Part shown: positions 1 to 64,000 of the stretch, piece by piece | Layout: each line of letters starts with the position of its first letter | Numbering within the stretch: the stretch's first letter is position 1 | DNA from: Paramecium tetraurelia | Lineage: Eukaryota > Ciliophora > Oligohymenophorea > Peniculida > Parameciidae | NCBI RefSeq assembly: GCF_000165425.1 | Contig: NW_001798995.1 | Coordinates: 163,108-227,107, forward strand | DNA: 64,000 nucleotides | Direction: 5' to 3' | Program-made: the position numbers and the translations under genes | Notes under the pieces: generated by a model | The model's input: only the letters and a program-made list of their open reading frames with translations | Database searches by the model: none | Told to the model about the DNA's origin: nothing

Positions 1-514
1 TGCTGCCCATGGTCGAAGGATTGGTGGGTGCAAATCCAAATAATTTTAATTAAAGAAATTATTATTGTTCCTAATAAGATAGAATTAATCAATTAAAACA
101 TAATTTTACAATAGATGATTAAAGTCCTATGACGTATGTAAATTTTAGAAGCAAAATTAGTTCCTTTCCGATTGGAAACAAAATAATTAATGAGAATTTG
201 ATAAATATTGACAAATTAAAGAAGTAATATTTATGTATTATTTAGAATTTTGTAAAAATGTATTACTAATTCTAAATGTTAAGAGGTTCCAAGTGCATCT
301 TATTCAATATTCAAAGAATTTGTATTTTTGTTGTAAAAAGTAAGCGATTTAGAATATGAACCGGAAAATAAGTAATCCATATATATAAATTAGATAAATG
401 TATGTTAATTAACAGCTTAAAGAAATTGAAAATAAATTAAAAGGATATAAAACTCATAAATAGAAAAATGATTAGATGACAAATCAGTTATCAAAGTTAT
501 TGAGCGGATTATGA
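1..514 (+). CDS. C-terminal part of an unrecognised protein (5' end outside window)
   Basis: The frame is open from base 3 and ends at TGA 512-514. A 22-nt GT...TAG intron at 224-245 is needed to stay open: without it the frame meets a TGA, with it a lysine/glutamine-rich tail follows (ending LSKLLSGL). TAA and TAG occur inside and are read as glutamine. The product is basic and hydrophilic at its C-terminus with no motif I recognise. The start lies upstream of the window. It could be the tail of a nuclear or cytoskeletal protein, but that is a guess from composition only. Confidence 0.6.
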
Positions 515-1011
515 ACAATTATTTATAATCTTGATACATTTAATATAATTATTATAATTTATTCTAATTGGATCATGCTCATCGTGAAAATGTCCAAACA
601 GATCAATATGATAATTTCTTTAAAAAATGTTTGGTACAAATGGAAAGTAGTTTTTTTTAATGATTTTTTTAAATATAGAATGAAAATAAAAAATATTCCA
701 TATAATCAACCCATTAACTCTTCAACATCATCTACTAAGTCTTACATGTCTATTACAATCTTATTAATTATTGATTCTAATTTCATTAAATCATTAGAAA
801 GTTTATTATCTTCAAGTTTACATATTAATGTTAAATATTACTTATACATATTTTCAAATTGTTTTCTCATTTAAATCAGTTTATTTTGAAATGAAAATCT
901 CATTTATTTTAATTTCTATTGAGTTATAGATTATGAAGTATCTGAAAGTTACTTTGATTGCATTTAAGTGATTTCACTGATGGCCATATCTCTTTTCCCT
1001 TTCAAGACTTA
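515..1011. other. AT-rich stretch without a resolved gene
   Basis: Short frames exist on the plus strand around 575-890 (one starts MLIVKM), but none is long for a code in which only TGA stops translation, and none shows a protein motif. A possible 32-nt intron-like stretch at 647-678 does not join two open frames. I see no RNA gene or repeat here. It may hold only the 3' flanks of its neighbours. Confidence 0.4.
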
Positions 1012-2011
1012 ATCAAATCATTTTACTGCTATTATTATTGCTTTTCAATTAAAATTTAGTTATTAAGTGCCTTAATTTCTTCTTCTTTTTTTAATATAAT
1101 TTTCTTGAGATCTTAGATTTCTTCGTTGCATTTAGTATTTTCTAGTTGTATTTATAATTCTATTGTTTTCTGCTAATCCAATGATTATAATTAGTTAATT
1201 AATTTATTGTTTCTTTAATAAGTAAATTGATTTATTATTATTTAGATTCAATCTCTTATCTACTTTTTGATTATTAATCGGCTAATTATTGTAATAGAGT
1301 TAAAATTAATAGAAATGCCATGCCATATTATAATTTCTATTAATTTATCTATTTTCTAAGCTCTGCTTATCAATTTCTTAGGCTTATAAATTTATTTTAT
1401 GAAGTTATTTCTTATTTAATTAAATATATTCTTGAATTTCTTTTTGTAATGCATCTATTCTTTATTTATATTGTTCATCATTACTTTTATCAAGATCAAT
1501 AAATGCAGCATTAATTTCTGACAATTCCTTATCATCTATCTAATTGTTATTCCAATTTATTTATGCCTAAACAGTTTATAATTCTTTTTTGATTAATCTA
1601 ATTCGCATTCAATAATCTCCTTCTTTCTTAATTCATTGTTAGCATCAGCCTACATTTCTATCATTGCTTGTTCTAATTCTTTACAATGATTCTCTTTTTC
1701 TTACAATTCTTAGGCCATTCTCTTCTCTCTTTTTCAAGCATTTCAAATTTACTAAACATGGGCAAGAATGATTAACAAACATCGTCATATCCTCTTTAAA
1801 GTCTATTTATATAATCTTCCATTTAATGAAGAATATTTGAATAATCCTCAATAGAGTATTACCATAAATTTTCTCTTGGAATATTATAATTCTTATAAGC
1901 CAATTAGTCAAAAGTAGGAAAGGATTCATTTTATTGTTATTTATGTTATTATTCTTTGGTCATGACCTTTTGTGCTGTTAATTTTGCATTTTCAATTAAA
2001 TTTTTTATCAT
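1012..2011 (-). CDS. coiled-coil protein, frame disturbed twice
   Basis: Read on the minus strand from ATG 2009-2011 (MIKNLIENAK) to TGA 1012-1014. The product is rich in Lys, Glu, Gln and Asn with heptad-like stretches such as LQKEIQEYIQLNKK and NEEIQDLKKIILKKEEE, so a long coiled coil is likely. One intron of about 32 nt near 1690 fits. Two further frame changes, near 1540-1600 in a run of six T on the plus strand and near 1240-1350, are opposite in sign and have no GT...AG intron that would explain them. They look like single-base assembly errors or real damage. The first ATG is only 7 bases from the ATG of the divergent RabGAP gene, so translation may start at a later Met (1962-1964). Confidence 0.5.
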
Positions 2012-2018
2012 AATTTTT

Positions 2019-3051
2019 ATGAATCGATTTTAGAAATGGGAATTTTGTTTAGGGTACTGAATAACAAGTGATAATTTATTTTAGCATATATCAGAATAGT
2101 GCAGATATCAATTAATAGAGATAAAAGAAATTTGATGAATATTCTAAATTGAAGATGAATGCAAAAACGACAGATGATGATAAAAATGAAATTATGAAAG
2201 ATATTAATAGAACCTATTAGGAGATGGGATTGTTTCACTTAGAATCAAACAAAAACATTATGTGTAATGTGTTATTGTTGTGGTGCAGCCATAGTTTGTC
2301 ATATCGACAGGGTATGTAAGCATTTAAATGATAGGTATGAATGAGATAGTGGGAGTGATATTTTTTACATACGTCCAATCTTTTTCGGACTGCCAAGAGT
2401 AGAATCCAACTAAAATCGAGAATGATATCTATTGGGTATTTAAGACGATTATGGATGATGGAGATCATAAACAAAATTTTAATTACTCTTCCCACATGCC
2501 TATAGATAGAATACCTCTGATTAGATACATAAAGGATTTGACAATGGAAAAACTCAAATACATTGATGAGCAATTATTTTAGATCTTTGAGTAGAATCAA
2601 ATTAGCACAGAGATATTTTTAATGAAATGGATCAAAGTATGTTATTTATCCTATAAATGTGTTTACTAGCCAGAGAATATGAGATTGAATAGATATAAGT
2701 AATTTGGGACAAGATGTTTGAGAAGTTCCAGACATCGAAATTGAAATTTTTGGATGCCATGATTTTAACAATGATGATATAATTGAAACCGTAATGTAAA
2801 AAATCAATATTAAATTAAAGTACTCAAGATTGAATTCATTAATAATTTTGAGGTTTTGTTGTTGTTCCAAAATTACCCAGCAAAGGAGAATTACTAATAG
2901 ATGATAGGATAGGCTGAAAAGATAGAAAGTAATATAATAGATATAATGTAATGTAGAATAATTAAGAGCGTTGGACGGGATATCATGGTTAGAGATTATC
3001 AAGAGATTCAATTTGGGTTACTCTTTATCTTTGTATTTTCAGAAGAATTGA
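2019..3051 (+). CDS. TBC-domain Rab GTPase-activating protein
   Basis: Stimulates GTP hydrolysis by Rab GTPases in membrane traffic. Five introns (31 nt at 2054-2084, 23 nt at 2312-2334, then about 20, 25 and 19 nt) leave exactly 305 codons. The TBC domain fills most of the 304 residues: the arginine-finger motif IMKDINRT, the glutamine-finger motif YRQGMNE, then CLLAREYE, VIWDKMF and a C-terminal FEVLLLFQNYP. Both catalytic fingers (Arg of NRT, Gln of RQG) are present, so it should be active. It is a minimal TBC protein with no extra domain. Its ATG is 7 bases from the ATG of the gene on the other strand. The Rab it acts on cannot be told from the sequence. Confidence 0.85.
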
Positions 3052-3140
3052 TCTATCTATTCATTAGAATTAATGGATATAAAATTCTCTTTATTTTTAT
3101 TTCTAATTTAAATCCTTACAAAAATATAAATTAATTTGAA

Positions 3141-4483
3141 TGGAAAAAGTATTGAGTTATGATTAGATCGTTTCACACTTTGTAGATTTTTGTCATAAAA
3201 ATCAAGACCAGGAAATCAGTCAGATAGAAGCAACTAAAATGTTAAACTAGATGAGTGTGTAAAATGGACATCAGGAATTCAATTATGAAATTGCTGTCGA
3301 ATTGTTTGAAAGAGTTGCTTCCTACAACACTTCTTTAACAATTTAAACCTTGGCTCATGTGATCTATGAAGCCAATGACATCATCATTAATAAATACAAC
3401 CAGGCAATGAATAGGGAAATGTATATGGAAGAATAAAAAGCATATCTCAAATAAATCAAGCCTTATAGCAATACAACCAATCTACATATTAGCTATGTGA
3501 GAATACAAGAAGCCTATGTACAAAGACCCTTCATCGTTGTTATAATAGGAGAATTTATACATGAAAGTGAAATACAAACAAAAAAGGAGGGATGGTTTGA
3601 ATGGACTCTGGATGTTCAAATTCCTGTGAAATCCCTTGTTGCAGATTTAAAAGTTGAATTATTAGAAGATCATAACATTATAGCAAGTTTACAATTGCCT
3701 TGTGAAGCCTTGCCTATGAATGAGATGAAGGAGGCTGAATTGCAAATGTAAAATGCTAATTGCCACACATTAATTTAATTGCAATGTATGCTGAGTGTTG
3801 GTAACAATTATAAGGAATTGATTGATGAAAAAATGCAGTTTCTTGAAAATCAAACATAATTTTGCTAAGAGGAATTGTTCCTCCTCCAATCTTAATTACA
3901 CGAATTAAGTAGACCCTTCTTCAGAGATGCTAATATCCAACCCAAATACACCAACTATTCTAATAAGTCACAATTGAACACTGAGATATTTCAGAACATA
4001 CCAAATAAGAACACCCTTTAGCCACCATCCTTGTAAGCGACTGCATTCAGAAACACTTCATCGGCCATGGGATTCAAAAAGATCGTAATCGAACCAGAAA
4101 GATAATTGTACTCCTACCCCATTATGGCTCGTATAGATCTATTGGCAACATTTATAGCAGTATTATCTAATTATGAGTTATAGGTTATTTCTATGATGAT
4201 TAATTTCATCACTCCTGATATCAGTGTGATTTACATCATGATTATAGTATTCTCAATAATGTTGAAACACAAACATACCTTAATTTATATTTTGATTGTA
4301 GTGAGTTTTGGAATCATAATTGAAATTTTTACTTTAAGCCATTTAGATCTGAGCGTATTTTCAATACTCCTAATAGTATTAAACATATTATTAAATATTG
4401 GATTGCTTGTCCTTACAGGTTTGCTCGTTATTGATGTTGAAAATGTGACTCTACTTAAATCCAAGCTTTTACTACCCTTATGA
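3141..4483 (+). CDS. C2-like protein with C-terminal membrane segments
   Basis: From about 3212 to TGA 4481-4483 the frame is open without interruption. The middle (LHISYVRIQ, PFIVVIIGEF, WFEWTLDV) resembles the beta strands of a C2 domain, a fold that binds membranes, often with calcium. The last 115 residues form three or four hydrophobic segments, as in C2 proteins anchored at their C-terminus. The 5' end is uncertain: ATG 3141 (MEKVL) joins only through an unusual 29-nt GTTATG...TAG intron (438 codons in all), and the alternative is ATG 3239 with no intron (414 residues). Fold assignment is inference from pattern; no calcium ligands were identified. Confidence 0.6.
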
Positions 4484-5027
4484 TTAATTAAATTTTTGTT
4501 TACACTAAAATTTTTAAATGATATTGCATATGAGCAAATAAAGCTAAAAATAAATATGATCTATAATTTAAAAAATATATAAATATCCCATGTTATTTTT
4601 AAGTGCTCTTAGTTTAAGTTAACACTACCAGCACTTGTTATTTATCTATCAAGTCTAATGAAGAAGAATTTGTTTAAAACAATTTAAAGAATTAAAAAAA
4701 ATAGATTTCATAAAAGATTTTTCACTATAAGAAATAAAATTCATTATTGATATCTAAAGACATCCAAAATCAAAGTTTAACTCTATGTTATAAATTAAAA
4801 ATATTAATTATTTATCTTAAATGATTGCTTATTTCTAAATCAACATTATAGAGATTATGGTGAATGTTTTGAGTAGAATTTTATCATTAAAAATTTATAT
4901 AATATAATAACTTTTGTTGATTTATGAGAGAGATAGTGAAAAGGAAAATGTTATTAATTAATTCTGAAAAATAGATATCGATTTTCGACTCGAAATTAAG
5001 TTTATTAAATATTAATCATATATTTGA
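4484..5027. other. intergenic region
   Basis: About 540 bases of AT-rich sequence between two plus-strand genes. I see no coding frame, RNA gene or repeat. The part just before 5028 presumably carries the promoter of the methyltransferase gene, but no motif stands out from the AT-rich background. Confidence 0.5.
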
Positions 5028-5991
5028 ATGGATAATTTAAACGACGAAGAAATTTTTAATGATCGTGAGCGTATTGAGCCATTTGTCAAGGCAATCACCA
5101 GGAATAAGCATTTATTTAAAGATAAAATTGTGTTGGATCTAAATGCAGGGATGGGATTGCTAAGTGTTTTGGCTTCATAATCTGGAGCAAAATAAGTTTT
5201 TGCCATGAAAGCCAATTGTTATGCTGCTGAGATTATGAAATAGAATAACATTAAAAATGTTACATTAAAGAAAGAAAGCATTAAAGATGTGGAATTAAAT
5301 TGCAAAGTAGATATCATAATTTCTGCTTGGATGGGTAACATGCTATTTTATGGGGGATGTATATAAGAGGTGATATAAGCAAGGGATAAATATTTAAATA
5401 AGGATGGATTCATTATGCCTGACAAAGGACAATTGTATCTATAATCAATTGAAGATAGCCAATATCGCAATTAGAAAATGAATTTTTGGTATTTTCAATT
5501 ATAAATTTTATTTAGGAATTCAGTCTATGGAGTCAATATGAAATGGATGAAACAGTGGGTTGCAAGAGAGCCACTTATTGAGAGCATAAAGGATGATTAA
5601 TTAAATAGTGATGAATAGTTAATTTATGAGGTCGATTTGCAGACTTGTAAATTGGAAGACCTCAGTTTTAGCAATTCATACTAAGTAAAGATCAAGAGAT
5701 AGGACTACGCAACTGGAGTCATTGTGTGGATGAAATACTCATTCACTTACACCCATTTGCCAATCCATGTTGTTATGGGTCCTACAAAGTCACCTTTTTG
5801 GAAACCTGTCATATTGTACTTTAGAGAAGAATTGCCTGTTAATAAAGGCGACAAATTGCAAGGTTTTCAGAATTGTTTATTATGAATTAGGTTCATTAGC
5901 TGTGAAATTTGAATCAGACGAACTCTTGCAAATTAAGTTATCTGTACATATGTAACAATATAATTATGTATCATATTTTAAGTTAAATTGA
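5028..5991 (+). CDS. PRMT-family protein, probably catalytically dead
   Basis: One 28-nt intron (5863-5890) leaves 312 codons. The order is that of protein arginine methyltransferases: RIEPFVKAI, then SAM-binding motif I VLDLNAGMGLLSVLA, then the double-E loop region SAWMGNMLFYGG, then the beta-barrel half ending GSLAVKFE. Key residues have changed. The usual SEWMGY...YES loop reads SAWMGN...YGG, so both catalytic glutamates are lost. The GxG core of motif I is altered (NAGMG for GxGTG), and the THW loop reads SPFWKP. Family membership is clear; loss of methyl transfer is inferred. It may work as a scaffold or partner of an active PRMT. Its stop lies 15 bases from the stop of the convergent gene. 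Confidence 0.82.
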
Positions 5992-6006
5992 GTAAGTAAA
6001 TATCAA

Positions 6007-8113
6007 TCATTATACTTTCATTCTTTTCACTATTTTTGCACTTTATTTATTTTAATTCACCAATCTAAAGGCCAACGGAGATGATCTTAATGAATTATAC
6101 AAAACAGTCTCTGTAATATTACGATTAACAGTTCTTCCTCTTACATCACATTCGGTATCTCTTCTTTTTGAACAAGATGAGTATGATTTCATTCTTTAAG
6201 CAGTGTATCTTGATTATAGACACTTTATTTCTTGAGTGTTCTATTGTGAATCACTTTGAGGTTGTTTTTGAATTTCTGCTGATCTGGTAAAGTAGGATAG
6301 CTATCTATTTAATTAATTGATGAGGAAAACTTTAATCTAGTCATTCTAATCTGCAGTAAAATAGGTTCTCAAACTGTTGATTGTGTCTAGAACACATTAC
6401 TTCAATTGTTTAGTCAATAGTTTTGTCTACATATAGTCTTAAGCACTAGCTTTCGAATCAAGAATGGGTATTACTAAAGATGAATCACATTTTTAATCAA
6501 GTTTTGATTCTAATTCTTAAATAAACTTTAACTTTTAATCTATATCTGTAAGCTTATCCTCCTTTATCTAAGGCTTATTATTAATTACTATTATCTATTA
6601 ATTTAATTGATCAAATTAAGTTCTGAATTTTTTCGATTCCTCTTATAATTAAATTATCATCTAATTGAAATATTCCATTCTAATGTTAGTTGTGTCTGAA
6701 ACCTGTATATTATTCTCTTGATATTTATTTACTTTTGGCAATTTTTATCTAATATCATCTATTTAGTTTTGCAATTCCTATATTCTAATATCTGATCTTT
6801 GATAAATTTTCTGGATCACATCAGAATTAATAAACGATCCCTCTCTTTAAAAATTCATCGACTTTCTATACATTCTTTGAGGAGATGGCTGGGTACTTTT
6901 CATTTCTTCTTAAGAAATTTCAACTCGTTTTGGACTTTCCCCATAGGTTACACTTTCGCCATCCTTTTGAATAAGTTAATGTTATAAATTTTCTATTTCT
7001 AATGTTTTTTGTTTGTTGAATTATTGAAATGAGACTTTTTATTCAAATATGGCCGCAGTTATAGATTCAAGTTTTTCATTTAGATATTCAGAATCTCTTT
7101 GTAAACTTGAGGTTTTTTACATTGCAATTTACAACTCTTCCTTCATGACAACCTTCTGGAATTTAGAATTAACAACGTTTAATTATGATTTTAAGTCATT
7201 TACTTTTTAATTCTCATCTTTGAGTTGTTCCTACATTAATTTATATTCTTCTGTTATTTCTTTTTACATCATTAATATTTTCTCCGATAAGATCTTACAT
7301 ATTTAGTTTACTCTATCTTCATATACTCTTTGATCATTTTTTGTAGCATACACTTTTAACTTAGTATTAGCTAGATCCTCAACCTTTTTATCAACTAATT
7401 CACTTAAGACTTACATCTATTTATCTTTGATGATTTAAATGTTATCCTAAGCAATCCCTAATTATTATTTAGAACACATTTCTCCTTACAATCGATCTAC
7501 TCTTTAATGAATTTAATTCTTGATATTATCTAATTCAATACTAGTTACAAAATCTCTCCTCATTAGATCTTAAGCTTTTGTCATTTCTGAATGATCAATT
7601 TTTGAAGCCAACAACTATTCAAATTAATCCAGCCTATTTTTATAGTTTTAAGTTAATCTATCATTTTACAAGAGAATACCAGTGTATTCTTTATATTTTT
7701 AATTCATTTCTTTCAAATTGAGTCTCATTTAATTGTTCATCTCTTTACTTTACTTAGCTTCCTCTAAAATACTTTGAAAATATATAATTAAATATGTACT
7801 TATGCATTTGATTGATGCAAGGTTGAATCTATTTAATCTCCACAGAGTGTCTGGTTAGGATTTCGTCATAATGAGAACTAAATTTTGATTGTTATTATTC
7901 AATTGAGCTCAATCTTTCTTAGACATTTAATTAAGAGTTTAGTATTTAGATCGTATCACCATTCAAATCGACTCTTGAATTATTTGTTATAAAAACTTCC
8001 AAAGCTGACAATTTTTATTACATCTTGGAAATTTGATTAATATGAGGTAGAAAAGTATTGCTCAGTTATTCTATAGATTCCTCTAGCTTGATAATTCGTA
8101 ATTGCTCATTCAT
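6007..8113 (-). CDS. 692-residue coiled-coil protein
   Basis: ATG at 8111-8113, one 28-nt intron at 7772-7799 and TGA at 6007-6009 leave exactly 693 codons. The N-terminus is MNEQLRIIKLEESIEQL. Most of the chain is Gln/Glu/Lys/Leu-rich with heptad periodicity (for example VQERLSSIEQQQS and LDNIKNQIHQRVDRLQGEM), interrupted by a Ser/Pro-rich segment (SPKRVEISQEEMKS) in the middle. The C-terminal 90 residues are basic and Ser/Arg-rich (SYSSCSKRRDTECDVRGR). No enzymatic domain is seen. Such proteins in ciliates are often cortical, ciliary or basal-body components, but nothing here proves that. It converges with the PRMT-like gene, 15 bases apart. Confidence 0.8.
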
Positions 8114-8688
8114 TAATATAATAAATGTAAATCAAAAATCAAAGTTAATACAATCTTGAATATATATACAAATGTGATTGGCCAAAAAGAGAATAGGATG
8201 TCTAGAGTATTCATATACGATTATGGTTAATTGCTGAGTTCCTCTTATTTTCCTGTTGTTTTGTTAAACTAAAAAAACTTGTATGTAATTAATTTTGTTG
8301 AAGTTCTCACTTTACCTTTACCTCTGATTGAATGAAATTTGATAAATTAGAGCTTAATAAAAAGTATTATCATCAAATTCATGATTTCAATGCTTTTTAT
8401 TTCATAATTCAATGTATAAAAATAATCAAATTAAATAAAATAATAACTTGTTTACATAAAACTTATCAACGTAGCATTAATTAAGTGTAAAATTTTTATG
8501 ATAAATAATCAATAATTATTAATAGTGTGTTAATTTTATCGAGGCAGTATAATTAAAGCAAAACTTTAGTAAAAAATATTAATTATTCAAAGTAAGAAAA
8601 ACTTGACAGAAAGGGAAGTCAAAATTATCAAATTATCCAAAGATAATAATTTATAATATATCATCAAACACGATATGATTTAGTAGAA
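8114..8688. other. intergenic region
   Basis: About 575 bases between the start of the coiled-coil gene and the stop of the ABC transporter, both on the minus strand. The sequence is AT-rich with no convincing frame. It should hold the coiled-coil gene's promoter and the transporter's 3' end. Confidence 0.5.
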
Positions 8689-13380
<4,692 letters not shown>

Positions 13381-13504
13381 ATTGGGATTTAATTGATATA
13401 TATATATATATACGAACAGTGTTGATTTTAAAATACAAAGTAGATAATTTACATTCCAGAATCAAAGTGAAATTTTAATTGATTTGAATTATTATACAAA
13501 ATAA

Positions 13505-14622
13505 TCATATTAACAAATCGTTAATGGTTTGGTTTCTAGCATCGAAATTATATTCTGATTGAATTCCATTTCTTTACATGTAAGGCAGATTGTATTTTAA
13601 ACATTCTTCATATTCTTGTTGAAGTTATTATAGATGAGGATTATTCATGAATTCAATGTCCTCTTCCTTTTTTATACTTGGATGATGTTCCATTTCATGT
13701 TGAGGATTCCAAAATTCTTATTGAATATTAGAATAATAATATTTCTATTATTCTAACATCATATAGTAATAAGGATCATGTGCTTCATAATTGGCGATGA
13801 CATTTGCCTCTTCTTTTAAAATATAGTATTAAATTTTACCTGCTTTTGGTAAGTCTGTTTGTGGATTCTTCTTTTTTCTGCCTGCTCTGCTCCTTTCAGC
13901 ACGAGGTAAACGTTTTCCGTTTTCTCCTCTCAAAGCGTATGGGTTAAACTTCTGATGATGACTTCTGCACTAACTTGGTGTTCTAGTACCAATTAGTTCA
14001 CTCATTTATTTGAATATTTTTGATGTCTTTTTCATCATTGAGGATGTCATTATATCCTCATATTGCTATAAAAAGGATATATAGGTCGAATGTTCATCGG
14101 TTGACCAATGACCAGTATTTATGTTTTCTTTCTTTGGCTTTTTAATTTGAGAATGTTGTCCTTTCTCTTTTTATGTCTATTAAGAACCTTCCTGGGAACC
14201 TTAGCCATCTTGATGGGGATTGGAAACAATGTCAGATTGAAGTTTAGGCAATGGGCTGCCTTGTGTGTAATGAAACACTGGATATGGTTGTTTAATACTA
14301 GGGTGAGAATGAATTATTGTACATTTAATCTGGTTGGATGATTATTTGTTGTTGATCCTCAACGAACTATTTGTCGGATTCCAATGTCTTAGGTAAAAGC
14401 CCCTTGGAATCGTTATTCCTTTTCAATGAAATTAAATTCAATTACTTATGTTTTTTATTTTTTTTATTTTTTATTTGGCTTGGAATCTCGTGTTCTTGTA
14501 CGAACTCAAATTAATAAGGAGGAAATGTTTGTGGATAAAAATTCTATTGAAATAAGTTGAACTCATTATAATTTGAAGCCTGGCTCAATTCTGAATATTA
14601 GATTATTATCATACTTGCTTGT
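13505..14622 (-). CDS. SHAQKF-type single-repeat Myb-like protein
   Basis: A DNA-binding protein with one Myb/SANT repeat in the middle: HWSTDEHSTYISFL (helix 1), then a Lys-rich stretch, then ELIGTRTPSQCRSHHQKF, which matches the SHAQKF/SHLQKY recognition-helix type known from plant and protist Myb factors. The N-terminal half is low in complexity (KNKKNKKHKQ, QQTQKEKG) and the C-terminal part is acidic and Gln/Tyr-rich, as in an activation region. A 25-nt intron at 14298-14322 is required; a 27-nt one in the tail is likely. The start (MIIIQYSELSQ) is the first Met in frame. My exon model is one base off a multiple of three, so one more splice junction is probably missed. Confidence 0.72.
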
Positions 14623-14765
14623 TCAATATCCCCTTAGAATTACACTTGTGCTTCATTCACATAAGGGAAGTAATTTTGATATTGCTGAACGTTCATCATA
14701 TATATTTAGAAAATATTTGTTTTACAATTTTTAATTAATATTAATCCAATAACATACTTAATTTC

Positions 14766-17700
14766 TCAAGTTAAATCATCCTTCACCACCATCTGTCGAA
14801 TTATCCTATCCAATTGATTGTCCAAAAACAAGGACTGCTGAGGAAGCAACAATAAAAATCGCTTCATCAAGTTGAATTCCCATTTAAAATATGACAATAT
14901 TTTAGTGTAAACCAACACAATGACCAGCACAACTAGTATGATGAACATCAAATTTATTATCTAAATTTAAAGTTAACAAATTACCAATATTTGTGAAATC
15001 AATTCATCAGTTGACTTCTTCAACTAATTTTAAAATTTCGATTTCAAAACTGAAATTGTATCATACAATATCAATCCAGCCTCAAGTTCTTACTAGGTCG
15101 TATATACCTTAAGAGCAAATCCATTAGTTTGAGCATACTCGTTAAGTAAACTGTTTTTTATATCTGTACCAGCAGCCTAAAACCCTTTCCTCAAAACTCC
15201 TTAATAAACGGCATCACAATGACTTTAAGCCAACTCAATTTTATTCTTTTAATAAAAATCTAAAATTTACATCTGGCAAGAATTAACACACATCAGAACT
15301 CATCATCAGATTCATTTATGATACGAAATCCTCAGATGTTATATATTTATTTGTATCCAATTCAGATATTAAAGATAAGAAATTGTTGATAATTTCAATC
15401 TAATTAAAGAAATTTTGCACAAAAAAAGTGGCATTTTTATCTGGAAAAAAGTAAAAGAGATTTGTTAATGGAAACTTTTAATAATACGTAACATCTCTCA
15501 TAGAGAATATTCCACTGACTGCAATGCATAAGTCTGATAAGGAGTTAAAAAATGTTGTTGTATCTGGATACTTATAAAAGTAATTTCTTCCCAAGGAATT
15601 TGTAATAAAACAAAAAATAAAGCAAATTCCAAATAGCAATGTAAATGTTAATATTGATGGCAACATTGACATTCTTTAATTTAAATTGGCAATTTGGCCT
15701 TTTTACTTTGATTTATTGTTTTTTTAATTCTAAGCAATTTTCTCCTTCCTTATATCCTCTGCTGCTAAGAATTTCTCCTTTATATCAATATCAAACTAAT
15801 ATTTAAATAAAACATCAGAATCTTTAATCAATAGGGAGGCTATCCCTCTATATCTATCTATATCTCTTTATAACCATACAGCGTCTATAAAACTGAAGAG
15901 TTAAAGAAAATTATTGTATTAATTTAGATAAGCCTTATAAAATGAGAAGGTAATAAACAATAATAGCAAACAAACTAGTATTATTGGAATCAGAAGGTAG
16001 TTCCATTTATCTGATACAGTGCCTGATCGAGTTATTGAGTAGTTTACCATCTCTTCGTTTAATATCTACAACTATTCTACAAATGTTTAATAATTTCCAT
16101 ACAGGAATACCAAAAACCCTTAAGTTAAATCTAAAGTAACGATATTATAATAATCTATATTGACAAAATTGTAACAGGCCTCTAGATATAAATACATGGA
16201 TTCTCTTGCAGATATTGTATAATTAGTTGTATTTGGATACTTTCCGACCATAATGTTGAAGTATTTATCTTCAAAAAAGGGATTCAAATAAGGATTTGAC
16301 AATTATTTAGTAAAACTATCCTTGAGTTCAATGTAAGTATAATTTATATCCTTGATTGAATACTGCATTTTTTAAATCTAAGTTGTAATAGTGATGTTAG
16401 GGTACAATAACATTAGTACAATATAAGTTGTCAATGAATTCTAAGCATCAATGTATTTATTAACTGGTCCAATAATGTTAGATTTTATTTAAATTAAATC
16501 CAGCTCTTCCAAAAATCTGACCAAATCATCGTTTGAATAATAGAGCATAATCCCACTATAAACTAAAAATAAACTTAACATAATTGTCAGAAATACAAAC
16601 ATTATTTTAAAATTTTTTGAAAACTTAGTTGAGTTTATCAATTTTTCAATTAAATCATACTTTTTAGAGTATTTTGATTTCTTTAATCCTGCTATTGAAC
16701 TTACTTATGATCCAATGTCATCAATGTGAACTATTCGCTACTCTTTGGAGTCCATTTACATTTGCATTCTTATGTTTTCTTATAATTCCTAATCTATATC
16801 ATCATATTAAAGTTTATCAATTTAATTTTCAATTATCTGATTTTTTTTTATTTCACTACTTTATTGAAAAGATGAAGAATAGTCTTCTTATTCATTTTAT
16901 TCGTCTGACTTAAAAAATTATTATTTCTTTAGATACTGCTTATTTTAAATTGAAGTTACATTAAAATCTGGGTTTTTATTCTCTATCAGTCTTAACCCAC
17001 TATCTTTAGGACTCATCATTGATTAATTTTGATATGGTTATTAATAAGATTAATTCATGCTTTTATCATTAGCCCTTAATTTTTTCACGTTGTATTCAAA
17101 TTAATCAAAATGGTCTAAATTATCAAGATTTTCAGGTTGATCTTACAATCCATATAATTCTATTGCTTTTGGCATATTAACTGCAAATTCTATATCTTCC
17201 TACTCGATTTCCATGACATCCAAACTTTCAAAATCTTAATTTGAATTATATCCTAATGTCATTTATGGATCAGGCATTGTGGCTTCTGTTCTAGATTATT
17301 TTTTCATTTCTTTGATCTCAATTATTATATAATTCAATTCAGTCTTGAAATTTCTTATATGCAAAACGCAATCAACTTAATAGTTAACTAAATGATCCTA
17401 GTTGTCCCAATTTAATTTTTAGTTGCTTTATAAGAGCAAAGCTTAAGGAATGTACATCTGTAAAGAATATTCACTAACTTAGGTTGTATCCACTATATCT
17501 TAATTAATATCAGATGCCCTAGTTATGTTGACCTCAAGTATTGAGGAAATTTTAGGGAAGACTTTGCTTAAAGAGACTTTTTGAAATGCTTAAGCCAATT
17601 CTTTATTTAATTTATTGCTGTAATTCAATTTATTAATAAAGTTTTTTGAGATTCCTGACACCTTATGATTAGATAAGGAAAATAGATAGACACTTTGAGT

Positions 17701-20058
17701 TTCAACATTTTATAGAAAGCAAGCAAAAGTTAAGTCATCCAAATTCATAAAATTGATGTCATAAAAGAAGTCTATCGTTTTAATAAAGCTTTACTGGTAT
17801 TAACAAAAGTTCAAGTTAATTTATCTGAAGTATTTTGATACTCCATGTTACAGAAAATTGGCAACTAATTTTTCATGTACTGTTTCAAATCCTTAAGGTA
17901 GTATTGCATTGATTTAGGAGATCATTTTAAAGGAATCTTAGGATAATCCAAAAAATTGGTGTATCATATTTGAACCACTTCTAATTGCTAATTTATGTGA
18001 TTTTTAATCAAATCCTATGATGAGATAATCGATTTTATTAGAAAATAGGTCAAAATTAGTTGAGGACTACATTTTCAACAATTTTTCATCTGAAATGGAA
18101 GCGATGGTTGCTATTTTATAAGCAGAAAAATAATTATTCATAATTTCGGATTAATAAAATGTATTGAGTGCTTGCATCTTTTAACTTGGAAACTGATCAT
18201 ATAATTTGTATAACTAATCTTCAAGATCGTTCATTTGAATAAGTAATTTTTTACCAGCTTAAAAAATAATAATATCATTGCTTAATTGATTTAAATTATT
18301 GTAGAATTCCCTTTTCCTATTTATCATCTTAACTACTTTTTTTCTTAATTTTTTATTGTTTTCTTCAGATTGCAGAAATAATTTAACAGCATGTTCTAAA
18401 TTCTCCGAAAGTTGAGCAGACTATTTAGAAAATCCTATGCTCATAGATTACTTGATCTATTCTTAAACTAGATTAAGCTTTTATTTTATGATGAATCCCA
18501 AATTGTTTAATCTAATATGAGTTGTACTTTATGTATTTTTATCTCCTCCTACTTTTGATTTCTATAGTGAATGACTCTTAACTTCTTAACTATTGTTTAC
18601 ATCTTTTTTCTCACTTTATTATCGATAAAATTTTTAGTTTACTAAATTAGTAGCAGATGAACTAAATTAGATCTGTTCGCTGTCAATTTAAGCTAAAAAA
18701 TTTGATTATTAAAATGCCTTTGTATTCAATCCTAGATAGTTAATGAGAGATAAGTAATGCAAGAAGAATGATTAACGGGCAGATTCATCTTTTGTTCTTG
18801 AAATCATTATGTCAAAGTACTTGACCTAATCTTTAAGGAATAATATGATGGTATCTTCAAAGGAAAGTATTTGTCTCTTGCATATGCATTTGGAATCTTC
18901 ACATTCATCCTAGTGTGTCTATTTAAATAGATGGATATATGTCATCTTCTTTTTGTTTTGCAAGTAATTCGATTATAAATAACCATAATCATGGATGATA
19001 TTACCAATTTTATATTATAACATATCAGCTGTAATTTTTGAACTATTAGTCACCATTAAGGATTCATGTATTTTAATTTGGTAACTCTAAATGATTCCAT
19101 TTAAAATTGGTGAAATCAATAAGATTAATAACACATCATATGTATTTTGATTTTGTTTGGAAACTTGGTTGATGAATAATATTATGGCCAGTGTTATTTG
19201 AAAAAAATTACATTACACTTCAATTTTTTATCGATTATGCAAATTGGGATAACTCCATATCAAAGCCCAAAAATTACTAACTTGCTTGACTAGTATTATA
19301 CTGAAAATTAGATAGAATTTGGTTAGAGGAGAACTGTCCATTTGATCAATAACTAAAATAATTAGATTCGATAAGGATTTCCAATAATTACTAAAGGTAA
19401 CTTACAGCAATTATAAATTTTGAGGAGTAACAGAGATTGATTCTAAATTACAAAATAATTGAATCAAAAAATTCCCTAATACCAAGATAAGCGTTATTAT
19501 TGAAAATGACAAATTAATCATGTTGATGGACGAATTTTTTGTATTTTAGAATATGGAGCTCAATGCTAATTCTGTCAAAGGAATTATAGTAATGTAATAC
19601 ATCAATGAATGAAAATATGATAAAATTCTTAAAAGAACTTAAATTAATCTATTTTAACTTTTCAAAAATTCTCTTAATCTATGCTACTTTTTATTTTTTC
19701 CCAAAGACATTATAAATAAATATATCAGTAGAATCTGATAAAGTATTGTGATGCATAAGGGTATTAAATAACTCAATTCATTAAATTGCTCATTTAAGCT
19801 TAATCTTAATCGAGATGCCAAAGAAATTTCTCTAATAAAAGTGAAGAAATTGATTCCCTTTTTGTAAAATTCATCTTGATAATTCAACAATAAAAAGCTT
19901 AATTCTTAAAGGGTGGAAAATATCAATATGATATTAATTATGGCGCTATTGAATTTAACAAAGTGTTGTTCACAAAGTATTCTAACTTAAATATAGAATT
20001 CAATAAATCTTTCATCTAAAGAACTTTTTTATTTTTGTTTCTTTTTTCCTTATTTCAT
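14766..20058 (-). CDS. giant PAS/TmcB-like multi-pass membrane protein (1,755 aa)
   Basis: ATG 20056-20058, a single 25-nt intron at 15246-15270 and TGA 14766-14768 leave exactly 1,756 codons. About the first 400 residues hold many hydrophobic helices. Then come a Cys cluster (HQDECEDSKCICK), a coiled stretch and a PAS-like region (FDLFSNKIDYLIIGF, LPQGFETVHEKLV). A long Asn/Gln-rich linker follows, then at least four C-terminal membrane helices around two lumenal or extracellular loops. This layout matches the large ciliate and Dictyostelium tiny-macrocyst (TmcB) PAS family, whose function is poorly known. Its sister gene at 22662-28232 points the other way. Family assignment is from architecture and motif memory, not a search. 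Confidence 0.75.
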
Positions 20059-20168
20059 TAGGTCAATATGATGATTATCAACAATTATCTATATTTATTA
20101 AATTAGATAAAAAATAAAAGTTCATATTCTCTACACTGAATAATGTATTAAATCATAATTGTACAATT

Positions 20169-20421
20169 ATGTACTTTTATAAGTATCCATCCTTTTCAAT
20201 CCCTGCATGTGATTTGCTGAAGAATATAAATTAATAATTAACAGGCTCAGGTTACCTTAAAGAATTGGATTAAATGAGATGACAATGCTTAAGAAATTGA
20301 TATCTGCATGTAAATATTGAATAAGGGAAAGGTTTCAATTAAATGTAAATAAAATTGTAAAATTACAAATTATCATGGTCTCTTGACATTTTTAAAGAGT
20401 TCATTTTCTTTTATAAAATGA
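20169..20421 (+). CDS. possible small protein, 74 aa
   Basis: ATG 20169 opens a frame starting MYFYKYPSFSIPACDLL. With a 28-nt GTT...GAG intron in the middle it continues DDNAQEIDICMQILNKGK to TGA 20419-20421, 75 codons in all. Codon content looks coding, but the intron is unusual and no family is recognised. In an AT-rich genome with one stop codon a frame this size can occur by chance. Confidence 0.33.
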
Positions 20422-21351
20422 AGTCAAATAAATCAAGTTGAAAAAATTTGAAATAATTATATTTTATAATTGAGAATTAATATCTAATTTTAGGCAATCG
20501 CACGATAAAATTTAAAGTTAGCATAAATTAAAAATGTTCTAAATAAAATAGATAGAGATGATTTATTCAATTATAAAAGATAAAAATTGAAACACACAAA
20601 GGACACTTACTATAATTAATTTGAACAAAGCAGATCAAGTATTTAAGGACATAATAAATTCAAATGTAATCTCAAAATTATATAAATTAAATATAATTTT
20701 GCAAGAAAATTGGCTAATTGAATTATAATTTTTCATCATTTCACATTATCGATTACTTAGTTTAATTCAAATCTGTTATTAGTATTTAAGTAATTAATCA
20801 TTAAATTATGATAATTTAAGTCAAAAACCTGCCTTTGCCTTCTAATAATGAATTACCATTTCGAACAGTTTCATTCCTATAAATACTCTGCTTATTAATT
20901 TGTTAATAGTTTTAAAAAATTTATTAATAAATTGAATTACAAAATTCTAATTGATTTAAAAATATCAATATGATGAAATGAGAATATACAGCATATAAAA
21001 TTGGAAGTGTAAATGTATTTGCGGGATCTATTAATAAAATACAACTTTGAAATCTAGCAAAAATTTAGACATTTGAAAATAAATCTTAGAGAATGAGAGC
21101 GATGTTCAAAGAATTAAAAATAGACAATTTATAATGTGAAGAATTTATTTAAAAAGCATCAATGATAAGTTAAATTAAATAAACAACCTATTAACAATTC
21201 ATCATTTAATTTATAAGTATTAAATAAGTCTAGAGCACATAAGAGAATATATTTTAATTTTAGTTTGGAATATAAGAAACTTCAAGGCAATAATAAACCA
21301 AAGGAAGAAAATACTTAGAAAATGATTAAATTATGCAAATGTATTTAAAAT
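20422..21351. other. intergenic region
   Basis: About 930 bases, long for this compact genome. I find no convincing frame on either strand, no RNA gene and no repeat. It lies between the giant membrane gene and the stop of the pseudokinase gene. Confidence 0.45.
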
Positions 21352-22462
21352 TCAATTTCCAGACTTTGAAAATACATTAGCATCTAGAGTCTTATCTTTT
21401 TCCATTTTTAATTCAGCAATTAACCACTATAAATCTATTTTCTCTTTTTATATTATGCATTTAATATCATCAATTACACTTCGAGCTCGCTTATCCAATC
21501 TAGTTTTGCTGTTATTAACATCCTTTGATATATCATATAAATACTTATGCAATAAAGTATTGGGATACAGCTGGATGCTTATAGATTTCCTCGAATGAAA
21601 ATCTCTTGTTTTCATCAACTTATAAGCATCCAATTATTAAATCTTTAGTTTTCTAAGAAATTTAATTTTTGTCATTAGGGAATTATAAAGGCTAAGTTTT
21701 TATGTTTTTTATGAGTTCAGGAGGTGATCTGGCTGTCCAAGGCGCTTTTAAATATTGTGAAGATTCTTACTCTTTCCAAATAAGGCCTCATACAATATGA
21801 TTCCTAAACTCCAGACATCAGTTTTGGAGTTATACATTTGCCGATCTAAAAGTTGAGGACTCATGTAAAGTGGTGTTCCAACGATAGAATCCATCATAGA
21901 TTTATTATAATTGCTCACAAACTTGGCAAAGCCAAAGTTAGCCAATTTATAGGTCTTGGTTATGAAAACACAAATACTTATTTATCAATTAAAATATTTT
22001 CAGGTTTAAGATTTCTATGAGTTACACCATTTTTTATAAGTTGAGTAAAACCATTAAGTATATCAATCAAAAGTTTGATTGTATCTTTTTCAGAAAGTAA
22101 TTTTCTTTTCTTCAAAAGTCTGAAATCTATTAAATAGAATACTCATAAAAATTTCCTCCATCACAGTATTCTTAAACAATATAATAATTATTATTTGTTT
22201 TCATGACTTCCAAAACAGCCACAATATTTGGACTCTGTAATTGATACATAATCTTAACTTCTTGAAAAAGTCCTTCCCTTAAATAGTCATCTCTATCTTG
22301 ATGAATAAATTATTACGAATCTATTACCGATTTACTCAACATCTTGATAGTTACCTTCTCCCCAGTTTTTTCATTGATTCCTCTATAAACTTCAGCATTA
22401 TATCCTTGTCCAATTCTATTATTTACATTAATAATATATTTGTCAATTCTTTTGTCAAACAT
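21352..22462 (-). CDS. ULK-like pseudokinase
   Basis: Four introns (23 nt at 22120-22142, then 23, 26 and 22 nt) leave exactly 339 codons. The kinase fold is complete: glycine loop RIGQGYNAEVY, ATP lysine in VTIKML, VQEYCDGGNFYELL, an APE-equivalent GTPLYMSPQ, DVWSLGIILYE and a C-lobe ending VSQYFIAQ. Both catalytic aspartates are changed to asparagine: the HRD motif reads HRN (HRNLKPEN) and the DFG motif reads NFG (ANFGFAK). This should abolish phosphotransfer. Overall resemblance is to ULK/Atg1-type kinases (YCDGGNFYE, TPWTARSPPELI). A likely role is as a scaffold or allosteric partner. It sits between two divergent TmcB-like genes. Confidence 0.85.
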
Positions 22463-22661
22463 CAAAACCAATTTATTTTGTTTTCAATTTAATTTAATAA
22501 CCAAGATAAGAGGATATCTTAAAGTAAAATAATATCAGATAATCCTTTTACATACTTTAATTATATTCGTTGCAAATATAAGAAAACTTTTGTTTTGAGA
22601 TTTAGAAGAGTAAAGAAAGAGGCAATTAATATGAAAATATGAATTTAATATTTAATTAATT

Positions 22662-25600
22662 ATGCAATGGATTAAAGACTATATGAATCTGATAATTTAG
22701 ACAAATTTGTCACCATCATTAAATAGTGTCAAATTCATTACTTTTGAGATTCTGATCTACTATTTGTAACTCACACACTTCATTATGCAAAAGTATGATG
22801 AAAATGTTTTCAGATTGATTAAAAGCATATCAGAAATATGTGTTCTTACTCCTTTGTTTTAAGATATCTATGCCATCAATGTTCTCACTGGCGTATTGCT
22901 TACCATGCTAAACTGTTTACCCTATCTAATAATATTGCATAGAAAATTTACAATTGAACATTCAAATGTATCAGTCATATCCAAATCATTATCTCAGGTA
23001 TAAGCAAACCTAAATTAAGTCTGCCACAAAGTTAGTCAATTGTTATTTCCTGTATTTCAATTGGTTTTTTTACTTACCTCAGATGCATTACATAGGTTGG
23101 AATTTTTTAAGTCAGAGTGACCTACTTCTAGTTGTGCTTTCAGTGATAATACTCTGCATTTCTACAGGATCGTTGCTGATTTCCAATATCTACTTCATCA
23201 ATTTTGAATTCAATGAGTAGTCACTAAGAAAGCATTTTACCTACTATAATTGTTTCGCACAATTGTTGATTATCCCCATGGCTATTTTGAATCAAAGTGC
23301 TGATTCATTGTACTAAATGGCTGGCAGAATATTTCACAGTATTATTCTATTTGTCTTGATTTATGAAGCCTATGTGGAACTACCATTTGGGTAATTGTAA
23401 TTGAATAAACTTTAGATTCTCAAAATACTCAACCATCTACAATAGATTATTAATTATGCATATATTACTATTTATTTTCACATCTATTTTGTATTCAAAC
23501 CCCGATCAAGCTTATAGTTCATTGGCTTTAATGTTAATCCTTCAACCAGTCTCCTAGTATCTCTTTTAAACATTAATACAACACAAAAGATTAAAGACCT
23601 ATCATAATACTTTAAATTAATATTACGAATTGTTAGTCATAGAAGATTTCTTTGACTTAATCTAGGCTGCCTAGAAGAGTAAGAAAAGAATTATCGAGTT
23701 TAATCTAGAAATTTAGTTTGCATTTGAATCGCTGTCAGTCACTCAAATGCTAATGCAAGAAGATAGGAGCTGGAGGAGTCTTGAAATGGGAAGATGCAGT
23801 CATTCTAACATCTTGTTTATTTAGAATTGGGTTTGAAAAGCACAGGAATGATTCCAAGAACCTCGAAATTTATAGTCTTAAATTCCTTACATTCATCAAT
23901 AAATACAGAAATAATGCTCCAAAGAGTTATTAAGAGTTGAAGATCCTCTTTTAAAAGAAGCGAGAATATTCATTTTATTTCATTTAAATCTCCCTCTTAT
24001 TATAGTTCATCTTACAGGCTCAGATGCAAAAGGACGAGGATTATAATATCAACAAGGATACTCGTGTATCTAATGTGAAACTATAAGTAAGCAAGAGTGA
24101 AAGAAGTATTGTATAAACATTATACTAAATGGAGTAAATTAAGTAGAATTTACTCCCCTTATTAATGCAGCTAAGTTAATTTAAGATTCAATTTTGGAAG
24201 CAATATTTGTCTGGTAAATTTTAGAATTTCTCTGAAATCGAAATTGAGGTTAAATAATTGCAACTTTTGAAAAACTAAATCTTAAATCAAATTAAAATTT
24301 ATCAACCAATTTTTTATACGCATGGTCGCACATTTAATGTTCAATTCCTTAAATATAGCGCTTTGATTGATTTACTCTTGTTTAACAATGTTAGGAGATA
24401 TTTTGAACTAGAAAGAGGTAATACATAATTTATATTGATAGAAAGAAGAGAAATTTTATAATTGGAAAAAAGCATGAATTCTTTTGAAACAACCAATATT
24501 AACTTTTTTAAAGGGGAAGCCATATCTTTAAAAGTTTGCATTGCTTAAGGTCCAAATATTGGGAAAATTCTAAATGAAGTTATTTCACCTTTGATCCCAA
24601 GGTTTTTTGGGTTCCATCACTTTGATAATCCATTAGAAGCTTTCCTCGATTTCACTAAAGGAAATATTAACACTCTAATGCCGTCTTGGTTAGAACCTGT
24701 TCATGATGAGATTATGTAAAATTACATTAGAAGAGGAGGCACTGCTAGGATAGGCAAGTACTTTTAAACTTTTGCAAAAATATATGATAAAACATTGATA
24801 AGATGTTAAGTCTATCTAGCCCATAATTTTAGTTAAAACTTAAGTGATGATTTTACTATGATTGGTTGTTTGAAATCCTTGGAAGTAGAATAACCCAAAA
24901 TCAAACCTGGGAAAGAGCCAAAGAAAATAAAAGATCTTGCTTTTAAAGGGGCTTAACATATTTTATTTGATGTTAATGGAAACATTTTAGGAATAACTTA
25001 AGGATTATTTAAAATGATCGATCGTCTATAAAGGACTAAAAGTGCACCACACTTTGAATCTATGAAACATAACAGTCATGAGAAAAGTAAATCTGAGAAC
25101 TCTTCATTTGAGAGTGAGAGCTTTGATGTTTACCAATAATAATGGTCAAACTAACTGTTAAAAATAGATGAATTTTATTAAAAAGCGCTAATTTGGATGT
25201 TTTTACCATTCTTATCGAGGGAGGTAGAATCCACTGGAATTGAGTACTTGATGGATGGAGAAACTCCCCCTAAGAATAGATATCCAAATTTAGTAGATCT
25301 GGAAACTAGTAATAGCATTGTAAGCAATAAAGAAACTTATTTATTTATTCCTGAGGATATTAATTTGTTTGTATCTTAGTATGAAAAAGTGTTACAAAAA
25401 ATAATGGATGATGTACGTGTTCAATCAAATAATTTCTCTTCAGGGAGTCAATACAAAGGTATGAAAAGTGACTACTAAGAAAGCGAAAGTTTTAGTGCTC
25501 AACAAAGTGTTACAATATACAATGAAAAATTATGTAGCTTTTTCTTTGATTAACATTTGAAAAGTCATCAAGCCTTGTAATTTGGTACTACTAGATAATC

Positions 25601-28232
25601 AGAGATGCAAAAGACTTCAGTAAAACCATCTTCATAGTCATAAGTGTCATTATAAAGTGAAGATAATAGTGAATAACTTAAAACCAGAGCTGAAAAGGTC
25701 TATTAGGATAAGTACACTAAATACATTGAAAAAATATCACTGTAAGATTTCAATCCAGTTCCTGTTTTTTATTCAGTCAATTATGAAGAATATAAGTATA
25801 AAAAGAATGACATCGAACAAAAATAACAATTTTTTGTAGTTGAACTCGTTATTAATGAATAATAATTATTAAATACTATGGGTTATAAAAGATAGGTAAG
25901 GGAAACCATTAAATAAGCTTGTTTAAATTTTTAATCTAAAAGACTCTTGATTGAATAATAAATATAAACAGAAGATTCTAATAGTCTTCAAGGTAATATC
26001 AGTGAATAAAGAAGTGACCATGATGGAGAAATCGTTAATTACATGTTCCCCACTCATCCATCTCATTATTATGAAGATCTATATTTTCACTCTCCTAACA
26101 AGGATTAAGTTCCTAATTAATTTAATTAGAACGATAATAAATATTTATTCAGTAGTCGGAGTGATGAAAATGAACATTAGAATAAACAAAGTGTAAATAC
26201 ATAGGAATCCATTATGAAAGGATCTTTGCATTTAAAATTCCCAGAAAGAAATTTGGCTTTGAAAACCATGAACAAATTTATGGAAAAAAGAAAATAACAA
26301 GATTTCTTTAATGAGACTGATTCTAAATTAGCCATCGATAGTAGAGCTTCTTAATAATAAATTCAGGAAGAATATTAGGTCAAATATTCTGAAAATCTTA
26401 AAATATTCGATTAGAATTATAAATCAATACATTCTAAATTGTAAGAATTCAATAATCCTACCTCGTTTAGAATCTAAAAATATCTACTATATTTTGTGCT
26501 TTTTTTGATAATCGGATACATCATCCTATTAACGATAGCAGTATTTCAATAATACAATTTTAATGATTGTTTTGATCTTATTGAATTAATGTTATCTACC
26601 CAGTAAAGCTATTCATAAATTACTCATGGTCTCTATCATTTAGAATTAGCAGATTAATTTAATCACTTTGATAAAAATTTGAAGGAATTTTATTCTTCTC
26701 AAATTGATAGTAATCTTTAAAACTTAATTAATTTATAAAGTGAACAATTAATAGATATCAATTAAGTTAATTTTAGTGTGAATTAATTTTATAACATTGA
26801 ATACTTAGCGATTCTTAATCCAACACTATAGGAGACCATTTAGATGAGCTTAGCTTAATTTTATAAAATAAAAAACCACACATCGAATAATTCATAAGTT
26901 ACACTCATTTCAACCGCTAATTTAAAGGAAATTGGATAATTACCTAAATTGGCATATGATAATTGTTATGATGAAAAAGTTTAGAATGAAGAACAAGTCC
27001 AATCTTTATTAACAATTTATATGTTAATTATTTTTTTTTTGGTGATGTTGCTGTAGTTTTTGTAAGTACCTTTGATATAGAAACTTAAGAATGATCATAG
27101 AAGATTATACAAAATTGTGATTAGATTGTAGGTGTATGAAGTATAGGATGAAATTGAGACTTACGAGCATATACTTTCAATCTTTAAAAGGTCATTATAT
27201 GAATGGATGTTAATTGATTTTGTATAAGAAACTCGAATGTTCGAAAACAGTATTGATAATATTTAAATGTAAACTCAATAATTAACTGAATAAAGTTAAA
27301 ATCTCTTGCTTAATACTAGTAATAAAAAAAATAAGTATAAATTATTAGAGAAATTGAAGAAACGACACATAAATTAGTTTAAGTATATCATAATATTAAT
27401 GATTGGATTAATAGTAATACTTGCTTATTTTTTAATCATCTTCTTTGTAATTTTTATACTATCCCAACAATTATTTGCTAATGCAAACTTTCTATTTAAA
27501 TTTAAATTAATCCAATCCTCTTTTATCAATATCATCAACAATATTGATTTAGTATGCTATAATACATATGATCAATACCGTTTCATAAATTTAATGGGTT
27601 AAGAGGAGTTTAATAATTATTCATCCTCATTAAAAAGTGATTAATAAGATCAGTACATAGAATTCAACAATAATTTCGCTTCCATTGTGAGTGATGAATA
27701 TTTAAAATACAATTTGCAATAAATAAATGAGAATAATATATGCCTAGATTAGATTGGAATTGCTTGTAATGAAACTTCAGCCTATCTATTCAATCCCAAT
27801 ATATTCTCATCTTATTAACATGGAATGAAGTACTTAATCACTTAAATTGATAAACTAATTCAATCCTAACCGCATTTCTTCTACGATAATAAAAATAACA
27901 ATACTTTTCAATAAGTACAGGACTTCCTATCAAGTAATGATCACATAATATACATTGATTATGGAAGTGAGGTCTTAACTAAAGCATATGCATAATTAGT
28001 AGACACTGCACATTAAGAATTTGATTAAGCACTAAAAATTTACAAGCAAACCCTAATGATATTTATATTAAGTGTAGGAATGCTTGGTTTGTTGATCATT
28101 TTAATGTTGGGTAAATTGCTGTTGAATATGCAATAGGATTCCATTCGTACATGCCAATCGTCACTTCTTCTCATTTCTCCTAAAAGATATTTGAATCAAA
28201 ATATAGCATAATTAACATAGAAAAAAAGATGA
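22662..28232 (+). CDS. second giant PAS/TmcB-like multi-pass membrane protein
   Basis: Starts at ATG 22662 (MQWIKDYMNL) and ends at TGA 28230-28232, roughly 1,800 residues. At least two introns are needed in the N-terminal region, 22 nt near 22990 and 25 nt near 23400; probably more up to 24100. The N-terminal third is multi-pass, with the family-like run FYLPQMHYIGW. A PAS-like core follows (NTLMPSWLEPVHDEIM, ending a strand-helix set like its sister's), then a long polar linker, then C-terminal helices including VLFLIIGYIILLTIAVF and a terminal hydrophobic pair before SIRTCQSSLLL. Same architecture as the 14766-20058 gene, on the opposite strand, suggesting an old inverted duplication. Confidence 0.75.
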
Positions 28233-28385
28233 GTGTTTTATTATCTTTTTTAACCAATTAAAATAATTATATTCTTATAACAGCTTTGTTTTCTAAAAAA
28301 TCCCTTTGAGCAATCTTTGGTTAAGCATATTATGTTCAAAATTAACATTATTCTAGTTTATATTATTATAAAATTATTTTAATTA

Positions 28386-29506
28386 ATGAACCCAACTTTC
28401 AAATAATCTCAGCAATTAGAAAATCACAGTAATATTATGGGGAGCAGTGCTGGGTTTAACAGGAGGATCAAGTTGTCCTCTTAAAGGCCTGGGAGTAGAG
28501 ACTAAAAACTAAAAACAGGAGAAATGTATTTGAAAATATATTTAACTTAATAGATTTCCATAATTTTAAGATCCTTTAGCTACAAATCCATATAATTTGT
28601 TAAGTCTTAATCTCTATTAAGATGAAAATACATTTATTACAACTATGAAAGCAGAAATTTTATAAATACAAGAAGAAATCAATAAATTGGACATTGATGG
28701 ACGTGTACTAATAAACAATTCATCTTTAGATTCGAAATAACGACCCAAGACAAGAGTATAGATTACAACAATTTAAAAAATGGGTTGCTCAAAATTCTAC
28801 GTCTAAATTCACGTTTGACAAATTAAATAATATTGAAATCTCATAACTCCTCATTGTATTAGATGTTAGATCTTTAGAGTAATAAATATAATGGTATTTG
28901 AAGGGATGCTGTTGTCAAGCTCTATAAATTCTTATCCATTTTGGATAGTGTAATAATGAAAATTACAGAATATGAGGCCGTTCATTTGATCAAATTTGAT
29001 GAATTATTTAGTTAATTGTGTCCTAATTATTAGGAAAATGTGCAATAAATGTCTGTCTTAAAATTTCCTGTTTCTATTGCTAATTTAAATCGCATGACTG
29101 AACTATATTAAGTTAAATTCGACAGGAACTAACCATAAAAGATAACTAATGATAATAGTAATAATTAAATGCTTCTCAAATAAAATAAGCAGAAAGATGA
29201 CTAAATCCTCGAGTTAAATAAAACTATCAGATAATTATAATTATAAGCAAGTGTGAAGGGGAATAACAATAATAAAAATAATTAAGATTCTACAGAACAA
29301 CTTGATTAAATTAAAAATGCNNNNNNNNNNNNNNNNNNNNNNNNNNNNNNNNNNNNNNNNNNNNNNNNNNNNNNNNNNNNNNNNNNNNNNNNNNNNNNNN
29401 NNNNNNNNNNNNNNNNNNNNNNNNNNNNNNNNNNNNNNNNNNNNNNNNNNNNNNNNNNNNNNNNNNNNNNATATTAAGTCTTAGTATGAAGATAAATTAT
29501 ACACCT

Positions 29507-29544
<38 letters not shown>

Positions 29545-30099
29545 CTTTTATAATCATCATAAATTTAGCCATAAGCATAAATTGCTGCATCACCTTAATT
29601 GAATAATGTTGCAAAAGATCATAATTATTATCAAAAAATCTTAGATAAAGCATAATAAGAATATAAAGAAAGATATAAAACTTTAGAAAATGTAATCTTA
29701 TGTATACAATTTAGGATCTAATTAAATTAAGAAATGAATTGTTAGAAAAGTAAACAATAATCGAAGGTTTATAAAGAGAAATTTAATAATGGAAAGAAAC
29801 AAACGATAGATTAAATCAAGTTAAAGTATTAGAATATATTTAATTAGGATGAAATCTATCAATAATTTTAAAAGCGATACACAACTGAAGAATAATTTTC
29901 TAATTCTTATGAAGCAGCCTTAAAATTAGAATTTGACACCATGAAAAAGGCTTTTGAATAAAAGATACAAAAATATTAATAAGATTTAGAATCCTAAAGG
30001 AGAGAATCAGGAAAATAGTTAAATGAAATACGAATTTAATTGGAAAGAGAAAAAGAAACTAAAAAATTATTATTGAATAAACTTAATTTATATAGTTGA
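28386..30099 (+). CDS. coiled-coil protein with polyglutamine tract, interrupted by a sequence gap
   Basis: ATG 28386 (MNPTFKQSQQ) to TGA 30097-30099. Five introns of 22-28 nt restore the frame: near 28529, 28703 and 28879 before the gap, and near 29697 and 29827 after it. The N-terminus is Arg/Ser/Pro-rich (QRPGSRDQ). The rest is Lys/Glu/Gln-rich coiled coil (AEILQIQEEINKL, FEQKIQKYQQDLESQ, LNEIRIQLEREKE). A 150-base block of N lies inside, followed at once by a TAA repeat that encodes a run of glutamines. The basic RPGSR-like N-terminus plus coiled coil is reminiscent of ciliary transport proteins, but I cannot assign one. Confidence 0.65.
29321..29470. other. assembly gap (150 N)
   Basis: All bases are N. 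The gap sits inside the coiled-coil gene next to a TAA repeat, so it is probably an unresolved repeat. Its true length is unknown. Confidence 0.98.
29506..29543 (+). repeat. (TAA)n microsatellite encoding polyglutamine
   Basis: About a dozen TAA units in frame. Under the ciliate code this reads as a run of Gln rather than stops. It lies in the coiled-coil gene, 36 bases from the gap. Confidence 0.9.
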
Positions 30100-30183
30100 A
30101 ATTGATATTTATATATAAAATTTTTGACTCCTAAAAACTATTAACTAATTCTTAATTTTAATTTAGGTAGGAATATTAGGAAT

Positions 30184-30409
30184 TCATTAAGAATTATTAT
30201 TCCACTAATTTTTTATATTCAAATCCGTTATCTTCGATCTTTAATAAGAATCCAAATAAACTTTTAACGCTTGGCTTTATATTTTATAATCAAGGAATTT
30301 TTAGAGTGTACAATAGGGTCTTCTCATTTTCATCACTCTTCTTGTACTCTAATGGATTGCTTAAATCTTTAAAGAGGTGCGTGATCTGTTTCATGTAAGA
30401 CTCTATCAT
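30184..30409 (-). CDS. small hypothetical protein, 62 aa
   Basis: ATG 30407-30409 opens MIESYMKQITHLFKDL. With one long (37 nt) GT...AG intron the frame runs to TGA 30184-30186, exactly 63 codons. Sequence is helical and charged, with no family recognised. The intron is longer than others here, and a competing frame (SLFGFLLKIEDNG) is also open downstream, so the 3' half is uncertain. Confidence 0.4.
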
Positions 30410-30547
30410 ATTTTTTTAAGTGTTTAAATATCTGAAATATATTTTATATATATTGGATCTTTTTATAATTCTTCTATTTTCTGTATATTTAAAGAGATGT
30501 TATTCTTTAATTACTATTGATAATAATTATTCCATTATTAAAATAAA

Positions 30548-31114
30548 TCATGATATTTAAGTTAAGTATTTTTTATCTTTCCTAGAAATAAACTAGGCAT
30601 CTCCCTCCTTTTTTTGAACAGTGATGGTGGAGAACATTATACTTGGGTTAGAATTTGTGTTCGAACTTTATGTAGTTTCCTTGCATAAATTACATGGTTT
30701 AGTTGACTTTATTGTTTTATAAGAATTCACTGAAATATAGTCTGATATTGAGTTCTCCACTAACATGTATAAGGAAACTTACTTTCGATAAATTAAATCA
30801 GGAATTGCTATAATTAATCAATATCTTTGGATTTCTCGAATTATGTAATAGCATTCATAAATCTGCCATTTTCTTTTGATACCAAATTGTCTTATAGTTA
30901 TCAAATAATACGTACCTTTAAGTAGACCCTTTTAATCAAGAGATATGGTATTGTTCTGATAGAGAGTATAGATTAAGAACAAAATTCTTGCCTCTATGGA
31001 TTCAAATTGATTCATATAAATTATAAATTATTTACAAATTAACCCCAATCTAATAATTCTAGCTTATGAAAGAATAGACTAATTAGATACTTAAAAGATA
31101 CAGGGTGTAAACAT
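30548..31114 (-). CDS. hypothetical protein, 172 aa
   Basis: ATG 31112-31114 (MFTPCIFQ) to TGA 30548-30550 with introns of 25 and 23 nt gives 173 codons. The middle is well-ordered looking (ARILFLIYTLYQNNTIS, FMNAITQFEKSKDIDQL). The C-terminal third is Ser/Thr/Asn-rich with a CNLCKE cluster. No family recognised. The first 40 codons contain a possible intron, so the true start may be the internal Met of MNQFESIEAR. Confidence 0.5.
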
Positions 31115-31288
31115 TAATCTTTGTTGGAAAGCAATTTTATATTCTACAATGTTTATGATTTTATTGCAATACCCTATATTATGGATCTTTCTCAAATCAA
31201 GAAATTAAGCTAATTTCAACAAATAATAACATGAATTTTATGGCCAAAAATAAAATATTCTAATTCCAATAACAAAATTGATAATATT

Positions 31289-33501
31289 TCAATTCAATTA
31301 AAGACATTAATATGGATTTTTAATTCCCTATTAAACTTTTTCTATCATCTGTTCTCTAAATTAATTCAAAGCCACTCTTACATCTTTGCACTTTTTTATA
31401 GCAATTTCTATTAATTAATATGATTAATATACATTCAAGAAGTGGCTGAAGATCTTTCAATGCTCTATCTTTAACATCTCCAAACCAACTTTAAATATAA
31501 ATTCCATTCTCTGGTTGTAATTAAAAGTTTTCAGGCATATTGTCAACAATAATAACTTTGGATAGATTTTTATTTAAAATTGAAAGATCCTTAATAATAT
31601 AAATCTAATTCAATACTTTGATGTAAACTTCATCTTTAAAAACAGTTTAATCTCTATACAGTCTTTATTGAACAACTTCATTTTTGTCTATTATGTCTAT
31701 TATAAAATTAGCATAATCTGGCAAAGCTGCAGTGAAAATTACAATGTCATAATATTTTGATAAAGCTTCTAAGAATTCTTCAGCGAAAGGTCTAACTAAA
31801 AATTATCCACCTCCTTTCGGAAACTAATTATTCTATAATTTAATTACTTCTTGATAATGCACCAATGTTTCATCCAAATCTAGAACCAAAGTATACTCTT
31901 TTTGATTTCCATTTCCCACCTTTCCCATTTTTTGAGGAATCAATTTTTCTATTAAACTACATAGTTTTCTCTATTGGGCAAGAAATTAATCTAAAGTATT
32001 TGCTATGTTTGAAATATTCAATTGAATTTCGGGACGAACTATTTCGTCAATCCTTTTAAACTATCATATTGATTAAAAAAATTACATTAATCCTAAAATG
32101 GACTTGATAATAAAGTTATTTTTCTGTAATCCTTGGCTTCCTTTAGTGCTTTATTTTCTAGAATTCTAACATCTAAGTTCAATTCTTTGCTTTATAGAAT
32201 TTTAAACTTAATGATTAAGTGTGGTTCCCTGCAATACTTAGAAAACATAAAGATTGCTATTCAAAATATATTGGATAAGGTTTTTGACATTATGGTCTTC
32301 ATTTCTATCCTGATCTTAAGATTCACTTATTAATATAAAATTAGCCTAGGATTCATACAATAAGGTCTCAAGTATCTTTGGCTCAATTTTAAATAAATAT
32401 TCACTCTACAAATAATAAAAGATATTTACGTTTTATCTCTCGTTAATCTAAGTTATTAAATTTAATAGTTAGTCACTTTTTTAAATCAAATTGGAGTAGG
32501 TTGAACTTTCAATCAGATGGAAAATGTCATTCCATAATTGTTCTTTTTCAAGGAGTAACTTAATTATGCTTTATTGAAATGTTTAATCATTGCACTAAGA
32601 ATAATTGTTTGAACTATCTCCTTTTAATTTTGGAGAATTGAGAGGTGAAATGTTGATAACCTTTTCCATATTCTTCTTGCTTGAAGATTATTTAGATTAA
32701 ATTGTGTTATCTAATTTTTATTTTAGACTGTTGAAAGATTCTAAATATGATTTATTAATCATTTGTGGGTATGTTTTTTTCGAACTGCTGTTTTGATTTT
32801 TTGTATTCAAATTTTAAGGTGCGTTTTTCTGATTACTATTTAGGAGCATATTAATTGTATTGATATTCTCATTGTTAATTGTATTTTGACGTATAGGGGT
32901 GGAATGCTTTTAGTTATTCTATTTAGTTAGTTGATTAAGGGTATTTTAACAACTTTTTAAATTTCCTTTTGAATTTGAAGAGGAAGAAGACTAATCATTT
33001 TTCTTGTTATATTGATAATAGAGATTTTGGAAGTATCGATGATCCAACTCTCTATTCTATTCTGGAGCAATAAATGTTGATTTCAGAAAGGTTTCATTGT
33101 TTTTAGGGGTATTTTATTTGACCAAATAACTAGTTCGACTTGAAACTAAATATATTGGATATTAAATACATTAGCCATCCCCTTTGTTATCACAAATCTA
33201 ATTTTCTTTTTTTTTAAGTACATTTTATCCAAACAACTATGTTGTAGCTTTGTTAACTTCATCCTAAACCAAATTGTTTAAAAACTATTTAACTTTTTGT
33301 GGATTGGAATAGTCAAGTCTAGCTGTTTAAGGCCTGTTACTAGGGTTCTTGGGAGTAAAATCTATTTTGATAATTAAAATTCTTACTTCTATTATCAGGT
33401 TGATTTTCTTTAAACGATCCACGGGATTTATTGGAGCATGATGACACATCAAGTATATTTAAATAGTCTGACGCTTTTGAGTTGAGTTTGCTACAAAACA
33501 T
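31289..33501 (-). CDS. SCP/FCP1-type (NIF) phosphatase with long N-terminal extension
   Basis: A HAD-fold serine phosphatase of the small CTD phosphatase/Dullard family, which acts on RNA polymerase II tails or on membrane-pathway substrates. The catalytic motif is VLDLDETLVH (DxDxT present). It is followed by PFAEEFLEAL, FTAALPDYAN, a YRDQT loop, VIIVDNMP and the C-terminal NGIYIQSWFGD and DLQPLLEQI. Introns of 25 nt (near 31450, just after QPLLE), 33 nt (near 32070, before IDEIVRPE), 24 nt and 25 nt fit. Ahead of the domain lie about 450 residues rich in Asn, Ser, Gln and Lys, beginning MFCSKLNSK. The extension is predicted disordered; its role is unknown. The frame stays open upstream of ATG 33501 without another Met. 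Confidence 0.85.
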
Positions 33502-33798
33502 ATTTGAAATTGTTAACAGATTTAATTAATTTCTCAAATAATCCAATTTCAATGAATTTATTACTTATATAAAGAAAGCCCTTATAATATATGATTTTCT
33601 TTCCTTCCCATAACCAATCTAGAACAATTCACACTTATAGATCAGTCTAAAAATTTAAGAAATTGATTAATTCAAATTTGGTTTGCGTTTATTTTTGAAT
33701 CGAAAACTTCTTTAAATGATTCCATTATTTTAATAAGAATTTATTATTTGTTAGCAATATAATTGTATAAAGTAAGTATTAATTACAAAAAAATTTAG
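33502..33798. other. short intergenic region
   Basis: About 300 bases between two minus-strand genes. One minus frame is open through most of it and continues into the phosphatase gene but has no Met. I read it as 5' flank of the phosphatase gene. Confidence 0.4.
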
Positions 33799-34206
33799 TC
33801 AGGTATCCAATGAAAATTCTTCTATTTCAGTAAGATCGATAATGTGGGTTCCATAGTGTTTTTACTTCGTCAGAAATTAAGAGCACTCGTCAGAATTAAT
33901 GAGTTTATAATTACTAAACAAAATCAACTATCTATTTACCTGCTCAGTTCCTGTAGAAACTATTGAATTCCGATGGCTCTTTTTTTCAATGTATCTGGAC
34001 ATAAGTTCCCGAATATGTGTTTGGATGGAAAGGTCAATTAGATGCCAAAAAGTTTCTTAAGTTTTTGATAGAATTGCCACAGTGTACTATAGCGTATTTC
34101 CATAATCCATATTTTTCCTTATTCATTCACTTCAATCTAGAATATTGATAATATGAAAAAATACTTGATATTCAGCAAAGGTTTTATGTATTTTTACTGT
34201 TTGCAT
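33799..34206 (-). CDS. PX-domain-only protein, 117 aa
   Basis: A phosphoinositide-binding phox-homology domain with almost nothing else. ATG 34204-34206 (MQTVKIHKTFAEYQ), introns of 28 and 26 nt, and TGA 33799-33801 give exactly 118 codons. The hallmarks are IWIMEIRYSTLWQFYQKL, then FPSKHIFG, then TLKKRAIGIQQFLQEL, the order and spacing of PX domains. The usual first Arg (RR of RRYSDF) appears as R in EIRYSTL. Such a protein may act in endosomal sorting as a single-domain adaptor. Identification of the fold is firm; lipid preference is not predictable. Confidence 0.8.
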
Positions 34207-34679
34207 CTTAAATTTAACATATTGAATGGATCTCTTCCTCTACTTATTGAGAAATGATAAAATAGGTAGACTGTTAATGTTTAAATTTTATTCCTTATTA
34301 AGTGAAATATCTGATATCATTAAGCATATAATACTCTTTAATTAGATGAAAAATAAATATTTAAATAGAAAATAAATAATAAATCATTTAGTGTTAAAGA
34401 ATTATTTATTTCCACAATTTACATTTTGATTCTATAAAAATAATCTTATTTTGTGTTCATAAAAAGCCTTATTCAAAGTCCTAAATAGAGCTCAAAATTT
34501 TAATATTAAACATCTAGAAGTATAATTTTACAAAAAATACAATAGCACAATATTAGTTTGGCAGATTTATATTTATTCTAAATTATTGAATAATTTCATA
34601 ATTTAGAATAGTTTATACAAATGCTTTTAAAATATAACTAAAATAATGCAAGGGACAATGAAGGAATAGCAATCACACT
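34207..34679. other. intergenic region
   Basis: About 470 bases of very AT-rich sequence with no convincing frame, RNA gene or repeat. Confidence 0.45.
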
Positions 34680-35040
34680 ATGGAGCACCTACTCGTATTG
34701 AGATAGTTGTGTTCTGAAATTGAATTCCACCCAATTATTGATGCTAATTTAGGGTGTTACTTTGGATAACTAGATTAAAATAATAATGTAGAACTGATCT
34801 AGGAAATAGAGTAATAACTACTATTTTGTTATTCGAATTTTTGATTTGTTTTTTCGGATGTGACAATTTTGAGAAATTCTAGGGGTTAACTCTTTTGATT
34901 GGAAAAATGAAATAATTAGAGTGAGAGTGATTAGCAGGGGCAGTTTCTTGAGGTAATGCTTAAAGCATGCTCAAATATTTGTAAACTAATTATAGAACTA
35001 TTAACCATTAAAATTATTTTATTTTATTATAAGTCATTTA
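34680..35040 (+). CDS. possible gene, exon structure unresolved
   Basis: ATG 34680 opens MEHLLVLRQLCSEIEF and stays open for about 55 codons. A second open piece (QFLEVMLKACSNICKLIIELL) follows near 34930-35030 in another frame. Codon use looks coding, but I could not join the two by introns of normal size. The end is approximate. It may be one small gene or two. Confidence 0.3.
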
Positions 35041-35272
35041 TATAAAAGTAGATGAAGTAATATTGAATATGTAGTCTGCAAGTAATTGGGATTATATTTA
35101 TTAATAATTTCAGAATGCTGGAGATTGACACGATATCTTGCACTGTATGTGTGAAAAAGGATAGGTAAAACGTGTATATTTAAAATAGATCAGGTCAAAG
35201 GGAGAAATATGATTGATTAAGTTTTATAAATTTTTAAGTAATTTAATTAAGTTATTATCTTAGTCTTCGAAT

Positions 35273-35893
35273 ATGGGAGGAGCATGCTCTGGAAAAAAAC
35301 CATAGCCAAAATAGAAATAGCAATAATAGGAATTGAATATAGTTGAATAACCATATTTGCAAGTGCAATCGATGAGTTAACCATAATCCAGGCCGCCAGA
35401 ACAAAGGAGTGAAACTGGGTAATCTGTTAAGGAATTGCTTTATTAATATAAAAAATTTACAGATTTCTTAGGATTAGTGGGTAATTTGGATCATTTGCCA
35501 GCCCACACCAGGGAATAATTGAATAATTGTATTATTTAGAGATCCAATATAAATATACTTATATAGAATAGTATTAAAAGAATAATGAGGGAGTAGAAGA
35601 TAATAAAGAGAGTGGAAGAAAGTGATTATTATTTAATTCATAATGACGAGAAATTTGCCATAACATTTGTGTAATTAATGTAAAGAATATCAAATATAAT
35701 ATTGACTGAACTCCAATCGGATTCAAATTTTTAGGAAGCTTTTCCGATGTTGATTGTTTCATTTGTTGATTTGGCAACATAGATTACTAAGGAGATAGAG
35801 AATTTTTTAAATTTCAAAACTCATCTGATCAAAAAATAGAATACCAAAAATCAAATTTCTTAAGATAATTATTAAGCATCAACTAATAAATGA
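35273..35893 (+). CDS. probable N-myristoylated protein, 206 aa
   Basis: ATG 35273 to TGA 35891-35893, 207 codons, no intron. It begins MGGACSGKK: Gly at position 2 with Ser at position 6 fits N-myristoylation and Cys 5 could be palmitoylated, so membrane attachment is likely. A Gln/Pro-rich segment follows, then a helical body (SVKELLYQYKKFTDFLG, NLDHLPAHTREQLNN, FPMLIVSFVDLATQIT). No named domain is recognised. It may be a peripheral membrane or ciliary protein; that is inference from the N-terminus. Confidence 0.7.
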
Positions 35894-36176
35894 TTTCTTT
35901 GTAGTAGTGATTATATCTATAAATTTAATATTTAGAGATTAATGCAATTTATTGATCTCAACCTGGTGTATCTTCACATTTAAATTATATATATAAAAAT
36001 ATGAAAATTAATAATTTATAATTAAACAATAAATAATATTATAGAAACTTATTGATATTTATCTTATTTGTATTTTCAATGAAGATATCTTTTTGGGTGC
36101 CTTAATTAATTCAAGACAGAAAACTTCTTATTTGTATATACATTATAAGAAAATACAAATATAATTTATTAATAAA
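35894..36176. other. intergenic region
   Basis: About 280 bases between two plus-strand genes; AT-rich with no feature seen. Confidence 0.5.
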
Positions 36177-37395
36177 ATGGACGAAACTCCGACAAGTGTA
36201 AATTCATTCACAACAACAGACAAAGAGTTAGAAAATAACTTGAAGGATTTGCTTGAGAGAATATTAATCTATGCCGAGAAACACATTGAAACCAAAGAGG
36301 AGCTCAATTAAATTGAAAGTGAATTGAAAGACTACGAAAGTTTGTCCTACTTGGTTGGTATAATAAAAGTAATATTTACTAAACTAATGCTCAAAATAGA
36401 AAAGAAACTGTTGTAAGTAATAAATTATTATTCAAAATCCAAAGGAAATTGGATAAATGCAACGATTAGAATAAGTCTTAATTCTATAAGGATGATGAAG
36501 AATATGACAAGTTAGAATAAAATCTCATTAAATATGAATAAGAAATTCGCAATCATATCAGTGTAACCATTCTATGATAAGTTTTAGGTTGAATAACAAT
36601 TAAAATTATTTGCTGAATCAATCTAAAACAAATTGGATGAGAGCGAATCAATCAGATAAGAATTATTGGAAACAACTAAAAATAATATAAGCGTAAATAC
36701 ATTTAATCTGATTATGATAGAAATTGAAAAGAGAAAATTACGAGTTGAATGAAAAAGAGAAATAGTTACAATAGGAAGTCAATAATTTAAAGTCAACTAT
36801 TTAAAATTTGGAAAAAGAAAACAAAAGAAAATCAATTGACTCTAATTAAAGAGACTATTTATAGACTCTTATCAATAAATAAGCTAATTAATAATAAAAT
36901 CTAACAAAAAATGGACTTAGTCAGGAATCAAGGCATTTAAACTCTCATTCTGAACATTAATCAAATCCAAGGTAATTTCTAAAAGAATAGTAAGATCTAA
37001 TAATACCTACATAATCATCTCAAAAATTAAATTATTATAATTTTATCAATAATGCAAATACCAAATAAAAATCAGAAGTGATTAGATCCATGCAACAAAA
37101 GGACTTTAACAATATCTATAACTAAATTATGAGAAGTAAACATAATTCACTATCATCTATAAATGAACTGATTAATAATGTGACACAATAGGATAAAAAG
37201 CGCACCGATTAATTATAATCAATCTCGAAGAATAGTTCCTAGAATAATAGTATGATTCAGAAGAATAGAGGTATAAATAACTATTTAAAATATCGATAGA
37301 TTATAAATAAATTGAACCACTAGAACTTTAATAAAGGAGTAAAAGTTCTAAACGAGCAGACGACATCATCAAATATTAAACCTTAGAATCTTTGA
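36177..37395 (+). CDS. coiled-coil protein, 377 aa
   Basis: ATG 36177 (MDETPTSVNSFTTTDKELE), introns of 32, 25 and 28 nt, and TGA 37393-37395 give exactly 378 codons. The N-terminal half is a Leu/Glu/Lys/Gln coiled coil (LERILIYAEKHIETKEEL, YDKLEQNLIKYEQE, LNEKEKQLQQEVNNLKS). The C-terminal half is Asn/Ser/Gln-rich and probably disordered. No family recognised. The 32-nt intron is long for this window but makes the only uninterrupted frame. Confidence 0.7.
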
Positions 37396-37609
37396 TAAAA
37401 TTAAAGTGATTTATTTAATTTTTCATAATATAATTTAAATTAAATCATTCCTATTTATATTTAATAATATTTATAATTCGCCACAATATTTAAGAATGAC
37501 AGGGAATAAGAAAATTTAATTAGATTTTCTAAAAGAAGATTAAGTTACTTAAAAGCGAGTTTATAAATTTTAATAAATAAAATTTAGTGTATTGTTACAA
37601 AAATACAAA
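37396..37609. other. short convergent spacer
   Basis: About 210 bases between the stops of a plus-strand and a minus-strand gene. AT-rich, with no feature seen. Confidence 0.5.
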
Positions 37610-40600
37610 TCAAGAATCTTATTAAATCTAAACTGCAATTTGATTTCCTTAAACGTTTCCATCGACTTGTTGTTGTTGAGAATCCTAAAGTGCAAATGTA
37701 TTGAAAATCTATTCGATTGATGCTTATTTTATGGAGTACTAAGAAATTCTATATTGTTTTTTCTAAATTTATTAAATAAAATAATTACATTTTGTTCGAA
37801 TCCTTCAAAAAGTTTGCTAACAGTAATTTATCCAAGTAGTCTAAACCTATAGAAAGTTTGGAAATGCTCAATGATTTCAAATTATCCAAAGCTTTACTGA
37901 ATAAATTTCTACAATAGATCACCCATTTTCTCCACTATAATATATTCTGCAAGTGTTTCAATTGCCAATAGATTAGGTTTTCTGAGATCATTATAAATAT
38001 GTGATCCTGATCCTTTCATTGTGATTTCTTATTCTAAATGATTTTAATTGATTTTTTTCAATATCTCAAAAGTCATGCTTTAGTCTAATCTCGTACTGCC
38101 TTACAATTGCATCTATTGGATTAATTCTTGAATTTCATTTGTTTAAGGTTTTTCTAATTTGACTTCAATTTCGTATCCTTTTCCAAATTTATTTTTGATA
38201 TGTTGAACCGATCCAAGACATCTGAGATTACCACTAACCTGGATAGCAATTTTAGTTGATAATGCTTCAGCTTCTTCCATTGAATGAGTAGTTAAAATAA
38301 TAGTACTTTGTTTTCTTTGGGTGGCGATTCTTGAGATAACATTCCACATGAATCTTCTTGCTTCTGGATCCATACCAGTAGAAGGTTCATCCAAAAAGAC
38401 AATAGGAGGGTTCCCTATCATAGCTATGGCAACTGACAATTTTCGTTTATTGCCGCCTGAAAGTTAGCCTGATTGAATATTCTCGAATCTCTTTAAATCC
38501 ATTTCATTCAACTTCTTTTCAACTAATTCCTCTTTCTTATAGTACGGTATTCCTTTGATATCCGAGAATAGTTCTATGTGTTCTCTGACAGTAAGGTTAT
38601 CCAATAAGGCATCAAATTGAGGACAATATCCAATATTGACCCTCGCAGCTTCAAGATCAGTAATGACACTCTTGCCTGCAATAAATGCTTCTCCACTTGT
38701 AGGTTTTAACTCTCCTGACAATATCTTAAAAGTAGTAGTTTTCCCAGCTCCATTGACTCCCAATAAACCAAAGACCTCTCCTTAATCAATAGCAAAACTG
38801 ACCTAATCAACAGCCACCTTATGCTTACCTTCGCCCAACATGAATACTTTTCTCAACTCTTTAACAAGAATGGCTTTCTCTTCAGGCTTAAATGTTTCAC
38901 ATAATTGTTTTTCTTTAGCAACATCATCGTCAATAGGTTTGGGAATGTAAGGGATACTGGCTTCGCTTGATCCCAATTTCTACAGCTATCCATTATCCTC
39001 AAAATACTCAACAATGAATATGCTTATTGTATAAACTACTCCCATCACTACAAGCATTAGTATATCTGCACCACTTACTGCCATATCATAAGTACTTTTC
39101 ATTTCACTCCATCCTTCAATTATCATATAAGTATCTTTTGAACATGCATTTAATATTCCATATGCAAATGAGAAGGATGGAATCAATCTGAATATCCATT
39201 ATAAAACAGTGGCTACATCTCTTGTAGATTCTATCAATCTCAAAATGTAAATTATCAAACTGACAATTGATCCAACCAATAAATGAATGAAAAAGTTCAA
39301 TAACATTGCATTACCCTGTTATTTGAAGGCGAAACTAAAGAAATAACAAAAGGGGATGATTGCCCAACCATATAAAAAGAAGATCAACCATGAGAATCCA
39401 TAGTTTTCTCCTTGTCTCAAGGCAGCTATATCAAAGGCCAAAATTAGAAGACAACACACAACTGCTGGAATTACATGCTTTCCTAAGTCCATAAGCCAAT
39501 TGCTAAACCAATATGCTTTTACTGAAACCCCAGATACCAACTGTTGATGTTTAATGTTAATTTCTCTTTCCTTAACAATGTATGATATAATAGATGCTGG
39601 AATGAATGCCATACCCATGGAAAACACTAGAGCAGATAAGAAACCAGCTATTGCCTTTGACTCGTTCAATTCATCATAGGTTTTCCTCAAAGGAGAATTT
39701 GTAACTCTGATCTCGTAATTATTATTATTGGTTGCTTTTCTTAAAATTGCTTAATTCATTTAGTTTTGCAAAACAAGCGGGGCTTCCCTAAAGATAGTGT
39801 TCACAAACATATAATATTCATATTAATCATTTGAATTGCTGGTTAGATAATACCATCCAATATTGGATGTTAAATCAAAAGTATCAAAGTAACTTTAATC
39901 GATCTTTTAGAGATTACTCAAACTATCATCTCCAAAAACTTGAAGTGACGAGTTGTATATTTCTAAATCAATCTATGAAAATAGAGATTAGTCATTCACT
40001 CCTCCCCATAAGTATTGAATTCCATTCCCGTAACATTCTGATGGAGGTGATAAAATAATAATATCAGGTTCAGTGATGAAATTTATAGTCATTAAGATCA
40101 GACCGACAAGTACAACCAAACATGGTAAAAGGATTTCACAACATAAACTCATCATATCTCTCTTAAAAAATCTAACCCTTTTCAAAAGTAAAGCAAGAGT
40201 GTGATTGAAAAACAATAAAGTCGGATTAGTCACTCTTATTTAATTAATATCGAAATCGTCGATTTTAATGGCTTATTTGTTTTTATCCTCCAACTCCATA
40301 TAATCATTCACTTAATTATGTCCAGCTCCAATTTAGGCAACCTTTAAAAACACTTCTTCCAGGGTTGTGATGCTGATCCCATAACTTGTAAATATGTAAA
40401 GTCGTTTCACAATTATTATCTAAATCTATAAATAATTTTGGGAATTTATTCACAGCATTCAAAGGTAATTACATGAGAATTTCAGCGGAAACCTTAGAAA
40501 TCAAAATAGCTTCAGGACAAGACTTCATTATTACATCGATTATTGGTTCTGAATCAGTAAGAGTACTTTCTTTTACAATAGTAAGGTTGTAACCATTGCC

Positions 40601-43039
40601 AAATTGATTCTTCAAAAACACACTACTTCCAGAACACTGTAATTTACCCTCTCCCATGATACCTATTCTATCACCTAGAAAGTCAGCCTCATCCATAAAA
40701 TGAGTTGTCAATACAATGATTCTATCCTCTTTGTAATTCTTAAGCATTTCCCAAATGTATCTTCTAGCACTCGTATCCATTCCTGAAGTAGGTTCATCCA
40801 AATAGATAAGTTTAGAATTACCAATAAATGCAATTGCAACTGATAATCTTCTCTTCTGTCCTCCTGATAGATTCTTACTTAGATAGTCAGTCTTTTCTAG
40901 TAAATCCACATCTTCAATCATTCTTCTAACAGCTGCAGGAATATCGTTTTGGATTCATTCCTTTTAAAAGTAGCAAACATTTCCAAATGTTCTTTGACTG
41001 TCAAATTATCAAATAAAATATCATGTTATGGACACACTCCCATGAATTATCTAATTTCTTCAATTTAAGTTTCAATATCATATCCAAATGCTGTTGCTTC
41101 TCCTGAAGTCATATCTAAGAGACCGGTCAGCATAGAAATGGTTGTGGTCTTACCTGCACCATTGTGTCCCAATAAGGCATAAATTTAGCCGACATACATT
41201 GTCAGACTCACATTACTCACTGCTTGTTTTCCACTTGGATAAATTTTAGAAAGATTAGAGATTTTAAGTACTTCTGACCTACTTTCCTAGTCTTTCAAAG
41301 CCTACTCGACTTCCTCATATCTTTCTTGATGGACTTGGGATGACTTCTTCCTCAGTTGTTTAGACTATCCACTATTGTTTGATCTATTAAAATAGGGAAT
41401 GCAAAATAACGGATGTAATTTCTTACCCCATTCATTTGGAAATACAAGATCCAAATAAATTGACAATATCAAGTAGAAGAATATGTTCAAGAGATGCATT
41501 ATCAAAGCAATATTAACTGCATAGTTGTCAACTTTGGTAGATATAGATGACATCGAAACACCTCTCCCTTGAGCTTCAAACAATACCATAACATCAAAAG
41601 CAAAGGACATTCCTGCATGAGAAGATATTGAGGCTCCCCAATAGGTTGATTCAGGAACTATCTACTCTCCACTGCCAACTAAACTGATCACCATGTACAT
41701 CAACAAGTACCAAACGATTGCTACGATCAATCCGAACAATGCTCTTGTAAAAAACACACTAGGATTACATTAATTTTTACCTTATGAACATAGATTAGAA
41801 TATCAAGACTATGCAAAATAGCCAATAATTCAAGAACAACACAAACCCATCAGTATGAGTAAATACAATGCCCGATAACAGTATTGTAGCAAGAATTGAT
41901 ATGATTGTATAGATTATGAGATACTGGATAATCCATGATAAATAGAATGAAGTGTTGTTCAACCCCATCATCTTCATACCTTCCCTTAGCTTTTTCTCCT
42001 TTTCATAGATCATCGCATAGGTCATTCTCAAATATATGATTATCAGAGGCAATATCAAATATACACCGAATTACCCTCTTAAAAACTCTGCAAAATCATC
42101 CTTAACTCCATCCTATTGATGCACTAATTGAATTAAACTAATAAATACCATAGGAGAATTTTGGAGTTATTGAAACTTAACTGTTAGTTTCGATCCTCAA
42201 AATAACGTTATCCACAAAAGTCTACACTGTTAGCATACCAGATTTCCAATAAGCATTCGCTTTGTCATAATCTTGATATTTAACTGGATCCACATCAATT
42301 TCATTTGTTGGAGGGATTTCATAATCAAATAATCCACTAGTATTGAATCTCAATTGATAGTCATAGATATTATTCCCGACTGTTTCATTAAACATCACAG
42401 CAAAACATACACTAGGAACTCCCCCTTTTCCATAATCTGAATCTGAAGTGTAAGTATCAAGATCATCATTGTTCTTAAAGATTAAAGTTTTGTAATCATA
42501 ATAGGCTAATTTCATTGTAACATATCTTTACTTTCAAAAATATACTTCAGTTCCTTTACAATCTTATGATCTTGGCTTGGCCCAAGCACCACATGTCCGT
42601 TCAACCAATAGCTATCCTCGTCATAATTATAGTTGTCTATGCAATTTCTAAGTTCAACTTAATTAATACTTCATTTTAGGCAATACTGATAATCTCGTTT
42701 CAGTATCCAAACTCTTAAGATTTTCAACGAGATTCAACCTTGGATTCCACTTATCTATGGCCATAATATTATTTTCTATTTATCTTTCATCGATAAAAGG
42801 AGATAACATCACTGGTACATTAGGATCTGATGATAGCCAGTCTAATTTAGGCTGTAAAAACCCAGTTTCATCAATATTTGTCTTATGTATAATGCGTCTA
42901 GAACTCAAATAATTTTTTACCTTATTCCTCCCAATGCTACTATTAGCAGTAATGGTAAAATAATTTCACAAGTAGAACAGAAAAAGTTCCTCTTCCAGAG
43001 GATCCAGTTCTTTTTCAGTAATGAAGATAGATGGCCCAT
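37610..43039 (-). CDS. ABCA-type full ABC transporter
   Basis: A lipid-type transporter with the ABCA layout TMD1-NBD1-TMD2-NBD2. It starts [18 protein letters not shown] with the first helix just after, followed by a large extracellular loop (about 42200-42900) and five more helices. NBD1 has a [12 protein letters not shown] Walker A, signature [14 protein letters not shown] and Walker [16 protein letters not shown]2 has [14 protein letters not shown], signature [14 protein letters not shown] and Walker [13 protein letters not shown], plus [10 protein letters not shown]. The signature Gln is Asn in NBD2 (LSGGN). The ABCA regulatory tail ends [15 protein letters not shown]. Several short introns are needed. 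Both Walker B glutamates are present, so both sites could hydrolyse ATP. Typical substrates in the family are phospholipids and sterols. Confidence 0.9.
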
Positions 43040-43643
43040 CTAATATTATTTTATTTAATTTGATAACTAGGATTTTTCCCAAGTTCTTAAATTACAAATT
43101 CTATAAATAGATATAGAATATTTAATTCAATCAACACATCGTATTATTAAGATTTTTAGAAATTCTAAAATTCTAATTCTTTGTTCTTACATTCTCAAAT
43201 TACTTACCAAATACACTCCTCTGTATTTGCTGCTGATAATTAGGCTAATCTCAAGTCATTATTCTCATATGTAAAAATAAATTGAAAATCAATCAATAAG
43301 AAAGCAAAGAATTATAAAGAAACACAAGACAGGAATAAAATGAGATTCATAAATATTTACATCAACAATTATAGTAACTCTTACGATTTGAAACAAAAAG
43401 AATAGCAATAATTTTTATTTACTTTTTTTTAATTTTGACAAGCATCACATGAAAATTTAATATATAAGCAATCGTGAATGAAATGAAACTCATCTTTTTG
43501 CATTTCATGTAATATAAGATGAGTGTAATTAGAATTCTACTGAATTTGGTTTTATCAATATTTTTTGAAGAAAACTGAGGTGATTTATATAACTGTCATA
43601 CATAATAATTATATCTCAAAATATTATCAAGTTATAAAACAAT
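43040..43643. other. intergenic region
   Basis: About 600 bases upstream of the ABCA gene. A few frames of 20-40 codons occur but none has coding character. It should contain the ABCA promoter. Confidence 0.45.
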
Positions 43644-44256
43644 TCATTTATGAATTTTGTTGTCCTAAAGTTTTTTGGTTGATTAATTTATAAAGCTTTT
43701 ATGATTACTTAACATACTTTTTGGTATGTTAGAGAAAATTTAGTTGTTGCCAGGTGCTGTTGTTTATTATTAGGTTGTCTTTAGGTAGACTCTTTATTAT
43801 TAAATTTCTTATAAAATTAATGTGTTTTCGGTGCTTATTGTTTCTTCTTTTGGTGATTTTGTTTCTGTATTTATATGGTATTTAGAGACTTCTTTCACAA
43901 AATAAACATTGATTTTATCGTTGTTTATTACCACCTTGGGTGATATTGACTTGTAAGTATCCCCTTATTTGAGATTTTATTAACCATCAATTTCTTTGAC
44001 CGATTTTCTTTAAACTCCTGATTACTTTATTTTTAAATGTTCATCACCTATATAGAACAAGAGATATACTTTTTTAGTTGGTTAATGTCTTAGAACTTTG
44101 ACAAGTTTACAAAATAGCCTTCGGTTTAGCCACTTATTTTTTTTATATTAAAATAGAGTCCTTTTTTCCACCACTTAGGTCTTTTAACTGAATTGAGGTT
44201 TTTCTATTATTTGTTCCAATCCTGGCTGTGTTGTAACAGTTTTGTAGAGTATTCAT
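43644..44256 (-). CDS. hypothetical Lys/Thr/Asn-rich protein, 196 aa
   Basis: ATG 44254-44256 (MNTLQNCYNTARIGTNN), a 22-nt intron, and TGA 43644-43646 give exactly 197 codons. The chain is basic and polar throughout, for example VQRKSVKEIDGQQN and KYHINTETKSPKEET, with no hydrophobic segment. It is probably a disordered cytoplasmic or nuclear protein. No family recognised. Confidence 0.6.
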
Positions 44257-44493
44257 TTGTTTTTTCTCGCAACAAAACAAGTTTAATACTTATTCGCTTT
44301 TCATATGATTTATAAACAATATTTAATATCAAAATAATACCTTATACTTATATTTATGAAATTTACAAATTTAAATTATTACTCTATCACTAATAGAATA
44401 GATATAATTTTTATGAATTAAAATGATATTTTAATCAGAATCCGTAAGTGGTTAATATTACTTTAGAATCACAAATGATGACCACAAATAATA

Positions 44494-44991
44494 ATGACTA
44501 TTTTTATATTATTAAATGAACCAATTCCACAAGTAGCTAAATTAGAAGTCTCAATTAGGATGAATAGAATTTAATAGGAACCTATTATCTAAATTTAGGC
44601 TACAAACAAGCATACAATTCAACATTTTAATCTTTTCTTGTTAATTTTTCTAGAGTTAATTAAATTATTTGACCAGATGTTTGAAAATCTTCCTTTTGGA
44701 CTTGTAGACAATCAATTTATATTAAAAGATAAAATATAATGGATAGGTTTTTATGAAATCTATTATATTTTAGGAAAATAAACTGTATATTACTTTTCTA
44801 GTTTAAATTATGCAACATTGAGTCATTTAATTCTTAAGATAAATTTTATAAACTGCAATTTCATATACTTGGATACCATACACTATAAATATTTTTATAA
44901 TAGATTTGAATTGACGCAACAGTCTATAATGAAACCTGATTTTTCGAGATTCAAAACATATTTATATTTAATTATCAAAACTATTTATTGA
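44494..44991 (+). CDS. possible protein, 165 aa
   Basis: An uninterrupted frame from ATG 44494 (MTIFILLNEPIPQVAK) to TGA 44989-44991. It is hydrophobic in the middle (FNLFLLIFLELIKLF) and aromatic later. With only TGA as stop, frames of this length arise by chance now and then in AT-rich DNA, and I see no family, so this is a weak call. Confidence 0.35.
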
Positions 44992-45457
44992 TTTATTTCC
45001 AATTAGCGAAAATAAATAAATATTAATATTTATCATTCTAAAATCCAAATATTTATTAAGGGTTATGATCTAAAAATAAAATTTGAGATTAAACTAGTAA
45101 TAAAATTAAATGATTATTGATAAAAGAAAGCATAAGAAATGATGGATACTCTAAAGAGATTATAATACTATAGGAATGGTTAGTTAGGAATTATATAATT
45201 ATTATTTACAATGATTAGAGATTGTATTATATTATTTTAAATAGAGTTCTAGAATTAATATAAATACAAATCAAATGTATTTAGATTTTTATTAATCAAT
45301 AATCATTATTCGCTTTCTTTTTTTATTTCATTTTTCCTCACATCATTTTAAGGTTATTATGCAGAACCATTTTAAAACATTTGCATATTTCCCTATTATT
45401 GTTTTAATTATGAAAACATCTAGAAATTAAATGCATTCTTATTAGCACTCATATTCA
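44992..45457. other. intergenic region
   Basis: About 465 bases between the weak plus-strand frame and the heat-shock-factor stop. AT-rich with no feature seen. Confidence 0.45.
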
Positions 45458-46357
45458 TCAAAAATTGAAGAGAATTTGCTGACAAATTATTTTACTATTG
45501 AGAAAAGAATTATTATTATTATTGGCTAGGCTGCTCTTGTTTTATTTGTATGACACTAGCCTTTTTTTATTCTCCTGCTATTTATGGTTAATTATTATCC
45601 CTATTCCCTACAATAATTAATTTGAATTACTTAATTCTTCTTCTTATTCTTATTACAATCTTTGAACAATTTCAGTTAAAATATTCGAGTAATTAGCGAA
45701 TCTCTATTAATTTTTAGATTGCATATTTGATAGTTCTTATGTTAATTGTTGACTTTCCTAGAATAGTGTTTCATTTTGTTGCATAATTTATTAGAGTGCT
45801 ATTTATAGTTATTTTTAACTGTCAGCTATAGCTTAAATTTCATTTTTTAGTTCCTTTTATGCTTTCTTAAATTGCTCAATTTCATCAACAATTTATGGAA
45901 TTTCCTAAGATTCTTAATAAATATTTAACATCTTTATCGTCATTTTCTTCCTAATTTCGTCTTTTGATATTATTCAATAAGGCTCTTCCATCTCTTCGAA
46001 ACCATTTATGCTCAAATTTTTAATTAATCTCGTCTGCTTTACTTTTTTTAAAATTATACATGTTGAGTTATCTAAAATTTAGAATCAAAATTTACCTTAA
46101 AAAGCTTGGATAATTCTTATGTTTGAAATATTTTGGCAATATTTTATCAGCAAGCAATTGTTAATTTCTTACAATGAATGCGTTTCCCTCAGTATTCCAT
46201 CCAATAATTTCTTTTAGATCTTCATTCTATTGTGTTTATTAGATAATACTTCCATAATGTCAAACAGTCTTACTAAAAATGAAGGCACACTTCCTTTTTA
46301 TCTTTATTCTGAGCTTTAACTTTAAGAATCTTAGAAATTATCACTACTATCTTGCAT
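45458..46357 (-). CDS. HSF: heat shock transcription factor
   Basis: A winged-helix activator that binds nGAAn repeats. ATG 46355-46357, three introns (23, 24 and 25 nt) and TGA 45458-45460 leave exactly 276 codons. The HSF DNA-binding domain is complete: VPSFLVRLFDIME, IIGWNTEGNAFIVRN, LLADKILPKYFKHKNYPSF, recognition helix SFLRQLNMYNFKK, then FEHKWFRRDGRALLNNIKRR. A short coiled-coil oligomerisation region follows (IEQFKKAQKELKNEIQAIAD). The Asn/Gln-rich tail has no clear activation domain. At 275 residues it is shorter than metazoan HSF1. The intron directly after SFLR splits the recognition helix. Confidence 0.93.
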
Positions 46358-46863
46358 ATTATTTAAAAATATTATTGTTTTGATTTTTATTAAAAATTAA
46401 TATATGTATTCATATCAAAAATCTTAACAATACTGATGAATATTACAGTATCTTTTGCCAAAAGCAGATGACATTAATTTCCTCCATTTAGGATTTTACA
46501 GCATAAGCCTTAACTAAATTAATTAGGTTCTTTATTGAAACATAAATAAGTTCAAATATATATACAAAATCATGTTTAAATATGAATTAAATACGTCAGG
46601 TGTTCAAAAATCTTCCAATAATAAAATAAATTAATTGGAATATCAATATATTTATTAATTTTATCTCATTTTCTTAAATAAAAAAGAAACATAATCTTGA
46701 TCATAAATAATTTTAATGTGTATTAATATTATGGAATTAATAAAGTATTCTTTATTGATTACAAAATGTTGTTAATTTTTATATTGACCTAATTAAATCT
46801 CTCATAAAAGACTTATTAAGGATTTGATAGTAACTGATAGAAATTGTATATAATAATTATTTA
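46358..46863. other. intergenic region, divergent promoters
   Basis: About 500 bases between the start of the HSF gene and the start of the plus-strand gene at 46864, so it should carry both promoters. I looked for arrays of GAA/TTC and saw no convincing heat-shock element. Confidence 0.45.
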
Positions 46864-48212
46864 ATGAATTTGAGAAAATTTTCCCAGTTGTCATATTTTT
46901 AAGCGAAAAGTTAAAAGCAATAGAATCAGCAAACCAAGGCTGTATAATAGAAAAACATGAAGCCTATCTATGAATTTGAGAAGAAAAATTTGAAAGAGTA
47001 GTTTGAATAAAATCAAAGCAATCAATAAACGTTGATTAACCAAGAGACAAATGAGATTACAGTTTCTGATTTCGAAGCATCTACTCATGTGGAAAAAAAA
47101 TGTAAAATTTACATAATTAAAGTAATTAGCAATCCAAGGGCGAAAAGAAAACATTTTTCACCAATCTTCAGAACAAACAACATTACAGTTGATCAAAATT
47201 CAACTAGATTCTAATTATCTTTATCTAGAGAAAAATTGTTAAGCCATGATGCTATCAGTTTATGGGATTCAAATCAAAGAGGAAATAAATAATCATCTCA
47301 TAGTGTTTAGATAGAAGATAAATAAACATTCATCAGCAAAGGTTCAAAGAAAAAGTTAGAGAAAGGTATCAAAATATAGTAAGAATTGGATGAATTCCTC
47401 AAGTTTAGGCATTAGAATATATAAACTTAATTTGATTGTACCAAACTAAAAAAATTTGAAAAAAGAAAACTGAAAACCAAAATTAGTATTGAGTATCAAA
47501 TTGATTCAAGAATTGATAAATAAAATAATGAAAAAGAATGCTAATTTAATGGTTTGAATAATCAAAACTAAGATTTATATACTAAATTAAATAATTCATA
47601 AGAATAGAAAGAAAAATCAAAAAATAGTAGTTCTATCAAAAGTAACCCTTTGATTCCAATTCACATTCGATACTAATATGAAAAAGAATATAAGGATGCT
47701 AAATAAAAATCAAACGAAAAGTTAAATGAATAATAATAATATCTTTAAAGTAATAATAGTTATTAAATTTAGGAAAAAAAGTAAGTAAGGATTAAATAGA
47801 GGAGTTCTTTAAAGAATAATAGAAATTTATGTAAAAGAGAGCTGACTTTTTTGAAAAAGAATTTGAGAAGAAACTTTGGGAAGCATCCTAACATGAAAGT
47901 GAGTTTCTTTATAAACCAGTGCTTAATGAATAATCAAGTCGAGTATATTTACTAACTATACATTTAGATTTTGGATAAGAAATTAAAAGGAAAAAAATTT
48001 GATTAGAGAATAGAACAATTCTAATAGAATAGATAAAATAAAATAGAGGAATAGATATAAAACATGAAACCATCTTTCACTCCAAAAATAAGCAAAATGT
48101 CAAGAAAAGTAATCATTCAATAGTAATAAAGCTCATGGAAAACCCAAAATAAAAAAATGATAATGGAGTTTAGTCATATAATTATAAAGCTAAGACTCAA
48201 GAAGGATAGTGA
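46864..48212 (+). CDS. hypothetical basic protein, 426 aa
   Basis: ATG 46864 (MNLRKFSQLSYF), introns of 20, 25 and 23 nt in the 3' third, and TGA 48210-48212 give exactly 427 codons. It is Lys/Asn/Gln-rich throughout, with a helical Glu/Lys stretch (FFEKEFEKKLWEA) and many short charged motifs. No hydrophobic segment or named domain is seen. It is probably a cytoskeletal or nuclear structural protein, but nothing in the sequence settles this. It converges on the kinase gene with 47 bases between stops. Confidence 0.65.
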
Positions 48213-48259
48213 CTTAATTTAAATGATATTAATTATATATATCTTTGTTAATCATTAAT

Positions 48260-49123
48260 TCAAAATACTTTTACTGATGGTATTAAGATGTCTTTATGAA
48301 ATACAGGATCATTGATTACTTGATCAATGCTCCATCTATTTTAAACATTCTTTTCTAAACATCCATTTATTACTCTCATTACGTTCTCGTTAATTTTTTT
48401 ATCTTAATTAGTTTTTACTTTTTAACACTATATTTATCTATATAGATCTTTATCATTTTATCCTTTAAAAGGATACTCTCCTGTTATCATTCTAGATAAA
48501 AGTATACCTAAAGACCAAATATCTGAACTAGCAGGGTGATGAGGAACCTTATTAAATAAATTGTAACATTACCTTTGCTATTATTTCGGGAGACATATAA
48601 TGAGGCGTCCCACAAAATACGTTAGTTTTTTAATTTAGAGGCATGCAAATGGCAAAACCAAAATCTATCAGTTTTACAACATTAGTTTTCATCATTAAAA
48701 CATTATCTAATTTGATATCTCTATGACATATGTTTAGATCATGCAAATATTTGATAGCCATGGCAATTTGATAGAACAAACTTAAACATTCTTTTTCTGG
48801 CAAGATTCTATTTGGCTTAGACTTTATGTACGAAGCCAAAGATTATGAGGAAATATATTCCATGACTAAATTGATCTTATATTATAATAAAGTACTGATT
48901 TTTTATCTTCTATTGCCCAATACAATTTGATAATGTTTTGATGTTCAATCCTTTTCAAGATGGATATTTCTCTTTTTACATTGTTCATTTTCTGAGAATC
49001 ATTCAATTTTATTTTTTCATAAATTTTAATAGCATATTTCTCTTTCGAATTTTTATCAATACCTAATCTAACCATTGCAAATGATCCTGATCCCAGTATT
49101 GTTTCCAACTTGAAATTTCCCAT
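48260..49123 (-). CDS. SNF1/CAMK-like Ser/Thr protein kinase
   Basis: ATG 49121-49123 (MGNFKLETILGSGSF), introns of 20 and 25 nt, TGA 48260-48262: exactly 273 codons. All catalytic residues are present: glycine loop GSGSFAMVRLG, Lys in YAIKIY, HRDIKLDN, DFGFA, GTPHYMSPE, DIWSLGILL and a final Arg in NRWSIDQV. The overall sequence, with HPASSDIWSLG, fits the CAMK-like group near AMPK/SNF1 and MARK kinases. The protein is just the kinase domain with no regulatory tail. Gly-2 after the Met leaves N-myristoylation possible. Confidence 0.88.
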
Positions 49124-49149
49124 AATCAATTCTTGATTGCATAATTAGT

Positions 49150-49642
49150 TCAATGCTAAAGCACTTTTTGGTGGTTTTTATGGTAAAGGACATTTATCAA
49201 TTATTTATTGTTAAGATTCTATTTTCTATTTGTCTTTCGCATCTTCGAATCGCTTAATTCTTGTACCAACTCCCGATAATGCCGAGAAAGGTCTTGGCTA
49301 TTGAATTTTTTTGTTTATTGAGGTACTCCACTGTCTATCTTACTATTAAATTCTAGTATTTTAAGTAGTATTTAAGGATAAAGGTTACTCTTTCGATGAT
49401 TTCCATTAAGAACATTCTATCTATTATATGAAGTATACTATTGATTTAGTTCTCAATATTTTTGAGAATTACATCAGCTTGCAATTTGATACTATTTAAA
49501 TCATAAATATTAATCGCATCGGTTTTAAGTTCTAATGTTATATCAAATTAACGTTACATTTATTCTTTTCAATATTAGCTAAAAATGATTGAGTAACAGA
49601 GTCATTAGATTCTGATTTGTTAAGTTTTATTTATTTTAACAT
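49150..49642 (-). CDS. hypothetical protein, 146 aa
   Basis: ATG 49640-49642 (MLKQIKLNKSESNDSV), two 26-nt introns and TGA 49150-49152 leave 147 codons. The middle is a helical, coiled-coil-like run (LNSIKLQADVILKNIEN, INSILHIID). The C-terminal third is basic and polar. No family recognised. The second intron begins GTTCTT and ends GAG, unlike the GTA...TAG type common here, so that junction is uncertain. It shares its short spacer with the kinase gene. Confidence 0.5.
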
Positions 49643-49759
49643 TCTTTGTTTTTTTGAAAAATTAATAATGATAACGATAATTAATTAATAAAACAATAAA
49701 ATTTTGTCTAATTAGTATAAATATATAAAATAAAAAAGCCATTTAATCCATTATTTAAT

Positions 49760-50413
49760 TCATTCCTACAAACTATCTGATCTGGATGAAAATATTCTAT
49801 CAACTAATTTGATTTAAGCTTTTTGATTAACAAAGGATTTTGATGAATACTTTCTAGGAACTGAAATTAATTATTTAGTAAATATGCCATAGGGATCTGT
49901 TACCTTAATGGTTCTCTTTTTCTCTTGACTTGACATTTTATAGTTTTTAGAATTGTTTTCTATTTGACTTGTATCTTAACTATTGTATTAAAAAATATTG
50001 GATTTTTTGACAGGTTTGCAGGATTCATACTGTTATTGAATAAAAGAATTTGGAGATTGCTTGATATTCTAATCAAGATAATTGAAAATATTATAACAAA
50101 CATCCGAGACATCTTGAGCACTTTATTATGTACTTTGCTTTGTACTTTATTTGGTGCTTTGTTAATTACCTAAATTTTCTTTATTAGAATCCTTGATTGA
50201 ATGCATCGTAGATTTTCTTGAAACAGGATTTTTTTGTAATAATTTAGTTTTCAACAACATATTTTTGATTGCTGCCAGATTTTATTAAGGTAAAGAATTC
50301 TCTCTTCTCCTTCTGAGCATTTATTACTTAGTTTTTGTGACTTCAGGATTAAAGAATTAGGCTGTCTTTTAAAAGGGATCCTCTTTTCCAAAACTCTATT
50401 CAAAAAAATTCAT
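49760..50413 (-). CDS. low-complexity hypothetical protein, 217 aa
   Basis: An intronless frame of 218 codons from ATG 50411-50413 (MNFFEQSFGKEDPF) to TGA 49760-49762. Polar and basic, rich in Ser, Lys, Gln and Asn, with a short internal repeat (STKQSTKQSTQQSAQ). The C-terminus holds a more ordered piece (TDPYGIFTKQLISVPRK). Probably disordered overall. No family recognised. Confidence 0.62.
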
Positions 50414-50508
50414 TTTCAAATTTAATATTAGTTTATTATTAACAAATAAAAAATTATATTAAAAAGAATTTTTATAATTATAATATAAATCCCCTATTTT
50501 TGACATAA

Positions 50509-51174
50509 TCAAACAACGAAATATTTTGAAAATAATGATTTGCTTTTGAGTGTTCCCTCTTATTTACTCTTCTCTATTGAATAGTCATTATATAGTAAAA
50601 CTTTTTCAGTTATTGTTACCTAATCAATTAGATCCTAATCTTTAAATCTGCTCATTATCATCAATCTTAGTTGTTTCTTCAAATGCCAGTTGCCTTTTTC
50701 ATAAAAAATCCACAAATTATGATTTAATCTTGGTTTTTGCATCAAATTTATAAGATATGGGTAAATCTCTTTGCATTTTATAACCTCATCATTTTAATGT
50801 CAATCTTATTTGAGACTTTATCTCCATAATCTTTCTCTACCTCCTATTTTATTTTAGGAAATGCTTCTTTGTTTAATTCATCAATTAACCTTCTATTGAA
50901 TAGGCTAATAATTGCCTTCCAATTGCTTGCGATATTCCTTCAAATGCAAAACGGTCTCAACAAAATTGTCTTGTGAAGCAATCTCCGCATTTAACTAGAA
51001 ATAAAGCTCATCAATCACTAAAATGAATTCTGTAGGCTGCACCTTGACATCGCCAATTTTTGAAATGGAAGTTAGACAAAAAAGAATACCAAAATTTCCT
51101 GGATTAAAGGGCCTTGTGGATTATGTTTTAAATGAAGGGCTTCTTCTTCCTATTTATAAGATACTATCCTTCAT
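50509..51174 (-). CDS. hypothetical protein, about 200 aa
   Basis: ATG 51172-51174 opens MKDSILQIGRRSPSFK, then a well-ordered looking segment (IGDVKVQPTEFILVIDEL, IASQDNFVETVLHLKEY). Further pieces are AFPKIKQEVEKDYGDKV and YEKGNWHLKKQLRLMIM, to TGA 50509-50511. At least two introns are needed in the middle and I could not fix every junction. No family recognised. The segment from IGDVKV to VLHLKE looks conserved enough that a profile search should identify it. Confidence 0.55.
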
Positions 51175-51310
51175 ATTTCACAGAAAAGTAATGTTTTCTG
51201 ATACCCACTCATCATGCTGACGCTTTGTTGTGTTGCATTCCTTTTTAATTATAATACTTTAACATAATTTATAATTCATTAATATTATTATTATTATTTT
51301 TTATATATAC

Positions 51311-52573
51311 ATGGAAACAGTTTCTTAACAAATAAAACAATTGAATCAGAAAAATCAAGAACTCTCAGTGTTAGAAAACAGAATAGTCTAATTGAAATAA
51401 TAATTGAATTTGCAATAAGCAAACAATAATATCTTGAAAACTAAAGTAGATAAGATAGTTCACTCCAAAAAACAAAAGTTTTATGATCAAATGAAGGTAA
51501 CTTCATTACTAACAGAATTTAGTTGAACCAAATACTCCAGGATAATGCTGTAAATAATGACTAAGCTTAATATATGATTCAAAGAAATAAAGTGTTATTG
51601 AATGAAGAACTAAGACAAACTAAATAGGATATGTTGGAAGAAAAGTATCTTCAAACCTAATAGATGAAATAAAAATTGGATTTAGACATGCTTATTAACT
51701 AAAAAAAAAGAGATCAATAGCTATTAGAGAAGTAGTAATAATATGCAAAAGTACTCAAATCATTTTATTTGATTAGATTTCAGAGTGGGAATTTAATCTT
51801 AAACTTGATTTAAAATAAAGACAGATAGATAAAATTGACAGAATCAGATCAGAAGAAAAGGAGTTCAAAGAACAATTAGCAAAAAGAATATTAGAATAAC
51901 ATCAGCTATGTGAATAATTGACCAATCAAGAATAACGATTGTTAAGGTATCTTTTATTTGCAACTTATGAAGCAAATTAAAACATTCGCAATAGTTCGGA
52001 ACCTCACTTAAAAATGATCTAACAACTGCAATGCATTTAAGTATAAAGGAGTATAAAAATAATATGTCTGTGTCAATGCCCACTCATGTTAAATCTTACA
52101 GTTCTTCCAAATTACCAAAGGAACAATAACGTAGTCCTTATGCCCAATTGCCTACTATGCTCATGATGAAAATAAATGGATAAATCAATAAGAGCTAAAA
52201 TGAAAACTCTTTTTTTCGTGAAAATATTATGAAAGGGTATCAATTTTCTTTGCCTTCTCTTTGTAAGCCTTCCTTTACAGAATAGTAACAACAAGTCGAA
52301 CGGCTTTATTAATCCAAAACAGTGAAGAATAGTAAGTCAGATTTGCAGTAGATACTGAATTATTGTGATTCTACAGGTAAAATAGAACAGAAATAAAAAC
52401 ATCGTATGAATTAAAGCGAAATATTGAAAAACTAGGCGAGTACTTATTCGATAAAGGAAAATAAATAGAACTAACAAGAGTAAGAGTAAAGTAAATAGTA
52501 ATAATCAGAAGAAATGAAAATTAATAAGGATGAAGAAATATCGAATCAGAATTAATAAGAAGAATAACAATGA
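51311..52573 (+). CDS. coiled-coil protein, 394 aa
   Basis: ATG 51311 (METVSQQIKQLNQKNQEL), three introns of 26 nt each, TGA 52571-52573: exactly 395 codons. Residues 1-200 are an almost continuous coiled coil of Gln, Glu, Lys and Leu. The C-terminal half is Ser/Asn/Gln-rich with long glutamine-rich patches written in TAA and TAG. No enzymatic motif is seen. It may be a cytoskeletal or ciliary component, a guess from structure only. Its 3' flank overlaps the region holding the SECIS element of the opposite-strand selenoprotein gene, whose stop is 155 bases away. Confidence 0.72.
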
Positions 52574-52627
52574 TGATATGTATTTATTAAAATTTTAATA
52601 AAATTTTATAACAGATTTTAAATCATT

Positions 52628-52695
52628 AAAAGATCCTATATTTAAATCAGAGTCCAACTATAATATTTAAGAAGGATTCTTCATTTTAGGTCTTG
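52628..52695 (-). promoter_or_regulatory. SECIS element of the selenoprotein W gene
   Basis: Read on the minus strand, 34 bases past the stop codon, the RNA can fold as a eukaryotic SECIS. Helix I is AAGACCUA with UAGGAUCUU (one bulged A). The non-canonical core is UGA in AAAAUGA facing GAU in UGAUU, giving U.U, G.A and A.G pairs. Helix II is AGAAUCC with GGACUCU (one A.C mismatch), topped by a loop that contains AAA. Order, spacing and the two key motifs are those needed to recode UGA as selenocysteine. The fold was drawn by eye. Confidence 0.8.
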
Positions 52696-52728
52696 AGATG
52701 ATCTAAAACGACATGGTTATGTATTCTT

Positions 52729-53072
52729 TCAATTTTCAATAAAATTGACAAGCTTTTTCATAGCTTTCTCTGCTGAAAATGCTCCGAAAGGACCATCTCC
52801 ACGTAATTTAGAGTGAATTAGTTCAGATTTAGAATCCTTTCTAGTCACGGTTATTTCCATTTCTCCAGTTATTTTATCTTAGGATTTGCTTGTCACTTCA
52901 GCCTGAGGATATAATGATTTAATGTATTGTTAGGCCAAGTTGTATTGAGACCAATATCCTCATCCACCACAATAGGTGATATGAACTGGATAATAAATGA
53001 ATAGGAAATACCTTTGAATTATTTATCTTTGGAAGTTTTAAGTGTTGAGATGTTCTCTGGTAATTTGATCAT
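52729..53072 (-). CDS. SELENOW: selenoprotein W with in-frame UGA (Sec)
   Basis: A thioredoxin-like (Rdx family) selenoprotein. ATG 53070-53072 (MIKLPENISTLKTS), a 26-nt intron, and TGA 52729-52731 give 106 codons. The reading frame contains one TGA at 52960-52962 within VHITYCGG-TGA-GYWSQY, exactly at the CxxU redox motif of SelW (CGAUGYKSKY in animals). Sequence on both sides of the TGA is conserved SelW: LAQQYIKSLYPQAEVT, then ITGEMEITVTRKD and ELIHSKLRGDGPFG. TGA therefore encodes selenocysteine once and stop once in the same mRNA, in a genome where TGA is the only stop. A SECIS lies just downstream. No Cys replaces the Sec. Confidence 0.9.
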
Positions 53073-53248
53073 GAAATAATAAATAATATCTTATTATAAT
53101 ATAAATTTCACTTAAAAGTGTTAAAAAATAATGGATCAATAATAATTAAAAATAGTCCAAGAAATTTGTTAATTGTTATAAAACATTTAAAATAGTATAG
53201 CTTTGCAAAAATGAAATATTTGTGATTTATATTGTAATGTGTAATGTA

Positions 53249-53721
53249 TCAAGCTACAAGTATGCATGCTCCTCCAACTGCTTTGATTCTTCTCTCTGCA
53301 GTTTTGCTAAAGAACTTAGCTTTGACAACGACTGGTTAATTTGGAAGTCTGCCTTTTCCTAGGACTTTGAAATAACCAGCCTTGGTGACATCGATAACAG
53401 CAGCTTTGTCCTTTGATTTAGCATATTTTTCTCTGGTTTCATCAGTGACAAGTGACCATAATTTGTCAATATTGACTACAGGTCTGTGGAGTGTGTTTTT
53501 TTTCAAATGGAAATGTCTCATACCGGTCTAGAGGAGGAATAGGAGGAGATGGGTACTTTTTGGAAATAACCTGGATGGTATTTATTGAAATTGATTCTAT
53601 GATGTGTTAAACCTCCTGAAACACCTCTACCACTTGGATGTTTTCTGTGTTTGCCAACTCTACCGTAACCATGGCATACATGTCCTCTCATTTTTCTACA
53701 CTTTCTCAATCTGCTGACCAT
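53249..53721 (-). CDS. RPL27A: 60S ribosomal protein L27a (uL15)
   Basis: A large-subunit ribosomal protein. ATG 53719-53721 ([18 protein letters not shown]), one 29-nt intron, TGA 53249-53251: 148 codons, the usual eukaryotic length. Hallmarks are [32 protein letters not shown], then [20 protein letters not shown] and the Gly/Ala-rich end [10 protein letters not shown]. The intron sits between GYFQK and TGMRHF and is very pyrimidine-rich (repeats of TCCTCC), unlike the AT-rich introns of the neighbours. Conservation at the junction makes this the best proof of the short-intron rule in this window. Confidence 0.97.
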
Positions 53722-53898
53722 TGTATTAAATTTTAAAAAAAAGATTTTAATATGTGATTAATACCCTGATTGAATATATAAATCGTAATAAATCGAGAGT
53801 AGTGATTACCTAGAAATGCGAATTACTGTTAATTAACTGTTGTGCCAATAAGATGAAGTTGAGAGTATAATTTAAAAGGATTAAATAAATAATTAAAA

Positions 53899-54890
53899 AT
53901 GTAAAATGATGCAATCGATTATCTGAAAATCTTCACTTCACTAACTATATTCAAAGCTTTCTGTTCTGGTGTGCATCGCTATAAAGTTAACTAGATGGCA
54001 TCATCACATTACGAAACCGTAAATAAGTGATCATGATATTATGATAGGAATCAACTTTGGCTGTTCTGATGAAAATTCAGATGTAATTCAATTTTCTACT
54101 ACTTCATTCCACATTGTTTTTTAAACAGTGGGACAATGTGTCAGAAATGGGTTAATTCAACCTCTTCCTAATGATGTCAACAAGCCTATTTGCTATGACC
54201 TTATTGCTGACAGATTATAGATGGCTTTTGAAAATATATAGATACGAAAATCATATCCTCAGAGAAGACTACCCAATATTTGAATTCTTGGGAATACAAA
54301 TCTTTATGATGTTTGGATGCGCCTTGCTCATAACAATTTAGTGGTTCACAATTCCAATTCTTTCGGATCTAATGCATCAGCTTTTATGCATTTACAAAAT
54401 ACCATAAATCATTAAATGTCACCAAAATAACTAAATGCCCAACATCACCTATTTCTGCTTTCTCGAAGACTACTGCATTTTAATTTTTTTCTCCTACTAC
54501 AGAGGTTGCCCCAGCAATATCTTTAAACTCCAAGAAAACCTGGGAATTTGCATAAGCGTAACCGTTTTCATATGCATTCAGCAGTGCATTCTACTCTATT
54601 AGTTTCACATCAAACCCTAACTCTACTACAATAAGTCTTAGGTCAAGGACTTTGCCAAATAAATAAGGGAGCAAAACATTTATTCAACCTTTGATGATTT
54701 GGTTATGAACACCAATGTTGAATGCGCAATTTGTCTTCAGGGCATCGAAATAACTAATTCTTCACAAATTTAACTTGATTCTCAGGATTCAATAGTTTTG
54801 ACTCTTTGTTCCCACAAGTTTCACGAAAGTTGTCTGATAAGTTGGCTCTAAGTCAAAAAGCAATGTCCAGTGTGCAGACACTAATTCTGA
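53899..54890 (+). CDS. multi-pass membrane RING-H2 E3 ubiquitin ligase
   Basis: ATG 53899 (MQNDAIDYLKIFTSL), a 29-nt intron at 54019-54047 and TGA 54888-54890 leave exactly 321 codons. Several hydrophobic helices come first (FNLFLMMSTSLFAMTLLL, IFMMFGCALLITIQ, NLGICISVTVFICIQQC). A C-terminal cytosolic RING-H2 follows: CAIC, then LCSHKFHESCLISWL, then CPVCRH, with all eight zinc ligands in C3H2C3 order. Membrane RING proteins of this type usually mark ER or endosomal substrates with ubiquitin. ATG 53995 is an alternative start. Confidence 0.85.
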
Positions 54891-54994
54891 TTGATTCAAT
54901 GTTGTTTTTATGTTTTACGTATTATTTATCTCTCGATTATATATGAGAACATTGATATTTACTATAATTTTATATGTAAAACATTTCATAATAT

Positions 54995-55365
54995 TCAAGC
55001 CACTGTATGAATTAGGGTCCATGTTAATAAAAATTCACCCACTGAAGCTCCCAATCCCTCTGTGTATATTTCTGTATTCTCTATTTTATCTTCATCGACC
55101 TAATCAATCATTTTGCAGATCGTACTTATTTGTATTTGAAGACATAATAGTATGAAAATCCCATCGACAAAAACAAAAATCCCAAAATTGTCAATATGCC
55201 TTGTAAATGTAAAAATCCTGCCGCTAATCCTAGAAGGACTGATACTATTTGTCTCACGAAGAAAAGTGCTGTTTTGATTTGATCAGAACTTGCTTAATCG
55301 TCTGTGGATAAAGAGAAACTCAAAAACTCACCTACAGACTGGAAACCTTCCTTTTTTAAAGGCAT
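54995..55365 (-). CDS. RAB5IF: RAB5IF/OPTI homologue
   Basis: ATG 55363-55365 (MPLKKEGFQSVGEFLS), a 26-nt intron and TGA 54995-54997 leave 115 codons. It matches the Rab5-interacting family: FVRQIVSVLLGLAAGFLHLQG, then a second helix ending YYYVFKYK, then the family tail VDEDKIENTEIYTEGLGASV and a last hydrophobic stretch. In animals RAB5IF (OPTI) works with the ER multipass translocon, helping insert multi-span membrane proteins. The homology is judged by eye from residue pattern and the three-helix layout. Length is close to the family norm. Confidence 0.78.
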
Positions 55366-55399
55366 TCAATAATATAAATTTATTAAAAATAAATATAAC

Positions 55400-55811
55400 A
55401 TGGGAAAAATTATAATCGAATACCTTGAAGGCAAGAAAATTTATGCTTGCAAGAACTGCAATGTTCATCTTTCCAACCAAGACTACTTGACTTCTAAAGT
55501 AATTCCTTGAGTTAAGTTATAGCAATTCACAGGAAAGTCTGGAACCGCATTTCTCTTCGAAAAAGGGTAAGAGTTACAATAATAAAAGTGTGAACTATCT
55601 GACAGGCATACCAGAAGATAAAAGACTAAGAACTGGATTACATACCACTCAAGACATCATGTGCATCAAATGTCAAACATATCTCGGATGGAAATATGTA
55701 ATGCCATGAATTACAATATTAAAGCTTCATGCTTATGAGTAATCTGAGAAGTACAAGGAAGGCAAAATCATTTTAGAAAAACTGTTCTTGACCAAAATCA
55801 AGTGGAATTGA
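55400..55811 (+). CDS. YPEL: Yippee-family zinc-binding protein
   Basis: ATG 55400, introns of 24, 22 and 27 nt, TGA 55809-55811: exactly 113 codons. The family signature is complete: CKNCNVHLSNQDYLTSK, FTGKSGTAFLFEKGVNYL, RLRTGLHTTQDIMCIKCQ, LGWKY and EKYKEGKIILEK. Four cysteines in two CxxC pairs form the zinc site. Yippee proteins share a fold with cereblon and act near the mitotic apparatus and nucleolus in animals; the biochemical role is unclear. Strong conservation at each exon junction confirms the three introns. Confidence 0.95.
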
Positions 55812-55845
55812 TCTACTATCTTTAAATTATAAAATCATAATAAAA

Positions 55846-56215
55846 TCATTCTATTAATGAGACTCTGTCACCTAAGTTATTAAATTTATATTGGTGATAA
55901 AAGTTCAACCCTATATTCATCATATTCACACCCAAAATCTCCAAAAATGTTGTGTGTATCTACCGTAACTCCAACATGCTAGTAATTGCAATTGTTATTT
56001 ATAAAATCGAATACAGCAGAGATTATCTAAGAGAATTAGCAATCTGTCTCAAAATCTCATTCTTATATTGCCATCTGCTATCCCACTTTGGATGTTTATT
56101 CAATTTAGATGTCTGGATAATGAAGAAGACATAATTGAATCCACATGATATCCAAAAAACCGTTTTTAATAGACCAATACTCCTTTTTAAATTGCTGATA
56201 TTTCGTATCAATCAT
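55846..56215 (-). CDS. hypothetical protein, about 115 aa
   Basis: A minus-strand frame from about 56190 to TGA 55846-55848 reads RSIGLLKTVFWISCGFNYVF, KHPKWDSRWQYKNEILR and ILGVNMMNIGLNFYHQYK. One or two hydrophobic stretches are present. The likely start (MIDTKYQQFKKEY at 56215) is in a different frame, so an intron must lie near the 5' end, but I could not place it. No family recognised. It is convergent with the Yippee gene, 34 bases apart. Confidence 0.5.
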
Positions 56216-56334
56216 AATGTAAGTCTTAAGCTATAGTAAACTATTCAATTACAGCATAATTTGAAATGCCAATAAAGAAAAAGATAGAAAGGCTAAGTCA
56301 TACAGTCCTTATATTATAAATCTATCAATATAAT

Positions 56335-59300
56335 TGGAATAATTACTTTATGATAAGAAAAATACTGATTCCATTTTCTAGGAGGGAGAAATATGAAAAA
56401 CAAATGGTTTTTGAAATGCTTGAGTAATTTAGAATCTTGATTATAATAGTGTAGAGGCAAATTAAAAATATTATTAACAAAAGACCAGGAAAATTGTATA
56501 TTACTAAGAAACTCTATTCATCAATAATTTAGTTGTTATTTTAGTTTTGATTATTATTAGTTTAATTAGTGTTGTTATAATCTGTGTAATAATCTTGAGT
56601 AACGCATTAATTTAAATAAAGATCTAAATCTCCCTCGCATTCTAAACAAATTTCTTTCTCTAAAAATGCACAAGCTGTACATTTTCCAATTGAGCAAGGA
56701 TAGCATTAGCCATTTAATGCATAATAATTGACTGGACATTCATCTACACAAGTAGAATTATACAGATATCCAACTAAACAGATTGAACATTTATCATAAC
56801 TTTCACATTCGGCACAATCATTTGAACAAGATAATGAGATAGATTACTTAAAATATCCTTATTATTGGATGTCTCCTTTATAATACGTAGTAAGTTTATA
56901 TGTGAATAAATAGACATATTGATTTGGAATAGTAAAAAATCTGAATGGAATTTCTAACAAACCATTTCCTTCCATATTGATATAGACAATTTAATTCTAT
57001 TCTTGTTTACAGCCATCACAATATATTATAATATTTCCCTCATATTTTATTACATCCACCTAAAACTACAAGGCAATTCGTAATAATGCTTCTTTCATTT
57101 ATATAAATTTGTTATCCATAAGTTGTATATTGGATAACTAAATTTTTTCATATTCCCAATCTTGGAACTTAGAATTGAAAATGGCTATTTAATCTCCATT
57201 CTTATCAACTAGAATAAATTACCATTCGAGTAATTAAGGTTTAGATGGATTTAATGGTTATGAAATAAGGAGACGTAAAACTTAATGTTTTTTCATTAGA
57301 GGCAAATCATTTATTTCAGTATTGCAATCAAAGTTATTCTGTTAAAAATTCAAGAATTTACATTAAAGCTTTTACTTTATGATCAAATTAGTAGGATAAT
57401 GAATTTTCAATTTATCTTATTCATTAATGTCGCAGGGTAATTCGATGCTAAATTACCATTGATTTAATGCATTTAATTCTCTTGTGGTGATTTATGGAAC
57501 AATTTGAAATTGATTTGGCTTAAAAACTAATTAATATTCGATTTAACTTTGTTAACATTCCTTTGCATATGTTGAAATTAATAATTTTGACTCCTTTGCT
57601 AATCTAGGTGTTTCTATATTAAAAATAACATCCTTATTTTTTGATAATTCTATCACTGAAAAATTTATCCTTTTGCAATTTTGGCATTTAATTTCATTTA
57701 TGTTTATTGTATCATCAAAACGAAGTTAAACTATATATTAACTCTCTAAAGACACAGATAAGCTAGTCTTATCTACACTTAATAAACTGCTTAAGGATAT
57801 TTATAGATTCTTGATTAATTAATTAGGTTTCTGAATTAGAACAACATCTGATAATAGTTACTCTCTAAATTGATCATTTTAATAAGCCTGTGATTCAAAT
57901 CTACTAGTTTAACATATTGTTGATGGATTTTTAATCCAATAGGTAAAACTAAATGATGATCCACTTACTATTTAACTTTCCCATTAAACCAAATTCAATT
58001 CTTTGGGGAATTGGATATATATCACTCCATTTACGATAGGGTTTTACAATTCAATGTTTATATACAGATTTGTTTCTTCATCTACTACTTCAGTATCTCT
58101 ACTAACAATAAAACTCTTATATCTATTTGGCTCAATAGAATAAATAAGATCTCCAAATAAACTTGCACTTATTTTGTTAATTAAAAATGAGAATTTTATG
58201 TCTTGCTTATACTCTAAATTCTAAAATTAGAATTCAACCTTTAATCTAAACTGTTCTAACAATTAATCATTAAATCCAATTATAGAAATAACCTTGTCAT
58301 TCTAAACAAATGATTTTTCAATATCATTTATGATTAATTTATCAATCACCAATAATATTGATAATGTAAATTACATATCTGAATTAGCAAGTATATATTT
58401 CTAAGAGTCCAGTAGTATTTATAAGGTTGTATATTATGTCGCATAACTATTAGAGCTCACTAAAATTAAAATGAAGGATACCTTTCACTATTCTTTCTAT
58501 TTCAGATGGAGCATATGCCCCAAAATTGAATTAACCTTCAGATAATTTATTGCCGCTGTTAAAAATCTTAATAGTTGCTGTGTATACCTCTAAATTAGAA
58601 GGATATGTAAAGTTATTAATAATAAAGGAGTGCTGACTTTCATTATAAAGGAACTCCACATTTCGATTGAATACATAAATACTATTTTCTTTTGATTGGC
58701 AATCCTGTCCATTTGATAGGCCTGTGAAATTAGTGCAAGATATAAAATGACTAGTGAATACTGGGAATTCTAATTAAAATTATAAATCCTGAAACATTAT
58801 AGGCTTATGTTCAATTTAATAAAAGTCGTATTAAAATGAAAATTAAAGATTAGACCGTTCAAATGTAATCCCATTTCCGTCAGCCTAACATTTCAATTGA
58901 TCATCTTTAATTTCCAAGACCAAAAACATATTTATTGTTTTTGTTCCATTTATAATTGTAATCTTGATGATTTTTTCTCCAGGAGTTGGAGGATTTTTTA
59001 TTTTATTAAAGAATGCCATGAAAAAGTAAATTTATCGATCTTCACTAGTATATATTACTTTAGGAGGTTAAATTTGGAGTGGATATTAACAGTCAACGCT
59101 GAAACCTGAATCGCTCATGTCAAATTCACTTAATGTTATTGCTATCAACTTTGTAATCTTCTTTAGGTATGCACCTTGAAAAGCAATTTTCAAATCAATT
59201 TGATTGTAGGAATTAACATTTTCATAATTATAGGTGAGAGTAACATCAATATCTGTCTCACTTTTGACCACTTCAAATGAAGCTACTTATAGGATTAGAA

Positions 59301-59338
59301 TTGGCAGTAGTGTTAGTTTTAATAGCATTTTCAATATT
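56335..59338 (-). CDS. cysteine-rich type I surface protein, about 960 aa
   Basis: ATG 59336-59338 starts a signal peptide (MLLKLTLLPILILQVASFEVV). A long extracellular region of beta character follows, with scattered NxT/NxS sites. Near the C-terminus is a furin-like cysteine-rich block with repeats of CxxC spacing (SCSNDCAECESYDKCSICL, CVDECPVNYYALNGQCYPC, CTACAFLEKEICLECEGD). Then come an Asn-rich spacer, one membrane helix (LLLIIFLICLYTIIII) and a short tail to TGA 56335-56337. At least one intron is needed near 58490. The layout resembles the large ciliate families of surface proteins with Cys-rich stalks. Ligand and role are unknown. Confidence 0.75.
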
Positions 59339-59619
59339 AAGAATATGATTATAAATGAATTCAATCATTTATTTGAACTCTTTGTTTATTGGAGATTTCC
59401 ACTAAAAGTTTACTTTTTTCACTAAAATAATATTATATATTTTAATATATAATTCATATACAAGAAGGAGTTAGTTTGAAATTCTATATTGAATTATGTT
59501 TTTTATTGATCACTCCTTTACTTTTAGTATCAATCAATCCATGGCATTAATACTCTTTGCATAAAAAAGTTAATTATGAAAAATAATATTATTATTAAAA
59601 TTATCATATAGATAGTAAT
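59339..59619. other. divergent intergenic region
   Basis: About 280 bases between the starts of the surface-protein gene and the SDHAF1-like gene, so it should carry both promoters. AT-rich; no motif can be picked out. Confidence 0.45.
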
Positions 59620-59904
59620 ATGCAATCCAAATTTCAGAAAGAAATTTTGCAATTTTATCGATCAATGCTTAAGTGGGCCAATCTGAAACCAGAGCCAGCA
59701 AGATCAACTATTAAACTTTATGTTTAGAATGAATATCGAAAGAATTAAAATATTCCAAAAAAGAAGTTAGATAGGGTATTTTGTGGATTAATATATCTAG
59801 ATTGAATTTCTCTTTAGATAAGGAAAGAATAAGTACGAAATATGGAAGGTATAGAATTTTCATATATTAAGGATGCAAAAATTGACTAAATATAAATTAA
59901 ATGA
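59620..59904 (+). CDS. SDHAF1: LYR-family succinate dehydrogenase assembly factor 1-like protein
   Basis: ATG 59620 (MQSKFQKEILQFYR), introns of 25 and 23 nt, TGA 59902-59904: exactly 79 codons. It follows SDHAF1: QKEILQFYRSML (the LYR motif as FYR), a KPEPARS turn, VQNEYRKNQNIPKKKLDR, then IEFLFRQGKNKYEIWK. SDHAF1 brings Fe-S clusters to the SdhB subunit in the mitochondrial matrix. At 78 residues it is a little shorter than the human protein. Other small LYRM proteins are the main alternative, but the IEFLFRQG block points to SDHAF1. Its stop is 25 bases from the convergent gene's stop. Confidence 0.8.
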
Positions 59905-59929
59905 TTTATAGTAAAAATTTATTAAACTT

Positions 59930-60465
59930 TCAAGGTTTGCCTTTTTTTATTTTTTCTAAGAATTAACAAGGCTTTTCACATTCTGTATGTGTACAATGAT
60001 GGCGTTTTACAAGTTACTTACAACATTTGCATTCCTTTTCCTTAGACTCTCTCCTTTTCCTCAATTTTCCATTCTAAGAATCTGATTAACTATCCAAGAC
60101 AAAGTCATCTTCCTTAGACATTAAGTCATCTAAGTTGACTTAAACAGGCAAATCAGCTATAAAATAGAATTATGTTAAAGTGATACGTGAATTCTTGACT
60201 TTGATAACATCCAAAAGTTTTGAAATTTAATCATTTGGTAATCTTTCAAAGATTTTGATCAAATCATCACTCATTTTTCTTGATATTTTAATTTATCCTC
60301 TTTCATCATTTAACTTAACCTTCTTTTCTATTGAGTCATTTTCACTTTAACTACTATTTTCTTGTATCTTATGATCCTGCTTCCTTAATTTAAAACTACC
60401 CCTTACTTATTATCCAATCCAGAAGACTTAGAATGACACTCAGAGGATTCAGAATTCTAAAACAT
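59930..60465 (-). CDS. NET-like (extra-terminal) domain protein, 160 aa
   Basis: ATG 60463-60465 (MFQNSESSECHSKSSG), introns of 23 and 30 nt, TGA 59930-59932: exactly 161 codons. The centre, DDLIKIFERLPNDQISKLL, then DVIKVKNSP and VNLDDL, follows the pattern of the NET domain of BET proteins (KLP...L..VI.I......D...L), a protein-protein interaction module of chromatin factors. No bromodomain is present. After it comes a basic run (KLRKRRESKEKE) and a Cys/His cluster (CKCCKQLVKRHHCTHTEC) that could bind zinc. The NET match is by eye. Confidence 0.6.
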
Positions 60466-61088
60466 ATATTTTCTAATATAATATAATATTAATAAATAAT
60501 TCATTTTTCTTTGCTTTATTGCTTTTATATCGAATTTATATAAAACTAATTCTAATCTCATAATATTTATGAATCCCATTCTAGACTGAACTTCTAATAG
60601 TTTATTTGAGTATTGTTAATAACCCTTAGGGATTGATTTAGTAATGAAGATTTTAAATGAGTCAATATCTAGCATAAGACTGATCAGCAAGTAAAGAACA
60701 AAATAATATATTCAGTTCTGAAATTTCAGAATAAACTATTTGATTTGATTTAGATTTTTAAATTGTAAAGCGAATAGTAAATGAAGTCTTAAAATATAAA
60801 ATTATCCTAATACTTAATCATATCAAATGAGAAAATAAGAATATTCCTTTTACTTTGACTGATTATAGAATTTGCTCAGTATATTCAATATTAAAAATAA
60901 CATTTGATTATATGAATCAGAGTGTTTCTTTGTTTCTACCTTTAATGGTTTCTCAATTTCAGATTAAAGAGCGGTAAAATTGAAATAATAAATAAGATAA
61001 TTAAAAATCCATTTTCACTTTATTTATCACTTTTATATATAAGTGTTTAGTTTTTAACGATAATAATAATTTATTTAATATTAACAGA
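60466..61088. other. divergent intergenic region
   Basis: About 620 bases between the starts of the NET-like gene and the cyclin gene. Only short frames are seen. It should hold both promoters. Confidence 0.45.
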
Positions 61089-62110
61089 ATGATCATCGAA
61101 AATCAAAGATGTTTTGGGAAGGAAATAGCAAATTCAACTTTGCATCAATCCAAGGAGATAGGCATAATCGTGGAAAAACATAAAAAACCTTTCTCCATAA
61201 TACCAAAAGTTTTTGCAATGAGTTTGGATGATAAAGAAAATAAACTGTTTAGAAGAGAATCAGAAAAATTCTAAATTGAGATAGAAACCGAAAAGAGCAA
61301 GGATGTTAAAAATCCTTAAAATGTTGAGTTATATTCCAATGAGATCTTACAACACCTACTGATTGAGGAGGTAATATTTTTAGACTATTTAAGAATAAAT
61401 ATACAATTAACTAGTACATGACACCTGAGTAACAGCCTGATATCAACATAAAAATGAGAGCTATTCTTGTGGATTGGTTAATTGATGTTCATGCCAAATT
61501 CAAGTTGAAGGATGAAACACTCTACATTACAATCTCTTTGATTGATCGATACTTGGCTCTGGCTCAAGTCACAAGAATGAGATTACAGTTAGTAGGTGTG
61601 GCTGCCCTGTTTATAGCTTGTAAGTACGAAGAAATCTACCCTCCTGCTTTGAAGGATTTCGTTTACATAACAGATAATGCGTATGTGAAAAGTGACGTTT
61701 TGGAAATGGAAGGTTTAATGTTATAAGCCTTAAATTTCAATATATGCAATCCCACTGCTTATTAATTCTTACAAAAATACTCAACCAATTTAGATCCGAA
61801 GGATAAGGCGTTAGCTTAATATATACTGGAATTGGCTTTAGTTGAATATAAATTTATTATATATAAGCCTTCTTAAATTGTCCAATCTGTTATATTTTTA
61901 GTTAATAAGATTAGGTAATACTTTTATATTAATCATAGAACACCCACTTATAAAACATCGAACGAGAATCAATTAAAGCCTTGTGCTAAAGAATTATGCA
62001 CATTACTTTAAACAGCAGATCTAAGTTCCCTATAAGCAGTAAGGAAGAAATTCAATGCTTCTAAATTTTTTGAAGTTTCGAGAATTAAAGTAGAAAAAAC
62101 AAACAAATGA
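61089..62110 (+). CDS. B-type mitotic cyclin
   Basis: A regulatory subunit of CDK1-type kinases. ATG 61089, introns of 23 and 24 nt, TGA 62108-62110: exactly 325 codons. The cyclin box opens with the B-type signature MRAILVDWLIDVH, then ETLYITISLIDRYLA, LQLVGVAALFIACKYEEI and YVKSDVLEMEGLMLQALNF. The second fold continues PTAYQFLQKYST and DKALAQYILELALVEYKF. The N-terminal 100 residues are basic and lack an obvious RxxL destruction box, so how it is degraded is unclear. Family membership is firm. Confidence 0.94.
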
Positions 62111-62698
62111 TTGTAGTTTTAAATGTCTTGTTTCTTTGACTTTCACTCAAATTTTCAATTTTAGTTTTACAATAATTATAAACAATTATCATAACTTTCT
62201 AAAATCAAACAAATGAGAAGAAATCTAATGAAAGTAACAAGTATGTTGGAGTTAGGGATTTGTATTATCTTTATAAAATGAAATTAAGAAGAATAATCAT
62301 TAAAGATATATTAAAATGTAATTTTTTAGATTAGTTTATTATATGTTTATTTTATCAGAATTTCAATTGTAATTATAATTTATCATTTTTTATAAATCTA
62401 TATTTAGAGTGATTCCGCAAATAATTAACAGATTCGTTTAAATTTAAGTATTCAAATAAATAATTAACTTCTAAACATTTCTCAAAATTACACTCTCTTT
62501 TATATATATCTAATAAAGAATCTTCTATAGATTTTATTTGAAAATGCTTCAGTTATTAATTAAATTAATCAATTTTAAGGCATATTATTGTTATTTATAC
62601 AAAAAGCAACATTTATTTAGTTAATTAACAGTGGCAATCTAAATATGGTTATGTGATTAAACAAATAATATTGAATATATTTAATAAAAAGATGAATC
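62111..62698. other. intergenic region, convergent 3' flanks
   Basis: About 590 bases between the stops of the cyclin and trichocyst genes. Very AT-rich. No frame, RNA gene or repeat is evident. Confidence 0.5.
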
Positions 62699-63781
62699 TC
62701 ATCTTCCTGACCATGATGCAACTTATTTCTTGAATATGATGATGACTTATTCAATGATAGCATTTTCTTCGTCTCTCTTGGCCTTGGCTTCAGCATAGTC
62801 TGCTCTCTTGTTTTCTAAATCGGATTAAGCTTAATCTAAAGCGTCTTATGACTCTTAGAGAATAATCTTTGATTTGGCTTATTAGGCTAAGGCAGCTTGA
62901 ATTTACTAAGGAAATAGAGATGATAATAGTTACAGTTGCCAATCTGTCTGCATAAACTTATTTTCTTTCGTATTCAACTTTGAGGTTTGCAACTTCAGCT
63001 TCGCTCAATGATACCCATCCTGCTAATTCCCATGAGGCATTAATTTCATTGACTTCAAGAGCTTCAAGTGAGGCTTAAAGATTGGCTTCAAGTGATTCCA
63101 ATACTGACAACACTTTCTCTGCTAATGTGGCTCCTCTGCTTACAGAACCGTCTTCTTATTTGTTGGCCAATTGGAGGAATGACTTTAATTCTTATTCTTA
63201 GAATGTGCTACTGTATTGCTTCAACTTGTCAGCAACACTGTGAACTTAGACTAATTCAAAGGAGTCTCCATTGATAATATATCCTGCGACATCTTATTTG
63301 AGGACTCTGACTACTTCGAGTGCTTCTCTGTTTTATTTGATTGATCTAACAAACAATTGATTGCTGAGACACTATTCATCAAGAAGGACTTAAATCTCTC
63401 TAGCGATTTCATCTTATCTTTGTTCATTCCAAGCGAGGTAATTTTTGGTGTCGTGGAGTTCTTATTCAAATTGTGCTCTGTTCTCAATTGATTATTAAAA
63501 CAATTTTTGGTTGAGATTCTTGATTTTTGTGAATTGTTCAATTGTTCTAAAATTAATCAATAAAATTACTATGCTCCAACCCATTCGTCTGTTTCATTCT
63601 TTTAATCAGCTGCGAATTAGGCATCCTTGTTTGATTAAATCAAATCATTGAGTAATCCAAACACTGTATCAATAGCATCACTTGCCTTTGTTCCAGTCTA
63701 AAGGAGGGCAAGGATTTGATCCTTAGTTGATGTTGCTGATGCGAATGTGACCAACAATACAAGGGCGATTGCCAATTTCAT
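62699..63781 (-). CDS. trichocyst matrix protein (TMP)
   Basis: A precursor of the crystalline core of the trichocyst, the explosive secretory organelle of Paramecium. ATG 63779-63781, introns of 23 nt (63547-63569) and 28 nt (62906-62933), TGA 62699-62701: exactly 344 codons. It starts with a signal peptide (MKLAIALVLLVTFASATS), then a short pro-like segment, then coiled-coil runs with TMP-like spacing (DQILALLQTGTKASDAID, IAREIQVLLDEQ, SVLESLEANLQASLEALE) and a C-terminal block ending KKQVASWSGR. TMPs are cleaved into two short polypeptides during maturation. Which TMP subfamily this is cannot be told by eye. It is the strongest taxonomic marker in the window. Confidence 0.92.
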
Positions 63782-63923
63782 TATTTTATTAATATACGCA
63801 GAAAAACGGGTAATTCAATTAAATATCAATCCAAAAATATAAATAATCAGTATAAAATGAATAAAACCTCATGATTACCTAATTTACTAGACTATCCTCA
63901 CATAGTAAGCATAAGTTACTTAA

Positions 63924-64000
63924 ATGAATTATGATACTACTATGTAATAGATGATTCTAAGTAGATAGCAGAATAAGTTGTATGAATTCAATGGAATAAA
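63924..64000 (+). CDS. possible 5' end of a gene running off the window
   Basis: ATG 63924 opens MNYDTTMQQMILSRQQ and stays open to the end of the window. Composition is Gln-rich as in neighbouring genes. It is too short to identify. The start could be upstream, as the frame is open there too. Confidence 0.35.

Follow-up and report, generated by a model that had tools for sequence, protein, structure and literature searches.

The window, i.e., the whole 64-kb stretch of Paramecium tetraurelia DNA that was analyzed (G+C content of 27%), includes a putative selenoprotein W gene, designated SelW1, which is located on the minus strand at positions 53072-52729 and has a product of 105 amino acids. 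Exon 1 (53012..53072, minus strand) begins with the ATG at 53072 and aligns with the intron-less SelW2, a paralogue found elsewhere in the genome, and exon 2 (52729..52985, minus strand, including the stop codon) matches the Pfam Rdx domain (PF10262) with an E of 1e-10 and 42.1 bits, against a cut-off of 22.6, when C is put for U. The exons are separated by a 26-nt GT..AG intron (52986..53011, minus strand), through which this ATG reaches the frame of the selenocysteine (Sec) codon and which an earlier, sequence-only reading of this DNA did not describe. The intron is required to join the frames and is supported by the lack of an intron at that place in SelW2, and introns of 24, 22 and 25 nt are present in SelW3, SelW5 and SelW6, respectively. 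This is a genome with closely related gene pairs, and the introns of its SelW genes, of 22-26 nt, are short.

The in-frame TGA that is read here as Sec lies at 52960..52962 of the minus strand, in the context VHITYCGG-TGA-GYWSQY, and is the only one in the frame before the terminal TGA (52729..52731, minus strand), forming the motif CGGU at residues 26-29, near the N terminus. The sequence-only reading had proposed a TGA at the CxxU position of this very frame, and one is indeed present at 52962-52960, in a gene with an Rdx match. On the 3' side, a convergent open reading frame on the plus strand (52031..52573) faces the selenocysteine insertion sequence (SECIS) of SelW1, with the SECIS core lying 73-111 bases beyond its stop at 52573, which makes the earlier estimate of an antisense element 55-120 bases past the neighboring stop about right. 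The upstream tandem neighbor (53249-53721, minus strand) is presumably a gene for the ribosomal protein uL15 (L27a), a resemblance seen by eye and in more than one frame.

A protein search of the genome (69 Mb in 231 contigs) returned ten pieces that correspond to six SelW loci, all six of which have a TGA at the CxxU position. Five of these genes are intact, i.e., SelW1 in the window, SelW2 and SelW6 (both on contig C195), SelW3 (C182) and SelW5 (C203), and all of them end in TGA, with the CxxU codon being the sole in-frame TGA before the stop and falling in one shared alignment column. The sixth locus, SelW4 (G000:C165, L012, near 455650-455890), is a pseudogene that serves as a control, given that it has no ATG, a frameshift and UAAU in the place of UGAU, even though the TGA at the CxxU position has been kept. 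The conserved genes of this genome are rich in in-frame TAA and TAG codons, and the match to selenocysteine synthase (SecS), for example, has 15 of them and no TGA over 354 positions.

The existence of this decayed copy raises the question of whether the TGA of SelW1 is simply a nonsense mutation or a frame error, beyond which no translation takes place. This is hardly credible, given that five diverged copies have retained their reading frame, peptide sequence and SECIS, and that SelW3 and SelW5 differ downstream of the TGA by a dN of 0.065 and a dS of 1.43, the peptide past the TGA being therefore under purifying selection. Less can be learned in this respect from the remaining nine SelW pairs, with synonymous sites at or near saturation. 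It is just as improbable that the TGA is removed within a short intron. A 28-nt GT..AG stretch does span the TGA of SelW1, but it is the only one there, and the reading frame would be lost with its removal. In the SelW set of five, in-frame GT..AG stretches of 18-34 nt over the TGA are found only in SelW3 and SelW6, at different places, and the excision of the codon would also entail the loss of the active site.

Eukaryotic SECIS elements have a quartet formed by AUGA and UGA strands, a helix II, and an unpaired A motif about 10-13 nt further on. The core of the SelW1 element, made up of AUGA, helix II, the loop and UGAU, is located at 52646..52684 of the minus strand and starts 47 nt past the stop, with the AUGA strand at 52684-52681, the AAAUA of the apical loop at 52664..52668, 12 nt after the AUGA, and the UGAU at 52649-52646. 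The full element, with a long helix I, covers 52608..52720 (minus strand), its outermost pair, counted from the stop, being +11/+123 or +22/+116, depending on the fold. The AUGA lies 47, 49, 52, 52 and 48 nt from the first base of the stop in SelW1, 2, 3, 5 and 6, respectively, and each of these genes has a helix II of 10-12 positions and an AAAUA 12-13 nt after the AUGA, followed by UGAU or UGAA. Around the core, helix I has 20-28 pairs, depending on the fold, and begins 11-22 nt past the stop. We take this element to be similar to the form I eukaryotic SECIS, with its UGA/GA quartet, internal loop and helix I. The length of helix II and the distance from the AUGA to the AAA are those of eukaryotic SECIS elements, whereas the long helix I of the SelW folds, so close to the stop, sets it apart. 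The Rfam models missed the element, and the scan of the window and of the six loci returned no SECIS family, either at the gathering score or up to an E of 10, and nothing else over the gathering score.

Taken alone, the 141-nt stretch of SelW1 folds no better than its shuffled copies (z of -0.96; 29/200 as stable), and its helix II, with 8 of 11 pairs formed, is the weakest of the five. A helix II hairpin as stable was obtained in 171, 13, 90, 4 and 18 of 1000 shuffles for SelW1, 2, 3, 5 and 6, and a helix I duplex as good in 2, 0, 13, 0 and 4 of 1000 for the five intact genes, against 166 of 1000 for the pseudogene. It is therefore the comparison of the paralogues, rather than the fold of a single copy, that places the SelW1 SECIS beyond chance. 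In the five elements, 92.7% of 96 cells are paired and 13 of 20 pairs present a two-sided change, figures from an alignment, registered by hand and padded with N, that leans toward structure given that bulged bases were omitted in two rows. None of 500 shuffles attained any of the five measures used, and slid alignments performed far worse. The elements were not aligned by MAFFT alone, these hand-registered, padded sequences being used instead.

In a test with less bias toward structure, a covariance model built from the four other SelW paralogues gave the SelW1 element the top rank among 12 matches in the 64 kb, with 26.2 bits and an E of 0.0044, against 20.8 bits for the runner-up. The best match to the SECIS model after SelW1 (about 21 bits; 32244-32311, minus strand) is in an open frame and is probably due to chance. 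A simple rule that describes the core finds three cores in the 128 strand-kb of the window, including that of SelW1; the other two, SECIS-like cores on the minus strand at 32302 and 18089, are inside open reading frames and were set aside as chance occurrences. The prediction that a SECIS with a quartet, two helices and an AAA-bearing loop would be found past the final TGA is thus borne out by the AUGA/UGAU strands, the AAAUA, helices I and II, the covariation and the leave-one-out rank. Relatives lacking the element, which had been put forward as an objection, were not encountered among the intact copies, given that the core is kept in 5/5, and the same search of the region 3' of the stop found no core in the SelW4 pseudogene.

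Most of the machinery for Sec insertion is also encoded in this genome. Only one of 16 matches is over the cut-off in the search for tRNA-Sec, a tRNA-Sec with a UCA anticodon (64.3 bits against a gathering score of 47), and the seven of the other 15 that were checked are all tRNA-Ser; the absence of tRNA-Sec, another objection raised beforehand, is thus not the case. SecS is present with an E of 4.7e-107, and the eEFSec domain is over the cut-off at two places, a piece of one of which has eEFSec (5izk) as its best match in the PDB (E of 2.9e-57). Selenophosphate synthetase (SPS; G000:C162:409136-410537) was recovered in two pieces, with E values of 1.2e-28 and 6.8e-24, neither of which reaches the 125 bits set as cut-off for the whole protein, and carries Cys (KGCGCKVP). 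A PSTK-like P-loop kinase on contig C138 is a weak match, with 24.2 bits on TIGR03575 (cut-off of 382) and an E of 1.7e-10 for Pfam KTI12.

The proposed check of the machinery thus succeeded for tRNA-Sec and eEFSec, while SBP2 was not recognized. Thirty of 36 L7Ae matches were read by eye and were ribosomal or snoRNP-like, none being SBP2-like, and a search of the genome with an approximate SBP2 sequence, run with no positive control, gave no match. This gap is not fatal, given that the ribosomal protein L30 is also able to bind SECIS elements, as stated in the available text of PMC3706390. Given the conservation of the CxxU position, the selection past the UGA, the covarying SECIS and the Sec machinery, the locus in the window is very probably a functional selenoprotein W gene. 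The combination claimed by the sequence-only reading, of SelW with a Sec-UGA, a stop-UGA and a 3' SECIS, is backed by the conservation of the paralogues, the covariation and the presence of the machinery in the same genome.

SelW is not the only such family in this genome. In the families that were searched, to which the list is confined, 11 intact genes have a TGA at the expected Sec position, i.e., five SelW, two SelT-like genes and four thioredoxin reductases (TrxR). The Rdx-domain scan of the genome gave 10 matches, from which two further genes with a TGA at the U of CTS-U emerged, on contigs C224 and C6, which we take to be SelT1 and SelT2, the domain having been tested for SelT1 only. 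The scan for thioredoxin reductases gave 25 pieces, and the reading of 12 loci resulted in four genes that end in GC-U-G or GC-U-A, namely TrxR1 (C24), TrxR2 (C200), TrxR3 (C14) and TrxR4 (C56). The final codons are TGC TGA GGT TGA in TrxR1-3, with GCT in the place of GGT in TrxR4, which means that the Sec-UGA and the stop-UGA of these four genes are separated by 6 nt, as UGC-UGA-(Gly/Ala)-UGA. In TrxR4, the family match and the end of the gene share one frame, and the ends of TrxR1-3 are reached through inferred GT..AG introns of 23, 23 and 26 nt, with other choices available in TrxR3.

Exactly one SECIS core was found within 200 nt of the stop in 11/11 intact genes, against 2 to 25 per 1000 tries in shuffled copies of these regions, figures which are descriptive, given that the core rule was written after most of the cases had been seen. 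The spacing from the AUGA to the AAA is 12 or 13 nt in all 11, and the distance from the stop to the core is 28 and 34 nt in the SelT genes and 115, 129, 129 and 60 nt in TrxR1-4. In a second test of the less biased kind, a SECIS model built from the five SelW genes gave the top three places among 14 matches in 39 kb, with E values of 0.0003-0.005, to TrxR3, SelT1 and TrxR2, none of which was in the training set. The same model gave an E of 1.6 for SelT2 and of 1.2 for TrxR1, and missed TrxR4. SelT2 and TrxR1 were also outranked by a wrong-strand match of 21.0 bits in L074, a non-Sec locus of the TrxR type. The distance from the Sec codon to the stop is 6, about 230 or about 395 nt across the 11 genes. 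Glutathione peroxidases (GPx) were rejected as Sec genes, given that the four N-terminal pieces that were read all carry Cys (VNVACSC), with the weakest matches, L027 and L028, being left out, and the search of the genome for Sep15/SelM found none.

A further feature of TrxR1 (L073, minus strand), TrxR2 and TrxR3 (L075 and L076) is a GC-rich hairpin of 9-11 bp, in an AT-rich genome, which begins 0-3 nt past the stop UGA and 6-9 nt past the Sec UGA. These hairpins have energies of -15 to -22 kcal/mol, and none of 1000 shuffles was as stable, while folding just past the stop produced no such hairpin in TrxR4, SelW or SelT. They are placed in the same way as the selenocysteine redefinition elements described in the available part of PMC8704476, and, as a guess, they might cause ribosomes to pause at the Sec codon. 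The experiments of PMC3737529, on the other hand, showed no change when a structure adjoining the Sec UGA was deleted.

In the SelW1 message, then, the same triplet, UGA, looks to be used once for Sec and once for the stop. The sequence-only reading presented this locus as a compact case of the problem, and, while the problem does exist here, the TrxR genes, with UGAs 6 nt apart, are more compact. One possible solution is a rule of spacing, by which a UGA less than about 50 nt from the SECIS core would be unreadable as Sec, and the SelW1 stop is 47 nt from the core and its Sec codon 278 nt. The stops of all the SelW genes (47-52 nt) and of the SelT genes would agree with this, together with a minimum of 51 nt that is quoted in the accessible text of PMC3737529. 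In TrxR1-4, however, 60 to 129 nt separate the stop from the core, with the Sec codon just 6 nt further away, and the same source (PMC3737529) mentions that the doubling of the spacing in a Euplotes TrxR caused no change. In addition, a Condylostoma TrxR has its Sec right before its SECIS, and the short 3'UTRs of ciliates could by themselves yield such spacings (PMC4967479). Spacing was consequently dropped as a general rule for telling the stop from Sec once the TrxR genes had been found, with UGAs 60-135 nt from the core, and it is an unlikely explanation.

The bases or the structure that flank each UGA might also set its meaning, which is only slightly more plausible. The Sec UGA is followed by G in 9/11 genes (SelW and TrxR) and by T in the two SelT, and the stop by A in 7/11 and by G in 4/11, while the strong hairpin just past the stop of TrxR1-3 would be a structural signal of this type. 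Nonetheless, G follows both UGAs in SelW5, TrxR1, TrxR2 and TrxR4, the hairpin is missing from TrxR4, SelW and SelT, and the base after the Sec codon in SelW and TrxR opens a codon for Gly (or Ala). Neither the distance to the SECIS nor the next base is likely to be decisive, given that the UGAs of four TrxR genes are only 6 nt apart.

The likeliest decider between the two UGAs, as a candidate held with somewhat less than even confidence, is a kinetic, one-shot delivery of Sec. The factors bound to the SECIS would load eEFSec with Sec-tRNA(UCA), which would outcompete eRF1 at the first UGA, and eRF1 would prevail at the second. Termination would be the default, with the SECIS complex supplying a single Sec-tRNA and being reloaded too late for the UGA that follows, and in SelW and SelT the closeness of the stop to the SECIS core (28-52 nt) may add to this effect. 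Sec insertion is termed non-processive in the title of a work cited in PMC4967479, whereas for some SECIS elements insertion is processive according to work cited in PMC8704476. A stricter version, put forward more tentatively and rather doubtful, is that order alone would count, i.e., that the first UGA on a SECIS-bearing message would be Sec and the next a stop, even one codon later, as in the UGA-Gly-UGA of TrxR. Here, neither the codon, the next base nor the distance to the SECIS would matter, and the TrxR1-3 hairpin and the long SECIS stem that starts close to the stop of SelW and SelT would be adaptations making the switch sharper.

The earlier statement that selenoproteins are known from ciliates holds for Tetrahymena and Euplotes, and Sec in a genome with UGA as the sole stop had, on the portions available of these sources, already been described in Tetrahymena and in Spironucleus. 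The SelW of the diplomonads Spironucleus barkhanus/salmonicida (PMC2874811) likewise has a UGA at the Sec position and UGA as the sole stop, and the question of stop or Sec is posed there. According to the text available, no canonical SECIS was detected in that gene, whereas the Paramecium SelW genes have a SECIS with covariation. Tetrahymena thermophila (PMC2612030, PMC7409322) also combines a UGA-only stop, a Sec-tRNA, 3'UTR SECIS elements and a Sec-type TrxR. Its six selenoproteins comprise two GPx, three TrxR and SPS2, while Paramecium has Sec in SelW, SelT and TrxR, with Cys in the SPS that is listed as a selenoprotein in Tetrahymena (PMC2612030) and in the four GPx genes that were read, against two Sec GPx there. 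Euplotes crassus (PMC3737529), another ciliate with SelW and TrxR bearing SECIS elements, is described as having position-dependent Sec insertion, although in that organism UGA is Cys or Sec, and not a stop, whereas in Paramecium it is Sec or stop.

SelW is widespread in the eukaryotes that have selenoproteins, as indicated in the accessible part of PMC2375036, and no published account of these Paramecium genes appeared among the matches listed in the open-licence literature on Paramecium and ciliate selenoproteins. Sec in genomes with UGA as the only stop is already known, and what this SelW family with its SECIS elements does is add to the few organisms of this kind. The genome offers, in addition, a built-in test set of 11 intact genes, whose Sec and stop codons lie 6, about 230 or about 395 nt apart, plus one decayed copy, which makes the discrimination between stop and Sec on one message directly testable.
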